The position numbers and the translations under genes are program-made. Positions 1 to 64,000 of a DNA stretch of 64,000 bases are shown here, one piece after another. Origin of the DNA: Bacteroidales bacterium CF (GTDB taxonomy: Bacteria; Bacteroidota; Bacteroidia; Bacteroidales; UBA932). The notes beneath the pieces were generated by a model, which had not been told where the DNA came from, did not search any database, and saw nothing but the letters and a program-made list of their open reading frames with translations. The stretch is taken from positions 496,001 to 560,000 of the forward strand of contig CP006772.1 in the NCBI GenBank assembly GCA_000473305.1. The letters run 5' to 3'. Every line of letters begins with the position of its first letter. The stretch's first letter is position 1.

Positions 1-1263
1 ATTAGATAATACGGTGCTTCTCTTAATCTTATTCAGGCATTGCTCAAGGTTCTTCGGAACCGCCACGGCAGTGCCTGAACTCTTTTCTACAATATCTTTG
101 AACTTTGCAGGATGGGCGGTTTCAAGTACTATTGAACTGTACGACCCCGGGTTGTCCTGCAAATAGTCATTTAGCGCCAGGTAACCTACTGCCCCATGAG
201 GGTCAATCAAATAACCTGATTTTTCGTTGACCTCGCGGATTGCGTTTTGAGTCTGTTGGTCTGTGTATGAGCGGCTGTAGATAACATCCTTGATACTGTC
301 GGCACATCCTCCGAATAATGAGTATATTCGGGCAAAATTGCTGGGATTTCCGACATCCATGGCATTTGATATTGTCTGGACTGATGTCTTAGGCTTAAAC
401 TCCCCTGTCTGCAGAAAGTGGGGAAATATATCATTTGAGTTTACGGCAGCAATGAATTTGTGAACAGGCAGTCCCATCTCTTTTGCAAAGAGACCTGCGG
501 TCAGGTTGCCGAAATTCCCGCTCGGTACAGAAAACACCACACCCTTTTCCCTGTCTTCCACCTGGGAGTATGCGTAGTGATAATAGAACGACTGGGGAAG
601 CAATCTGGCTATATTAATCGAATTTGCCGAGGAGATCCTCACCCTGGATTTCAGCTCCTCATCTGCAAATGCCTGTTTAACCATCCTCTGACAGTCGTCG
701 AAGGTCCCTTTTATCTCTAAAGCTGTAACATTACCACCCAGAGTTGTCAGTTGCTGCTCCTGTATCCGGCTTACCTTTCCCGATGGGTATAGAAGCACCA
801 CGCTCACACCGGGAATATTGTGAAACCCATTTGCAACCGCACTTCCGGTATCACCAGAAGTTGCTACGAGTATAACCAGCTCTTTGTTCTCATCCTTATT
901 AAAATATGATAATGTCTCCGCCAGAAACCTTGCGCCGAAATCCTTGAAAGCAAGGGTGGGACCGTGGAACAGCTCAAGCACGTATTTGTCTTTGCCGAGG
1001 TTTACCAAGGGTGCAGTGAAAGTAAATGCACGTCTGATGATTCCGAACATGTCATAGTCGGGAATTTCGTCTTTTAGCAATGTTCTGGAGACAGCAAATG
1101 CGATATCCTGAAGGTCGAGAATATTGATTCTTTCGAAAAAGGCCTCCGGCATTTTTGGCAGTGAGAGTGGCATAAATAGTCCTCCATCTTCAGATATGCC
1201 TTTTATGACTGCCTCCCTGAAGGTTACAAGCTTGTTTCTGTCGTTTGTGCTGTAAAGTTTCAT
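1..1263 (-). CDS. thrC: Threonine synthase, C-terminus cut by window edge
   Basis: Pyridoxal-phosphate enzyme converting O-phosphohomoserine to threonine, last step of the pathway. I translated this from the ATG at 1263; 421 residues lie in the window with no stop, and the family is usually about 430 long, so only the last few residues are missing. The PLP lysine is visible in the stretch HGPTLAFKDFG (Lys107), followed by a serine/glycine phosphate-binding segment ATSGDTGSA. It starts 4 nt after the thrB stop, so it is the distal gene of thrA-asd-thrB-thrC and should share the attenuator control seen upstream of thrA. No Shine-Dalgarno is present, as usual here. Function is confident from motifs and operon position. 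Confidence 0.95.
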   Translation of the reverse strand, partial: MKLYSTNDRNKLVTFREAVIKGISEDGGLFMPLSLPKMPEAFFERINILDLQDIAFAVSRTLLKDEIPDYDMFGIIRRAFTFTAPLVNLGKDKYVLELFHGPTLAFKDFGARFLAETLSYFNKDENKELVILVATSGDTGSAVANGFHNIPGVSVVLLYPSGKVSRIQEQQLTTLGGNVTALEIKGTFDDCQRMVKQAFADEELKSRVRISSANSINIARLLPQSFYYHYAYSQVEDREKGVVFSVPSGNFGNLTAGLFAKEMGLPVHKFIAAVNSNDIFPHFLQTGEFKPKTSVQTISNAMDVGNPSNFARIYSLFGGCADSIKDVIYSRSYTDQQTQNAIREVNEKSGYLIDPHGAVGYLALNDYLQDNPGSYSSIVLETAHPAKFKDIVEKSSGTAVAVPKNLEQCLNKIKRSTVLSN

Positions 1264-1267
1264 AATG

Positions 1268-2206
1268 TTAATTCAGTTCAATTATTCTTGGCCCGTTTAG
1301 GTTTATTTTTGACACATAAAGCTCTGATCTGAGCTGGTGTTTCAACAGACTTTGCTGCATTGCAAGTCCTGCTTTTCCGGCTGTTTCAGCCCCTTTTGAG
1401 AGTGCAAATACGGAGGGTCCCGATCCGGATATGCTGCATCCCAGCGCCCCGCTCTCCAGGGCTGCCCTTTTTATGTCTGAGAAACCCGGGATGAGTTGTG
1501 ATCTGACTGGTTCTATTACAACATCCTCAAGAGAACGGCCTATTAGCTCGTAGTCACTTTTGAGCAGGCCTGCGACGAGTGCCGCAGTATTGCCCCATTG
1601 TCTTATTGCTTTTGATAGTGAGATCTCTGACGGAAGAATCTCTCTCGACTCTCGTGTTGAAATCTCTATCTGCGGGTGTATTACAGAACAAAAAAGCTCA
1701 TCCGGGACATCCAGTTTGATGATGTCGAGGGGCTCGTAGCTTCTTATAAGAACGAATCCTCCATACAGACAGGGTGCAACGTTGTCTGCATGGACAGATC
1801 CGCTGGCAAGCTGCTCCCCCTCAATCGCAAAATTGAGCAGCTCTTTTATTGGTAAATCAAGTTCGAGCAATCTGTCAAGGGCAAATGCGGCCGCCACGGC
1901 ACTGGCAGCGCTGGATCCGAGTCCGCTGCCCAGAGGCATTTTCTTATGGATTTCCATCTCAATGCCACACGTTATGCCGAATTTTTCCACCATTGAGAGA
2001 AGAGGTTTTCCAGCCGTGTTTAAAGCGGCATCGAGAGGTAAACGTCCCTCATCTCCTGAGATTTTTGTAATTCTCACTCCGGGTTTTCCGGAGGTTCTTA
2101 TCACAACTTCATCTCCGGGCTCGTCGATGGCAAACCCCATGATGTCAAATCCGCATGCAATGTTTGCAACTGTTGCCGGTGCAAATACCTTGACTTCATT
2201 TTTCAT
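1268..2206 (-). CDS. thrB: Homoserine kinase
   Basis: GHMP-family kinase that phosphorylates homoserine with ATP, giving the substrate of threonine synthase. 312 residues, the normal family length. The glycine/serine-rich ATP loop PLGSGLGSSAAS lies at residues 91-102 and the C-terminal GHMP motif is seen near residue 255 (GCSISGSGPS). The ATG at 2206 gives a start directly on the conserved N-terminal segment VKVFAPATVAN. It sits 8 nt after asd and 4 nt before thrC, so it is cotranscribed with both. Cytosolic. Confidence 0.95.
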   Translation of the reverse strand: MKNEVKVFAPATVANIACGFDIMGFAIDEPGDEVVIRTSGKPGVRITKISGDEGRLPLDAALNTAGKPLLSMVEKFGITCGIEMEIHKKMPLGSGLGSSAASAVAAAFALDRLLELDLPIKELLNFAIEGEQLASGSVHADNVAPCLYGGFVLIRSYEPLDIIKLDVPDELFCSVIHPQIEISTRESREILPSEISLSKAIRQWGNTAALVAGLLKSDYELIGRSLEDVVIEPVRSQLIPGFSDIKRAALESGALGCSISGSGPSVFALSKGAETAGKAGLAMQQSLLKHQLRSELYVSKINLNGPRIIELN

Positions 2207-2214
2207 TTTTGACC

Positions 2215-3264
2215 TTATATGTTTTTTAGGTAACCCATTTTGTACATTAGCTCTGCATTGAGAATTGCACCACCGGCAGCTCCCCTGATTGTATTATGTG
2301 ATGTTATGACAAATTTGTAGTCAAAGACCGGACACTCCCTGAGTCTGCCGACAGACACTGCCATTGCCTTGTCAATATTCCTGTGAAGTTTTGGTTGCGG
2401 GTAGTTTTTCTCTTCAAAATAGTGGACAGGATTTGCAGGGGCTGATGGCAATTCGTACTGTTGTGGCAGGGCAATGAATTCTCTCCACACAGCTTTAATC
2501 TCATCAATTGAGGCCTTGTTTTTTAATTTCACCTGCACAGTTTCTGTGTGACCATCGATTACAGCCACCCTGTTACACTGTGCACTTATTTTTATATCTA
2601 TGTTCTCTATTTCTGAGCCGGTGTATTTGCCTAGAATTTTCAATGGTTCGCTCTCCATCTTCTCCTCTTCGCTTCCGATGAATGGAATAACATTGTCAAT
2701 TATATCAAGAGATGAGACTCCCGGGTAGCCTGCTCCTGAAAGCGCCTGCATTGTCACCACATTTACAGTTTCAATTCCGAATTTATCCTGCAGCGGTTTG
2801 AGTGCCAGAACCAGACCTATGGTTGAGCAATTGGGATTTGTTACTATTGCCCCTCCATATTTTTGGCTTTTTATGAGTTCAAGATGGTCGGGATTTATCT
2901 CGGGAATAAGCAACGGTACATCCTTGTCAAATCTGTGATTGCGCGAGTTTGATATCACATAATACCCTTTTTCTGCAAACTCCTGCTCTATCTCTCCTGC
3001 TACAGAGGCATCAAGTCCTGAGAAAACAATCCTGCTCTCCAGTACGGGACGGCACTCTTTAACAGTCAGGGCAGATGCCTTTGCAGGAAGAGGAGTTGAC
3101 TGTACCCAGTTCACGGCATCTTTATATAATTTTCCGGCAGAACGTTCGGAGGCGGCAACCTCGTGTAGTTCGAACCATGGATGATTTTGAAGTAGTTCTA
3201 TGAATTTTTGTCCTACGCTGCCGGTTGCACCAAGTACGGCCACTTTTAACTTCTGTTTTTCCAT
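2215..3264 (-). CDS. asd: Aspartate-semialdehyde dehydrogenase
   Basis: NADP-dependent reductive dephosphorylation of aspartyl phosphate to aspartate semialdehyde, the branch metabolite for Thr, Met, Lys and cell-wall diaminopimelate. The N-terminal Rossmann motif VLGATGSVGQ and the catalytic cysteine in NPNCSTIGL are present. The overall pattern is that of the archaeal/fungal-like ASADH branch rather than the enterobacterial one. An in-frame TTG lies three codons upstream (3273), but the ATG at 3264 puts the start directly before KQKLKVAVLG and is preferred; this gives 349 residues. It lies between thrA and thrB in the same operon, 27 nt after thrA. Confidence 0.93.
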   Translation of the reverse strand: MEKQKLKVAVLGATGSVGQKFIELLQNHPWFELHEVAASERSAGKLYKDAVNWVQSTPLPAKASALTVKECRPVLESRIVFSGLDASVAGEIEQEFAEKGYYVISNSRNHRFDKDVPLLIPEINPDHLELIKSQKYGGAIVTNPNCSTIGLVLALKPLQDKFGIETVNVVTMQALSGAGYPGVSSLDIIDNVIPFIGSEEEKMESEPLKILGKYTGSEIENIDIKISAQCNRVAVIDGHTETVQVKLKNKASIDEIKAVWREFIALPQQYELPSAPANPVHYFEEKNYPQPKLHRNIDKAMAVSVGRLRECPVFDYKFVITSHNTIRGAAGGAILNAELMYKMGYLKNI

Positions 3265-3291
3265 TTTTAACAATTTTATATTTTTTTAATT

Positions 3292-5736
3292 TTAAACACT
3301 CTTTAGAATATCTGCGAATACACCGCAGGCTGTTACTTCAGCTCCGGCTCCCGGGCCTTGTATGACCAATGGTCTGGTACTGTAATATTTACTGCTGAAA
3401 GCAACTATATTGTCATTGGCCTTAAGCGGAAAGAACGGATGAGAACTGTCAACAGCCTTTAGCGAGACAGAAGCCTTGCCCTCTTTGAGGCTTGCGATAT
3501 ATCTCAGTACTTTACCTTCCTTTTTTGCCATGTTAAGCTTTTGCTCAAATAAAGAATCAAATCCCTTCATCTCTTTATAGAATTCTTCCACATTACCTGT
3601 CAAAGAAACCCCTTCGGGTATAAGGCTCTCAAGCTGAATCTCCTCCATTTCCATCTTAAATCCGGACTCTCTTGCAAGAATCAGCAGCTTTCTGGCAACA
3701 TCCATCCCGTTCAGATCATCTCTCGGATCCGGCTCGGTATATCCCTTTGCCTGTGCATCTTTGACAAGTTCAGAAAACGGAACACTTCCGTCATAGGTGT
3801 TGAATATGTAGCTGAGTGTGCCGGATAACACTCCTTCAACAGAGATTATTTTGTCTCCGCATGATATCAGATCCTTCAATGTTCCCACTACCGGGAGACC
3901 TGCTCCGACATTTGTCTCATACAGAAACTTTGATCCGCCTCTTTTTGAGCTTAACCGGATACTATTGTAAAAATCCATTTTAGATGAATTCCCTTTCTTA
4001 TTAGGCGTAACAACAGAGATTCCTGCAGCGAGAATCTCCGGATATTTAGTTACATAGCTTTCACCTGGAGTACAATCCACAAACACAGACCCCTGAAGGC
4101 TCATGGAAAGCATCTTGTCGACGAAAGTGTCCGGACCGGCAACATCTTTTGATCCGGAAAGTGAGGATTTCCATTGCTTAAGTTTTATTCCTCCGTTTTC
4201 AAATAGCATCTTCCTACTGTTTGCAACAGCAATCACCTCTATTTTCAAAAGAGAACCCTTGAACAGATCATTTTGCTGTCTTTCAATCTGGCTTAGGAGC
4301 TCGCTGCCGATAAGACCGGTGCCGGCAAGGAATATATTGACAGGCTTGTGTCCGTTGTTAAAGTATGTGTCATGAATGGCATTAAGGGCCTTGTTGAGAT
4401 CTGACTTGGCAATTACGGCAGAGATGTCAAGTTCTGAGGAGCCCTGTGCTATGGCTATGATATTCACTTTGCTTCTGCCCAGTGATTGAAAGAATTTACC
4501 GGCATTGCCCGGTGTCTGTCTCATCTGAGCCCCGACGACTGTGACAATGGAGAGGTCGTTTGTTATACTGACTTCGTTTACAATCTTTGCCTGAATCTCA
4601 TATTTGAACTCTTTCTCAATGCATCTTTTTGCCTTGACAGCGGAGTCCGGCATTACGGCTATACAAATCGAATGTTCAGAGGAGGCCTGAGATATAAGTA
4701 TGACGTTTATATTCATGTTTGCCAGAGATCCAAATACTCTTTTGGAGATTCCGGCAACCCCTATCATTCCGCTTCCCTGTATCAATAGCATTGAAATGTT
4801 GTCTATTGAGGATATCCCTTTTATGGCGAACCTTTCGTTTTCACTTTTTCTTCCAATCAAAGTTCCGGGGAAAGAGGGGTTCATGGTGTTCATTATCCTG
4901 ATAGGTACATTTCTGTCCATAGCAGGTTGCATGGTAGGAGGGTAGATTACTTTTGCACCGAAGTGTGACATCTCCATAGCTTCATCGTATGTAAGCGAAG
5001 GCACGGAAAATGCCCCTTTGACCTTTCTTGGGTCAGCGGTCATGACGCCGTCAACGTCTGTCCATATCTCAATCTCTTCAACCTGTAAAGCAGCGCCAAA
5101 AATGGAAGCAGTGTAATCAGATCCTCCTCGTCCGAGTGTGATTGTCTCACCTCTCTTTGTGGATGCTATGAACCCTGTGATTATCTGTAGTTTGGAGTGA
5201 CTTTTGAAATATATCTCAATGTTCTTGTCTGTTATCTCAAAATTGATCCTCCCGGCTCCGAAATTATCATCGCAAATCAACAAATCCCTGCTGTCTAAAA
5301 ACTCGGCATCCACACCTCTCTCTTTTAAAGCTTCGCTTATAATGTAAGAAGAAAGCCTCTCTCCGAAACTTAATATATGGTCAAGAGTTTTTCCTGTCAA
5401 CTCTTTTACCAGAGATACACCATGAAGAATATCCGAAAGTTCCTTGAGGTTGAAAAGTATATTGGTCAGTATATGGCTCTGGTTTTTGACGGGAATTAAT
5501 TCTCTCACAGCTTCGAAATGTCTCTCTTTCAGCTCTTCAAGAGATGTGTGATACTGTTGATTACCACAGGAAGCAAGATTTGCCAGATTAATTAGTGTGT
5601 CCGTAACTCCCTGGAAGGCAGAGAATACAACTGCTATTCTGCCATTGTTCCTGTCTGAATTAACAACAATATCAATTACTTCCTTGATACGGGACGGACT
5701 TCCTACAGATGAGCCGCCGAACTTTAATACCTTCAT
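3292..5736 (-). CDS. thrA: Bifunctional aspartokinase / homoserine dehydrogenase I
   Basis: Fusion enzyme for the first and third steps of threonine synthesis: ATP-dependent phosphorylation of aspartate, and reduction of aspartate semialdehyde to homoserine. Order along 814 residues: aspartokinase domain about 1-300 with KFGGSSVGSP at 5-14 and LGRGGSDYTA at 201-210; two ACT-type regulatory domains about 305-460, where allosteric threonine inhibition is expected; then homoserine dehydrogenase about 465-814 with the nucleotide-binding GTGLIG at 472-477. Length and order match E. coli ThrA. It is the first structural gene of the operon and begins 29 nt after the attenuator terminator stem, so its transcription depends on read-through. 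Confidence 0.96.
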   Translation of the reverse strand: MKVLKFGGSSVGSPSRIKEVIDIVVNSDRNNGRIAVVFSAFQGVTDTLINLANLASCGNQQYHTSLEELKERHFEAVRELIPVKNQSHILTNILFNLKELSDILHGVSLVKELTGKTLDHILSFGERLSSYIISEALKERGVDAEFLDSRDLLICDDNFGAGRINFEITDKNIEIYFKSHSKLQIITGFIASTKRGETITLGRGGSDYTASIFGAALQVEEIEIWTDVDGVMTADPRKVKGAFSVPSLTYDEAMEMSHFGAKVIYPPTMQPAMDRNVPIRIMNTMNPSFPGTLIGRKSENERFAIKGISSIDNISMLLIQGSGMIGVAGISKRVFGSLANMNINVILISQASSEHSICIAVMPDSAVKAKRCIEKEFKYEIQAKIVNEVSITNDLSIVTVVGAQMRQTPGNAGKFFQSLGRSKVNIIAIAQGSSELDISAVIAKSDLNKALNAIHDTYFNNGHKPVNIFLAGTGLIGSELLSQIERQQNDLFKGSLLKIEVIAVANSRKMLFENGGIKLKQWKSSLSGSKDVAGPDTFVDKMLSMSLQGSVFVDCTPGESYVTKYPEILAAGISVVTPNKKGNSSKMDFYNSIRLSSKRGGSKFLYETNVGAGLPVVGTLKDLISCGDKIISVEGVLSGTLSYIFNTYDGSVPFSELVKDAQAKGYTEPDPRDDLNGMDVARKLLILARESGFKMEMEEIQLESLIPEGVSLTGNVEEFYKEMKGFDSLFEQKLNMAKKEGKVLRYIASLKEGKASVSLKAVDSSHPFFPLKANDNIVAFSSKYYSTRPLVIQGPGAGAEVTACGVFADILKSV

Positions 5737-5764
5737 AATCTTTCAGTTTTTCACTTTTTATCAC

Positions 5765-5798
5765 AAAAAAACCGGCTTCTTATTAAAGAAGCCGGTTT
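5765..5798 (-). terminator. Attenuator terminator of the thr operon
   Basis: On the minus strand a perfect 13-bp stem (AAACCGGCTTCTT, pairing with 5769-5781) closes a 4-nt loop and is followed by a run of T residues. This is a textbook intrinsic terminator placed between the leader peptide and thrA rather than after a gene. Its 5' arm (5788-5797) can alternatively pair over 10 bp, with two G-U wobbles, with 5822-5831 just after the leader peptide stop. That alternative is the antiterminator. Confidence 0.9.
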
Positions 5799-5829
5799 CA
5801 ATTTTTATATATGCCAAACATAACCAACT

Positions 5830-5910
5830 TCAATCATACAACGCTGTTGTTGTGATTGTTGACATGGATGTTGAACCCATAATAATTGAAGTTGTGTGTT
5901 GGATTGTCAT
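5830..5910 (-). CDS. thrL: Threonine/isoleucine-rich thr operon leader peptide
   Basis: A 26-codon ORF, too short for usual gene calling, with ATG at 5910 and TGA at 5830. The peptide begins MTIQHTTSII and ends MSTITTTALYD; 8 of 26 residues are Thr and 4 are Ile, and seven of the eight Thr codons are ACA. It lies between a consensus promoter (5936-5966) and the attenuator terminator. Codons 5-8 form segment 1 (5885-5894), which can pair perfectly over 10 bp with segment 2 (5825-5834), and segment 2 overlaps the leader stop codon. Expected role: ribosome stalling at Thr or Ile codons when these charged tRNAs are scarce. No function as a protein is implied. The name follows the enterobacterial analogue; homology is not claimed. 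Confidence 0.85.
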   Translation of the reverse strand: MTIQHTTSIIMGSTSMSTITTTALYD

Positions 5911-5935
5911 TTCTATCTTTCGAATTATAACGGAA

Positions 5936-5966
5936 CAAAAGTAGTCGAATAAATTAAATATTCAAA
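5936..5966 (-). promoter_or_regulatory. Promoter of the thr operon
   Basis: On the minus strand TTTG (5966-5963), a 19-nt spacer, then TACTTTTG (5943-5936). This matches the Bacteroidetes primary sigma consensus TTTG-N19-TAnnTTTG exactly. Transcription would start around 5930, some 20 nt before the leader peptide ATG. Confidence 0.85.
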
Positions 5967-5973
5967 TATTTTT

Positions 5974-8418
5974 TTACTGATTTTGTATAATCGGTATTGT
6001 AAAAAAGAATGTACTTCCCTTACCCTCCTGTGAATCAAGCCAAATCTCGCCACCTAAAATCTCTACATATGCCTTTGAAATTGTAAGCCCAAGTCCGGTC
6101 CCTCCATATTCCCTGATATCTCCCCTCTCAACCTGAGTGAAGCTATTGAATATTTCACCTTGCATTTTCTCCGGAATACCTATACCAGTATCTTGTACAT
6201 AGAATTCAATATAATCGCCTCTCCTTGAGCAGCCTATCTCCACGACGCCCTCCTTGGTGAACTTGACAGCATTATCCATCAGGTTTGTTAAAATCTCTTT
6301 TAACTTATATATATCCGAACGGATATGGTTGTCTTCATCAGATATATTGATATTGTGCTGTATCTTCACTGATGACTTTCTCAAATTCAGCCGAATTGCT
6401 TTAAAAACAGAGACTATAAGCTCTTTAATGTCAACATTGTCATTTATCACTTCAAGCTGGCCTGTCTGAATAGAGGAAACTTCAATTACCTTGTTTACAA
6501 TATTCATAAGAATAAAGCTGTTTTCAGAGATCATTCTCGTGTATAGACTTCTTTGCTCTTGAGTAGTGTCATCGCTGTCAAGAAGATCTGAAAATCCCAG
6601 GATTGAATTCATCGGCGTCCGGATTTCATGGGAGATATTGTGAAGGAATGCCGTTTTTAGTCTGTCGCTCTCTTCAGCTTTCTCTTTGGCAAGTATCAGC
6701 TCCTCCTCAATCTTTTTGAGCTCAGTGATATCAGTCATTATTCCGTCCCAATATCTGATTCCGTCCGATTGTCTCGGTCTTGAATATATCGACAGCCAAA
6801 CTGTATCTCCCTCAGAGTTAATTACTCTGGAAATTGTGCTTAAAGGAACGCCTTCAGAAAATGAATGCCTCACTTCTGAACTTATCCTGCTGAAATCCTC
6901 GGGGTGAATTTTGTTGAAAACGAGTGATGCATCAGAATACGCCTCATCAATTGTACATCCGAACAAATGCTCGGTTGAGTGACTCAAAAATGTGAATCTC
7001 TCTTTTCCGTCATCACCTACGGTAGTCTGAAAAATCAATACATTTACAAGTCTTTCTGTAATCAACTGTATCTGTTGCTGCTGTCTTTCAGCTAATTTCT
7101 TTAATGTTATGTCATGGGCAAACATTGAGACACCTGTAACCACTCCATTCTTTTTCAGAGTGCGTGAGTATATTTGCAGATATACTTTCCCGGAGGCAGA
7201 TCTGAATTCGCACTCATAGGCCTCATTATTCAATACATGGTTGTATATATCATGCCAAATTGCCTGCTGCTGCTTGTCATTTGGAAATAGATCCTCGAGA
7301 TTCATCCCGGTTCTAACAGGAATATGCATCTCATTCATGATGAACTTTCCGAAGGAGTTATTCCATTTTACAAGTTGGAGATTATTAATAGTAATAGACC
7401 AGATCAGATCAGGAGTGCTGTCAAGAATTGAGTTCAATTCTCTCTGTGATTCTTTAAGATTTGCCTCAACTTTACTCCTGTATTCGTTTTCCAGCTGTAG
7501 CTCATCCAGAAGTGCCCTTGCCTCACTGTTCTTTTTCTCCAGCTCTTTAGTCTTTGCCTTCACCCGATTCCTCAGAAGAAGCGTAAATGATGAAAGCAGG
7601 ATAAATGAGATAATCAAACCGGCAAATAACGGTCTGTATTTCTTGAAAAAATTTATCCTCTCATGAACACGAAACCACTTATTGTATATTTTATCATACT
7701 CTCCGGACTCTTTAACCTTTAGCAGACCTACATTGACCAATCCCAGAAGCTCCTCATTCTCTTTAGTTGTTACATAGCAATACTCTCTCGGAAGAACGCC
7801 TGAAGCTCCCATTGTGAGGTTTCTGATATGGTATTTGTTAATGAAGTACATTCCCTGAATTTCGCCTATCCACGCGGCATCGTGTTTCCCGGATGCCAGT
7901 AGGCGAAGGGCTTCAAGCGGATCTTTAACGTGAATTATCTTGTTTGTTATTTTATGTTCTAAGAGAAAGTAGTAAATGAAATCCTGGTTTTGTACAATTA
8001 CCTCTTTGTTTCCCAATTGATCAATAGTCCGGATTTTTGTCCCTTTTCGGGTGAAGATCCCGGATGTCAATATGCTGTGGGCGAAACTGTATTTAACATT
8101 CGTCGATCGGTTGGGAGTAACAACTGCTCCAAGAAGCAAATCCGCCTTTCCACCGGTGAAATCCTTCCACACATTGCCCCACTCGCCAAGCTCAATCTGA
8201 TAGCTGATCCCCATCTCTTTGGCAATTAACCGGAATAATTCAACATTAAATCCGTCCGGTTCGCCTTTGTCGTTTATGAATTCATGTGGGGGGTAGTTAT
8301 TGTCTCCCTTTATGATAAAGACTTTGTCATCAATACTTTTATCGCCGTCATAATAAGCGGCAGTAAGAGATGTTGATAACATTAAAAAAAGAGATAGTAC
8401 CAGGCAATGTCTTTTCAT
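5974..8418 (-). CDS. Membrane sensor histidine kinase with periplasmic solute-binding domain
   Basis: Signal-transducing kinase. Order in 814 residues: signal peptide 1-21; SBP_bac_3-type extracellular domain about 33-250 (amino-acid-binding-protein fold, with DGFNVELFRLIAKEMG and LLLGAVVTPNRS); a transmembrane segment about 264-283; a short coiled coil; two PAS domains about 325-440 and 455-575; a HisKA box with phosphoacceptor His597 in HNISHEIRTP; and a HATPase domain with N box Asn716, DTGIGIP from 743 and a GGTGLGL lid. No receiver domain is fused and no response regulator gene is adjacent, so its partner is elsewhere. The binding-domain type suggests an amino acid or similar small polar ligand. 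It ends just upstream of the thr promoter, but nothing shows that it controls thr. Confidence 0.9.
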   Translation of the reverse strand: MKRHCLVLSLFLMLSTSLTAAYYDGDKSIDDKVFIIKGDNNYPPHEFINDKGEPDGFNVELFRLIAKEMGISYQIELGEWGNVWKDFTGGKADLLLGAVVTPNRSTNVKYSFAHSILTSGIFTRKGTKIRTIDQLGNKEVIVQNQDFIYYFLLEHKITNKIIHVKDPLEALRLLASGKHDAAWIGEIQGMYFINKYHIRNLTMGASGVLPREYCYVTTKENEELLGLVNVGLLKVKESGEYDKIYNKWFRVHERINFFKKYRPLFAGLIISFILLSSFTLLLRNRVKAKTKELEKKNSEARALLDELQLENEYRSKVEANLKESQRELNSILDSTPDLIWSITINNLQLVKWNNSFGKFIMNEMHIPVRTGMNLEDLFPNDKQQQAIWHDIYNHVLNNEAYECEFRSASGKVYLQIYSRTLKKNGVVTGVSMFAHDITLKKLAERQQQQIQLITERLVNVLIFQTTVGDDGKERFTFLSHSTEHLFGCTIDEAYSDASLVFNKIHPEDFSRISSEVRHSFSEGVPLSTISRVINSEGDTVWLSIYSRPRQSDGIRYWDGIMTDITELKKIEEELILAKEKAEESDRLKTAFLHNISHEIRTPMNSILGFSDLLDSDDTTQEQRSLYTRMISENSFILMNIVNKVIEVSSIQTGQLEVINDNVDIKELIVSVFKAIRLNLRKSSVKIQHNINISDEDNHIRSDIYKLKEILTNLMDNAVKFTKEGVVEIGCSRRGDYIEFYVQDTGIGIPEKMQGEIFNSFTQVERGDIREYGGTGLGLTISKAYVEILGGEIWLDSQEGKGSTFFFTIPIIQNQ

Positions 8419-8443
8419 TGGTGGTTAATAAGGGGTATGTAAA

Positions 8444-8472
8444 TATACAACTTTGTTTATATAAGTTGTATA
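8444..8472. promoter_or_regulatory. Inverted repeat upstream of the sensor kinase
   Basis: Perfect 10-bp arms TATACAACTT (8444-8453) and AAGTTGTATA (8463-8472) around a 9-nt spacer, in the 61-nt gap between the esterase stop and the kinase start. It could be a regulator site for the kinase gene or a weak terminator of the polysaccharide operon; the downstream T-run on the minus strand is short, so termination would be inefficient. Confidence 0.5.
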
Positions 8473-8479
8473 TGGTGCC

Positions 8480-11092
8480 CTATAATTTTATTTTCTTCCT
8501 TATAATTCTAGTCCATAAAGCGTAGCCATCAGAGTTCATGTGGAGCATATCCTCCGAAAAGAGCCTTTTATCAGGCTGACCGTTCCTGATCATGTCAGAA
8601 GAGACATCGATGTATTTTGTAAGTGGCTGACTCCCGGCATATTTTTTCAAAAGAGTGTTAATTGCACATTGCTCTTTGTATATACCGAACCTTAGGGGAG
8701 ATGGTTTCAGTGATACAATGTAAAGGGTGGCCGAGGGGAAATCTTTATGGACCTTTGAGCAAAAAATTTTGAAAAATTCGAAAAGTGTTTGCGTGTCAAG
8801 CTTATCTTCAGGAATTACGTCGTTTTCGACATAGAGAACAATCTTTTTAGGGTTGTATGGCTTGACAAGAATGTTATAATGGTAGATTATGTCCCTGATT
8901 GTAGAGCCTCCGAATCCGTTATTGACAACCCTGAGAGGGTACATGTCCTGCTGAAGGGTTTTCCACATTCTTACAGAGGAGCTGCCGACATAAAGAACAT
9001 CAATGTTTGGTAAGAATCCTTGTTCTGCAGGTTTTTTCGCAATCAAGGCAAGTTCGTCAGCATACCTATCATTGAAATTCAAATGGTCTTCATATCGCCT
9101 GTTTGCGCCCAAATCCCAGATAACGCTCTTTCCGTTATCAACGCAAGGGGCATTTATTATCTTTTTACTGAAACAGTCCAGTGGTAGCATTTTAGCATTG
9201 AAAACAGAGACATTGGAACCGTTGTGGTATGCATGCCTTACAAAGAGAGGATTTCTGACTGAATCACACTGAATGAGAATCTCATTATCACATATAGTGT
9301 GTGATGCCTTAAAGAACCTGGTCCCATCTTCTGAAAGCTCGAACTCAGAGGATTCCGGTGCAGATATTATCTTGCCGTAGGTGTTGCCGATTCCTATTAC
9401 AGCCTTGCCATCAACTTGCTTTATATATTGAACATCAGGATATCTGATATCGGCACTGTTTTGCCCGTATGTCTTATATAGAGCTTTTAGTGCAAGTCTT
9501 TCGCCTACCTCTGCCTTCCGGGCCGGGTGTATATTGTCTGAGTCACCGAGATCCACTGTAAGCACAACATCAGACGCAGGAATGTTTTTGTAGGCTGATG
9601 ACATGATCTCTCTCATTCTTGCAGCCTCTGTGTTGTCTTTTCCTGAGTATTTATATGGGGCTATCTGAACATAATAGAAAGGCAGCTCCTCTCCCCAGAG
9701 CGATCTCCACCCCTTAACCATATCGCCTAACATAACGGGATATTGGGTGGAATTATCCAGATTGGCTTCCCCCTGATACCAGAGAAATCCCTTTACAGCG
9801 TATTGCCCCAGAGGATGTATCATTCCATTGTAGAGGGATGATAACAGGAATGCATTTGGCAGCCCCTCTTTCGGGGCCGCATTTACTTTCCAGAGGTCGA
9901 AGGTGCTGAGGTATGACCACTCACCCGCAAGAGATATCGTATCTTTAGCTGAGATGATCCTCATCTCTGAAGGATCCCCGACTATTCCACCATTCCATAG
10001 AGATGTGAGTACATTTATGGAAATTATATTCTCACCGGCTCTGGTCAGATTGCCGGGAATCTTTACCCTGGGATGTCTGTATGCCCTTGATGGCAGGATC
10101 TCCTGATAGACCATCTCTCCATTGAAAAAGATCTGGCAATTCCTGTCAATTTGCGGAAGCTCGAGTGTCAGACCGGAAGGAGAGGGGAGGGTGATTGTCT
10201 TGTATATAAAGGTGCCACCCAAGGATTCACCTCTCGGTGTGTTGAAAAAGTAGTTTGGAAGTGAAAGCTTGGTAAATTTCGAGAAATCCATTGCGGCAAG
10301 TTCTTTTCCCGTGTAGAGCTGTGACTCTTCTATCCATTTGCTGAATCTTTCAGTGGCAGCATCCTCTCCCAATGCGCTCATCCGAATCTCTTCATCGCGT
10401 TCTGAACGTTTTGCCAGATAAATCTCAGAGGTGGCCTCTTTTTCCGGCATCCAGCTCTCAACAGGAGTTCCTCCGTAGGATGAGTTTATCAACCCGACAG
10501 GCACGTTTAGTTTTTCTCTCAGAATCTTTCCGAAGAAATACCCGACAGCAGAAAACCACTCTACGTTCTGCCTGTTTTTAAACCTCCACCCGCCATTAGC
10601 TACAACGTCACTCTGAGGGTAGAACCTCTCACATCTTGCAACCTTGAATTCCCGGAGATATGGATCGTCATCACCTTCAAGAACGGCTTTACGCCCTTCA
10701 ACTTTAAGAGAGCTGAGCTTCTCCTCATGAAATGTCATCTCCATATTGGATTGGCCGGATATAAGCCAAACCTCTCCAAACAGAATGTCGTCAAGTTTTA
10801 TCTCCTTTCCGGATGATGTGATTTTTACAGAGTACTTGGTATAATCTCCGGAGAGAGTCTTTAGCTCCGCACACCACTCGCCCGATTCCCCGGCTTTGAC
10901 TGTTACCGCTTTAGACCATGATGGCGTTATGGTTACCTCTGAATTGGGGAGAGCACTGCCCCAGATTTTGACATTTTTGTTCTGTTGTAAGACCGCTCCG
11001 TCGGAGAATACGGAGGCAACCTTCAAATCCTGCCCATTCAGAAATGCTGTCTGAAGGGCTAAAACTAAAATTGCAAGAAATCTGTAAAACAT
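8480..11092 (-). CDS. Two-domain secreted esterase: sialate-O-acetylesterase-like plus C-terminal SGNH hydrolase
   Basis: Predicted carbohydrate O-deacetylase acting in the periplasm or outside. It carries a signal peptide of about 20 residues, then a SASA/DUF303-type domain (about 22-650) with nucleophile Ser115 in SGQSNM, WYQGEAN, and the IHPARK histidine motif. After a linker, a second, separate SGNH/GDSL-type domain occupies about 690-870: block I VGSSSVRMW (Ser704-706), the NNGFGGS glycine block, the END motif with Asn757, and DMLHMNSDGY with His851. The 870-residue length fits the sum of two enzymes. Its operon with GH130, a symporter and SusCD suggests removal of acetyl groups from mannan or manno-oligosaccharides; the actual ester is inferred, not shown. 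Confidence 0.85.
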   Translation of the reverse strand: MFYRFLAILVLALQTAFLNGQDLKVASVFSDGAVLQQNKNVKIWGSALPNSEVTITPSWSKAVTVKAGESGEWCAELKTLSGDYTKYSVKITSSGKEIKLDDILFGEVWLISGQSNMEMTFHEEKLSSLKVEGRKAVLEGDDDPYLREFKVARCERFYPQSDVVANGGWRFKNRQNVEWFSAVGYFFGKILREKLNVPVGLINSSYGGTPVESWMPEKEATSEIYLAKRSERDEEIRMSALGEDAATERFSKWIEESQLYTGKELAAMDFSKFTKLSLPNYFFNTPRGESLGGTFIYKTITLPSPSGLTLELPQIDRNCQIFFNGEMVYQEILPSRAYRHPRVKIPGNLTRAGENIISINVLTSLWNGGIVGDPSEMRIISAKDTISLAGEWSYLSTFDLWKVNAAPKEGLPNAFLLSSLYNGMIHPLGQYAVKGFLWYQGEANLDNSTQYPVMLGDMVKGWRSLWGEELPFYYVQIAPYKYSGKDNTEAARMREIMSSAYKNIPASDVVLTVDLGDSDNIHPARKAEVGERLALKALYKTYGQNSADIRYPDVQYIKQVDGKAVIGIGNTYGKIISAPESSEFELSEDGTRFFKASHTICDNEILIQCDSVRNPLFVRHAYHNGSNVSVFNAKMLPLDCFSKKIINAPCVDNGKSVIWDLGANRRYEDHLNFNDRYADELALIAKKPAEQGFLPNIDVLYVGSSSVRMWKTLQQDMYPLRVVNNGFGGSTIRDIIYHYNILVKPYNPKKIVLYVENDVIPEDKLDTQTLFEFFKIFCSKVHKDFPSATLYIVSLKPSPLRFGIYKEQCAINTLLKKYAGSQPLTKYIDVSSDMIRNGQPDKRLFSEDMLHMNSDGYALWTRIIRKKIKL

Positions 11093-11098
11093 AATTCA

Positions 11099-12574
11099 CT
11101 ATTTTTCTTCAGTTTCGTCCTGCCACTGATATGTCCTGAAAACACTTACAGGAAGATTCTCGTTGCTGCGCAAGTTTGTAATCTTTGTGTAACTCCATCC
11201 CATTCTTGCAGCCACAGGCACCGGCACTTGCGAACTGGTAAGCTCCACTGTGTTTCCTGAAATCTTTGCATCGGCACTGTAAAAAACCTTATCGGAACCA
11301 CAAATCTCAAACATTGTCGGGGCTTTCCCGTCTGTTGTCTTCAGCCCGCTCTCTGCATAGCTGAAACTGACTGTTACTTTGTTGCCGGTTATAACCGAAT
11401 TGTTAAACACCGGGCAACGGTGGCTGTTATATGAGCTTTTGCCGTATGTCTGGCTTAAGGCCAGCGCTGCAAGCCTATCACCAACATCCTTCTTGTTTCT
11501 GGGATGTATGTTAGTGATATCTGCGATATCATCATTCACCTCTATGGCTGTGTTTGAAATCGACTTTGTAGCCTCAGCCTGTGAAAAGCGCATGGCAGGG
11601 TTGGAGTAGTTGGTCCTGTAATTCCATTCCCTCTGGTAAGGTGCTATTTGACAGATATATACGGGGAACTCCTTTTTCCAGATGCCTCTCCAGCCTTCAA
11701 TCATGGTTTTGAGAAATTTAGGATAGATATATGGGCTGCTTTGATTGTTCTCTCCTTGATACCATATCGCACCGGCAACAGGGATATCCTTTAGCGGGTG
11801 AATCATGGCATTATATGCACTTCCCGGGAGGCTGGGACTTCCATCGGTGTGTCCTGCCGACCTTAGCTGAGCATCACTGTTCAGCTCGCTGTCATTTTCA
11901 ACCCATTTAGAATCCATCCAGACCTCTATTGCAGTATTTCCCCAGTTGGTGCCTATGAGACCGATAGGAACACCAAGCTCCTGAAAAAGAGCTTTTCCGA
12001 AAAAGTAGCCGACGGCGCTGAAATCTCCTGCTGTAGATGGCATACAAGGCAGCCATTCAGAATCGAAACTATCTTGTGGTGTGCCGGCTGTCTTTCTGCT
12101 CATATTGAGTAACCGTATTTTCGAAAGTGTGGCCGAGGCAACTTCGGTTGCCCCATTCTCCGCATTTTTAAGATACCACTGCATATTCGATTGCCCGCTG
12201 CAGATCCACACCTCTCCGATAAGTATGTTTGTGAACTCTTTTACATATTTGCCCTCAACCTTTATCGTTACAGGATCCATTGATGCCTGAGGGGTCGAAA
12301 CCGAGAGACTCCACTCTGAGTTGGCCCCGACAGTTACTATCTGAGGCTTACTCTGCCATGAACAAGTTATCCTGATCTTCTCTCCGGCACTCCCTTTTCC
12401 ACGAATAGTGAATTCACTCTTCTGTTGCATTACCATATTGCTTTTCAAAGACGAGCTAACCTCTACCGTGGATTTGCTTGTAAATGTGTCTGTGTTCTCT
12501 TCGCCGCCACTCTTTGTACAGCTTGCAAATGAGGCAAAAAGGAGAATAAGAATATAAAGAACCCCTTTCTTCAC
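11099..12574 (-). CDS. Lipoprotein sialate-O-acetylesterase-like esterase
   Basis: Single-domain SASA-family esterase of 491 residues, anchored as a lipoprotein by Cys19 (lipobox SFASC). The nucleophile Ser129 sits in SGQSNMQW, and WYQGENN and the NIHPRNKKDVGDRL histidine motif are present. It is paralogous to the first domain of the next gene, with the same motif order, so the locus has three esterase modules in two proteins. The start is GTG at 12574, whose G is shared with the TAG stop of the GH130 gene, implying translational coupling. Likely substrate is O-acetylated manno-oligosaccharides, inferred from neighbours; true sialate esterase activity is not indicated by any sialic acid gene here. 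Confidence 0.85.
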   Translation of the reverse strand: MKKGVLYILILLFASFASCTKSGGEENTDTFTSKSTVEVSSSLKSNMVMQQKSEFTIRGKGSAGEKIRITCSWQSKPQIVTVGANSEWSLSVSTPQASMDPVTIKVEGKYVKEFTNILIGEVWICSGQSNMQWYLKNAENGATEVASATLSKIRLLNMSRKTAGTPQDSFDSEWLPCMPSTAGDFSAVGYFFGKALFQELGVPIGLIGTNWGNTAIEVWMDSKWVENDSELNSDAQLRSAGHTDGSPSLPGSAYNAMIHPLKDIPVAGAIWYQGENNQSSPYIYPKFLKTMIEGWRGIWKKEFPVYICQIAPYQREWNYRTNYSNPAMRFSQAEATKSISNTAIEVNDDIADITNIHPRNKKDVGDRLAALALSQTYGKSSYNSHRCPVFNNSVITGNKVTVSFSYAESGLKTTDGKAPTMFEICGSDKVFYSADAKISGNTVELTSSQVPVPVAARMGWSYTKITNLRSNENLPVSVFRTYQWQDETEEK

Positions 12575-13593
12575 TATAATTCGTTATTTAGAAGTTTGTC
12601 TACAAGTTCATTAAAGTCGGCTGTGGCAACGCCGATGTATTTGTCTGCGCCACCGTAATATACGTAAAGAATACCATCTTTTACAATATTTCCGGTCGGG
12701 AACACACACCCCTTGTAGAAACCGTCGATTTCGTAATAGTGCTCAGGTTCCATAAGGAAGTTTTTTGTTCTGGCAATTACTTTTGTGGGATCATTGAGAT
12801 CAAGCATCATAGCACCAACCCTGTAATAACCCTTACCTCCGTTCTCCACACCGTGATATAGCACAAACCAGCCCTTCTCTGTCTTTATCGGAGGAGTACT
12901 TCCGCCAACCTTCTCTTCCCAGCTGCCTTCTATACCCTCTATCAATACCTGACTAGGTTCGTCCCAGTTGAGAAGGTCATTTGAAAATCTGATCCAAACG
13001 GCAGGATACTTAGGGCCGAAACCTTCACCTGTCCACTCCTTAGGTCTGTGAAGCATGGCGTATTTGCCATTTATCTTTTCGGGAAAGAGTATTACATCTC
13101 TGTCGTCAAGATGCGACTGTGTTATTCTTCCGAGCCTTCTCCATTTTTTGAAATCCTTTGTAATAGCAAGTGCAGAGTTGGCTATGTTCTTCTTTAAAAA
13201 ATCGGGGGCATTGTCTCCCATATCACGGGTAAGAACCTCATCATGAGCGAAGCGCCAGTATTGTCCCGGAGGGAAAGGTCTGAATGCATAGGTTACGTAA
13301 TAATAGTCATCGAACTTTACAATTCTGGCATCTTCAACACACCCGGAGTCAGGACCTTCAATGCTTGGTCCAAAACAGGGAGTATCCATAGCCCTCTTGA
13401 AATTAAATCCGTCGTTGCTCGTTGCAAGCCCAAACCTGATAACATGATTCTCGTCATCCCCGGCAGCTCTGTATAACAGGTAGAAAACACCGTTTTCGTA
13501 CCATGCACCGGGGTTACAAACAATCAAATTCTCCCAACTGTTTCTTTCAAGTGGACTAAGTATTGGGTTCCCACTGTATTTATTTAGTTTCAT
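12574..13593 (-). CDS. GH130 beta-mannoside phosphorylase
   Basis: Cytosolic five-bladed propeller phosphorylase. GH130 enzymes split beta-1,4-mannosyl linkages with phosphate, giving mannose 1-phosphate and saving ATP. No signal peptide is present, consistent with the cytosol. The family motif region GCVEDARI carries the catalytic Asp88 (the usual form is GGxEDPR), and NPILSP and VCNPG near the N-terminus are also typical. A TTG at 13602 opens the same frame, but ATG 13593 places the start on the conserved N-terminus (339 residues). The shorter N-terminus suggests a mannooligosaccharide phosphorylase rather than the longer mannosylglucose phosphorylase subgroup. It lies between the symporter and the two esterases. 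Confidence 0.88.
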   Translation of the reverse strand: MKLNKYSGNPILSPLERNSWENLIVCNPGAWYENGVFYLLYRAAGDDENHVIRFGLATSNDGFNFKRAMDTPCFGPSIEGPDSGCVEDARIVKFDDYYYVTYAFRPFPPGQYWRFAHDEVLTRDMGDNAPDFLKKNIANSALAITKDFKKWRRLGRITQSHLDDRDVILFPEKINGKYAMLHRPKEWTGEGFGPKYPAVWIRFSNDLLNWDEPSQVLIEGIEGSWEEKVGGSTPPIKTEKGWFVLYHGVENGGKGYYRVGAMMLDLNDPTKVIARTKNFLMEPEHYYEIDGFYKGCVFPTGNIVKDGILYVYYGGADKYIGVATADFNELVDKLLNNEL

Positions 13594-13614
13594 CTTTATC
13601 AACGGTCATTTTAT

Positions 13615-15210
13615 TTACCAGAAAACAACCAACATTACAATGAATGTGGCAAGTAGAATGTATGAAATGAATCTGTAGTTTTTGTAGAATGGTATTCCCT
13701 TGAGTGAGAGGGTGTCCTCTCTGAATACCTCTTTGGTCCAGACAAGCTCTTTAACTCTCTCTTCGTCCTGAGAAGGGAAGAGATATGAACATGCTATCAT
13801 GATGAGCATGCTGAACGCTAAGTATATAGGAACAGTATTCAGGAAATGTATATCTCCGAATATTGAATAACCGGTGTTTATCTTGTATATCATGTTAACA
13901 AGCCCCGGGATTGCGCCCACGATCATTCCGCAGAATGCAGCGTTTGCGTTTATTTTTTTCCAGAATAGTCCGAGCATGAATGCTGAGACTATCGGTGGTG
14001 CAAGCATTGAGAGCATCTCCTGATAATATTTTACAAGAGAGCTGAATCTTTCCCCGATCTGCGGAGCCCATACAACTGCTATGCAAAGTGCAACAACAGA
14101 AACCACCCTTCCGACTTTCACCTGTTTTTCAGGTGTGGCATCCTTTCTGAATGTCTTGTAGAAATCCATTGTAAACAGAGTTGCAACAGAATTCAGCAGT
14201 CCGCTGAGGGATGATGTAAGGGCAGCAATGAGAGCCGCGAGCAGAAAGCCAATCACGCCAACCGGCAGAAGATTGATGATCAGAGAGGGGTAAACCATAT
14301 CTGACTTCTCAAGCCCGGGGAAAAACTCCCTGGCCATAACGCCGGGTATAATAATTACAAAAAGAGTAAGAAGGGTAAGGAATCCAACCATAAGAACTCC
14401 CTTTCTTCCATGGTCAAGACTTTTTGACGTAAGTACACGTTGCACAAGCTGCTGGTTGTTAGTCCAGAAAAACAGCCCGAGAATAGGTATTCCTAGTATC
14501 ATTCCAAGCCATGGAACTGATGGGTCACTCATAGGCCTTACGAGTTTCATCATCATGTCATTGTTGTTCATCATATCAATTATGTAGGATGCGCCGCCTT
14601 TGAGCGAGATTATCACTGTGAGGCATATGGCACCGACTGTCAGCACAATACCCTGAATCAGATCGACTCTGATTGCTGAGGATAATCCTCCTGGGATGGT
14701 ATATGCTGCTACAATTAATGCAAAAATTACAACGAAGACTTCGAGGGAGACATCCGGAAAGACCAGTTTCATCACAAGGGCTGCGGCATATAATGCACCT
14801 GCAGCGTCAAGGAATATGTTGATAATAATGGTTATAGCTGAAAAATAGTAACGACTTTTAGAGTCGAACCGTTTTCCGAAGAATTCCGGTATGGTGTAAA
14901 CGCCTGATTTTATATAAAATGGCAGTATAAACCAGACAAATACAAGCATAACTATTATAGCCATGAAGCTGTAATTGAACACCCCAATCCCGGTAGAGTA
15001 AGCGTCCCCGCTCTGCCCGATCAATGTCGAGGAGGATATACTAGCTGCAAACATTGAAAAACCCACTACGGGCCAGCTCACAGATCTGCTTGCCAGGAAA
15101 TATCCTTCGGTTGTGCTGCTTTTGCGGTATTTTAAACCTAATAATACTATAAAGACAAAATAGATAGCAATAACCGCCACATCTATTATGCTCAGAGTTC
15201 CTATAAACAT
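13615..15210 (-). CDS. SSS-family sodium:sugar symporter
   Basis: Inner-membrane sodium/solute symporter of the SLC5 type, 531 residues with about 13-14 hydrophobic segments. Family-typical features are the first helices ending in GYFLASRSVSWP, the sodium-site region SMFAASISSSTLIGQSG, and the long terminal helix. Its place between the SusCDE-like genes and GH130 argues that it carries manno-oligosaccharides or mannobiose from periplasm to cytosol for phosphorolysis; the substrate is inferred. The gene follows the SusE-position gene after a 102-nt gap that contains a strong hairpin, and precedes GH130 by 21 nt. Confidence 0.88.
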   Translation of the reverse strand: MFIGTLSIIDVAVIAIYFVFIVLLGLKYRKSSTTEGYFLASRSVSWPVVGFSMFAASISSSTLIGQSGDAYSTGIGVFNYSFMAIIVMLVFVWFILPFYIKSGVYTIPEFFGKRFDSKSRYYFSAITIIINIFLDAAGALYAAALVMKLVFPDVSLEVFVVIFALIVAAYTIPGGLSSAIRVDLIQGIVLTVGAICLTVIISLKGGASYIIDMMNNNDMMMKLVRPMSDPSVPWLGMILGIPILGLFFWTNNQQLVQRVLTSKSLDHGRKGVLMVGFLTLLTLFVIIIPGVMAREFFPGLEKSDMVYPSLIINLLPVGVIGFLLAALIAALTSSLSGLLNSVATLFTMDFYKTFRKDATPEKQVKVGRVVSVVALCIAVVWAPQIGERFSSLVKYYQEMLSMLAPPIVSAFMLGLFWKKINANAAFCGMIVGAIPGLVNMIYKINTGYSIFGDIHFLNTVPIYLAFSMLIMIACSYLFPSQDEERVKELVWTKEVFREDTLSLKGIPFYKNYRFISYILLATFIVMLVVFW

Positions 15211-15236
15211 GCTTTTTTCTTGATATTAAAAGGAGC

Positions 15237-15263
15237 AGCTCCTCCGGACAAAGCGGAGGAGCT
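15237..15263 (-). terminator. Hairpin inside the mannan operon
   Basis: Perfect 10-bp stem AGCTCCTCCG / CGGAGGAGCT with a 7-nt loop in the gap after the SusE-position gene. On the minus strand it is followed, after a few bases, by CCTTTTAA, so it may act as a partial terminator. It may also be a 3' stabiliser that keeps susC-susD-susE mRNA in excess over the enzyme genes downstream. Confidence 0.6.
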
Positions 15264-15312
15264 CTCCTGCAATAACTACTTAACTAACTAACCTAATTTG
15301 AAGCACTTTTGC

Positions 15313-16260
15313 TTATTTTTTTAAACTTATACAATAGCACCAAGGGTTGGCAATGATTGCATCATATGAGTTATATATCCAATCCCACTTTCCTATGAAT
15401 AAACCAAGGGTTTTGACATTGAATATTAGAGTGTTGTCGTTAAATGTGTAGCCTTTCTTATTGTTTGGTTTGAATGTAAAAGGGACACTTCTGTTAAAGG
15501 TCGCGCTTATAATCAGCTTGCCCTCAGAATCCTTAATAAGATACTGGTCGGTCACTGCATCGTGCTCCCATTTACCACCGGTGCGAGGTATGAGCCTGTA
15601 TATTCTCTCTGCGTTGTCAGTGCCGTTCTTCCATTTGAATTCACCGTATTTTCCGTCAGGACCTGCGTTATTTATAATATTTCCGTATGAATTTCCTGCC
15701 TCAGTAAATCCTACCTGCTCGAAAGTGTATGTGTTATCCATCTCACAGCTAGGTTTGTTGTCAAGAAATTCGCCAACCATTGTCCCAATACTTGCCCAGG
15801 CATCGCCGCCGTATGCTCCACCGTCACAACCGCCGTATGCCATCATTGCAGATAATTTCCATATACCTTTTATTGGTTCCTGGAAAGGAACCATTGTGAC
15901 AGTCCATTCAAGAGTATTTCCGTCAGCCGAAGTTACGGTTATTTTAGCCTGACTGTTTGCGTTGTCAAAATCAAGAATTTCACCGGCCTTGATACTTGCA
16001 CTTGCTCCCCATGACGGGACAAGCGAGGTAACCTTAATCTTCTTTGAACCGGTTGCATCCAAATTGTACTTGAATGAGACAGTAGCACTCTCCCCGTCTC
16101 TTTTGATTGTAGGAAGACCTATCTGATTCTCGAACTTTATCTCGGTTATATTTCTCTCTTTATTCCAGTTGCCCTCATTAACCTCATCCATAATATCCTC
16201 CTGGCAGGAAAAGAGTGCAAGAGTGAGGACAGATATTATCAAAAAACTAATCTTTTTCAT
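15313..16260 (-). CDS. Lipoprotein in the SusE position (putative surface glycan-binding protein)
   Basis: 315-residue lipoprotein with lipobox LFSC (Cys19). It follows susD by 18 nt, the position normally held by SusE/SusF-type surface glycan-binding proteins. Residues about 35-130 look like a short beta-sandwich domain of the kind seen at the N-terminus of such proteins (ATVSFKYNLDATGSKKIKV, then EWTVTMVPFQ). The remainder is rich in Trp, Tyr, Gly and Asn and contains YGGCDGGAYGGDAW, with no catalytic motif I recognise. I cannot place the C-terminal part in a named family. Role in binding mannan at the cell surface is inferred from position. Confidence 0.75.
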   Translation of the reverse strand: MKKISFLIISVLTLALFSCQEDIMDEVNEGNWNKERNITEIKFENQIGLPTIKRDGESATVSFKYNLDATGSKKIKVTSLVPSWGASASIKAGEILDFDNANSQAKITVTSADGNTLEWTVTMVPFQEPIKGIWKLSAMMAYGGCDGGAYGGDAWASIGTMVGEFLDNKPSCEMDNTYTFEQVGFTEAGNSYGNIINNAGPDGKYGEFKWKNGTDNAERIYRLIPRTGGKWEHDAVTDQYLIKDSEGKLIISATFNRSVPFTFKPNNKKGYTFNDNTLIFNVKTLGLFIGKWDWIYNSYDAIIANPWCYCISLKK

Positions 16261-16278
16261 CTCTGTTCTTTTTGAATG

Positions 16279-17835
16279 TTATTTTAAATTTGGATTCAGG
16301 TCTATCTCTCTTTGTGGAAGAGGGAAGAATGCCAATTGTGCATCGGTCACTGCCGACAAATCGGTGTCACTTCTGCCATAGCATTTCTTTCCATGTACCT
16401 TTGCGCGGACAAGATTAAACCTTCTGAGATCCTCAAGACGTTTATGCTCGAAGCAAAGTTCATAAGCTCTCTCTTGAAGAACAGCAAGCCTGAATTCATT
16501 GTCATTTGCAAATTCTGAAGCCTGGTATTGTTTTCCTCCTACACGAGCTGTAACCTTGTTAAGCCATTGCAGCCCCTGAGTCTTTCCTAAAGCCTCGGCA
16601 TATGCCAAAACTATCTCCGAATATCTTATAAGATATGAAGGTACGCTTGTCCTTTCAGTACCATTGGCATCAACATCAATATATTTTGATGTGAAGATAT
16701 AGTGGGTAAGGTTTTGAGGGATCATCGATTCCGCAACATAGTTTGTTCCTGATTTTTTGTAATATGCTGTGTGGAAGAATGTCAGCCTCTTGTCGACTGC
16801 ACTTGCACTCTCCATGTCAGACCTGAGTTTGTCTGTTGCAACACAGACAGACCAGCCGTCACAGGTTATGCCGTAACTTCCGTCAACAGGGCTCTTGACA
16901 TAGAATGCAGCTCCACCATTACCAGGAAGGAAGTATCTCGGGATTTTCGAGTAGTCGCCCTCTGTTGAGCTTCCTGAACGATAGTGTGACAGAAGGAATA
17001 TCTGTTCCGGACCGTTCTGTGCATTGCAATTGTAAACATTGTAAATGTTAGGGTCAAGATAATATGCTGTCTGTTCAGGGTTGTCAACAACTTTCTTTGC
17101 CCATTTTGCTGCCTCTGTGTAATATGACTGTACATTGACAGTAGTCATGTCTTTATACTGAACAGCGTTGTGCTCCTTGGCAGATGCAAGAAACAGATAT
17201 GTCTTGGCAAGCATTGCCCAAGCTGCAACCTTGTCAGCACAACCCGGACTCTTCTTGATAGTGAGCAACTCTTCAGCTTTTGTAAGATCGCCGAGTATCT
17301 GTGTGTACACTTCGTCAAGGTCCTTTGCCAATTTAGGGAAAGACTCGGTTGTTGTAAGTTTCATAGGAACCTTTCCATACATCCATGCAAGCTGATAGTA
17401 TGCGTATCCCCTCAGAAAATAAGCCTCACCCAGCATTCTGTTTTTCTCAGTCTCTGAAAAAGGAGCTCCAGGAACATTCTCAATAACGTCACATGCAGAG
17501 TTGATTGTCCTGTAGAGGGTTTTATAGAAATTAAGAATCCAGACGTTATTTGCAAGAGAGCTGATTTTCCACTCTGTAATCTCAGGATATGGCTGGTCGT
17601 CCATTCTGTTATTGTATGCAATATCTGTTGTCATGTCACCAAAATATATGAGCATGATACTGTAGTCTACATCGCACAGCGACCTGTATGCAGAAAGCAG
17701 GACTGACTGAGCACCTGTCTCATTGGAGAACATATTCTCTTTTGAATATATTCCGTATGGATCCTCTTTAAGGTCGCAAGAGCTGACAAGGCCCATAAAG
17801 AGAATGAGTGTGATTATATATTTTTTCATCTTCAT
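16279..17835 (-). CDS. SusD/RagB family outer-membrane lipoprotein
   Basis: Surface lipoprotein that forms the lid of a SusC transporter and binds incoming glycan. Lipobox VSSC (Cys20), then DLKEDPYG, and a TPR-like helical core with RGYAYYQLAWMYGKVP near residue 140, all typical of the family; 518 residues. It lies 6 nt after susC, so the two are translated as a pair. A second ATG two codons in (17829) would serve equally well as start. With GH26, GH130 and esterases nearby, the glycan is probably a beta-mannan. Confidence 0.95.
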   Translation of the reverse strand: MKMKKYIITLILFMGLVSSCDLKEDPYGIYSKENMFSNETGAQSVLLSAYRSLCDVDYSIMLIYFGDMTTDIAYNNRMDDQPYPEITEWKISSLANNVWILNFYKTLYRTINSACDVIENVPGAPFSETEKNRMLGEAYFLRGYAYYQLAWMYGKVPMKLTTTESFPKLAKDLDEVYTQILGDLTKAEELLTIKKSPGCADKVAAWAMLAKTYLFLASAKEHNAVQYKDMTTVNVQSYYTEAAKWAKKVVDNPEQTAYYLDPNIYNVYNCNAQNGPEQIFLLSHYRSGSSTEGDYSKIPRYFLPGNGGAAFYVKSPVDGSYGITCDGWSVCVATDKLRSDMESASAVDKRLTFFHTAYYKKSGTNYVAESMIPQNLTHYIFTSKYIDVDANGTERTSVPSYLIRYSEIVLAYAEALGKTQGLQWLNKVTARVGGKQYQASEFANDNEFRLAVLQERAYELCFEHKRLEDLRRFNLVRAKVHGKKCYGRSDTDLSAVTDAQLAFFPLPQREIDLNPNLK

Positions 17836-17841
17836 TTCTGA

Positions 17842-20800
17842 TTAAAATTTCAAATTAAACCCTAAAGTGTATAGTCTGTATGAAGGAAGACCTCCCCAGT
17901 AAATTCCGTCCATGCCTGCCTTCTGCGGGTCATAACCGGAAAACTTGCTGATTGTAAAGAGATTTGTGGCATTCAGGTTGATCTTGACTCCCTTGAGGAC
18001 ATATTTTTTTGTCTTAAAGTCAATATTGTATGATATGTTCAGATTCTGTAGCTTCAGGTATGAGCCGTCTTCAACCCAGAAATCTGAGAAACGGTACTCG
18101 TAGCGGGATTCCCTGAGACTAGGATATTCGTTGTTAGGATTGTCCGGAGTCCATCTGAGAGGCATTGTTTTTGGCGTCCCGAATTTTTGAGTGTTAATCA
18201 CGTCGTTTCCGTAAGAGCCATTGAAGAAAAGTTCTGCCTCAAAGTTTTTCCACGAAAGGTTGAGTGTCAAACTTGCAAGGAAATCCGGGTTTGGATCACC
18301 TATCAGAGTCTTGTCACCATCGTCAAATACACCGCTGTTGTCGTAATCCACATATTTTATCTCGCCGGCTTTTGCCATATCGCCTGAAAGTCCTGCCTCA
18401 AGTCCTTCTGCAAGGCTCTGAACAATGCCGTCTGTCTTGAATCCGTAGAATACATTAACAGGTTGGCCAATAGCAAGAATGTTTATGCCCGATTCGCGGA
18501 ATCCTGAAGGAACTGAGCCCCAGTATTGATATGCCATGTTGTTTTTAGGGTCAACATTGAATCCTACACTTGTTATATCACCCAGACTCTGAAGCTTGTT
18601 TCTGTTTAATGTGAAGATGGCAGTGGCCGAAATATTGAAATCCTTGCTTCTCTTAATGTCACCGCCGAGGGTTATTTCAAATCCTTTGTTAAGGACTGTT
18701 CCACCATTGATTTTTTTACGGTCGAAAGCAGATGATGGCGGAAGGTAACCATCTCTGAGAAGGTTGTCAGTACGTTTGTTGTAGATATCGAATGTGAGCC
18801 TGATTCTGTTATCAAGCATTCCCAGGTCAATACCGAAGTTTGTCTGAGTTGTTGTCTCCCATCGAAGTGAAGGTGCTCCCAAACCCTCGAACAATCTGAT
18901 TCTGCCGTTTGGTCCTGTCCACGCAGCCACAAAACCTTGTCCGATTGCGTTTGTCCATTCATTGTCATAATAGTAGAGCTGTTGTCCGTACCTTGGAAGT
19001 GTCTGGTAAGCAGAGATGCCCTGGTTTCCTGATGTACCGTAGCTAAGACGGAATTTCAACTCATCAAAAACCTCCATATTCTTTATGAAATCTTCATTGT
19101 GTGCTTTCCAGCTTACTGCTCCTGAAGGGAAGAATGCAAACTTGTTGTCTGCTCCGAATTTTGAGGAGCCATCCATACGTGCTGTAACTGTAAAGAGGTA
19201 TTTGTCCATTAGGGAGTAGTTTGCCCTGAACATTGTTGAAACGAGTTCAGATTCTGAAAGACTGTTGGAAACTCTCATCTTCTCAGCTTTTCCTGAACCG
19301 AGGTTTTCATTGCCGAGAGCGGAGTCTATGAAATCTTCAGATGCAAGGGCAGAGCTTCTTCCTGTAGCATATTCATACGAGTAACCGACCATTGCGTTGA
19401 TATTGTGAATATCCCCGAAGGTCTTGTTGAAGGTCAGGTAGGCATCAACTGCCGCATTTTGGCCGTTCCAGTTTGAAATCTTTCCATATCCGTTCCTGAG
19501 GTTTCCCTCTGACGTATATTTGGCCGGCTGGAAGTAGTCATTGATTGAATTGCCGTATTTATAACTTGCCTGAGCGGTGAATTTAAGCCAGTCGGTAATG
19601 TCGCTCTCAACGCCAAGCATTGTTATACTGTCAAAACCATTAGAGTAGTTGTAACTGTTATCTGATACTGCAATAGGATGAGAGTAGTCAACACTGTTGA
19701 GCATATAATATGAACCATCTTCGTTGAATGCAGGGAAGATTGGATTCCTGAGCCAGAGAGAGTTGTTGTACCTGTAATCTCTCGACAGAATTTCACTGAA
19801 TTTTACTGTTATGCTGTTGTTTAACTTGTGTTGCAGTGAGAAGTTCACGTTTCCTTTCTTATAGTCGTCTCTGATTGACTTGCCCTGTTCGTAGAGATAC
19901 GAGACTCCGAGGTTGTACTGAGTCCTTGCGTTTGAGCCGCTTACGCTTACATTCAGGTCATTGGTTACAGGTACAGATCTGTATACCAGCTCTTCCCAAT
20001 TGGTGTTGTGAGGCCAGGCACCTGTTGAGATGTCCCCTAAAGATGGGTAGTAAATTCCTGAAGCATCAGTTTTACCAATATATCTTGGATTGAGACCTGC
20101 ATTTATTGATGACTCGTTGCTCAATTGGGCCATGAGAAGCAGGTTGTTCCAGCGGTCTAGTTTTGCAGCCAGCTGGTTGAATGTTGTCTGATTGCTGACA
20201 GTTACGCGGGTTGTCCCCTCTGCCGCTTTCTTTGTTGTAACGATAATAACGCCGTTTGCGCCTCTGGATCCGTAAATGGCAGAAGCAGATGCGTCTTTGA
20301 GGATATCAATCCTTTCAATTTCATCAGGAGAGATCTGTTTCAGTCCTCCTGCACTTCCTAATGGAAATCCGTCAACTACCAGAAGGGGTGAGTTTTCGGA
20401 GTAGATTGAGCTTCCTCCCCTGATTCTTATTGTTGCTCCTCCACCTGGAGAGGTGTCGGTTGAGACTTGAACACCGGCCACTCTGCCTTGCAGAGATTTT
20501 TCAAATGAAGGAACCGGCTGGCGGTTAACAATGTCTGATTTGACAGAAGCAACAGAGCCGGTGAGGTCGGATTTCTTTATACTACCATATCCCAGGACTA
20601 CAACCTGGCTTAAAAGAGAGGCCTCCTCCTTAAGAATGAAGTTAATTGAGGATGAGTTGGATACAACTACTTTCTCAACAGTGTAGCCGAGAGACTGGCA
20701 AACAAGTGTCTGCCCTTTAGCCACGCTAATGGTATAAATACCATTTGCATCAGTGTTGACACCGGTAGTGGTTCCTTGTACGAAAACATATGCACCGACG

Positions 20801-20910
20801 ATAGGTTCTCCCTTTTCGTCTTTAATGCTTCCGTTTACCTTCATGTTCTGAGCGATTGCAGAGACGCTCATCAATAAAAGCAAACACAGACTTAAGCTGA
20901 ATTTTGTCAT
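17842..20910 (-). CDS. SusC family TonB-dependent glycan transporter
   Basis: Outer-membrane beta-barrel importer of 1022 residues. Signal peptide 1-20; carboxypeptidase-like regulatory beta-sandwich about 22-105 (GEPIVGAYVFVQGTTTGVNT); plug domain about 115-225 containing the SusC signature GSIKKSDLTGSV and IRGGSSI; and a 22-strand barrel ending in an aromatic C-terminal residue (LGFNLKF). No long N-terminal extension for an anti-sigma partner is present, fitting control by the AraC-type protein rather than by a sigma/anti-sigma pair. It is the first gene of its own transcription unit, preceded by a 210-nt non-coding region. Confidence 0.95.
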   Translation of the reverse strand: MTKFSLSLCLLLLMSVSAIAQNMKVNGSIKDEKGEPIVGAYVFVQGTTTGVNTDANGIYTISVAKGQTLVCQSLGYTVEKVVVSNSSSINFILKEEASLLSQVVVLGYGSIKKSDLTGSVASVKSDIVNRQPVPSFEKSLQGRVAGVQVSTDTSPGGGATIRIRGGSSIYSENSPLLVVDGFPLGSAGGLKQISPDEIERIDILKDASASAIYGSRGANGVIIVTTKKAAEGTTRVTVSNQTTFNQLAAKLDRWNNLLLMAQLSNESSINAGLNPRYIGKTDASGIYYPSLGDISTGAWPHNTNWEELVYRSVPVTNDLNVSVSGSNARTQYNLGVSYLYEQGKSIRDDYKKGNVNFSLQHKLNNSITVKFSEILSRDYRYNNSLWLRNPIFPAFNEDGSYYMLNSVDYSHPIAVSDNSYNYSNGFDSITMLGVESDITDWLKFTAQASYKYGNSINDYFQPAKYTSEGNLRNGYGKISNWNGQNAAVDAYLTFNKTFGDIHNINAMVGYSYEYATGRSSALASEDFIDSALGNENLGSGKAEKMRVSNSLSESELVSTMFRANYSLMDKYLFTVTARMDGSSKFGADNKFAFFPSGAVSWKAHNEDFIKNMEVFDELKFRLSYGTSGNQGISAYQTLPRYGQQLYYYDNEWTNAIGQGFVAAWTGPNGRIRLFEGLGAPSLRWETTTQTNFGIDLGMLDNRIRLTFDIYNKRTDNLLRDGYLPPSSAFDRKKINGGTVLNKGFEITLGGDIKRSKDFNISATAIFTLNRNKLQSLGDITSVGFNVDPKNNMAYQYWGSVPSGFRESGINILAIGQPVNVFYGFKTDGIVQSLAEGLEAGLSGDMAKAGEIKYVDYDNSGVFDDGDKTLIGDPNPDFLASLTLNLSWKNFEAELFFNGSYGNDVINTQKFGTPKTMPLRWTPDNPNNEYPSLRESRYEYRFSDFWVEDGSYLKLQNLNISYNIDFKTKKYVLKGVKINLNATNLFTISKFSGYDPQKAGMDGIYWGGLPSYRLYTLGFNLKF

Positions 20911-21120
20911 TGTTCAAGTGTTTAGTTAAAAGTGTTTCATAATAGTGTAAAGTTATCCTCTCACATGTTATTTTAATTTATATATTCTGTTGATATTTGA
21001 TAATATTTTGAATAAATACTTCTATAAATGTGTAATAAGCAGAAAAACAAGTGTTTATAATTGTGTAAAATTGTGCTATAAACTTGTATTATTTTGAACA
21101 TATTTCCCGGACTATAATAC
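20911..21120 (-). promoter_or_regulatory. Upstream region of susC with repeated AAGTGTTT
   Basis: AT-rich 210-nt gap between the GH26 stop and susC. AAGTGTTT occurs three times on the plus strand (20916, 20930, 21049), the first two 14 nt apart. ACAAGT/ACTTGT half-sites are at 21048 and 21082, the same hexamer that forms the large palindrome near the AraC gene. TAACTTTA at about 20952-20959 (minus) resembles a -7 element with one mismatch and has no good -33 partner, as expected for an activator-dependent promoter. Confidence 0.45.
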
Positions 21121-22341
21121 TTAATTTATGGTAATATTGTCAGGCATGGTGTACATGGCAGGCAAATCTTTTTCAAACAACAGGGATTTCCTTGAGTGTA
21201 CATTTATAAAATCGGAGGCCGATGCATCTCCCGGGTATGGTCCATACGCATGTGATGTGCTCTCGTTTCTCCACATGACAACCATTGAACAGTATGTCTC
21301 TTTAACAGGTGATTCTATCTGGGTTGACCAGTAATCTGAAGATCTTCCTGAAGGTATGCCTGTCTCAGTGACACCGGCTGGCTTTTTTAGTCTGAATGAG
21401 AGCTGAGTCAGAGCTGCAAGGTTGCTCTTAAAGGCTGTTGTATTTGTTCCGTGGTAGCAATCCATGCCTATGAAATCAACATAGTTGTCACCGGGCCATC
21501 TGAACTGAAGCCTCTCCAGGGTGGCTGTGCCGTAATTGCCGTCCATCTGGGGTGAAATGGCGTAAAGAATATTGTGAACCTGCTTAGTGTCTCTGAGGTA
21601 TGTCACAATCATCCTCCACAGATCGATAAACTCCTGGTCAGTGGTGGCAGAGCTTCCCCACCAGCTCCATGTCTGTGTGTGCTCATGCAGGGGACGGAAA
21701 ATGACAGGGATGAGCTCACCTTTGTCGTCTTTAAGACTGGTCATAAATCTGGCTACATTGTCCAGCCAAACTTTATACTTTATATTAATCTCCCCTCCGT
21801 TTGTCAATATCTTATCCACGGCCTTGCTGTTGTCCCACGCATTTCCACCTGTGACCGGATTCCATTGATGCCAGCAAATCATTGTAATGCCTCCTCTTGC
21901 ATGGCACTCCTTTATTAAAACTCTCAGTTTTTCAAAAGGTATTTTTGTTCCGTTTTCTGCACTATCCCTCTCTATGCCGGCAATATCCACGCTCAGCACG
22001 GCAGGATTGTCGCCGCAGAGAGTTTTCACGTCACTCTTTCCTGCTATGTCTCTCCATCCAACCCCATAAGCCGAGTAATCGTGATGCCCGAACATCGGGG
22101 CAATTTTCTGGGTCTGCCATAGATTTGCATAAAGAGCTTTTGTCGCGGCAGTAGCGTTCTTGTCAACGATGGATAATACTGTTTTGGTTGGTTCCGGTTC
22201 GGGATCAGTGTTACCTTTTTTTTCGCATGAGATTATTGAGATAGTTAAGAGTGAAAGAGTGAAAAGTGATGGAGTGAAAAGTGAAAAGTGAGAGGGTGAA
22301 AAGTGGGAGGGTGTTGTCCGGTAGGTTTGTTTGTTTTTCAT
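21121..22341 (-). CDS. GH26 endo-beta-1,4-mannanase lipoprotein
   Basis: Surface or periplasmic enzyme predicted to cut beta-mannan internally. TIM-barrel GH26 with acid/base Glu220 in RPLHEHTQTWSWWG and nucleophile Glu326 in VTETGI, plus the family's HHDYSAYG near residue 86. Lipoprotein cysteine Cys39 ends an unusually long signal peptide whose core (residues about 10-30) is encoded by a TTTTCAC-type simple repeat. 406 residues, normal for a single-domain GH26. It follows the clan GH-A gene by 10 nt, forming a two-gene unit transcribed toward susC. Confidence in the family is high; mannan as substrate follows from GH26 and GH130 together. Confidence 0.92.
   Translation of the reverse strand: MKNKQTYRTTPSHFSPSHFSLFTPSLFTLSLLTISIISCEKKGNTDPEPEPTKTVLSIVDKNATAATKALYANLWQTQKIAPMFGHHDYSAYGVGWRDIAGKSDVKTLCGDNPAVLSVDIAGIERDSAENGTKIPFEKLRVLIKECHARGGITMICWHQWNPVTGGNAWDNSKAVDKILTNGGEINIKYKVWLDNVARFMTSLKDDKGELIPVIFRPLHEHTQTWSWWGSSATTDQEFIDLWRMIVTYLRDTKQVHNILYAISPQMDGNYGTATLERLQFRWPGDNYVDFIGMDCYHGTNTTAFKSNLAALTQLSFRLKKPAGVTETGIPSGRSSDYWSTQIESPVKETYCSMVVMWRNESTSHAYGPYPGDASASDFINVHSRKSLLFEKDLPAMYTMPDNITIN
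22251..22313. repeat. GTGAAAA simple-sequence tract inside the GH26 signal peptide
   Basis: Alternating 7- and 8-nt units beginning GTG (GTGAAAA, GTGATGGA, GTGAAAA, GTGAGAGG, GTGGGAGG) repeat about eight times on the plus strand. Two units make 15 nt, so the tract stays in frame when a pair is gained or lost; on the minus strand it encodes repeats of the type PSHFS / PSLFT. It supplies the hydrophobic stretch of the lipoprotein signal. Confidence 0.8.
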
Positions 22342-22351
22342 GGGGAGTGAA

Positions 22352-23821
22352 TTATAGTTCTGTTACCACTAAAAGAGAGCAGGCTGCAATATCTGTCTTG
22401 AGCACTTTTTCTGCTGTAAGTCCGCTTCTTGCAGGATCGAGAGAATAGTCATTTACACCGGTGTCTTTTTTATAGGTATACATACTTGCATTTTGTATGG
22501 TTTTGGGCAGATTGATGTGTAGTACCTTTTTTTCTGTAGAGAGGTTAAGGAGCGCTATTGTAAGTTTGTCATCCTTAACGGCTGCAACAACTTTTATATC
22601 TTTATCCAATATCTCACCGGGGGTCAGGATGTCGCTCCCTGCAGGGAAGTATTTGCACATCAGAGACCATGCATAGTACCAAGGTCGTATCTTCTCTTCA
22701 TCTTTCATTTTCCAGACCTTCTCTCCGAAAATGTTCCACATACCCCAGATCTTAAGGTTTTTCGCCTCTCCGGTATCCCCGACACTGTGAGAGTCATCCA
22801 GCATCCAGACTGCAACACCCGCCCCCCCGTTGTTCATCACCTCCATTGCAAGCAATGCCATGTCAAGACCATATTCAAAATCATATACACGCATATTGCA
22901 ATCAGCTCCCTCCTTGTTTTCAATAAGAGGTGTGGCTTGTAATCTTTCAAAATGAGATTTGTTCTCAAGAGAATCCTCCTCTCTTCCGGGCTTGTAACCG
23001 GCCTCGCCGAGTATTATCTTCTTTCCTTTTGGAACACTCTGTGCAACCTCTCTGAACATTCTGGCGAATTCTCCGCTTCTTACCTGTTTGTAGCCTGGGT
23101 AAGCATGTATCTCATATACTCCTACAAGAGAGTCAATCTCTGAAGTTCTGGAAATCCAGGCGGAGTTATCCATGTCATATTTGGGATTTTTATAGCCAAG
23201 AACGACATCAGGCGCAGCAAATCTGATATGTGAGGCAAGAGCGGGGTAGCTTTTGATCTCTTTGTTGAACATCTCAACTATATCCCGGTACATCTGGTAA
23301 TCACCGTCATACATCGACCAGTTGCCGTCCGGCTCATTTGTAGGAATGAAAAACCTGATGCATGTGAATCCGCAATCTGCAACCAGGTAGTTAAGATATT
23401 CAATTGACATTTTTATCCACTTAGGATCCTTCTTCAATTCCGGAGCCGGCGGGTTGAACTCTCCGTACATTACGGCAATATTGTTTTTCTGGCAATATTC
23501 AAGGACCTTCAGGAGGGATTCTGAGTTCTGTTCTTTTTTGAAAGATCCGGTTTTTTTGTCATAGTATCTGAAAGGGCTGTTTATCATGCATCTCACAATA
23601 GACATTCCCATTTTGTCTGTTCTTTCGAAAATGGTTGCCCACATCTGGTCAGTCAGGGGAGAACCCCATTGAACAGCTTCGCAATAGGGATCCCATTCGG
23701 CACCATTTCCGATAATGTCGGGGTTTGAGACTTTGGGGCTGATTGTGATTATCGTTGCGTTAGTGGTACACGAGGCAAGCCCGGTTATAAGCAGAAGGCT
23801 TAAAAGTAGATTTTTCATCAT
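22352..23821 (-). CDS. Clan GH-A glycoside hydrolase lipoprotein (family uncertain)
   Basis: Lipoprotein (LASC, Cys18) with a TIM-barrel retaining glycosidase pattern: acid/base Glu163 in FIPTNEPDGNW after strand 4 and a likely nucleophile Glu273 in IILGEAGY after strand 7. A C-terminal beta-sandwich-like segment starts around residue 410. The pattern fits GH5, GH30 or GH39-like families; I cannot choose by eye. 489 residues. Being the first gene of the GH-A/GH26 unit and next to a mannan-type locus, it may be a mannosidase or second mannanase, but this is inference. Two ATG codons lie in tandem at 23821 and 23818. Confidence 0.75.
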   Translation of the reverse strand: MMKNLLLSLLLITGLASCTTNATIITISPKVSNPDIIGNGAEWDPYCEAVQWGSPLTDQMWATIFERTDKMGMSIVRCMINSPFRYYDKKTGSFKKEQNSESLLKVLEYCQKNNIAVMYGEFNPPAPELKKDPKWIKMSIEYLNYLVADCGFTCIRFFIPTNEPDGNWSMYDGDYQMYRDIVEMFNKEIKSYPALASHIRFAAPDVVLGYKNPKYDMDNSAWISRTSEIDSLVGVYEIHAYPGYKQVRSGEFARMFREVAQSVPKGKKIILGEAGYKPGREEDSLENKSHFERLQATPLIENKEGADCNMRVYDFEYGLDMALLAMEVMNNGGAGVAVWMLDDSHSVGDTGEAKNLKIWGMWNIFGEKVWKMKDEEKIRPWYYAWSLMCKYFPAGSDILTPGEILDKDIKVVAAVKDDKLTIALLNLSTEKKVLHINLPKTIQNASMYTYKKDTGVNDYSLDPARSGLTAEKVLKTDIAACSLLVVTEL

Positions 23822-23916
23822 GTAGTTTAGTTATTCTTGTAATGTAAAATTAAAGGAATGATTCAATTTTTAATTGCACTTTTATGTTTAATTTTGACAG
23901 AATATTGATAAAAAAT

Positions 23917-23948
23917 CTTAACGCACTTGTAATCACAAGTAAGTTAAG
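23917..23948. promoter_or_regulatory. Palindromic operator candidate between the glycosidase operon and the AraC gene
   Basis: Interrupted palindrome CTTAAC-gc-ACTTGT-aatc-ACAAGT-aa-GTTAAG: both 6-bp pairs are perfect. It sits in the 218-nt divergent region, about 100 nt from each start codon. ACTTGT/ACAAGT half-sites recur upstream of susC, which suggests a shared regulator, most simply the adjacent AraC-type protein. Confidence 0.55.
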
Positions 23949-24014
23949 GATATACAATTTTAATCAGTAGTATTATTTTGATTCTGTAATTGCGCTGTAT
24001 CTGCTAATTTTTAT

Positions 24015-24022
24015 TACTTTTG
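24015..24022 (+). promoter_or_regulatory. -7 element of the AraC-type regulator gene
   Basis: TACTTTTG matches TAnnTTTG and lies 17 nt before the ATG. A TTG at 23990-23992 is the nearest -33 candidate but with a 22-nt spacer, slightly longer than ideal. Confidence 0.55.
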
Positions 24023-24039
24023 TGCCAAAATTGTAAAAA

Positions 24040-24909
24040 ATGTCAAAGATTCATTCAGAGATAACCAACCTTAACCCGGAAGATCTCTTTCTGCTGGCAA
24101 ACCATAAACCTGCAAAATTCGATTACCCAATACACTTCCATTCTGATTATGAGATAAATCTGGTGATGAATATTACCGGTAAAAGAATTGTAGGTGATTC
24201 TGTAGAGAATTTCCAGGCAGACGATCTGGTATTGATTGGGAGTAACCTGCCACACGCATGGAAGGCCCCGTTTGACAAAAAGAACCACATTATAAACATC
24301 AAGTTTCAGGCAGAGATGCTTGATTCATGGATATTGAGCAAGAGGCTCTTTCTGCCGGTCAAGGAGATGCTGGAACGTTCTTCTAGAGGAATTCTGTTTT
24401 CGCCGGAGACGGTAACAAGTATGAGGGAGAGGCTGCTCAAACTGAGCCATTCACAAGGATTCTCCTCAGCCCTGGACTTTCTCTCCATTTTATATGATAT
24501 GGCAACATCTCAGAAACAGAGAATACTTGCTAGTACAAATTACAGCTCACTTTCGATTGTGAAGACCTCGCAAAGCAGGAGGATAAACACAATTTGCCAA
24601 TATATCAATCAGAATTACCATAAAGAGGTAACTCTTAAAGAGATAGGGGAGCTGGTAAATATGTCGGAATCTGCGATAAGCCACTTCTTTAAAAAGAGGA
24701 CCGGGCGCAGCTTTATTACTTATATGAATGACGTAAGAATAGGAAATGCCTCAAGATTACTGGAGGAGACCACCAGAAGCATATCTGATATTGCATACTC
24801 CTGCGGTTTCAATAACCTTTCCAACTTCAATCACACATTCAAGAAATACAGAAACCAGACACCCCGGGAGTACCGGAATGACATCCAGAATACTGTTCAG
24901 AAATTCTAG
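24040..24909 (+). CDS. AraC-family transcriptional regulator
   Basis: 289-residue cytosolic regulator: an N-terminal cupin-like ligand domain (about 15-165, with HFHSDYEINLVMN and SNLPHAWKAPF) and a C-terminal double helix-turn-helix (about 185-285, ending ISDIAYSCGFNNLSNFNHTFKKYRNQTPREYR). It is divergent from the glycosidase operon and is the only regulator in the locus; there is no hybrid two-component system or ECF sigma factor, the usual controllers of Bacteroidetes glycan loci. It probably senses a mannan-derived sugar and acts at the ACTTGT palindrome, by inference. It ends 7 nt before the convergent YbjQ-like gene. Confidence 0.92.
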   Translation: MSKIHSEITNLNPEDLFLLANHKPAKFDYPIHFHSDYEINLVMNITGKRIVGDSVENFQADDLVLIGSNLPHAWKAPFDKKNHIINIKFQAEMLDSWILSKRLFLPVKEMLERSSRGILFSPETVTSMRERLLKLSHSQGFSSALDFLSILYDMATSQKQRILASTNYSSLSIVKTSQSRRINTICQYINQNYHKEVTLKEIGELVNMSESAISHFFKKRTGRSFITYMNDVRIGNASRLLEETTRSISDIAYSCGFNNLSNFNHTFKKYRNQTPREYRNDIQNTVQKF

Positions 24910-24916
24910 AATATTA

Positions 24917-25231
24917 CTATCTGATCTTCACAGCAGTTCCGGCTGCAGTTACCATAAGCATGGAAGAGCCGATGGTCTCATAGTCGAGGTCAATACCTAT
25001 GACAGCATTTGCTCCAAGAGCAATGGCCTGGTTTGACATCTCCCTGAGAGCCTCTTCCTTAGCCTCTTTCAATACTCTTTCATAGGAACCCGATCTGCCG
25101 CCTACTATATCTGTAATGCCGGCAAAAAAGTCCTTAACAATGTTTGCGCCGATTATGGTCTCGCCTGAAACAAGGCCGTAATACTGATCGATTTCGCGAC
25201 CCTGGACTGTTGAAGTTGTTGTGAGTAACAT
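24917..25231 (-). CDS. YbjQ/UPF0145 family protein
   Basis: 104-residue pentamer-forming small protein family (heavy-metal-binding-domain name in Pfam, function unproven). Typical features are [24 protein letters not shown] at the N-terminus and [18 protein letters not shown] in the C-terminal half. It follows pepT by 11 nt and is the last gene of the OPT-zupT-pepT unit. Cytosolic; no signal peptide. Confidence 0.85.
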
Positions 25232-25242
25232 GATGCTATATT

Positions 25243-26478
25243 TTAATTTGATTTTTCATAAAGTGTAACCAAGTTGAGAATAACCTCAACCGCCTTCTCC
25301 ATACTCCTGGCAGGAACATACTCAAGCTTACCGTGGAAGTTATGACCGCCTGCGAAAATGTTTGGGCATGGAAGTCCCATAAACGATAGGCGTGCACCGT
25401 CCGTACCTCCGCGTATCGGCTTGACCTCTGCGGCTATACCTGCCATTTTCATTGCCTCTATAGCCTTTTCGATAATATGATAGTGCGGTTCAACCATCTC
25501 CTTCATATTGTAATACTGATCCTTGAGCTCAAGTCTGAAACGGTCGTTACCGTATTTCAAATTCATGAAATTTGTGCATTCCTGAATCAGTCGCTTCTTT
25601 GATTCGAACCTTGACTTGTCATGGTCTCTTATGATATACTGTATCATTGACTCTTCAACGGTTCCGCTCATGTGTACTATATGGAAGAATCCCTCATAGT
25701 CCTGAGTCAGTTCAGGTCTCTGCTCCACAGGAAGCATTGAGTTGAACTCAGTAGCCAGAAGAATTGCGTTTATCATCTTATTCCTTGCATAGCCTGGATG
25801 GATATTCCTTCCTTGAATAAAGATCTTGGCTGAAGCAGCATTGAAATTCTCATACTCCAACTCTCCGATCTTGCCGCCGTCCATTGTGTATGCATAGTCT
25901 GCACCAAAACGAGCGACATCAAATTTATCAACGCCGCGGCCAATCTCTTCATCAGGTGTAAATCCGATCTTGATTTCGCCATGTTTGAATTCAGGATGAG
26001 TCATTATGTACTCGGCGGCAGCCATAATTTCAGCCACACCGGCTTTGTCATCCGCTCCCAGAAGGGTATTGCCGTCGGTTGTTATGATTGTTTCTCCTTT
26101 GTAATCTGCAAGTTCGGGAAAATCGACAGGGGATATTACAAGGTTTTTCTCCTTGTTGATAACAATGTCTCCTCCATCATAATTGTGAAAGAACTGTGGC
26201 TTTATATCTTTTCCGGAAGCATCCGGAGAGGTGTCTACGTGTGCTATGAAACCTAGTTTGGGCCTCTTTACCCCATCTCCCAGATTAGATGGGATTGTAG
26301 CCATTACATAGCCGTATTCATCAAGGCTTACATCCTTTATTCCCATTTGTTCCAGCTCTTTTACCAGCACTTTCATGAACTCTGTCTGTTCTTTTGTACT
26401 AGGCTGTGTCTCGGAGTCCGGATCCGAGGATGTCTCTACTGTTATGTAACGGAGAAATTTATCTATTACTGATTCCAT
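25243..26478 (-). CDS. pepT: Peptidase T (tripeptide aminopeptidase)
   Basis: M20B zinc aminopeptidase that removes the N-terminal residue of tripeptides in the cytosol. 411 residues, the standard length. Metal ligands are visible in IAHVDTSPD (His78 region), [20 protein letters not shown] and the C-terminal [12 protein letters not shown]. It is cotranscribed with an oligopeptide transporter and a zinc importer, which supply its substrate and its metal. It starts 30 nt after zupT. Confidence 0.95.
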
Positions 26479-26508
26479 TATATTTAATTCTAAAATTTAT
26501 TTCTGTTA

Positions 26509-27312
26509 TTAAAAAAGCACCAGGCTTATACCCATGACGAACATGCCGGCTATGACTCCAAGTATTGCTGTGTGATGTTCCCCGTACTTTTCTGCTGTAG
26601 GTAGCAGTTCGTCCAGAGAGATGTAAACCATAATTCCAGCAACAGCTGCAAATATGATACCCATGAAGTTGTCGTGGAAAAGGAATGAAAGGAGGAAGTA
26701 TCCGATAACTGCTCCGACAGGTTCTGCCAGACCGGACAGCGTCGCGTTGGTGAATGCCTTTCTCTTACTCTTTGTTGCGTAATAGATAGGTATGGCAACT
26801 GCAATTCCTTCCGGAATATTGTGAATGCCTATCGCAACAGCAATGCTCAAGCCCAGTCCGGGGTCGTTCATGGCACTTACAAATGTTGCGATTCCTTCCG
26901 GAAAATTGTGGATTGCTATAACCAATGATGAAATAACTCCAACGCGCATAAGTTGCTTGTTGTTTGCATCATGGTTGGTGTCAGTAATAGACAATTCCCC
27001 GACTTCATGAGGGTTCTCGTATGAAGGGACCATGTTGTCGATTATTGCTATAACAGCAATACCTCCAAAAAATGCAATCAAGGCGTACAAAAAACCCATC
27101 CTGTCTCCGTAAATCTCTCCCAGTCTGGTTCTGGAATCGTTGAACAACTCCACCAGTGATATGAATATCATAACACCGGCAGAGAAACCGAGTGAAGCTG
27201 CCAGGAATTTCGAGCTGAATCTTTTTGAGAACAGGACAACTGCGCTCCCGATTGATGTTGAAAGACCTGCCAGCAGAGTCAGGATAAATGCATATATCAG
27301 TTTGCTATCCAT
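26509..27312 (-). CDS. zupT: ZIP-family zinc transporter ZupT
   Basis: Inner-membrane metal importer, 267 residues, eight hydrophobic segments. The metal-site helices are plain: HNFPEGIATFVSA (TM4) and HNIPEGIAVAIPI (TM5), each with the paired His and Glu of the ZupT group. A loop between TM3 and TM4 carries several His and Asp residues. The start overlaps the 3' end of the OPT transporter by 8 nt, so they are coupled. Zinc, and perhaps other divalent metals, is expected. Confidence 0.93.
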   Translation of the reverse strand: MDSKLIYAFILTLLAGLSTSIGSAVVLFSKRFSSKFLAASLGFSAGVMIFISLVELFNDSRTRLGEIYGDRMGFLYALIAFFGGIAVIAIIDNMVPSYENPHEVGELSITDTNHDANNKQLMRVGVISSLVIAIHNFPEGIATFVSAMNDPGLGLSIAVAIGIHNIPEGIAVAIPIYYATKSKRKAFTNATLSGLAEPVGAVIGYFLLSFLFHDNFMGIIFAAVAGIMVYISLDELLPTAEKYGEHHTAILGVIAGMFVMGISLVLF

Positions 27313-29311
27313 TCTGATTGTCAGCTTTTGCTCTCATGCTGTCCCATGCGAGGTATGCTATGATTACAAGATACATGAAGAGGGCAAGTAATACGGCGGC
27401 ATTGGATTCCATCCACTCAGTGCTGGTAAGGTTGATGCCTCCGAAACGTATTATTGCACTGACAACGCCCATTAATGCACCACCTGCGATGAATCCTGAA
27501 GCGAGAAGAGTTCCTCTCTCCTTACGTGCATTGTTGAGAGCCTCGTCCTTGCTGCGGGTTGATACAAACCATGCAATTGCACCACCAACGAGTAGCGGAA
27601 CATTGAGCTCAATCGGGATGAACATTCCGAGGGAGAAGGCAAGAGCAGGAACTTTGAATATAGTCAACGCTATAGCAATCAGTGCACCGATTCCATATAG
27701 AAGCCAGGGTGCTCCGCCACCTGACATCAGGGGTTCTATCACTGCAGCCATTGCGTTTGCCTGAGGGGCTACCAAGGCATGATCGCCTGTAAATCCATAT
27801 GTTTTGTTAAGTATCATCATAACTCCGCCGACTGTCGCTGCTGCAACGAGTGTTCCGAGAAACTTCCATGATTGCTGCTTTGCAGGTGTGGAGCCCAGCC
27901 AATAACCAATCTTAAGGTCTGTTATAAATGCTCCTGAAACTGAAAGTGCTGTACAAACAACCCCTCCGATTACCAGAGCTGCTGTCATTCCGGCTGTTCC
28001 GGACAGTCCGCTGGCAACCATTATAACAGATGCAAGTATCAATGTCATAAGTGTCATGCCACTGACAGGGTTTGTACCGACAATGGCAATTGCATTTGCG
28101 GCAACAGTTGTAAACAGAAATGCAATTATTCCGACAACAAGCAGAGCTATCACCGCATGGAACAGGTTGTCAACGACTCCGAAATAGAAGAACAGGAATG
28201 TAATGGCTAAAGTAACCATGATTCCGATTGCGATGATCTTCATCGACAGGTCTTTCTGTGTTCTCTTGACGTGGTTCTTCACACTTCCTGAACCCTTCAG
28301 CTCTTTTGCTGCAAGGCCGAATGCGGATTTAATGATTCCTGCAGATTTGATAATACCAATAACACCGGCTGTTGCAATACCTCCAATACCGATATGTCTG
28401 GCGTATGTCTTGAAGATTACCTCAGGAGACATGCTTCCTACAACATCGGTTAGTCCTGTGTTCATAAGGTCTATTACACTTGCTCCGAAAAGCAGGTTCA
28501 TAAGAGGAATGATGACAAACCAAACGAGAAATGAACCGCAGCAGATTATGAATGAGTATTTAAGTCCTATAATGTAGCCCAGACCAAGAACAGCAGATCC
28601 GACATTTACCTTGAAAACTAGCTTGGCTTTATCTGCTATTGCCTCACCATAAGGAAGAACCCTTGTGGTAAAAACTTCTGACCACCAGCCGAATGTTGAT
28701 ACGATGAAGTCATAAAGACCACCAATCAGGCCGCTCACCAGAAGAAGTTTTGCTCCCTTTCCCCCTGTCTCGCCGCTTACAAGTACCTGAGTAGTTGCAG
28801 TAGCTTCCGGGAAAGGATATTTACCATGCATATCCGAGACAAAATATTTACGGAACGGAATAAGGAACAGTATACCAAGCACTCCGCCCAGAAGTGAGCT
28901 GAAGAACACCTTCATAAAGTCAACTGTAAGGTCAGGATATTTTGCCTGGAGTATATAAAGGGCAGGTAGTGTAAAAATTGCACCGGCCACTATTGCTCCG
29001 GAGCACGCACCGATTGACTGGATAATGACATTCTCACCGAGTGCGTTTTTTCTCTTCATCGCGCCTGAGACACCCACAGCTATGATAGCAATAGGAATTG
29101 CCGCTTCAAACACCTGTCCGACCTTGAGCCCAAGATAGGCTGCCGCGGCAGAAAAAATAATTGTCATAAGAATACCTAATGACACGGACCAAACGCTAAC
29201 CTCAGGATAGACTTTATCCGGGGACATAATCGGTTTATATTCCTCTCCTTCTTTAAGTTCTCGGTAGGCATTCTCCGGTAGGCCTGCCGGTTTTTTCTCT
29301 TCGTTTTGCAT
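27305..29311 (-). CDS. OPT-family oligopeptide transporter
   Basis: Inner-membrane oligopeptide transporter, 668 residues with some 15-16 hydrophobic segments. The N-terminal cytosolic arm is followed by YLGLKVGQVFEAAIPIAI, and the family motif NPNG-like region is represented by GTNPVSGMTLMTL. It belongs to the prokaryotic OPT group usually annotated as OPT/YSL. It is the first gene of a unit with zinc uptake and tripeptidase T, arguing for peptide uptake. Metal-chelate transport (YSL-type) is an alternative that the zinc gene does not exclude. Confidence 0.9.
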   Translation of the reverse strand: MQNEEKKPAGLPENAYRELKEGEEYKPIMSPDKVYPEVSVWSVSLGILMTIIFSAAAAYLGLKVGQVFEAAIPIAIIAVGVSGAMKRKNALGENVIIQSIGACSGAIVAGAIFTLPALYILQAKYPDLTVDFMKVFFSSLLGGVLGILFLIPFRKYFVSDMHGKYPFPEATATTQVLVSGETGGKGAKLLLVSGLIGGLYDFIVSTFGWWSEVFTTRVLPYGEAIADKAKLVFKVNVGSAVLGLGYIIGLKYSFIICCGSFLVWFVIIPLMNLLFGASVIDLMNTGLTDVVGSMSPEVIFKTYARHIGIGGIATAGVIGIIKSAGIIKSAFGLAAKELKGSGSVKNHVKRTQKDLSMKIIAIGIMVTLAITFLFFYFGVVDNLFHAVIALLVVGIIAFLFTTVAANAIAIVGTNPVSGMTLMTLILASVIMVASGLSGTAGMTAALVIGGVVCTALSVSGAFITDLKIGYWLGSTPAKQQSWKFLGTLVAAATVGGVMMILNKTYGFTGDHALVAPQANAMAAVIEPLMSGGGAPWLLYGIGALIAIALTIFKVPALAFSLGMFIPIELNVPLLVGGAIAWFVSTRSKDEALNNARKERGTLLASGFIAGGALMGVVSAIIRFGGINLTSTEWMESNAAVLLALFMYLVIIAYLAWDSMRAKADNQNG

Positions 29312-29331
29312 AAATTTTAATGATTAGTTTT

Positions 29332-29339
29332 CAAAGATA
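29332..29339 (-). promoter_or_regulatory. -7 element of the OPT-zupT-pepT operon
   Basis: TATCTTTG on the minus strand, 20 nt before the OPT start codon. No clear TTTG is found 19 nt upstream; the expected position is filled with A and T. Confidence 0.5.
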
Positions 29340-29349
29340 GGAAATTTCT

Positions 29350-29361
29350 AAATAATTATTT
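29350..29361. promoter_or_regulatory. AAATAATTATTT palindrome between divergent promoters
   Basis: Perfect 12-bp palindrome lying exactly between the -7 elements of the peptide operon (minus) and the arginine operon (plus). Its look recalls the A/T core of an ARG box, so ArgR-type binding is possible; the composition is so AT-rich that chance is also plausible. Confidence 0.35.
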
Positions 29362-29369
29362 TACCTTTG
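29362..29369 (+). promoter_or_regulatory. -7 element of the arginine operon
   Basis: TACCTTTG, full match to TAnnTTTG. It lies 176 nt before the first enzyme gene but only 8 nt before the small leader ORF, so the transcript would begin at or just before that ATG. Confidence 0.6.
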
Positions 29370-29377
29370 CAGCCGCA

Positions 29378-29443
29378 ATGAAAACCGATAGCTGTTATAT
29401 AGAGCTTAATCATAAGCATAGACACGTCCGACGATATGCCTAG
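29378..29443 (+). CDS. Possible arginine-operon leader peptide
   Basis: 21-codon ORF between the arg promoter and the first arg gene, with ATG at 29378 and TAG at 29441. The C-terminal half reads LNHKHRHVRRYA: three Arg codons (one AGA, two consecutive CGA) within five residues, with His and Lys between. It is followed by several short hairpins (for example TGATCC / GGATCA around 29457-29474 and GCAGG / CCTGC around 29490-29508), but no terminator with a T-run could be found, so an attenuator is less certain than for thr. It may be translated leaderlessly, as the ATG nearly coincides with the predicted transcription start. Confidence 0.4.
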   Translation: MKTDSCYIELNHKHRHVRRYA

Positions 29444-29544
29444 GGGGACAGCATTGATCTGATCCTTCCGGGATCACAACACACTACGCAGGTACAGTCT
29501 CCTGCAAAACAATCATATTTTAACCTTATATTGTTAAGAACATA

Positions 29545-30159
29545 ATGGATGTAAACATCTGTGTGGCTAATATTAGTCATGTGAAGTATGCAGAGAGGAT
29601 TTGTGAACTTATGTACATCTCTGCACAAGAGAGAGGAACGGGTATAGCCAAAAGATCTCCTGAATATGTCGCCGAGAAGATGATAGCGGGAAAAGCTGTC
29701 ATAGCCCTTGCCGGAGAAGTATTTGCCGGATTTTCGTATATTGAGACCTGGAGTCATAGCAGATTCGTTGCTAATTCGGGTCTGATTATTGCACATGAAT
29801 TCAGAAAATCGGGATTGGCAAGGAGAGTGAAGGCTAAGGTGTTTGAGCTCTCAAGGAAGCTATATCCTGAAGCTAAGATTTTCAGCATAACCACCGGTTT
29901 GGCGGTTATGAAACTGAATACAGAACTGGGTTTTAAACCAGTAACATTTTCCGAGCTCACCGATGATGAGGAGTTCTGGAAGGGGTGTCAAGGTTGCATA
30001 AATTTTGACGTGCTCCAGAGGAATAACAGGAAAATGTGCCTTTGTACCGGATTGCTATATGACCCGGCAGAGCATGTAAAGGATAAAAAAACGGCAGCAA
30101 TTAAGGCTTTGCCCTATATAGCATCAAAGATTAGTTCAATAATAACCCTAAAAAAATAA
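29545..30159 (+). CDS. GNAT acyltransferase of the arginine operon (probable glutamate N-acyltransferase)
   Basis: First enzyme gene of the arginine operon; no argA or argJ is present in the window. GNAT fold of 204 residues with a central acyl-CoA pyrophosphate-binding stretch around FRKSGLARRVKAKVFELS (residues 90-107) and an ELGFKPVTF segment typical of acetyltransferase ends. A small C-terminal part contains clustered cysteines (CQGC, CLC). By position it should make N-acyl-glutamate, and since argF' here is of the succinylornithine type, the acyl group may be succinyl. The role is inferred from operon logic. It stops 5 nt before argG. Confidence 0.75.
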   Translation: MDVNICVANISHVKYAERICELMYISAQERGTGIAKRSPEYVAEKMIAGKAVIALAGEVFAGFSYIETWSHSRFVANSGLIIAHEFRKSGLARRVKAKVFELSRKLYPEAKIFSITTGLAVMKLNTELGFKPVTFSELTDDEEFWKGCQGCINFDVLQRNNRKMCLCTGLLYDPAEHVKDKKTAAIKALPYIASKISSIITLKK

Positions 30160-30164
30160 TAGAG

Positions 30165-31355
30165 ATGAAAAGTAAAGTAGTGCTGGCATTCAGCGGTGGT
30201 CTGGACACATCCTTTTGTATTCCGTTCCTTAAGAACGAAAAAAATCTTGAGGTTCATACAGTAATGGTAAACACAGGCGGATTTACTGCAGAGGAGGAGA
30301 AGAAGATTGAGGAGAGGGCAATGACTCTGGGTGCGGCATCTCACAGAAGCGTAAACGCAGTTCAGGAGTACTACACAAAAGGTATTAAATATCTGCTGTT
30401 CGGTAATATTCTGAAAAACTCGACCTATCCGCTTTCGGTAAGTTCTGAGAGGGTCTTTCAGGCTCTTGAGGTGCTCAAGGTTGTAAAGGAGCTTGGAGCA
30501 GAATACGTGGCACACGGAAGCACAGGAGCAGGGAATGACCAGGTTCGCTTTGACCTTGTGTTTGAGGTTATGGCCCCTGAAGTAAAAGTTTTGGCTCCGA
30601 TAAGGGAACTTGCAATTTCCCGCATGGACGAGATAGAGTATCTGAGCAAGAGTGGTTTTAAATATTCATGGGAGAAGGCTCGCTACTCAATAAACCAGGG
30701 TATCTGGGGAACAAGTATAGGTGGGGTTGAGACACTAAAGGCATCCGGTGTATTGCCGGAAGAGGCATATCCTTCTCAGGTTATCAAGAGTGGAAGTGAA
30801 AGGGTGAAAATCTCCTTTGAGAAGGGAGAACCATGCGCAATCAATGGTGAGAAGATGGATCCTGTAACTTTAATTCATAAGTTGAATGCAATAGCTTCTC
30901 CTTATGGAGTGGGAAGGGATATTCATGTAGGTGATACAATAATTGGCATAAAAGGCAGGGTAGGATTTGAAGCTGCAGCCCCTCTTATTCTTATTAAGGC
31001 TCACCACCTTCTTGAAAAACACACTCTGACAAAGGGGCAACTTTACTGGAAAGAGCAGCTTGCCGGATGGTACGGACAACTCATGCACGAGGCACAGTAT
31101 CTGGATCCTGTTATGAGAAATATCGAGGTTTTCCTTGATGATACTCAAAAGAGTGTCACAGGAACAGTAGAGGTTGAAATCAGACCATATCACTTTGCAG
31201 TGCTTGCATGTGAAAGCAAGTTCGATTTGATGAGCGCAAAATTCGGGGAATACGGCGAGGCAAACAAATCATTTACAGGTCAGGATGTGATTGGTTTTAC
31301 AAAAGTCCTGGCCAACCCGTTGAAGATTTACTATTCAGTACACGAAAATGATTAA
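30165..31355 (+). CDS. argG: Argininosuccinate synthase
   Basis: ATP-dependent joining of citrulline and aspartate. The N-terminal pyrophosphatase loop LAFSGGLDTS is at residues 7-16; YSINQGIWGTSIGG and the C-terminal helix used in tetramer formation are also present. 396 residues. Its end overlaps argC by 8 nt. Here it comes early in the operon, before the genes that make its precursor. Confidence 0.96.
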   Translation: MKSKVVLAFSGGLDTSFCIPFLKNEKNLEVHTVMVNTGGFTAEEEKKIEERAMTLGAASHRSVNAVQEYYTKGIKYLLFGNILKNSTYPLSVSSERVFQALEVLKVVKELGAEYVAHGSTGAGNDQVRFDLVFEVMAPEVKVLAPIRELAISRMDEIEYLSKSGFKYSWEKARYSINQGIWGTSIGGVETLKASGVLPEEAYPSQVIKSGSERVKISFEKGEPCAINGEKMDPVTLIHKLNAIASPYGVGRDIHVGDTIIGIKGRVGFEAAAPLILIKAHHLLEKHTLTKGQLYWKEQLAGWYGQLMHEAQYLDPVMRNIEVFLDDTQKSVTGTVEVEIRPYHFAVLACESKFDLMSAKFGEYGEANKSFTGQDVIGFTKVLANPLKIYYSVHEND

Positions 31356-32340
31356 GGCAGCAATAGCGGGCGGTACCGGTTATACGGCGGGAGAACTGCT
31401 TCGGATTCTGATACGCCACCCGTATGTGGAGATAACCTCTGTTCTGAGCAGCAGCACTGCCGGAGCAGATGTTACGTCCTTCCACAGAGACTTGTTAGGA
31501 GAGCTTGATATGCAGTTCTCTGACAAGAGTGAGTTTGCCGTGGATCTACTCTCTGCCGATGTTGTGTTTCTTTGCCTCGGTCATGGACTTTCCAAAGAGT
31601 TTCTTGATGAATATACCTTAAAATCAGGATGCAGGGTAATAGATCTCGGCAACGATTTCAGGCTGGAGGATAGTCACAAGGATTTCACCTTCGTATACGG
31701 ATTGTGCGATCTGTTCAGGGATAAGGTAAAAAGCGCCTCAAACATTGCAAATCCGGGATGCTTCGCGACAGCAATTTTGCTGGCATTGTCACCACTGGCT
31801 CTTGCAGGGGAGATCAAAGACGAGATTCACATTCATGCAATAACAGGGTCAACAGGTGCAGGGAGATCACTTTCAGACAGCTCTCATTTCAGCTACAGAG
31901 ACAACAATATCTCTGTATATAAGCCATTTTCGCACCAGCATGTGCCTGAAATAAGAAAGAGTCTTGAAATTCTTGCATGCAATACTATTCCTCAGATCAA
32001 CTTCGTTCCCATGAGGGGTGATTTTACCAGAGGAATATTTGCAAGTCTCTATACAAAGGCATCTGATGGCAAAGAGCTGACAGAGATTGTGGAATATTTT
32101 AAGGAGGTCTATAAAAATTCTCCTCAGGTTATTGTCTCTGATAAGTCAATATCTCTCAAAGAGGTTGTAAATACAAACAAAGCCATAATCCACATAGAAA
32201 AGCACAACGGATACTGGCATATTACATCGGCTATAGATAACCTTATAAAAGGTGCATCAGGACAAGCCGTGCAAAACATGAATTTAATGTTCGGGTTTGA
32301 TGAGAACACAGCTCTCAGCCTGAAAGGCAGCGCATTTTAA
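31348..32340 (+). CDS. argC: N-acyl-gamma-glutamyl-phosphate reductase
   Basis: NADPH-dependent reduction of N-acylglutamyl phosphate to the semialdehyde. Rossmann motif GGTGYTAGELLR at the N-terminus and catalytic Cys138 in NPGCFAT; 330 residues. It overlaps argG by 8 nt and is followed 1 nt later by argD. Substrate acyl group (acetyl or succinyl) cannot be read from this protein. Confidence 0.95.
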   Translation: MIKAAIAGGTGYTAGELLRILIRHPYVEITSVLSSSTAGADVTSFHRDLLGELDMQFSDKSEFAVDLLSADVVFLCLGHGLSKEFLDEYTLKSGCRVIDLGNDFRLEDSHKDFTFVYGLCDLFRDKVKSASNIANPGCFATAILLALSPLALAGEIKDEIHIHAITGSTGAGRSLSDSSHFSYRDNNISVYKPFSHQHVPEIRKSLEILACNTIPQINFVPMRGDFTRGIFASLYTKASDGKELTEIVEYFKEVYKNSPQVIVSDKSISLKEVVNTNKAIIHIEKHNGYWHITSAIDNLIKGASGQAVQNMNLMFGFDENTALSLKGSAF

Positions 32341-32341
32341 G

Positions 32342-33484
32342 ATGAAAACATTTAACGTATATAAACTCTGGCCGATTGAGCCGGTAAAGGCAAAAGGGTG
32401 CAAGGTATGGGATAAAAATGGGCAGGAGTACCTTGATCTTTACGGCGGCCATGCTGTTATTTCGATAGGTCATGCACATCCTCATTACAGGAAGATGCTG
32501 GGCGAACAGGCCGAGAAGCTGGGATTCTACTCAAACTCTGTGCAGAATTCTCTTCAGGAGGAGCTTGCTGAAAAGCTTGGAAAGCAGAGCGGGTATGAGG
32601 ATTATTCTCTCTTTTTGTGTAATTCAGGTGCTGAGGCAAACGAAAACGCATTAAAACTGGCCTCTTTTGTCTCGGGGAAAAAGAGAGTGGTGGCATTCAA
32701 GGGTGCTTTTCACGGAAGGACTTCCGGCGCTGTTGCAGCTACGGATAATCCCAAAATCGTCAGCCCTTTCAATGCAGGACATGAGGTTACATTTGTACCT
32801 ATGAACTCAATCTCCTTCGTGGAGGCTGAGCTCGCCAAGGGAGATGTGGCCGCGGTTATAATTGAAGGGATACAGGGAGTTGCAGGTATATATATGCCTG
32901 ATCCGATGTTTATGAAAGAGCTCAGCCTCCTCACAAGAAGGTTCGGAGTGTTTCTCATCCTTGATGAGGTTCAGTCCGGCTATGGCCGTACCGGTAAATT
33001 CTTTGCTCATCAATATTCAGATATCAAACCGGATATGATAACTACAGCGAAAGGAATGGGTAATGGCTTCCCTATCGGTGGAGTGCTGATCTCTCCGGAT
33101 ATAAAGGCTGAATACGGTATGCTGGGAACCACATTCGGTGGGAACCATCTGGCCTGTGCTGCCGCCATTGCTGTTCTGGATGTTATTGAGTCCGAGTCTC
33201 TGGTAATGAATGCTTTTGAGGTTGGTTCTTATCTAATTGAGAACTTGCAGAGGATTCAGCGGGGAAATCCGGGCAGGATTGCAGGTATACGCGGTAAAGG
33301 TCTTATGATTGGCATTGAGATGGAGAGTGGCTTTGAAGATGTCAGGAACAGACTGCTTTTTGAAGATCATATATTTACCGGAGCTGCAAAAACGAATATA
33401 ATAAGATTGCTTCCTCCTCTCTCTATTACAAAAGAGGATGCAGATCTTTTCCTTAAGTGTTTTATTCACCAATTATCTAAATAG
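32342..33484 (+). CDS. argD: Acylornithine aminotransferase
   Basis: Class III PLP aminotransferase making N-acylornithine from the semialdehyde with glutamate as donor. PLP lysine Lys237 in TTAKGMGNGFPIGG, ILDEVQSGYGRTG upstream, and CNSGAEANENALK near residue 95; 380 residues, slightly shorter than E. coli ArgD. It sits between argC and argF' with gaps of 1 and 5 nt. Confidence 0.95.
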   Translation: MKTFNVYKLWPIEPVKAKGCKVWDKNGQEYLDLYGGHAVISIGHAHPHYRKMLGEQAEKLGFYSNSVQNSLQEELAEKLGKQSGYEDYSLFLCNSGAEANENALKLASFVSGKKRVVAFKGAFHGRTSGAVAATDNPKIVSPFNAGHEVTFVPMNSISFVEAELAKGDVAAVIIEGIQGVAGIYMPDPMFMKELSLLTRRFGVFLILDEVQSGYGRTGKFFAHQYSDIKPDMITTAKGMGNGFPIGGVLISPDIKAEYGMLGTTFGGNHLACAAAIAVLDVIESESLVMNAFEVGSYLIENLQRIQRGNPGRIAGIRGKGLMIGIEMESGFEDVRNRLLFEDHIFTGAAKTNIIRLLPPLSITKEDADLFLKCFIHQLSK

Positions 33485-33489
33485 TATCC

Positions 33490-34443
33490 ATGAAAAAATT
33501 CACATGCGTACAGGACATTGGTCCATTGGACATTGCCTTGGCAAAGGCAGCCGAGGTAAAGGCAAATCCTTTTTCCGACCAGATTCTGGGGAAAAATAAG
33601 ACTTTGCTTATGATCTTTTTCAATTCAAGTCTCAGGACCAGACTCAGCACTCAGAAGGCAGCCCTGAACCTTGGAATGAACGTTATTGTCCTTGATATTA
33701 ATCAAGGGGCATGGAAACTTGAGACTGAGAGGGGCGTGATAATGGATGGTGACAAGTCTGAGCACATTCTTGAGGCAATACCTGTAATGGCATCATATTG
33801 TGACATTATAGGTGTTCGTTCCTTCGCAAGATTGGAGGATAAGGCGTTTGACTACAATGAGACTATCCTGAACCAGTTTATTGAATATTCAGGAAAACCT
33901 GTATTCAGTATGGAGGCGGCAACTCGCCATCCATTACAGAGTTTTGCCGATCTCATAACAATTGAGGAGTACAAAAAGGTTGAACGTCCTAAAGTTGTCC
34001 TTACTTGGGCCCCGCATCCAAAGGCACTTCCTCAGGCTGTCCCGAACTCTTTTGCAGAGTGGATGAGAGAGACTGATTATGAGTTTGTAATAACCCATCC
34101 GGAAGGATATGAACTCTCGGAAGAATTTACAAAAGGTGTAAGAATAGAGTATGATATAGAGGCTGCATATAAGGATGCAGACTTTATATATGCCAAGAAT
34201 TGGTCAAAGTTCAATGATCCGGATTATGGTAAAGTTGTGAACATCGACAGAAGTTGGATGGTTGATGAAAAGAAGATGCAACTCACTCGGAATGCCAAAT
34301 TTATGCACTGTTTGCCTGTAAGGAGAAACATGATTGTCTCTGATGACGTGATAGAGTCGAAGGATTCTATTGTGATACCGGAAGCTGCAAATAGGGTAGT
34401 CTCTGCACAGGTTGTTATAAGAGAAATGTTGAAATCCCTTTAA
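33490..34443 (+). CDS. argF': N-succinylornithine (or N-acetylornithine) carbamoyltransferase
   Basis: Carbamoyl transfer to an acylated ornithine, not to free ornithine. The carbamoyl-phosphate motif is the variant FFNSSLRTRLST (residues 43-54) rather than SxRTR in ordinary OTC, and HCLPVRRN follows near residue 280. From memory the sequence is very close to the Bacteroides fragilis succinylornithine enzyme. The loop reads GDKSEHILEA, with Ser90 where I recall Pro90 in B. fragilis and Glu in acetylornithine enzymes; a small residue there is reported to favour succinylornithine. The 317-residue length fits. Symbol argF' is the name used for this group. Confidence 0.88.
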   Translation: MKKFTCVQDIGPLDIALAKAAEVKANPFSDQILGKNKTLLMIFFNSSLRTRLSTQKAALNLGMNVIVLDINQGAWKLETERGVIMDGDKSEHILEAIPVMASYCDIIGVRSFARLEDKAFDYNETILNQFIEYSGKPVFSMEAATRHPLQSFADLITIEEYKKVERPKVVLTWAPHPKALPQAVPNSFAEWMRETDYEFVITHPEGYELSEEFTKGVRIEYDIEAAYKDADFIYAKNWSKFNDPDYGKVVNIDRSWMVDEKKMQLTRNAKFMHCLPVRRNMIVSDDVIESKDSIVIPEAANRVVSAQVVIREMLKSL

Positions 34444-34456
34444 TAAATATCAGTAT

Positions 34457-35233
34457 ATGAAACAATTGACGATTATTAAAATTGGAGGAAATATTGTTGA
34501 TCAACCTTCAGCGCTCGAAGAGTTTCTGAAAAAATTCAGCAAAGAGAGTGGCCCAAAGGTGCTTATTCACGGAGGTGGAGTGATGGCAACAGAGCTTTCT
34601 GCCAAAATGGGACTGCAGGTAAATATGCAAAACGGCAGAAGAGTAACAGACCTGGATACACTAAAATTAGTAACAATGGTGTATGCCGGATGGATAAATA
34701 AAAGTATAGTTGGATTGCTTCAGAAGTTCGGAACCAATGCAATAGGTCTTTCCGGAGCAGACGGAGATGTAGTGCCTGCAACCAGAAGATCTCCTTATCC
34801 GGTTGATTTCGGATATGTCGGAGATGTTAATCCTGTTGATATTAATGTCGCACTTCTGGAAAGCCTCTTAGGTAGGGGAATCACTCCTGTTTTCTGTGCT
34901 ATTACTCATGACCGTAATGGTTCTCTGCTCAATACAAATGCTGACACTATGGCTTCGAGCCTGGCAATAGCCCTTTCAAGGGACTATTCGACAAAACTTA
35001 TCTACTGCTTTGAAAAGGAGGGTGTCCTCTCTAACCCTGATGATGAGGACTCGGTTATTCCGTTAATTACAAAAAGCAGTTATGAGCTTTTAAAGGAGAC
35101 AAAAGCTGTCTCCGGAGGTATGCTTCCTAAACTTGACAATGCCTTTGCTGCTATTGAGAGCGGAGTGGCAGAGGTGTGTATAAAGCATGCGCTGAATTTA
35201 GGAAACAGTAAAGGAACAGTATTAAAACCATAA
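34457..35233 (+). CDS. argB: N-acylglutamate kinase
   Basis: Amino-acid kinase family enzyme phosphorylating N-acylglutamate. KIGGNIVD (residues 8-15), the substrate loop LIHGGGVMATELSAKMG, and the C-terminal GGMLPKLDNAFAAIESG are all conserved; 258 residues, without the N-terminal helix that arginine-inhibited hexameric enzymes have. Feedback inhibition by arginine therefore looks unlikely, leaving control to transcription. It lies 13 nt after argF'. Confidence 0.94.
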   Translation: MKQLTIIKIGGNIVDQPSALEEFLKKFSKESGPKVLIHGGGVMATELSAKMGLQVNMQNGRRVTDLDTLKLVTMVYAGWINKSIVGLLQKFGTNAIGLSGADGDVVPATRRSPYPVDFGYVGDVNPVDINVALLESLLGRGITPVFCAITHDRNGSLLNTNADTMASSLAIALSRDYSTKLIYCFEKEGVLSNPDDEDSVIPLITKSSYELLKETKAVSGGMLPKLDNAFAAIESGVAEVCIKHALNLGNSKGTVLKP

Positions 35234-35244
35234 AATTTAATATA

Positions 35245-36312
35245 ATGGATAACAGATATTTAAATGGAGCGGTGGAACTTTTGCGAAAAATCGTTTCAAT
35301 CCCGTCAATTTCCGGTGAGGAGTCAGCGGTATCTGATTATATCTATAAATATCTGGAATCTAATGGGCTATGCCCGGAAAGGATAGCAAATAATATTGTT
35401 GTCTATTCAAAAAGATATAATCCATCAAGAAGGACCCTGATGCTTAATTCCCATATGGATACGGTAAAACCGGTAAGCGCTTACTCGTTCGATCCATATG
35501 CCACGGGAACGGATGATGAAAGGATATTCGGTGTCGGAAGCAACGATGCAGGGGCTTCTGTAGTATCACTGATACATACTTTTCTCTACTTTGAGGAACA
35601 GGAGAAAGACTTGTTGCCTTTCAACCTTATGTTGTTAATCTCTGCAGAAGAGGAGACATCAGGGAAAAATGGAATTATTCTAGCCTTGAAAAATATAAAG
35701 AGGCCTGATTGCGCAATCGTAGGCGAGCCTACATGTATGAAAACGGCAGTTGGAGAGAGAGGTCTCCTTGTAGTGGATGCAGTTGCACATGGTGTATGTG
35801 GTCATGCAGCAAGGAATGAAGGCGTTAATGCAATAATGATTGCTTTTGACGATATTGCATGGCTGAGGAATTATTCATTCCCACAGGTCTCTGAGAGGAT
35901 GGGTGCGGTTAAGTGCTCGGTAACACAGATTGAGGCAGGTACACAACACAACGTTGTGCCTGACGCATGTAAGTTTGTAATTGATATAAGACCTACAGAT
36001 CGTTATACTAATCCTGAGATTATGGAGATTTTGAAGGCAAACATGAAGAGTGAGCTGAAGGCCCGTTCTCTTACAAACCGCTCTTCTATTACACCGGAAG
36101 GTCATCCACTTGTCGAAGCAGCCTTGAGTTGCGGCGTTGAGACCTATATCTCACCTACAACATCGGACTGGATGAGAATGGACTTTCCTGCTGTGAAGAT
36201 GGGTCCGGGCGACTCTTCACGCTCACACAGGGCGGATGAGTTTGTATATGTTGACGAAGTGAGGGGTGGTGTAGAAGGTTATGTTAATTTTGTATCAAAA
36301 ATGAAAATGTAA
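35245..36312 (+). CDS. argE: Acylornithine/acylcitrulline deacylase (M20 family)
   Basis: Zinc M20 hydrolase of 355 residues. Metal and catalytic motifs: NSHMDTV (His70, Asp72), SNDAGASV, SAEEETSG with the general-base Glu, VGEPT, and a C-terminal PGDSSRSHRADEFV. In a pathway that uses acylated ornithine carbamoyltransferase the natural substrate is N-acylcitrulline; the gene's place between argB and argH fits removing the acyl group just before ArgG and ArgH act. Which acyl group is removed is not proved. Confidence 0.88.
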   Translation: MDNRYLNGAVELLRKIVSIPSISGEESAVSDYIYKYLESNGLCPERIANNIVVYSKRYNPSRRTLMLNSHMDTVKPVSAYSFDPYATGTDDERIFGVGSNDAGASVVSLIHTFLYFEEQEKDLLPFNLMLLISAEEETSGKNGIILALKNIKRPDCAIVGEPTCMKTAVGERGLLVVDAVAHGVCGHAARNEGVNAIMIAFDDIAWLRNYSFPQVSERMGAVKCSVTQIEAGTQHNVVPDACKFVIDIRPTDRYTNPEIMEILKANMKSELKARSLTNRSSITPEGHPLVEAALSCGVETYISPTTSDWMRMDFPAVKMGPGDSSRSHRADEFVYVDEVRGGVEGYVNFVSKMKM

Positions 36313-36316
36313 GGTT

Positions 36317-37612
36317 ATGGCGAAGTTGTGGGATAAAGGTGTGACAGCGGACAGTCTTGTGGAGAAATTCACGGTCGGGAACGACAGGCTGCTTGATGAA
36401 AGAATGGCTGAATGCGATGTCAGGGGCTCAATTGCCCATATAACAATGCTTGAAAGTATAGGACTTCTTACAACTGAGGAGTTGCAGATGCTGACAGAAG
36501 AACTTGAAAATCTTCTGATTATCATTAAGGAGGGGAGGTTCAAAATAGAACAGGATGTGGAGGATATCCATTCTCAGGTTGAGTTGTACCTGACAAACAA
36601 ACTTGGGGATGTCGGGAAGAAGATTCATTCGGGCCGTTCGAGAAATGATCAGGTTCTTGTTGATATTAAGCTCTATCTCAAACAAGAGATACTAGAATTC
36701 AAAGATGAGGTTGGAGACCTTTTCAAACTCCTGCAGTCACTAAGTGACAAATATAAAGATGTCCTGATGCCTGGATACACTCATTATCAGGTGGCTATGC
36801 CGTCATCTTTCGGGCTATGGTTTGGTGCTTATGCCGAGACTCTCATAGATGATATTCACTCTTTTGTAGCCGCTTGGGAGGTTGTAAACCAGAACCCACT
36901 CGGATCTGCGGCAGGATACGGCAGCTCATTCCCGCTTGACAGGGAGATGACCACAAAGCTGCTGGGGTTTGGGACACTTAACTATAACTCTGTCTCGGCA
37001 CAACTCAGCAGGGGAAAGTCAGAGAGGGCTGTGGCCAATGCACTCTCATCTCTTGCTTCAACTCTTAATAAGCTAGCGTCCGATTGCACTATTTTCATGA
37101 ACAGCAACTACGGATTTATCTCATTTCCTGATGAACTGACCACCGGTTCAAGCATAATGCCTCACAAGAAAAACCCTGATGTCTGGGAGCTTATCAGGGC
37201 AAATTGCAATAGGATTCAGAGTGTGCCGAATGAGATTTCGCTTCTCACAACCAATCTTCCTCACGGTTATCACCGAGACTTTCAGTTGTTGAAGGATATT
37301 CTTTATCCAGCACTCGATAAAATGCATATGTGCATCAAGATGTCAATGCTGATGCTCTCTTCTGTAAAGGTGAACAGAGAGGTGATTAATGATCCAAAGT
37401 ATGATTATCTTTTTACAGTCGAGGAGGTAAACAGGCTTGTCCTGGAAGGTGTCCCTTTCAGAGAGGCATACAAGAGAGTGGGGCATGAGGTTAACGAAGG
37501 AAAGTTCATTCCTGACAAAAAAGTTGCCCATACTCACAAGGGGAGCATAGGCAACTTATGTACAGCTGAGATTCGTTCAAAAATGGAGAGTGCCCTCTCC
37601 AAAATTAAGTAG
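36317..37612 (+). CDS. argH: Argininosuccinate lyase
   Basis: Fumarase/aspartase superfamily lyase giving arginine and fumarate, last step of the pathway. Signature TTGSSIMPHKKNPDVWE (catalytic Ser in the flexible loop) around residue 275-290, and HSGRSRNDQV near residue 95. 431 residues, slightly short of the usual 455 or so. It starts 4 nt after argE and ends 6 nt from the convergent YeiH-like gene; no terminator hairpin is seen between them. Confidence 0.95.
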   Translation: MAKLWDKGVTADSLVEKFTVGNDRLLDERMAECDVRGSIAHITMLESIGLLTTEELQMLTEELENLLIIIKEGRFKIEQDVEDIHSQVELYLTNKLGDVGKKIHSGRSRNDQVLVDIKLYLKQEILEFKDEVGDLFKLLQSLSDKYKDVLMPGYTHYQVAMPSSFGLWFGAYAETLIDDIHSFVAAWEVVNQNPLGSAAGYGSSFPLDREMTTKLLGFGTLNYNSVSAQLSRGKSERAVANALSSLASTLNKLASDCTIFMNSNYGFISFPDELTTGSSIMPHKKNPDVWELIRANCNRIQSVPNEISLLTTNLPHGYHRDFQLLKDILYPALDKMHMCIKMSMLMLSSVKVNREVINDPKYDYLFTVEEVNRLVLEGVPFREAYKRVGHEVNEGKFIPDKKVAHTHKGSIGNLCTAEIRSKMESALSKIK

Positions 37613-37618
37613 CTTTAT

Positions 37619-38818
37619 TTAATTAAAATAGGAGTAGTTACCGAACAGCAGATAGGCAACAAGCAGGGTTACCGCAATATTGAATGTCTGTGCTGTAAGG
37701 AATGTGTAGATATTTCCCTTATTCTCCTTGGTGAAGAGTTTCCTGAAATCCGTCTCAAGACCTATCGATACAAATGCTAGCGAAAATAGTGTCTCTCTGA
37801 GTCCTTTGGCAATTTTGCCAAGCTCTTTAGCATTGTTTGGCTCCAGGAAAAGGCTGAAAACAAGAGATGCAAGCAAAAATCCGATTACGAATTTTGGAAA
37901 TCTTTCCCACAGCACGGAAGCTGACGGTTTGATATCTTTATTAGTCCCCTTGAATGACCAGTAGATTGAAATGGCAAATGCAGCAAGACCCAGAAGCACG
38001 TTTTGAGAAGATTTGATAATTACACTGTACTTCTCTGCAACATCTCCCAGGAATTTGCCGGATGCAACAACGGCTCCGGTTGTATCAATCGTTCCTCCGA
38101 GCCAGGCACCTGCCACTTCCGGGGTCAGCCCTATAAGTTTTGCAAGATATGGCATCAGGTACATCATCGGTATTGCTATAACTAACACAATTGAAACTAC
38201 AAATGAGAGCTTCTTGCTGTCACCCTTTATTGCACCGCAGGTTGCTATAGCAGCGGAGACTCCGCATATTGAGACAGCACTGGAAAGCATTACGGCCATC
38301 TCTTTATCCACACCGAATTTCTTTGCAATCCAGAATGAGAAGTACCAGACAGAGATAACAACCACTACTGCCTGTACCATACCAAGTGCACCTGCTTTCA
38401 TTATTTCTGAGAATATGATGCTTGTACCGAGGAGAACCAATCCTGCCTTTATATAATATTCGCTTCTGACTGCAGGTTCAAGCCATTTTGGCAACCCTAC
38501 AGTGTTTCTTATGAGTAAGCCTATTAGAACAGAGAAGAATACTGCCTCAAATCCTGTGGTCTTGATAAAAGAGAGACCACTCAGATATTGGGCAAAGAGT
38601 GCAATTAGGAATACCACTGTATAGGAGAGGGCGAACATTGTCCTGATGTTGTTGCCCAGGAGCATAAGCCCGAGTGCAGCTAGTACACCTATTGCTGCGA
38701 AGATGACATAAATATTTGTCATGAATGTTGGGAAGGCTATAACTGCGGCTACCAGCACAGCGCCGATGATTGTGGCTATCCAGTCTTCATTGCGGAATTG
38801 TGTGAGAAATTTATTCAT
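37619..38818 (-). CDS. YeiH/UPF0324 family membrane protein
   Basis: About 10-11 hydrophobic segments over 399 residues; family motifs AGLVLLGTSIIFSEI, AVSICGVSAAIATCGAI and GAWLGGTIDTTGAVVASG are conserved. The family is often named putative sulfate exporter; the substrate is not established. The open frame extends 41 codons upstream, but ATG 38818 directly before KFLTQFRNEDW gives the family N-terminus and lies 29 nt after a good -7 element, so I chose it. Confidence 0.85.
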   Translation of the reverse strand: MNKFLTQFRNEDWIATIIGAVLVAAVIAFPTFMTNIYVIFAAIGVLAALGLMLLGNNIRTMFALSYTVVFLIALFAQYLSGLSFIKTTGFEAVFFSVLIGLLIRNTVGLPKWLEPAVRSEYYIKAGLVLLGTSIIFSEIMKAGALGMVQAVVVVISVWYFSFWIAKKFGVDKEMAVMLSSAVSICGVSAAIATCGAIKGDSKKLSFVVSIVLVIAIPMMYLMPYLAKLIGLTPEVAGAWLGGTIDTTGAVVASGKFLGDVAEKYSVIIKSSQNVLLGLAAFAISIYWSFKGTNKDIKPSASVLWERFPKFVIGFLLASLVFSLFLEPNNAKELGKIAKGLRETLFSLAFVSIGLETDFRKLFTKENKGNIYTFLTAQTFNIAVTLLVAYLLFGNYSYFN

Positions 38819-38847
38819 ATGAATTGGTTTCGTTAAAGTATATAATA

Positions 38848-38855
38848 CAAAGATA
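38848..38855 (-). promoter_or_regulatory. -7 element of the YeiH-like gene
   Basis: TATCTTTG on the minus strand, full TAnnTTTG match, 29 nt before the start at 38818. It lies inside the longer open frame, which supports the shorter start. Confidence 0.55.
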
Positions 38856-38889
38856 ATTTTTTTAGAATAATAGTAAAACATTTTACTAA

Positions 38890-39015
38890 TGTGTGGCACT
38901 GATTTTTCTAATTGCTTGATATATAGACTATATAAAATCATGCGCTTCTCTAATTGTTTTTCTTGTTAACTTAAAGGCCAATCAAACAGACAATTAGAAA
39001 AATCAGTGCCACACA
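38890..39015. mobile_element. MITE-like element, 126 bp, 25-bp perfect terminal inverted repeats
   Basis: The left end 38890-38914 (begins TGTGTGGCACTGATTT) and right end 38991-39015 are perfect inverted copies over 25 bp. Both sides are bounded by the direct repeat TACTAA (38884-38889 and 39016-39021; TACTAAT if one base of the terminus is counted), the form of a target-site duplication. The 76-nt interior has no ORF. It would be mobilised by a transposase supplied from elsewhere. I cannot name the IS family from the ends. Confidence 0.75.
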
Positions 39016-39034
39016 TACTAATCATTTGAATAAT

Positions 39035-39192
39035 CCCTGAGGCTCGGGGAGGGGTTCCGTCTGGGCTGTTGCTAGCCTAAGCATTTCTAATCAAAATGCT
39101 GACTCGCCTTCGGCTCAGACAGACGCATTTTGCTAAGAAATGCTGTCGTTGCAACTAATCGCCCTTCCGTCAACCCTCCTTTCGCCTCAGGG
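39035..39192. repeat. Long imperfect intergenic palindrome
   Basis: Ends CCCTGAGGC (39035-39043) and GCCTCAGGG (39184-39192) are perfect complements. Inside, GCATTTCT...AAAATGC pairs with GCATTTTG...AGAAATGC, and the centre has a CTGA...TCAG hairpin with a CTTCGG-type loop. The 158-nt stretch is more GC-rich than its surroundings and has no convincing ORF. It resembles an extragenic repeat of REP/BIME type or a structured RNA between the beta-propeller gene and the YeiH-like gene. Confidence 0.6.
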
Positions 39193-39218
39193 CTTAATTC
39201 TCAAAAGAAATTAATTAT

Positions 39219-40282
39219 CTACAATTCAAAATACCCGAACACTTCGGTGCTGTCCTGACCTTTGGTGACTACGTAGGCTCGTTGAGAGATTTCATCTATA
39301 GCCAGTCTGGTGATATCTTTATTTAGATTGTAAGATTTTACGGGTTTTCCGTCCCAATCGAAAACATAAACATATTTGCCAGAGATTTGACCATCTGTCA
39401 TCTCTTTTATCTGCTTTCCGGAGAAAATAGCATATATATATTTGTCAGTAGTTTTTAAATCCCATAACCCGATTAGACATTCCGGTTGCCCTGTAACTTG
39501 TTTGTTTTTCAATATGTTAATTTTCGGAGCATAGAATCTCTGTTCTTCTTCAAGTGTGATTATGTCATCTTTAATAGAAAAAATTTCTAAAATTGAACCT
39601 AATGAGTTGGTAGATGCGAACTTTGTTCCATCTGGTTTGACACTTGTGTCTTCCCTGCCACGATACATGTAAATAGCAGAAATAGTGTCGGTTATCTCTT
39701 TCAATAAAGGATATTTATTGTATGAACTAATAAGTTTTCCATCTGCTTTATGAATGGAAAACCGGGCCCCTTTTGTCGGGTATGAGAGAAATTTTCCAGT
39801 GGTCAACGGAAGAGCGTTTATGAAGAAATTATATCCTTCAAGTTTGACAATTCTTTCAGGAATACTTCCATCGAGTAAATCCTTGTGTGTATAATTGTAT
39901 ACAGATTTGCTTTCAGGATCAAGAATGTATACACTGTCCTTTGATATATCTATTTCGAGGTATGGTGATAAATATTCTCCGGGGCCTCTTCCAATAGGTG
40001 CGACACTATTAATCAGTCTTCCGTTATTCTTATCGAAAATACTTACTGCATTAGTCCCGTCAAATGCTCTGGCAAGTATATTATCTCCAATAATTTCAAG
40101 GTCAAAGATGATATTCTGTAGCTTGTCAATCTCGATTTCAACGATATTTACTGATTTCTGTTCCTTGAAAACAGGAGGGTAAAATGAGAGGGGATCTCTA
40201 TTTGACTGACAAGACAATGCGGTAAATATTAGGACAATGAATATTAAAGCGTATTCAGACTTGCTTCTATATATCTTTTCAT
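39219..40282 (-). pseudogene. 6-bladed beta-propeller lipoprotein with a one-base frameshift in its signal peptide
   Basis: Body of 332 codons with propeller-like repeats (SIFDKNNGRLINSVAPIGRGPGEY and YVFDWDGKPVKSYNL) of the type called 6-bladed beta-propeller, common as cell-surface lipoproteins in Bacteroidales. The open frame begins only with a TTG right at the lipobox (LSCQSN). Upstream in that frame the sequence reads as a good lipoprotein signal, YRSKSEYALIFIVLIFTALSC, but no start codon opens it. An ATG at 40282 followed by four A residues is one base out of frame; a fifth A would give MKKIYRSKSEY and an intact protein. Function unknown. It may be a real mutation, phase variation at a short A-tract, or a sequencing error. 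Confidence 0.7.
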
Positions 40283-40314
40283 ATTAACAAAGCTGTTTTA
40301 AAGTTTATTTTTTC

Positions 40315-40332
40315 GACACTTTTATAAGTGTC
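40315..40332. promoter_or_regulatory. Inverted repeat upstream of the beta-propeller gene
   Basis: GACACTT (40315-40321) and AAGTGTC (40326-40332) form 7-bp arms around TTAT, in the 161-nt gap between the beta-propeller start and the divergent DUF169 gene. Operator or small hairpin; no further evidence. Confidence 0.35.
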
Positions 40333-40443
40333 TATTTAACAAATATATATATTATTTGGGCTTGCCAGACAGAAATATAGAATTTTTATTTCCTTAACTT
40401 TACTCATCGTTTGGCCGTTTTATAATACAATAGCTATTCCATC

Positions 40444-41169
40444 ATGGACAAAAATGTTTTTATTGAGAATTTCAGAAAGGCTTTCGGGGATTACGAGTTG
40501 CCGGTTGCTTTCTGGTATTCCGAGAAGCCACTGGTTGATTCGGAAAAGACAAGAGGGTGTTTCATCAAGGATCTTAAGCCTGCGAGGTTGGGGGGGAGTG
40601 TGAGCCTGAATGCCGAGATGATTTCTTGCGGAGGGGGTAAGACCTATACCGGATTTATTACCCCGCCGCATCATATACCTGCATTTGTATCCAATAAAGA
40701 GAGGTACAAGGAGTCGCCTGAGATGGTCGCAGATTTCATCCTTAATTTGGACATGCTTGATAAGTCTGGACTTTACATAAATTTTTCCTCAATAAGCAAT
40801 ATCGGGAATTTTGATAACATTGAGGGGCTCTTGTTCTTTGCCACTCCCGATGTTCTGAGCGGATTGGTATCGTGGGCTCTTTATGACACAAATGCTCCCG
40901 ATGCCGTATCTGTTCCTTTCGGTTCTGGTTGTTCTTCGTTGGTTGCTCAGGTTGTTGTGGAGAACAGAAGAGCCGGAGGCCGCGTTTTCTTGGGGCTTTT
41001 TGATCCGTCGGTCAGACCACATGTTGAGCCCGACATTCTAAGCCTGGCTATACCCATGTCAAGATTCAGAACCATGTATTATACCTTTGAGAGATCATGC
41101 CTGACTGAATCTCACGCATGGGAAAAGGTTAGAACCAGAATAGAAGAAAATTCTAAAAATTTAATGTAA
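40444..41169 (+). CDS. DUF169 family protein
   Basis: 241-residue cytosolic protein of the DUF169 family, recognised from the pattern PVAFWYSEKP, RGCFIKDLKPARLGGSVSL, CGGGKTYTGF and the C-terminal GSGCSSLVAQVV. It holds several conserved cysteines (in GCF, SCGGG and SGCSS), so a metal or redox role is often suspected; function is unknown. Possible unit with the next two genes, though a separate -7 element lies before the small membrane protein. Confidence 0.8.
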   Translation: MDKNVFIENFRKAFGDYELPVAFWYSEKPLVDSEKTRGCFIKDLKPARLGGSVSLNAEMISCGGGKTYTGFITPPHHIPAFVSNKERYKESPEMVADFILNLDMLDKSGLYINFSSISNIGNFDNIEGLLFFATPDVLSGLVSWALYDTNAPDAVSVPFGSGCSSLVAQVVVENRRAGGRVFLGLFDPSVRPHVEPDILSLAIPMSRFRTMYYTFERSCLTESHAWEKVRTRIEENSKNLM

Positions 41170-41207
41170 ATTTCTTAAAGAAAAATATTCCATAGGAAAA
41201 TAAATAT

Positions 41208-41215
41208 TATCTTTG
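41208..41215 (+). promoter_or_regulatory. -7 element before the small membrane protein
   Basis: TATCTTTG, full TAnnTTTG match, 20 nt before the ATG at 41236. No good -33 element at 19 nt. Confidence 0.5.
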
Positions 41216-41235
41216 CACTCTCAAATGTTGCAAGG

Positions 41236-41445
41236 ATGAAAACTTATATTAAAAAATATATCTCATACATTATCGGGACGATTGTCGGTGCACTTGCCGG
41301 ATACCTCTACTGGAGATTTGTAGGATGCAATTCCGGAACCTGTCCCATAACCTCTTCACCATTGAATAGTACTCTGTATGGTGCCCTTATGGGGGCCCTT
41401 GCCGGAGGTCTGTTTAAAAGCGAACGAACAAAATCAACAAAATAA
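41236..41445 (+). CDS. Small two-helix membrane protein (DUF6132-like)
   Basis: 69 residues with two glycine-rich hydrophobic segments, ISYIIGTIVGALAGYLYW and LYGALMGALAGGLF, separated by a short loop with two cysteines (GCNSGTC). The lysine-rich ends place both termini in the cytosol. Such proteins often sit beside rhodanese genes, as here (13 nt to the next start), and the loop cysteines suggest a thiol role, but function is unknown. Confidence 0.75.
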   Translation: MKTYIKKYISYIIGTIVGALAGYLYWRFVGCNSGTCPITSSPLNSTLYGALMGALAGGLFKSERTKSTK

Positions 41446-41458
41446 AAAACAAAAAAAT

Positions 41459-41764
41459 ATGCCAGGATTCTTCAGTAATTTATTTAAAATGAGAGACGAT
41501 GCGGATTATGCTGCTCTTGTCAAAAATGGTGCAGTCATAGTCGATGTAAGAACAACTACAGAATACAACCTTTACGGACATATCAAGGGGTCAGTCAATA
41601 TTCCGCTTGACGAACTTGCAGGAAAAATTTCCAGACTAGACAAAAGCAAGCCGGTTATCACTGTATGTCAGAGCGGGGCCAGAAGCAAAAGTGCATCGTC
41701 ATATCTAAGCAAGCTTGGATATGAGGTCTATAACGGTGGTAGTTGGAACACCTTTAGTGTATAG
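41459..41764 (+). CDS. Single-domain rhodanese
   Basis: 101-residue sulfurtransferase domain. Catalytic Cys in VCQSGARSKSAS (active-site loop CQSGAR), and IVDVRTTTEYNLYGHIKGSVNIPL near the N-terminus. The open frame extends further upstream into the previous gene, but ATG 41459 gives a start just before GFFSNLFK and avoids that overlap. Cytosolic. Probably transfers sulfane sulfur; the partner is not known. Confidence 0.88.
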   Translation: MPGFFSNLFKMRDDADYAALVKNGAVIVDVRTTTEYNLYGHIKGSVNIPLDELAGKISRLDKSKPVITVCQSGARSKSASSYLSKLGYEVYNGGSWNTFSV

Positions 41765-41792
41765 CTCACTCTAAACGGCACATATTTAGATA

Positions 41793-43487
41793 TCAAAGGG
41801 TCAGTCTCTCTCCGGCACACTCCTTGACAGCTTTCTTCCACGTTTCAGTGTATCCGGGGAACTCCGGCTGAGGTGGAATTGTCTTGGAGTGGCCGTTGTT
41901 CATGAATGAACCATCCGGATTCTGCTTTTTGGTATTTCCATCAATGTATTTCACCATTAGATATTTATCAAGATTTTTCCACTGATAAAACAGGGAGTCA
42001 GCCTTTGATACGGAAAAAGCTGTTGTGATTCCTGATATCTTCCTGGCGCTCTTTGATCCGGGTTTTAAGGTGCCGTCAGAGAGCATCTGAAGAAGCTTCT
42101 TGTCAAGCGCTGCAACATCTTTAATGCAGTTATCCTCGTGTTTTGCAATGACCTGTTGCACATCTTTTCCAATATGATTGTAACGAAGATATGCAAACTG
42201 TGCTATACGGTTGACAATCCAGAACATCGACTCGTCGGAGTACTCTATCATTGAGCCGTTGCCTAATGCGTAATGAGATGAGATTGCCTTTGAAGAAGTA
42301 TAGACAGGGGTGAGTGGTGATGTGGCTGCGTCATCAACTGCAAACCAGAATATACCTCCGATCTCGTTAGGAACATATGACCGGCATTGGCCAATGAACC
42401 AGAAACCTGTCTGCTGTGTGGCTATTGCTCTTTCGTTCAGATAACTTTTACCATCAACCTCCCAATCCATGGGCCTCCATCTGTAAGGAAGAGCATTCCC
42501 TCCTGCACCTATGTCCTGAGTCATGTCCATCGGTGTCCCTTCGTAGTGATCGCGCATCATTGCTGCAACATCGCTGACATTAAGCTTCCCCTTTGCTTTA
42601 ACATAGAGAGGCATTCTGTTACCCGGATTCTTGCCCAGAGCATAATCGAGATAATTATCCATGTTTTCAGCTCCGAATCTGTTGAAAAAGCTCCATACAC
42701 GGGCATCGCAGCCTCTTATCGTACCCGGGTCGGCCGGGCCGTATGTGTCTGCAAAACTGAATTGTTTATCAGGTCCATTATATAATCCTTGTTCACGGGC
42801 GTGTGTTATAACATCGGTTGAGTAGAGGCAGTTTTTCGGGTCATTTAGGGGAAATGTAGTTATTCTTGCCTGATTTGCATGGCCGGAAATATATCCGTCA
42901 GGTATTCGCACTGCAACCCAAACTGCACCTTTGTTTACGTTTACACCATTTACCTTCTTAGGCGCTTTGCCAATGATTTCAAGAATCCATGCTTCATTTG
43001 GGTCCGCTATCGAAATGGATTCTCCGCTGGAGGCGTAGCCATATTGTTCGCATAACTCTGTGAAGACTGTTATTGCCTCCCGGGCTGTTCTAGCTCTTTG
43101 AAGCACTATATACATGAGAGATCCGTAATCAACAACACCTTCCGGATCATATTGACTTTTCAGGCCGCCCCAGGTTGTCTCGCCAATCACTACCTGGTGT
43201 TCATTCATGTTTCCTATCACCTCGTATGTCTCTCTCACTTGCGGTATTTCACCCATATATCTCTCCTTACCCCACTCATAAATTTTCAGCATGCTTCCTG
43301 CCGGGTACTTTTTTGCAGGATAGTGTACCAGCACACCGTATCTTGTATGTGAGTCAGCGGAGTAACTTACCATTACGGAGCCGTCAGCCGAGGCACCTTT
43401 GGTAACGACGAGATTTGTGCATGCTTCACCTTTTATAAAAGGGAGGAAAATGAGAATAAAACTTAATAATAATGTCTGTTTTGCCAT
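41793..43487 (-). CDS. C69-family dipeptidase, secreted
   Basis: N-terminal nucleophile hydrolase of the dipeptidase A (C69) family. The signal peptide ends at GEA, leaving Cys23 as the first residue of the mature enzyme (CTNLVVTKGASADGSVM), which is the catalytic residue itself. The GVLVHYPAKKYPAG and GETTWGG segments fit the family. A TTG at 43496 opens the frame three codons earlier; ATG 43487 is preferred (564 residues). It ends 28 nt from the convergent rhodanese. Acts on dipeptides in the periplasm or outside. Confidence 0.9.
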   Translation of the reverse strand: MAKQTLLLSFILIFLPFIKGEACTNLVVTKGASADGSVMVSYSADSHTRYGVLVHYPAKKYPAGSMLKIYEWGKERYMGEIPQVRETYEVIGNMNEHQVVIGETTWGGLKSQYDPEGVVDYGSLMYIVLQRARTAREAITVFTELCEQYGYASSGESISIADPNEAWILEIIGKAPKKVNGVNVNKGAVWVAVRIPDGYISGHANQARITTFPLNDPKNCLYSTDVITHAREQGLYNGPDKQFSFADTYGPADPGTIRGCDARVWSFFNRFGAENMDNYLDYALGKNPGNRMPLYVKAKGKLNVSDVAAMMRDHYEGTPMDMTQDIGAGGNALPYRWRPMDWEVDGKSYLNERAIATQQTGFWFIGQCRSYVPNEIGGIFWFAVDDAATSPLTPVYTSSKAISSHYALGNGSMIEYSDESMFWIVNRIAQFAYLRYNHIGKDVQQVIAKHEDNCIKDVAALDKKLLQMLSDGTLKPGSKSARKISGITTAFSVSKADSLFYQWKNLDKYLMVKYIDGNTKKQNPDGSFMNNGHSKTIPPQPEFPGYTETWKKAVKECAGERLTL

Positions 43488-43533
43488 TGTTTTCAATTTT
43501 GGGCCAAGATAGGAAAAAATAGACCAAAAAATA

Positions 43534-43564
43534 TTTGGAGATTTAAAAAAAGTGCATACCTTTG
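43534..43564 (+). promoter_or_regulatory. rRNA promoter of the 16S-less 23S-5S unit
   Basis: TTTG (43534-43537), 19-nt spacer, TACCTTTG (43557-43564): the same elements and spacing as the promoter in front of the complete operon (50283-50313). The transcript would begin near 43570 and reach the 23S gene after about 180 nt of leader with the GTTCTTTGAAG box at 43590. Confidence 0.85.
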
Positions 43565-43749
43565 CAGCCCGTTTGAGAAAAAACGGACAGTTCTTTGAAG
43601 TTTTGAGAGAGATAAAGAGGTAAAGAAAAAAAGAGATAGAATTAATTGAGTATATGGCGACATATACGAAAGATTCATCTCGAGCGAGGAAAAAAAATAA
43701 GATTGGGTCTGTTTAATTGAAAGATTAAGGGACTACAATTTCAAACTTA

Positions 43750-46625
<2,876 letters not shown>

Positions 46626-46760
46626 GAAAGCAGGGACTGCAGCCATGCAGTCCCCAGCGGAAAGCATACGCGTACTTCTTGTCTCTCTCTTTACATAAAA
46701 TACCGCGAAAGCGAGCAAAATAATGGAGTCTTACAGCAATGTTAGACAACAAGCAAGCTT

Positions 46761-46870
<110 letters not shown>

Positions 46871-46875
46871 CTTTT

Positions 46876-46908
46876 AAAGGTCCGATGAGAAATCATCGGA
46901 CCTTTTTT
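46876..46908 (+). terminator. Terminator of rRNA unit 1
   Basis: 13-bp stem AAAGGTCCGATGA / TCATCGGACCTTT with a GAAA loop and a following T-run. Confidence 0.92.
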
Positions 46909-47234
46909 GTTATATGGCTGCCTGAAAAAATCAAAAATCTGTTTTTTTTGAAGAAAATTATATTTAGAAAAACTTATCAAATGAAAAATTTTCTAATGAA
47001 AATCTTATAATTTATTATCGCTTTTTGCTTTCTGTTTTCATTATATAACTTATAAATCGAAATAATATAATTTAAAAACTTTAAATAATGATAATAAATC
47101 ATAACTATAATATTTCAAATCATAACACGACTTATATTTTTCTTACTAACTTTGCACCCTGAAGTTCTTTATTTTTATACCATTTATTAAAAAGGTATTC
47201 TACAGGTTTGCAGATGTATTAAAAAAATATAAAC
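46909..47234 (+). other. AT-rich gap before the acyl-CoA dehydrogenase operon
   Basis: 326 nt without a gene. It starts with TTATATGGCTGCCTG, a string that recurs after the third 5S end at 55635. TAACTTTG at 47147-47154 is a good -7 element for the downstream operon, about 80 nt before its ATG, but no TTTG is found 19 nt upstream. The rest is AT-rich and I see nothing else in it. Confidence 0.6.
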
Positions 47235-48374
47235 ATGGATTTTTCATTAACAAAAGAGCAAGTCCTGTTTTTGCAGATGATAAGGGAATTTGCCGAGAAA
47301 GAGGTAAAACCTATAGCTGCAGAAGTAGATGAAAATGAACGTTTCCCTGAGGAGACGGTTAAGAAAATGGCAAAGTTGGGTATTATGGGTATTCCCTTTC
47401 CTTTAGAGTATGGAGGAGCCGGGGGAGATAATATCCTATATTCAATGGCAGTAGAGGAACTTTCAAGAGTGTGCGGAACTACCGGAGTAATAGTATCAGC
47501 CCATACGTCTCTGTGCGCTGCACCTATTTATGAATTCGGTACAGAAGAGCAAAAGACCAAATACCTTCCAAAATTATGTTCCGGAGAGTGGATCGGAGCT
47601 TTCGGTCTGACAGAACCAAACGCAGGTACTGATGCCTCTGCTCAGCAGACAACAGCAATCCTTGACGGGGATCATTATATCCTGAATGGAAGCAAGATCT
47701 TTATAACAAATGCCGGCTATGCGCATGTCTATATAATAATGGCCATGACTGACAGATCTCAGGGAACAAGAGGTATCTCGGCCTTTATAGTCGAGAGCGG
47801 TACTCCGGGATTTTCAATAGGAAAAAAGGAGAAAAAACTTGGTATCAGAGGTTCTGCCACTAGTGAACTCATATTTGAAAATTGCAGGATTCCTAAAGAA
47901 AATCTTATGGGAAAGCTTGGAGGCGGATTTGGGATAGCCATGAAGACTCTTGACGGAGGGCGTATTGGCATTGCTTCTCAGGCATTGGGAATAGCTCAGG
48001 GTGCTATGGATGAGACAGTAAAATATGTAAAGGAAAGGAAGCAGTTCGGAAGGCAATTGGGACAGTTTCAGAACACCCAATTTCAACTTGCAGATCTCGA
48101 CACAAAAATAGAAGCATCACGTTGGCTTGTCAGATATGCTGCTTTCAAAAAGGATCAAAAGCAGAACTATTCTGCTGATGCTGCAAGGGCAAAGCTTTTT
48201 GCAGCTGAGACAGCAATGGAGATGACAGTAAAGGCTGTGCAGTTCCATGGTGGATACGGCTACACAAGAGAGTATCCGGTAGAGAGAATGATGAGAGATG
48301 CAAAGATTACAGAGATCTACGAAGGCACCTCAGAGGTACAGAGAATGGTGATTGCGGCAGCTTTGTTAAAATAA
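47235..48374 (+). CDS. Acyl-CoA dehydrogenase, butyryl-CoA dehydrogenase type
   Basis: FAD flavoprotein of 379 residues that desaturates, or in fermenters reduces, short-chain acyl/enoyl-CoA and exchanges electrons with ETF. The catalytic base Glu363 is in EIYEGTSEVQ, and the FAD/acyl motifs FGLTEPNAGTDASA and GTRGISAFIVE are intact. The gene lies directly before etfB and etfA, the order seen in clostridial bcd-etfB-etfA clusters, which suggests butyrate- or propionate-type metabolism. Its own start has no Shine-Dalgarno. crt, hbd and thl genes are not in the window. Confidence 0.92.
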   Translation: MDFSLTKEQVLFLQMIREFAEKEVKPIAAEVDENERFPEETVKKMAKLGIMGIPFPLEYGGAGGDNILYSMAVEELSRVCGTTGVIVSAHTSLCAAPIYEFGTEEQKTKYLPKLCSGEWIGAFGLTEPNAGTDASAQQTTAILDGDHYILNGSKIFITNAGYAHVYIIMAMTDRSQGTRGISAFIVESGTPGFSIGKKEKKLGIRGSATSELIFENCRIPKENLMGKLGGGFGIAMKTLDGGRIGIASQALGIAQGAMDETVKYVKERKQFGRQLGQFQNTQFQLADLDTKIEASRWLVRYAAFKKDQKQNYSADAARAKLFAAETAMEMTVKAVQFHGGYGYTREYPVERMMRDAKITEIYEGTSEVQRMVIAAALLK

Positions 48375-48380
48375 AGGAGG
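48373..48380 (+). promoter_or_regulatory. Perfect Shine-Dalgarno of etfB
   Basis: AAAGGAGG ending 4 nt before the etfB ATG and overlapping the stop codon of the upstream gene. Genes elsewhere in the window lack such sites. Confidence 0.85.
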
Positions 48381-48384
48381 AGAT

Positions 48385-49167
48385 ATGAATATAGTAGTTT
48401 GTATTAAGCAAGTTCCCGACACAACTGAGATCAGGCTGAATCCTGAGACAGGGACTATGATCAGAGACGGTGTGCCAAGTATAATGAATCCGGATGACAA
48501 AAGTGGTCTGGAGGTGGCACTTGAGCTTAAGGATAAATATGATGCCCATATTACCGTTATAACAATGGGACCGGCTCATGCTGACGATATTTTGAGAGAA
48601 GCATTTGCAATGGGGGCAGACAGAGCAATATTGTTGACCGACAGAAAATTTGCCGGTGCCGATACACTTGCAACGTCACGTGCCCTTGCAGGAGCTCTTA
48701 AAAAGTTGAAATACGACCTCATAATAACAGGAAGACAGGCTATCGACGGAGACACAGCTCAGGTTGGACCTCAGATTGCGGAACACCTGGATCTTCCTCA
48801 GGTTACCTACGTAGAGGATCTTAAATACTCAAATCCGTCAACTTTTACTATTAAGAAATCGACAGAAGACGGTTACCAGATTGTAGAGGTGGATGCCCCG
48901 TGTCTTATCACCGTTCTCTCTTCTGCCAATAACCCGCGTTATATGTCAGTAGGAGGGATAATGGATGCATATAAGAAAGATGTTGAAGTATGGGGTTATA
49001 CTGATATCTGTATTGAAGAGGAAAATCTAGGACTTAAAGGCTCACCTACAAGAGTATACAAATCTTTCACAAAGGGGGCAAAAAGCTCCGGGCAGGTTTA
49101 CGAAGTTGAACCTACAAAGGCTGTGGAGATTATTGTTGAGAAATTAAAGGAGAAATTCATCATTTAA
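48385..49167 (+). CDS. etfB: Electron transfer flavoprotein, beta subunit
   Basis: 260 residues; N-terminal MNIVVCIKQVPDTTEIRL and the nucleotide motif region ITGRQAIDGDTAQVGPQIAEHL (near residue 115-135) identify EtfB of the group that pairs with acyl-CoA dehydrogenases. The pocket for a second flavin or AMP cannot be distinguished by eye, so bifurcation is not claimed. The start is fixed by a perfect Shine-Dalgarno. It lies 10 nt after the dehydrogenase and 12 nt before etfA. Confidence 0.95.
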   Translation: MNIVVCIKQVPDTTEIRLNPETGTMIRDGVPSIMNPDDKSGLEVALELKDKYDAHITVITMGPAHADDILREAFAMGADRAILLTDRKFAGADTLATSRALAGALKKLKYDLIITGRQAIDGDTAQVGPQIAEHLDLPQVTYVEDLKYSNPSTFTIKKSTEDGYQIVEVDAPCLITVLSSANNPRYMSVGGIMDAYKKDVEVWGYTDICIEEENLGLKGSPTRVYKSFTKGAKSSGQVYEVEPTKAVEIIVEKLKEKFII

Positions 49168-49174
49168 AGGAGGT
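49166..49174 (+). promoter_or_regulatory. Perfect Shine-Dalgarno of etfA
   Basis: AAAGGAGGT ending 5 nt before the etfA ATG and overlapping the etfB stop codon. Confidence 0.85.
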
Positions 49175-49179
49175 AAGAG

Positions 49180-50175
49180 ATGGACAAATCACAATATAAA
49201 GATATTTATGTCTTCGTAGAACAGCGGGAAGGGGTTATTCAGAATGTCGCATTCGAGCTCCTCACAAAAGCTGCTGAACTTGCATCAGTTTTGAACGAGA
49301 AGGTGTATGCCTTGCTGCTTGGTCACGGGGTCACCTCTCAGGCAAATGAGCTTATTGCTTATGGTGCTGATACCGTAATTTGTGTGGATTCTCCGGAACT
49401 CGAGGTATATTGCACTGAACCCTATGCTCAGGCAATAGACCATATTATTAAAGAGAAAAGACCTGCAATTGTCCTCATTGGAGCGACAACTATAGGAAGA
49501 GATCTCGGTCCGCGCCTTTCGGCTCGTATAGGTACCGGTCTGACAGCTGACTGTACAGCTCTCGAAATCTCTGAAGAGAGGAATCTTCTGATGACCAGAC
49601 CCGCTTTTGGTGGCAATTTAATGGCAACAATCGTATGCAAGGAACACAGGCCTCAAATGTCTACAGTAAGGCCCGGAGTGATGCTTAAAGGTGAAAGGAA
49701 CGATATGCGCAAGGGAGATATTGAGCATGTCACAGTAAATTTTGACAAGTCAAAGTTCCGGGTTAAGGTTCTCCAAAGTGTAAAGGAGGAGAAAAATCTT
49801 ATAGATATTACTGAGGCTAAGGTTTTGGTTTCAGGTGGAAGAGGTGTGGGAGATGCAGAGGGTTTCAGAAAGCTGGAAAAGCTAGCAGAGACCATAGGTG
49901 CCGAAGTATCTTCATCAAGAGCAATGGTTGATGCCGGAATTATTTCGCATGACAGACAGGTAGGGCAGACAGGCAAGACCGTTCGTCCGGATCTATATTT
50001 TGCAATTGGTATTTCAGGGGCTATCCAACATTTGGCAGGAATGGAGGAGTCAGATTATATAATTGCAATCAACAAAGACAAGGATGCGCCTATATTCCAA
50101 TGTGCGGATCTGGGTATTGTGGGTAACGCAAATCAGATAATACCATTGTTGACAGAGAAGCTCTCTTCCAAGTAG
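49180..50175 (+). CDS. etfA: Electron transfer flavoprotein, alpha subunit
   Basis: 331 residues. The FAD domain near the C-terminus shows VLVSGGRGVGDAEGF, SRAMVDAGII, VGQTGKTVRPDLYFAIGISGAIQHLAGM, the last being the family signature. The N-terminal part is the EtfA Rossmann-like domain. Forms a heterodimer with EtfB and delivers or accepts electrons for the adjacent dehydrogenase. A weak stem TCGGG / CCCGA follows at 50190-50211 and could end the transcript before the rRNA promoter. Confidence 0.95.
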   Translation: MDKSQYKDIYVFVEQREGVIQNVAFELLTKAAELASVLNEKVYALLLGHGVTSQANELIAYGADTVICVDSPELEVYCTEPYAQAIDHIIKEKRPAIVLIGATTIGRDLGPRLSARIGTGLTADCTALEISEERNLLMTRPAFGGNLMATIVCKEHRPQMSTVRPGVMLKGERNDMRKGDIEHVTVNFDKSKFRVKVLQSVKEEKNLIDITEAKVLVSGGRGVGDAEGFRKLEKLAETIGAEVSSSRAMVDAGIISHDRQVGQTGKTVRPDLYFAIGISGAIQHLAGMEESDYIIAINKDKDAPIFQCADLGIVGNANQIIPLLTEKLSSK

Positions 50176-50480
50176 CGTTTAGATTAGTGTCGGGCTCTAA
50201 AAATAACCCGAAAATTATTAGGCAGAGGCAAAGGGAGTTGCGCCCCGGGTAAGCAAATTCTTGAAAAATATTTTGAAATATTTTTGGATTGGAAGAGATA
50301 ATGTTTACCTTTGCACTCCCCAAACGAACGGGCCCTAGGGCAACGGGAATAAAGGGGAACGATCTTTGAAAGAATTGGAAGACAAGTACAACAATAAAGT
50401 ACAATAAAGAGTAGAGCGTTGATTCAATTTTGAGGAATGAATCGGAGTAGGGACAAGCTAAAAGTTTAAAAAATTTTTAC
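50176..50480 (+). other. Gap and leader before the complete rRNA operon
   Basis: 305 nt. It holds the weak stem after etfA, the rRNA promoter (50283-50313), and a leader that contains GATCTTTGAAAG at 50361, similar to the GTTCTTTGAAG box in the spacer and before the lone 23S. No gene. Confidence 0.7.
50283..50313 (+). promoter_or_regulatory. Promoter of the complete rRNA operon
   Basis: TTTG (50283-50286), 19-nt spacer, TACCTTTG (50306-50313): exact Bacteroidetes consensus and the same architecture as at 43534. Confidence 0.88.
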
Positions 50481-52003
<1,523 letters not shown>

Positions 52004-52297
52004 TGGAGCTGTTCACTACTTTAGCTCTGCTCTTTACGTCTTCCATTTTTATATAAAGCTTAGGCATGATATATTCATATATGGATGCACGTTGGGTTCA
52101 AGTCCCTGATAAGCTGCTGTCGGCCGAAAGGTTGGCACACGTTCTTTGAAGTTTTGAGAGAGATAAAGAGGTAAAGAAAAAAAGAGATAGAATGAGTAAG
52201 AATATGGAGACATAAACTGAAGATTCATCTCGAGCGAGGAAAAAATAAGATTGGGTCTGTTTAATTGAAAGATTAAGGGACTACAATTTCAAACTTA
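52004..52297 (+). other. 16S-23S spacer without tRNA genes
   Basis: About 294 nt. Bacteroidales spacers usually contain tRNA-Ile and tRNA-Ala; neither is here. GGGTTCAAGTCCC at 52094-52106 looks like a leftover T-arm and loop, with no acceptor or anticodon stem around it. GTTCTTTGAAG at 52141 starts the part shared with the leader of the lone 23S. Confidence 0.75.
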
Positions 52298-55173
<2,876 letters not shown>

Positions 55174-55308
55174 GAAAGCAGGGACTGCAGCCATGCAGTC
55201 CCCAGCGGAAAGCATACGCGTACTTCTTGTCTCTCTCTTTACATAAAATACCGCGAAAGCGAGCAAAATAATGGAGTCTTACAGCAATGTTAGACAACAA
55301 GCAAGCTT

Positions 55309-55418
<110 letters not shown>

Positions 55419-55423
55419 CTTTT

Positions 55424-55460
55424 AAAGGGTCCGATGAGAAATCATCGGACCCTTTTTTTT
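55424..55460 (+). terminator. Terminator of rRNA operon 2
   Basis: Stem AAAGGGTCCGATGA / TCATCGGACCCTTT with GAAA loop and a T-run. It has one more G-C pair than terminator 1, with the change made on both arms, so it was compensatory. Confidence 0.92.
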
Positions 55461-55464
55461 ATAT

Positions 55465-55599
55465 GGCTACCTGCTCGCCCGCTTGGCGAGCATAAGTGGG
55501 AGAACCGACGCCAGAAGCGAGAGCAGAGGGAAGCCTTGCTTCACTATGCCGAAGCGAGCAGGAGGAAATGCGAAGCATAATAGTAGCCGCCATCTTTTA
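55465..55599 (+). repeat. GC-rich insertion ending in a 5S 3'-end remnant
   Basis: Contains the perfect hairpin GCTCGCC-cgctt-GGCGAGC, a piece AAGTGGGAGA that equals the 5S positions before its last stem, then about 75 nt with GAAGCGAG / GCTTC repeats, and finally GTAGCCGCCATCTTTT (from 55584), equal to the 5S 3' end. This reads as a third 5S tail split by an inserted palindromic element. Confidence 0.6.
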
Positions 55600-55637
55600 A
55601 AGGTCCGATGATTGAATAATCATCGGACCTTTTTTGT
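55600..55637 (+). terminator. Third rRNA-type terminator
   Basis: AAAGGTCCGATGATT ... AATCATCGGACCTTT with a T-run, nearly the same as terminator 1 but with a longer stem and a different loop, followed by TTATATGGCTGCCTG as after unit 1. Confidence 0.88.
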
Positions 55638-55640
55638 TAT

Positions 55641-56032
55641 ATGGCTGCCTGCTACTTTGTATGCGGCTGCCTAAAAGAGTCAGATTTTGATTTTGTATTT
55701 CTTCTCAAAACAAAACTCTGATAAACAGATTTTCAAGCAACTTGCAAAATAGTTATCTTTGAATACTTGTATTAGAAGAGATGCTGCGTCATCAAATAAC
55801 AGCGGTGTAAATTTCGATAGAATATGGCAAGGCGTGGCATCGGATTATAGGTATGATTCTGCTACATCACGGGCTATTGCGGTTGATATAAGATATATAA
55901 TGTTTCTTCTTGATAAGTTTTCTCCTTCAAGATATATTGTAACTGAAATAGAGGAGGCGAATAGATAATATAATCATAGTATTCAGGATTAATTACTAAC
56001 TTCGAAGTAATTAAACACCAATAAATAAGATT
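55641..56032 (+). other. Gap before the SPFH gene
   Basis: 392 nt without a supported gene. TATCTTTG at 55754-55761 matches a -7 element. An open frame 55759-55968 has only a TTG start that falls inside this -7 element; its later part (SRAIAVDIRYIMFLLDKFSPSRY) looks protein-like and may be a gene remnant. GAACTGAAATAGAGGAGG near 55940 carries a Shine-Dalgarno-like string but no start follows. Nothing else is seen. Confidence 0.5.
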
Positions 56033-56908
56033 ATGAATACTTATGTTCTAGTTGCTATTATCGTGCTGTTCCTGTTTGCTGCAGGGATAAGGATTGTACG
56101 GCCTACTCACCGCGCTCTGATTGAGAGACTCGGTAAATATTACAAATTTGCCAATCCGGGATTTCACTGGATAATCCCGGTCATAGACAAATTATACAAG
56201 GTAAATGTGACTGAGAGGATGGTTGATGCCGAACCTCAGGAGATAATTACCAATGATAATCTTAATGCAAAGGTAGATGCCCAGGTATATTTCCGTGTAA
56301 AAGCCGACGAGGAGAGTGTTAAGGGATCTATATACAATGTAAACAATTTTCAATGGCAGATAGTAAACCTTGCCAGGACCACACTCAGAAATATTATAGG
56401 CACTCTTACCCTGAAGTCTGCTAACAGTGAAAGAGGAAAGATAAATGCAGATCTTTATAAAACATTGCATAACGAGACCAAAGAGTGGGGTATAGAGATA
56501 GTACGAACCGAACTGAAAGAGATAGAACCTCCGAAAGACGTTCAGGAGACAATGAACAAGGTTGTAAAGGCAGAAAACGAAAAAATTGCTGCTATAGATT
56601 CTGCTACAGCTGCAGAGACTGTCGCCGACGGTGTTAAACGTGCAAAAATCAAGGAGGCAGAGGGATACAAGCAATCAAAGATTCTTCACGCGGAGGGCGA
56701 GGCTGAGGCTATACGCCTTGTCAACGAAGCTGCTGACAAGTATTTCATCGGTAATGCCCAGTTGCTAAAGAGACTTGAGACGCTGGAAGGGGCACTGTCT
56801 GAAAATTCCAAAATAGTTGTTCCGACAGGAAGTGACCTGGTTAATATAATCGGCGACATGGCCGGTGTTAATGTCCTTCCATTGGAAAAAAAGAAGAAGT
56901 CTGAATAG
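56033..56908 (+). CDS. SPFH/stomatin-family membrane protein
   Basis: 291 residues: one N-terminal membrane anchor (residues 3-22), the SPFH/band-7 domain about 22-190 with RIVRPTHRALIERLGKYYKFANPG and the conserved ARTTLRNIIGTLTL, then a coiled-coil stretch rich in A, E and K (about 175-240). It belongs to the stomatin/paraslipin (QmcA-like) group that forms large cages in the membrane and often modulates FtsH-type proteolysis or membrane domains. No NfeD-type partner is adjacent. A single-gene unit by spacing. Confidence 0.9.
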   Translation: MNTYVLVAIIVLFLFAAGIRIVRPTHRALIERLGKYYKFANPGFHWIIPVIDKLYKVNVTERMVDAEPQEIITNDNLNAKVDAQVYFRVKADEESVKGSIYNVNNFQWQIVNLARTTLRNIIGTLTLKSANSERGKINADLYKTLHNETKEWGIEIVRTELKEIEPPKDVQETMNKVVKAENEKIAAIDSATAAETVADGVKRAKIKEAEGYKQSKILHAEGEAEAIRLVNEAADKYFIGNAQLLKRLETLEGALSENSKIVVPTGSDLVNIIGDMAGVNVLPLEKKKKSE

Positions 56909-56936
56909 TCTGATGGTGTGAGCGGTGCTTTTTTGT

Positions 56937-56944
56937 TATTTTTG
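56937..56944 (+). promoter_or_regulatory. -7 element of the GH3 gene
   Basis: TATTTTTG, full TAnnTTTG match, 27 nt before the GH3 ATG at 56972; no clear -33. Confidence 0.45.
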
Positions 56945-56971
56945 TCATCTTAAATAAATAAGATTGTAATA

Positions 56972-59212
56972 ATGAAAAAGTATTGGTTATTGTTAGCTTT
57001 GATTTTCCCGTTGTTTGCATCCGGACAGAGCAGGACGATTGCGGAGAGAGTTGATTCTGTCATGAATCTCATGACTCTGGAGGAGAAGATTGGTCAAATG
57101 AATCAATATAATGGAGATAAGAAAGCTACTGGTCCAATTTCTATAAATACAGACAAGGAGGGGCAGATAAAAAGCGGGATGGTTGGAAGCGTCCTTAACG
57201 TAAAAACTGTATTCAACACCCGTAAGATTCAGGAACTGGCCATGCAGTCACGCCTGAAAATTCCTCTTTTGTTCGGACTTGATGTTATTCACGGTTATCG
57301 TACAATTTTCCCTATTCCGCTTGCTGAAAGCTGCAGCTGGGATATGGCACTTATGGAGCTGGCTGCGAGGATTGCCGCAAAAGAGGCTTCGGCTTCAGGA
57401 ACACATTGGACATTTGCCCCGATGGTTGATATAGCCAGAGATCCAAGATGGGGACGGATAATGGAGGGGGCCGGTGAAGATACTTGGTACGGATCAAAAG
57501 TCGCTGCTGCCCGTGTGAAAGGATTCCAGGGTACAGGGCTTGGAAATTCAGATGCCGTTATGGCCTGTGCTAAACATTTTGCTGCCTATGGAGCTGCTCA
57601 GGGTGGACGTGATTACAACACGGTTGACCTGAGTGAGAGAGAGTTGCACGAAGTTTACCTCCCCCCGTTCAAGGCTGCGGTAGATGCAAATGTTGCGACA
57701 TTTATGAATGCCTTCAATACATTGAATGGTATTCCAGCTACAGGTAGTGCCATGTTACAACGAGTTTACCTTAAAGGTAAATGGCATTTCGGAGGGTTTG
57801 TTGTCAGTGACTGGGAGAGCATTGGAGAGATGATTCCTCACGGATATGCTGCTGACAAAAAAGAAGCTGCATTACTTGCCATTAAGGCAGGCTGCGATAT
57901 GGATATGCAAAGCCGCAGTTATATAGATAATCTTGCACAACTTGTAAGAGAGGGAAAAGTCGAAGAAAATCTTATTAATGATGCAGTCCGTAGAATTCTG
58001 ACTAAAAAGTTTGAAATGGGACTTTTCGATGACCCCTTCAGATTTTGTGATCCGGAAAGAGAGAAGAGTCAATGGAACAATCGGGAGAATCTCTATGTTG
58101 CCAGAGATGTGGCAAGGAAAAGCGCAGTATTGCTGAAAAACTCGGGAAACACTCTGCCAATAATTTCTAAAACAAATAAGATTGCATTAATAGGGCCCTT
58201 GGTAAAATCAAAATTCGACAATCTCGGATTTTGGAATATTTCATGGCCGGATGACTCTCTGAGAATTGTCTCTCTTTGGGACGGCATGGCAAATCGTGTC
58301 GGTAAAGAGCGCTTGCTTTATGCAAAGGGTTGCAACATTGAGGGTGAAGACGAGAGTGGATTTGAAGAGGCGGTAAGTGTTGCAAGGAAAGCTGATATTG
58401 TCATTGTGAGTGTGGGTGAGAAATTTGATATGAGTGGTGAGGGCAAGTGCAGAAGTAACCTTCATCTTCCAGGAGTTCAGGAGAAACTTGTAATGGAGCT
58501 TATAACCACGGGGAAACCGGTAATAGTTATGATTAGTGCCGGACGGCCTTTGATATTCAATACGATAGCAGAACATGCACATGCAATATTATACACTTGG
58601 TGGCTTGGTACAGAGGCGGGTAATGCAATGGCAGATATCCTGCTGGGTGATTATAATCCTTCAGGAAAGCTTACAGTAACATTTCCAAGGGCAGAGGGGC
58701 AGATACCGCTCAATTATAACCACCTGAACACGGGAAGGCCTGATGGAGAAAAAGCGATAAGCGGAGTAAACAAAATTTATAAATCCAACTATCTCGATAT
58801 ATCATCTTTGCCTCTCTATCCTTTCGGTTATGGCTTGAGCTATACAACTTTCAAATACGGAGAGTTAATGTTAAACACTCACAAACCAGCCGGAAATGAT
58901 ACACTGGAAGTGAGTATTGATGTGACAAATACCGGACAGTACCAAGGAGAAGAGATTGTTCAGCTCTATATAAGAGACATTGTTGCATCTGTTGCCAGAC
59001 CTGTTAAGGAGCTAAAAGGTTTTTCCAAAGTTATGTTAACTCCGGGCGAGACTAAAAGGGTAAAATTTATGCTGTCAAATGAGGATCTTAAGTTTTATGA
59101 CAGCAATCTCAATTATATATGGGAAGAGGGTGAATTTCAGGTTATGGTAGGTCCAAACTCAGCTGATCTGAAATCAGATAAAGTCGTATGGTGCAGGTCG
59201 TCGGCAAAATGA
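56972..59212 (+). CDS. bglX: GH3 beta-glucosidase, exported
   Basis: 746 residues with a signal peptide ending FASGQ, GH3 N-terminal TIM barrel with nucleophile Asp in VVSDWESIGEM near residue 280, GH3 C-terminal alpha/beta sandwich, and a fibronectin III-like C-terminal domain (about 650-735). The arrangement and length match E. coli periplasmic BglX. Removes beta-linked glucose from oligosaccharide ends. It lies 64 nt after the SPFH gene and is not part of the mannan locus, though it could act on glucomannan fragments. Confidence 0.93.
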   Translation: MKKYWLLLALIFPLFASGQSRTIAERVDSVMNLMTLEEKIGQMNQYNGDKKATGPISINTDKEGQIKSGMVGSVLNVKTVFNTRKIQELAMQSRLKIPLLFGLDVIHGYRTIFPIPLAESCSWDMALMELAARIAAKEASASGTHWTFAPMVDIARDPRWGRIMEGAGEDTWYGSKVAAARVKGFQGTGLGNSDAVMACAKHFAAYGAAQGGRDYNTVDLSERELHEVYLPPFKAAVDANVATFMNAFNTLNGIPATGSAMLQRVYLKGKWHFGGFVVSDWESIGEMIPHGYAADKKEAALLAIKAGCDMDMQSRSYIDNLAQLVREGKVEENLINDAVRRILTKKFEMGLFDDPFRFCDPEREKSQWNNRENLYVARDVARKSAVLLKNSGNTLPIISKTNKIALIGPLVKSKFDNLGFWNISWPDDSLRIVSLWDGMANRVGKERLLYAKGCNIEGEDESGFEEAVSVARKADIVIVSVGEKFDMSGEGKCRSNLHLPGVQEKLVMELITTGKPVIVMISAGRPLIFNTIAEHAHAILYTWWLGTEAGNAMADILLGDYNPSGKLTVTFPRAEGQIPLNYNHLNTGRPDGEKAISGVNKIYKSNYLDISSLPLYPFGYGLSYTTFKYGELMLNTHKPAGNDTLEVSIDVTNTGQYQGEEIVQLYIRDIVASVARPVKELKGFSKVMLTPGETKRVKFMLSNEDLKFYDSNLNYIWEEGEFQVMVGPNSADLKSDKVVWCRSSAK

Positions 59213-59307
59213 CCCATTTTGCAGATTTTTTTTGAAAACTAGAGAGTTAATACTCCTTTTTTATAAAAAGGTGAATATATTTACACATTAATAATCAAAG
59301 CAAGACT

Positions 59308-60012
59308 ATGAAAAAATCGGTACTACTGTTAATGATGCTCATGGCATCCGGACTGATGTCTGCTCAGGATGATTACAAGAGTTTCATGGATAGTGCCGGG
59401 GAGAACTCTGCGCTGTTCAAGGGTTATACCCCTGTATTGTACCGTTTTGTTCATACCGGGACCTATTACGCTTTTGAAAAGAGTTATCTTGATGGAGATG
59501 TTATTTATAATGGCAAGAGATACAGCGGAGTAAAGCTTAATCTCAACTCTCATCTTGATGAGCTGATTGTCTTCGATGTAAAAAGTAACAGATATGTGCA
59601 GCTAAATAAGAGCTATGTTGACACATTCACAATCGGCACGAGAAAATTTATCAACCTGATGGAGAGAGACAAGTCCGGAATGATTGATCCCGGTTATTAC
59701 CAGTTGCTTTACGATAACTCGGTATCTGTGTACAAGAAAATTGTAAAGGTGTACAGTGAAACAGTCAATCAGGAATACATAGCATCCAGTCGCGGTGTTA
59801 TTAAGAAATTTATCACTTCAGTTAAGTATTATCTTGTAAATTCCGATGGTACCTATGTGATAAAAAGAAAAAAAGACATTTTGGATCTCTATCCCGAAAT
59901 GAAGAAAGAGATAAGAAAACACATAAGAGTCAATGCTCTCTCTTTTAAAGAAGATACTATGGATGAAGCAATGGTTTCTGTTCTGTCATTTATTGATAAA
60001 AAACATGAATAA
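59308..60012 (+). CDS. Exported protein of unknown function, upstream of a TonB-dependent receptor
   Basis: 234 residues, signal peptide ending LMSAQ, then a mixed alpha/beta sequence with no motif I recognise (YTPVLYRFVHTGTYYAFEKSYLDG; regularly spaced Tyr and Lys). Its last 8 nt overlap the ATG of the following receptor gene, so they are coupled. Small exported proteins of this look commonly precede STN-type receptors in Bacteroidetes. Periplasmic by prediction; function unknown. Confidence 0.75.
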   Translation: MKKSVLLLMMLMASGLMSAQDDYKSFMDSAGENSALFKGYTPVLYRFVHTGTYYAFEKSYLDGDVIYNGKRYSGVKLNLNSHLDELIVFDVKSNRYVQLNKSYVDTFTIGTRKFINLMERDKSGMIDPGYYQLLYDNSVSVYKKIVKVYSETVNQEYIASSRGVIKKFITSVKYYLVNSDGTYVIKRKKDILDLYPEMKKEIRKHIRVNALSFKEDTMDEAMVSVLSFIDKKHE

Positions 60013-62761
60013 CATAATGATAAAGAGATTAGTAATGCCCATTTGCCTGTTGTTCATGAGCATATTGCCTTTAAGTGCAGAAAATCACATTTTTTTATCG
60101 GATAACCCTATAACCCTTGATTCCCTGAGAGTAGTGCTTTCGGGATATACCAGATATAAGCTATACTTTATCAAGGAGAAAAATCAGGAAGAGATAAAGG
60201 TAACCGCCGACTATAAGAGTAAGAATTTTCTGGAAAGATTGTCTTATGAGCTCTCTCAACAAGGTTATTCATTGACATTAATGGGTAATGACATATATGT
60301 ACTCAAGGGAGAGGCTCTGGTTACACAACTGCCTGCCGGCTATTTTGAAAAAACAGTCTTGCAGGGCACGGGTAGTCTGAATTCTCTTAGTAATCAGGAT
60401 ATTGTCGCCTCATCAATGAATAAGCTGTATAAGATTGGTGATCCGAATCTTATGAAGCAACCCGGCAAGGCATCTATAAAAGGTTATATCCGTAATTCGG
60501 AGAGTGGTGAGCCAATAGTGGGAATTTCGGTTTCTGTTGATGACCCGAGGACAAGTGTCACTACTGATGCTTATGGTTTTTACAGGATTTTGCTGCCCAG
60601 GGGGGGCAATATTGTTAAATTGTCGGGTTACGGTTATGAAGACTCAAGGTTGAATCTGGAACTTTACAGTGACGGAAACCTTGATATAAATATGAGGGAA
60701 AAGGTATACTCACTCAAAGGAGTTACTTTTTCTGCAGAGAATGTTCAACACCTCAGAGGTACACAAATGGGTCTGGAAAAGGTGAGGATAGACAGAATCA
60801 AGCATGTGCCGGCAGTTTTTGGCGAGTCTGATGTTATGAAGATAGTTCTTACCCTTCCCGGTGTCAAGTCAGTAGGAGAGGCGTCAGGCGGCTTTAATGT
60901 AAGAGGAGGAGCTACCGATCAGAACCTTATCCTTTTTAATGAGGGTACAATTTATAACCCTACACATCTTTTCGGACTCTTTTCTGCATTCAATTCAGAT
61001 ATTGTGAAGGATATCGAATTGTATAAAAGCACTATTCCGGCAAGGTACGGAGGAAGGATATCCTCGGTGCTGGAGATAAACAACAGGGAGGGAAATAATA
61101 AAAAAATTACAGGATCTGCAGGTATTGGCCTTTTAACAAGCAAACTGCACCTTGAGGGACCAATTGTCAAGGACAGGACTACATTCATCCTTGGTGCAAG
61201 AAGTACATATTCTGACTGGATACTTGGGCTGCTTCCGGAAGATAGCGGGTATAAAAACGGAACTGCCTCCTTTTATGATATAAGTGGTGGAATCAACCAC
61301 AAAATAGACTCGAAAAATACACTCTATCTTTACGGATATTACTCTCGAGACGGGTTCAACTTCAGTATAGATACATCTTTCAGGTATCAGAACATCAATG
61401 CCTCGGTCAAGTGGAGAGGAATACTTAATGAAAACCACAATCTTACAATATCAACAGGTTACGATCAATATAACTACAGTACATTTGATAAGGCAAATTC
61501 TGCAAATGCCTACAAGATGGATTTTGGTATCAGGCAAGTATATGTAAGGGCAAATTTCAATTGGCTGGTTTCTGAAAAACACACGTTGCAATATGGCCTG
61601 AACTCAATCTACTACCTTGTCAATCCGGGGAGAATGAGACCTTACGGAGATTCCTCAATTGTTACGTACAATAAGGTAGATACTGAAAGAGCGACTGAAT
61701 CATCTCTTTATGTGAGCGATAACTGGAACGTAACAGATAAGCTGTCACTGGATCTGGGAGTACGATACACATTCTATGGCACATTGGGCCCCGACACATA
61801 TTATCATTATGCTCCGGGCGTTCCTAGAGGAGAGACGACTATTCTTGACACAGTCCGGGTAAATAGAGGTGCAATCGAGAAATCATATCACGGTCCTGAA
61901 TTCAGGGTATCGGCGAGATATATGTTCAATGAGAATTTCTCTTTTAAAGCCGGGTACAACAGCATGTTTCAGGGAATACACATGTTGTCAAATTCAACGG
62001 CGATTTCTCCCACTGATATCTGGAAACTCAGTGATGCAAATGTAAAGCCACAACGAGGGTGGCAATCTGCATTCGGCCTGTACGGGAATGTTTTTAACAA
62101 AAGGCTTGAAATCTCTCTGGAGGGGTATTACAAAGAGATGAAAAACTACCTCGACTACAGGAGTGGGGCAATTCTTACAATGAACAAGAACATTGAAAGA
62201 GATGTAATTGAGACTCAGGGCCGGGCATATGGTCTGGAGTTGATGTTAAAAAAACCTATGGGTAAATTAAACGGATGGATATCATATACTTATTCCAAAA
62301 CAGAACTAAGGGACAAAAACAGTGCGAAAGACGAGGCTGTGAACAAAGGAGCCTGGTATCCTGCTGCTTATGATAAGCCGCATGATGTTAAATTTATAGG
62401 TAACTATAAGTTCACACAACGTTACAGTATGTCAATGAATGTGGACTATTCAACAGGCCGGCCGGTTACAGTGCCGGTAAGCAAGTATTATTATTCGGGA
62501 GGTTACAGACTGTTTTACTCAGACAGAAATGCATACAGGATTCCTGACTATTTCCGTGTTGACCTTGCTTTCAATATTGAACCAAGTCACAATCTGAAGT
62601 TGCTTCTGCACAGCACTATAACATTAGGAGTGTATAATCTTCTGGGCAGGCAGAATGCCTATTCGGTATACTATAATACTTCAGGCAATAAAATTCAGGG
62701 ATATCAGTTGTCAATATTCGGAACACAGATTCCTTATATCAACCTCAATATTAAATTCTAA
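60005..62761 (+). CDS. TonB-dependent receptor with STN domain
   Basis: Outer-membrane receptor of about 918 residues. Signal peptide to about residue 24; STN-like domain about 28-90 (DSLRVVLSGYTRYKLYFIKEK...YSLTLMGNDIYVL); CarboxypepD-reg-like domain about 153-225 (SIKGYIRNSESGEPIVGISV); plug domain about 245-365 with FNVRGGATDQNLILFNEGTIYNPTHLFGLFSAFN; barrel to the end (INLNIKF). A plus-strand open frame runs further upstream, but ATG 60005 overlaps the previous stop; ATG 60017 is an equal alternative. The next gene is a DUF4249 lipoprotein, the normal partner of this receptor class. The ligand is not known. Confidence 0.9.
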   Translation: MNNIMIKRLVMPICLLFMSILPLSAENHIFLSDNPITLDSLRVVLSGYTRYKLYFIKEKNQEEIKVTADYKSKNFLERLSYELSQQGYSLTLMGNDIYVLKGEALVTQLPAGYFEKTVLQGTGSLNSLSNQDIVASSMNKLYKIGDPNLMKQPGKASIKGYIRNSESGEPIVGISVSVDDPRTSVTTDAYGFYRILLPRGGNIVKLSGYGYEDSRLNLELYSDGNLDINMREKVYSLKGVTFSAENVQHLRGTQMGLEKVRIDRIKHVPAVFGESDVMKIVLTLPGVKSVGEASGGFNVRGGATDQNLILFNEGTIYNPTHLFGLFSAFNSDIVKDIELYKSTIPARYGGRISSVLEINNREGNNKKITGSAGIGLLTSKLHLEGPIVKDRTTFILGARSTYSDWILGLLPEDSGYKNGTASFYDISGGINHKIDSKNTLYLYGYYSRDGFNFSIDTSFRYQNINASVKWRGILNENHNLTISTGYDQYNYSTFDKANSANAYKMDFGIRQVYVRANFNWLVSEKHTLQYGLNSIYYLVNPGRMRPYGDSSIVTYNKVDTERATESSLYVSDNWNVTDKLSLDLGVRYTFYGTLGPDTYYHYAPGVPRGETTILDTVRVNRGAIEKSYHGPEFRVSARYMFNENFSFKAGYNSMFQGIHMLSNSTAISPTDIWKLSDANVKPQRGWQSAFGLYGNVFNKRLEISLEGYYKEMKNYLDYRSGAILTMNKNIERDVIETQGRAYGLELMLKKPMGKLNGWISYTYSKTELRDKNSAKDEAVNKGAWYPAAYDKPHDVKFIGNYKFTQRYSMSMNVDYSTGRPVTVPVSKYYYSGGYRLFYSDRNAYRIPDYFRVDLAFNIEPSHNLKLLLHSTITLGVYNLLGRQNAYSVYYNTSGNKIQGYQLSIFGTQIPYINLNIKF

Positions 62762-62764
62762 GAA

Positions 62765-63910
62765 ATGAAAAACAGTTATATAAAGTTCTCTGTTGTTACT
62801 TTGCTGTCATTTGCAATCTTAAGCTGCATCTCTCCATTTGAACCAAAAGGGGCTTCGGTAGAAGGATTGCTCGTTGTCGAGGGGGATATAATACTTAATG
62901 ATACAACGGTTATAACACTATCTCGCTCCTCCTCTTTATCTTCAACACAACCAAGACAATATGTATTTGCAGCAACCGTATGGGTCGAGAGTTCCATAGG
63001 CGGGAAATATTATGGTATTCCAAAGGTCGAAAATGGTGTACTTACCTACAAGATACCGACTGCAGGTTTAAATACCTCTGCTCAATACAGATTGAAAATA
63101 ACTACCCCGAATGGAAGACAGTATGAAAGTGAATTTGTTCCCGCTCTTGAAACGCCAGACATTGAAGATGTTAGCTGGAAGGTGGACTCGATCAACAAGA
63201 CAACTACTTTTTTGGTGAGTTCAAAGAGTTCTGAGGAGGCCTCCAACTATTACAGGTGGACTTATACGGAAGATTGGGAGTTTACTTCCAGATATAGCAC
63301 TTTTGTATACTATGACAAGAAAAAAAACGCAATAGTTGACACCTTGATGAATTGGTACTATTGTTACAAAAAGGGAGAATCCAGTGCTATTTGTGTTGCA
63401 AGTACCACTGAACTTAACGAAAACAAAGTTTACAAGAAGCCACTCGTCACATTTGACAAACATGACGATCGCCTTTCTCTCCTGTATTCGATGGAGGTTG
63501 TCCAAAGGTCATTGACAAGAGAGGGATATCTATACTGGGAAAACCTCAGCAAAAATTCGAACGAGCTTGGAGGTATATTCTCACCTCAGCCTACAGAGAT
63601 GAAAGGGAACATAACTTGTATTTCAGATCCGGATGAGATTGTCTTAGGCTTTACTAGTGCCGTATTGACTAAAAAGAAAAGGGTCTTTGCGTATGCATAT
63701 GAGATCGGGATTTTTGAATTTAATGTCGATTGTCCCCTGATGGATTCAGATCGGCCGGAAATGTGGTCATACCTGAAAAATGCAGGATATGAGGTCGTCG
63801 CTATAAATGAACTAGACGGGACTACACTTTGGGCAATGAAAAACTGTGTCGATTGCAGAGTAACGGGAACCAAGAACAGACCATCGTTCTGGCCATTAAG
63901 TCATCAATAA
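62765..63910 (+). CDS. DUF4249 lipoprotein
   Basis: 381-residue lipoprotein (LSC lipobox, Cys21) of the DUF4249 family, which by custom follows an STN-type TonB receptor and is thought to act as its surface partner. A beta-sandwich N-terminal part (about 25-120) and a C-terminal cysteine pair (NCVDCRVTGTKNRPSFWP) typical of the family are visible. It starts 3 nt after the receptor stop, so cotranscription is near certain. Function unproven. Confidence 0.88.
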   Translation: MKNSYIKFSVVTLLSFAILSCISPFEPKGASVEGLLVVEGDIILNDTTVITLSRSSSLSSTQPRQYVFAATVWVESSIGGKYYGIPKVENGVLTYKIPTAGLNTSAQYRLKITTPNGRQYESEFVPALETPDIEDVSWKVDSINKTTTFLVSSKSSEEASNYYRWTYTEDWEFTSRYSTFVYYDKKKNAIVDTLMNWYYCYKKGESSAICVASTTELNENKVYKKPLVTFDKHDDRLSLLYSMEVVQRSLTREGYLYWENLSKNSNELGGIFSPQPTEMKGNITCISDPDEIVLGFTSAVLTKKKRVFAYAYEIGIFEFNVDCPLMDSDRPEMWSYLKNAGYEVVAINELDGTTLWAMKNCVDCRVTGTKNRPSFWPLSHQ

Positions 63911-63922
63911 AGAGTATAGACT

Positions 63923-64000
63923 ATGAAAAATATTATATTTTGTATATTCATTTCATTGTGCACGGCTGTTCCTGGCTTTGCATGGAGTAACTCCGGAGAA
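63923..64000 (+). CDS. Exported protein, N-terminus only (cut by window edge)
   Basis: 26 codons from the ATG at 63923 to the window end, all open. The sequence MKNIIFCIFISLCTAVPGFA is a clean signal peptide ending in AVPGFA-W. It begins 12 nt after the DUF4249 gene and so belongs to the same unit. Nothing can be said of its function. Confidence 0.6.
   Translation, partial: MKNIIFCIFISLCTAVPGFAWSNSGE

Follow-up and report, generated by a model that had tools for sequence, protein, structure and literature searches.

A predicted threonine-responsive transcription attenuator upstream of thrA in Bacteroidales bacterium CF

The thrA-asd-thrB-thrC operon of Bacteroidales bacterium CF is very probably controlled by a ribosome-mediated transcription attenuator that would read the level of charged tRNA-Thr. 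This assignment is based on the anatomy of the leader, its recurrence in relatives, a codon-to-helix ruler, its position before a threonine operon and the occurrence of histidine and isoleucine/valine units in the same genome. A Thr-responsive attenuator consisting of leader, antiterminator and terminator had been proposed in a sequence-only reading of this DNA. The proposal is supported by conservation of the unit in relatives, by its E. coli-like layout and by the hisG and ilvD units found alongside.

Organization of the thr leader and operon

The minus strand between 5966 and 5765 of the window, the 64,000-nt stretch of DNA analysed here, was read as a promoter of the Bacteroidetes type, an ORF of 26 codons, two 10-bp helices that exclude each other and a terminator of 14 bp. 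Downstream of this leader, Pfam domains and gene context gave the operon order thrA-asd-thrB-thrC. The features are listed below.

5963-5966, minus strand: −33 element TTTG of the Bacteroidetes-type promoter, from sequence reading
5936-5943, minus strand: −7 element TACTTTTG, 19 nt past the −33 element
5830-5910, minus strand: leader ORF MTIQHTTSIIMGSTSMSTITTTALYD with its stop codon; 26 codons, ATG at 5910, TGA at 5832-5830
5885-5894, minus strand: segment 1, CAACTTCAAT, in codons 6-9; exact complement of 5825-5834
5845-5859, minus strand: codons 18-22 (Thr Ile Thr Thr Thr), where the ribosome is proposed chiefly to stall
5822-5834, minus strand: segment 2, which holds the stop codon; the antiterminator 5′ arm is 5831-5822
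5786-5799, minus strand: segment 3, antiterminator 3′ arm (5797-5788) and terminator 5′ arm
5765-5781, minus strand: segment 4 and T-run of the intrinsic terminator, from sequence reading
3292-5736, minus strand: thrA, aspartokinase-homoserine dehydrogenase (PF00696, PF22468, PF03447, PF00742)
2215-3273, minus strand: asd, aspartate-semialdehyde dehydrogenase (PF01118, PF02774)
1268-2206, minus strand: thrB, homoserine kinase of the GHMP kinase type (PF00288, PF08544), named from gene context
1-1263, minus strand: thrC, threonine synthase (PF14821, PF00291, PF24857), running past the window edge
5974-8418, minus strand: sensor histidine kinase carrying a solute-binding domain (SBP_bac_3), PAS, HisKA and HATPase_c, directly 5′ of the leader

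The coordinates of the sequence-only reading proved right to within one base or codon. The consensus promoter that it described is present and consists of TTTG, N19 and TACTTTTG, a −33/−7 arrangement which we take to be the consensus for Bacteroidetes promoters. The pattern TTTG-N18-20-TANNTTTG has three matches in the window (shuffle mean 0.93; at least three in 11 of 100 shuffles), and the remaining two lie directly 5′ of the window's two rRNA units. The first of these units (43534-46872, promoter pattern 43534-43564) carries 23S and 5S rRNA, with 16S absent at the Rfam gathering score, and the second (promoter pattern 50283-50313) carries 16S, 23S and 5S; ARAGORN found no tRNA between 40000 and 56000 of the window. 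Elements of the −33/−7 type, 18-19 nt apart, are also seen 5′ of the leaders of the related loci L032, L004 and L054, and the leader promoter of L003 has GTTG as its −33 element. At L003, 4 nt separate the −7 element from the leader ATG, and the leader mRNA would begin at or beside the AUG.

Segment 1 is a perfect 10-bp complement of 5834-5825, as had been claimed, although it lies in codons 6-9 and not 5-8. The antiterminator is formed by 5831-5822 with 5797-5788 over 10 bp with two G-U pairs, exactly as read before. The terminator formed by segments 3 and 4 was found to have 14 pairs (5799-5786 with 5781-5768) rather than 13, and its T-run reaches 5765, leaving a gap of 28 nt to the start of thrA at 5736. 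A second thrA-like gene in the genome, 42% identical, is without a leader-terminator unit.

Threonine codons and the position of the stalled ribosome

The leader peptide contains 8 Thr and 4 Ile residues, as had been read. At the composition of the long open frames in the window, the probability of at least 8 Thr in 25 residues is 3e-5. Among 662 small ORFs of the window (ATG-started, 15-45 codons, both strands, nested starts counted apart), only the thr leader and an ORF at 19718-19623 had at least 6 Thr and 25% Thr. The leader ORF is rich in codons of the product of its operon, a property of ribosome-mediated attenuators.

The relation between codons and helices was scanned by setting the ribosome on each codon and folding only the RNA beyond it, from 16 nt past the first base of the P-site codon to the terminator loop. 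The 16-nt front edge is the value for the E. coli ribosome. Pairs between the terminator 5′ arm and upstream RNA were scored, and a fall below 70% of the maximum was taken as collapse. The window's antiterminator can form all its 10 pairs with the ribosome anywhere from codon 3 to codon 23; at codons 24-27, 7, 4, 0 and 0 pairs are left. The last Thr codon is codon 22, and the distance from its start to the 5′ end of the antiterminator arm is 16 nt. In all 15 units found in three families (see below), the collapse falls 0-3 codons past the last clustered Thr, compared with 5.5 units when the peptides were shuffled; with the front edge placed at 13 or 19 nt the ruler holds in 11 or 14 of the 15, versus 6.5 or 4.8. 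Before the collapse, Thr occupies 93 of 230 codons, versus 2 of 41 at and after it (p = 1.8e-6, with sequences that are non-independent within a family). Thus, in the scan, a stall at the regulatory codons frees the antiterminator arm and a ribosome at the stop codon covers it.

Initiation, ribosome stalling, the choice of pairing partner in the cell and regulated readthrough are predicted to proceed as follows. Transcription would start shortly 5′ of the leader ORF. A shortage of Thr-tRNA would make the ribosome stall at Thr codons, no later than codons 20-22, with its front edge just short of segment 2. Segment 2 could then pair with segment 3, the terminator would be blocked and thrA transcribed. 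When Thr-tRNA is plentiful, the ribosome would reach the stop codon inside segment 2 and cover that segment, segment 3 would pair with segment 4 and transcription would end at about 5765. In untranslated RNA of the CF genome, segment 1 would pair with segment 2, likewise favouring termination. The masking of segment 1 by the stalled ribosome, as proposed in the earlier reading, would require a stall at about codons 6-14; a ribosome at Thr codon 18 or 20-22 would be past segment 1 and just before segment 2, leaving segment 2 free.

Occurrence of the unit in relatives

A match was found in 22 of 25 genomes of the genus, yet the window's kind of thrA is confined to six of them. Leader and terminator precede this kind of thrA in the window, L032/L058, L003/L059, L054 and L004; the sixth (L033) is truncated by its contig end. 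Identity of thrA to that of the window is 89% for L032/L058, 65% for L003/L059 and 50% for L004, and 63% for L054 over the remaining N-terminal part. At L054 (G151:C1, 2286-1339, minus strand), thrA is cut to about its first 235 residues and a short later piece in one frame, and asd is missing between this remnant and thrB; leader, thrB and thrC are kept, and an assembly fault is possible. In the 52 upstream regions of family and genus the unit is present in 5, and the 47 without it belong to other thrA or aspartokinase kinds. A scan of the genome contigs gave three loci, namely the 89% relative, the 65% relative and a 35% aspartokinase.

Beyond the genus, the unit was searched for in 393 genomes of the order and then in families f22 and f119. 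In the order search, 144 of the 393 genomes yielded a match at the threshold chosen, with 28 new loci; for the listed matches 100 upstream stretches were fetched. L061 and five of the fetched stretches (L119, L128, L168, L170 and L199) were left out as unplaceable, so that 122 regions were obtained. A Thr leader followed by a terminator was found at L062 and L209 of f22 and at L074, L078 and L203-L206 of f119, with a sequence that differs from the window's. L074 and L078 carry two tandem leader-terminator units in the last 450 nt before thrA. The upstream regions of two other f119 thrA genes, L207 and L208 (= L100), contain no unit. In a quick tree of 78 ThrA proteins, with long branches and no bootstrap, L062, L074, L078, the window, L032, L003, L004 and L033 form one clade with an SH-aLRT value of 98; L203-L209 are outside the sample of this tree. 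L063, whose thrA is outside the clade, passes a crude filter for a Thr-rich ORF and a terminator. The DNA pattern TGAAGTTGG-N18-46-CCGGCTTC matches 11 of the 393 order genomes, the window's own included.

Filtering strictly for Thr clusters (TTTT, or 5 or more Thr within 8 codons) was dropped as a means of detection, as it misses the window itself. It selected 3 of the 52 family and genus regions and 21 of the 122 order regions, compared with 0 and 0.4 in dinucleotide shuffles and 1 and 0 on the reverse strand. Since the filter misses the window, the 15 units rest on inspection of the upstream regions as well.

Compared with the 89% relative, thrA carries 26, 13 and 229 changes in the 500 first, second and third codon positions of its first 1500 nt. 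The leader ORF has 6 of 81 nt changed with the frame kept, the 43 nt from the stop codon to the terminator loop are unchanged, and the terminator has changes only at or beside the loop. Four of the five changed leader codons alter the Thr content, which rises from 8 to 10 overall. The spacer between terminator and thrA has 1 of 26 nt changed and is as conserved as the helices; the conservation is therefore not limited to the helices.

The earlier reading had also suggested that the leader senses isoleucine besides threonine. All four Ile codons of the window leader precede the collapse, so a stall at any of them would also free segment 2. The five genus leaders carry 2-5 Ile each and the two f22 leaders 3 each, and the genome encodes ilvD and a threonine dehydratase with a regulatory C-terminal domain. 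However, the excess of Ile is non-significant in single leaders (P = 0.11 in the window and 0.11, 0.37, 0.13 and 0.04 in the other four of the genus), and Ile is absent from 6 of the 15 units (L203-L206, L074b and L078b). The ilvD gene of the CF genome has a leader of its own. Sensing of isoleucine is a possibility to be kept in mind, with the balance tilting somewhat against it.

Competing helices and the choice between them

An intrinsic terminator lies between the leader ORF and the first gene in all 15 units (shuffle mean 0.2). The leader region folds with a z-score of −6.4, a value equalled by none of 200 shuffles. Even for a stalled ribosome, the window's terminator (−21.4 kcal/mol) is more stable than its antiterminator (−11.8 kcal/mol), hence the pairing choice must fall during transcription. 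The antiterminator is exclusive with the terminator, weakly so for L004: its energy was equalled by 8 of 500 linker shuffles in the window, 4 in L032, 2 in L003, 0 in L054 and 134 in L004. In eight units of f22 and f119 (L203 and L206 left out) the number was 13 to 60 per 500. The number of antiterminator pairs in the window was equalled in 120 of 500 linker shuffles and is less telling than the energy.

Over the five genus sequences, 92% of cells are paired in the antiterminator 2:3 (54% or less after sliding) and 96.7% in the terminator 3:4 (68% or less after sliding). Eight units of f22 and f119 share the pairing GUUGAGA/UCUCAAC in 96.4% of cells (slid at most 56%), and a 5-bp short form of the 1:2 helix, CAACC/GGUUG, in 97.5% (slid at most 58%); changes in both of these helices are one-sided only. 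Covariation of the segments had been put forward as a check. It yielded one two-sided change in 2:3, U-A to C-G in L054, and one G-U change. This is thin, and none of the four counts passed the letter-shuffle control, the observed value being reached in 95, 500, 500 and 500 of 500 shuffles; covariation alone is therefore no proof of the helices.

The classical 1:2 helix could in principle be the main route of regulation, segment 1 being masked by the stalled ribosome. The perfect 10-bp 1:2 helix of the window and the CAACC/GGUUG pairing kept in the eight f22 and f119 units are consistent with such a course, and 1:2 is the ribosome-free fold in the window and L032, to which 1:2 as the default pairing of the earlier reading is now confined. 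In L003 and L054, however, the ribosome-free fold is the antiterminator 2:3, and segment 1 lies upstream of the main Thr cluster. A mainly 1:2-based control appears rather unlikely. With no ribosome on the leader, termination with 1:2 formed would be expected for the window and L032, and readthrough with 2:3 formed for L003 and L054.

It is highly improbable that the hairpin does no more than terminate the upstream histidine-kinase gene, with the thrA promoter elsewhere and the Thr-rich ORF arisen by chance: the kinase gene does point toward thrA and stops at 5974, with 63 nt left to the leader ATG, and a terminator there would be ordinary, but the promoter pattern sits between the kinase gene and the leader, the 28 nt from T-run to thrA are too short for another such promoter, leader and terminator are still there in L054 where the upstream gene is different and on the other strand, and the Thr content and ruler of the leader speak against it.

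Comparison with known attenuators

The attenuator proposed for the window was compared with E. coli thrL (RF00506, Thr_leader). In both, a Thr/Ile-rich leader ORF lies 5′ of a fused aspartokinase-homoserine dehydrogenase gene, and an antiterminator and a terminator are alternatives. In the same scan, the pair count of E. coli thrL stays at 10 as far as codon 14, falls to 9 and then 6 over its last two Thr codons and finishes at 0, so that in both systems the antiterminator is lost around the last Thr codons. The E. coli antiterminator (−8.9 kcal/mol) is also weaker than its own terminator (−24.3 kcal/mol). Unlike thrL, the window has a Bacteroidetes-type promoter and asd inside the operon. The enterobacterial design cited in the earlier reading is matched in layout, yet the window falls outside the enterobacterial Rfam family: it scored 22.9 bits against RF00506, versus a cut-off of 55 and 122.1 for the E. 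coli leader, and no Rfam family matched the window leader at the gathering score. It is well supported, as far as sequence analysis goes, that the unit works like the E. coli thr attenuator without belonging to it by sequence. The thr attenuator design and the codon-to-helix ruler thus extend to sequence without detected enterobacterial kinship.

The Bacteroid-trp motif precedes trp genes, and differs from the window in the amino acid concerned. RF01692 (Bacteroid-trp) had no match at the gathering score in the window or 20 related loci. PMC2864571 counts the motif among the probable cis-regulatory RNAs of Bacteroidetes. The main text of PMC9723704 gives clues of leader-peptide attenuation 5′ of amino-acid operons in Flavobacterium psychrophilum, and that of PMC7366714 describes sORFs that resemble leaders within the long 5′ UTRs of Bacteroides thetaiotaomicron. 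As far as these main texts go, both systems are from the window's phylum and alike in the principle proposed; the terms 'thrA' and 'threonine' occur in neither.

In a collection of open-access papers, as distinct from subscription papers and supplements, we recognised no description of a thrA attenuator in Bacteroidetes. Attenuator predictions by Vitreschak et al. in 2004 (FEMS Microbiol Lett 234:357-370) reportedly included Bacteroidetes/Chlorobi and may cover relatives of the window unit. The unit described here would be a fully drawn Thr attenuator in Bacteroidales, and its relatives define its working distances. To our knowledge, mRNAs of Bacteroidetes are without Shine-Dalgarno sites; an attenuator in such a phylum would make the tightness of transcription-translation coupling directly testable.

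Histidine and isoleucine/valine leaders in the same genome

Two further loci were picked for their genes and read without a formal null, and each carries the codons of its own product. The hisG leader MSKRTNINALHHHHHHHRHHKWQVAFSV (L202, 2283-2197, minus strand) has 9 His and is followed by a 14-bp terminator. In the scan, 12 pairs are kept to the seventh His of the run and the collapse comes at codon 20, the last His. The ilvD leader ORF (L201, from 1249, plus strand), for which a GTG start was assumed, has 6 Ile, 5 Val and 1 Leu among 18 codons, and is also followed by a terminator. It keeps 18 pairs up to the last Ile at codon 15 and collapses at codon 18 of 18. In view of these two units, the CF organism likely uses attenuation generally. 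The Pfam family Chorismate_bind, sought as a pointer to trpE, had no match in the genome.

A second leader architecture upstream of thrA

A hairpin of the form ACCCC-loop-GGGGT was found in 37 of the 122 order-level thrA upstream regions, 35 of them distinct (shuffle mean 0.1). The loci include L083, L086, L138, L139, L143, L148, L153, L174, L179 and L192. Leader ORFs with Thr codons end in this hairpin, which codes for TPWGV or TP-stop, and some also have Met codons, as in WALMTPWGV. In 34 of the 35 loci (L080 is without upstream sequence), the frame with ACC as Thr has 109 Thr among 340 codons in the ten codons before the hairpin and no stop, versus 11 and 8 Thr in the other two frames, which contain stops in 16 and 8 loci. 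Most of the hairpin loci have no recognisable terminator: in the 130 nt past the hairpin one was seen in 2 of 35 loci at the middle setting (shuffle mean 1.1), compared with 15 of 15 units of the window type, and in 10 of 35 at the loosest (4.0 in shuffles), and weak ones are possible in a minority. Twenty loci, hairpin-type members included, had no Rfam match at the gathering score.

We advance only tentatively, and consider rather doubtful, the view that control of thrA by Thr-codon leader ORFs is an order-wide habit with at least two unrelated RNA architectures, the second acting by other means. If it is true, the hairpin type would be a leader-peptide regulator acting, for example, via Rho, RNA stability or thrA translation. 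The hairpin type appears to be a separate regulator and is possibly unreported.

Met- and Thr-rich ORFs were also observed 5′ of thrA at two loci of family f64, METVRFSSFSTTAMRTMRTRTYTMVMFTWESFRPVNH in L063 and a similar frame in L067. They adjoin a hairpin of the GGCGGCTGG type and are perhaps a Thr/Met leader.
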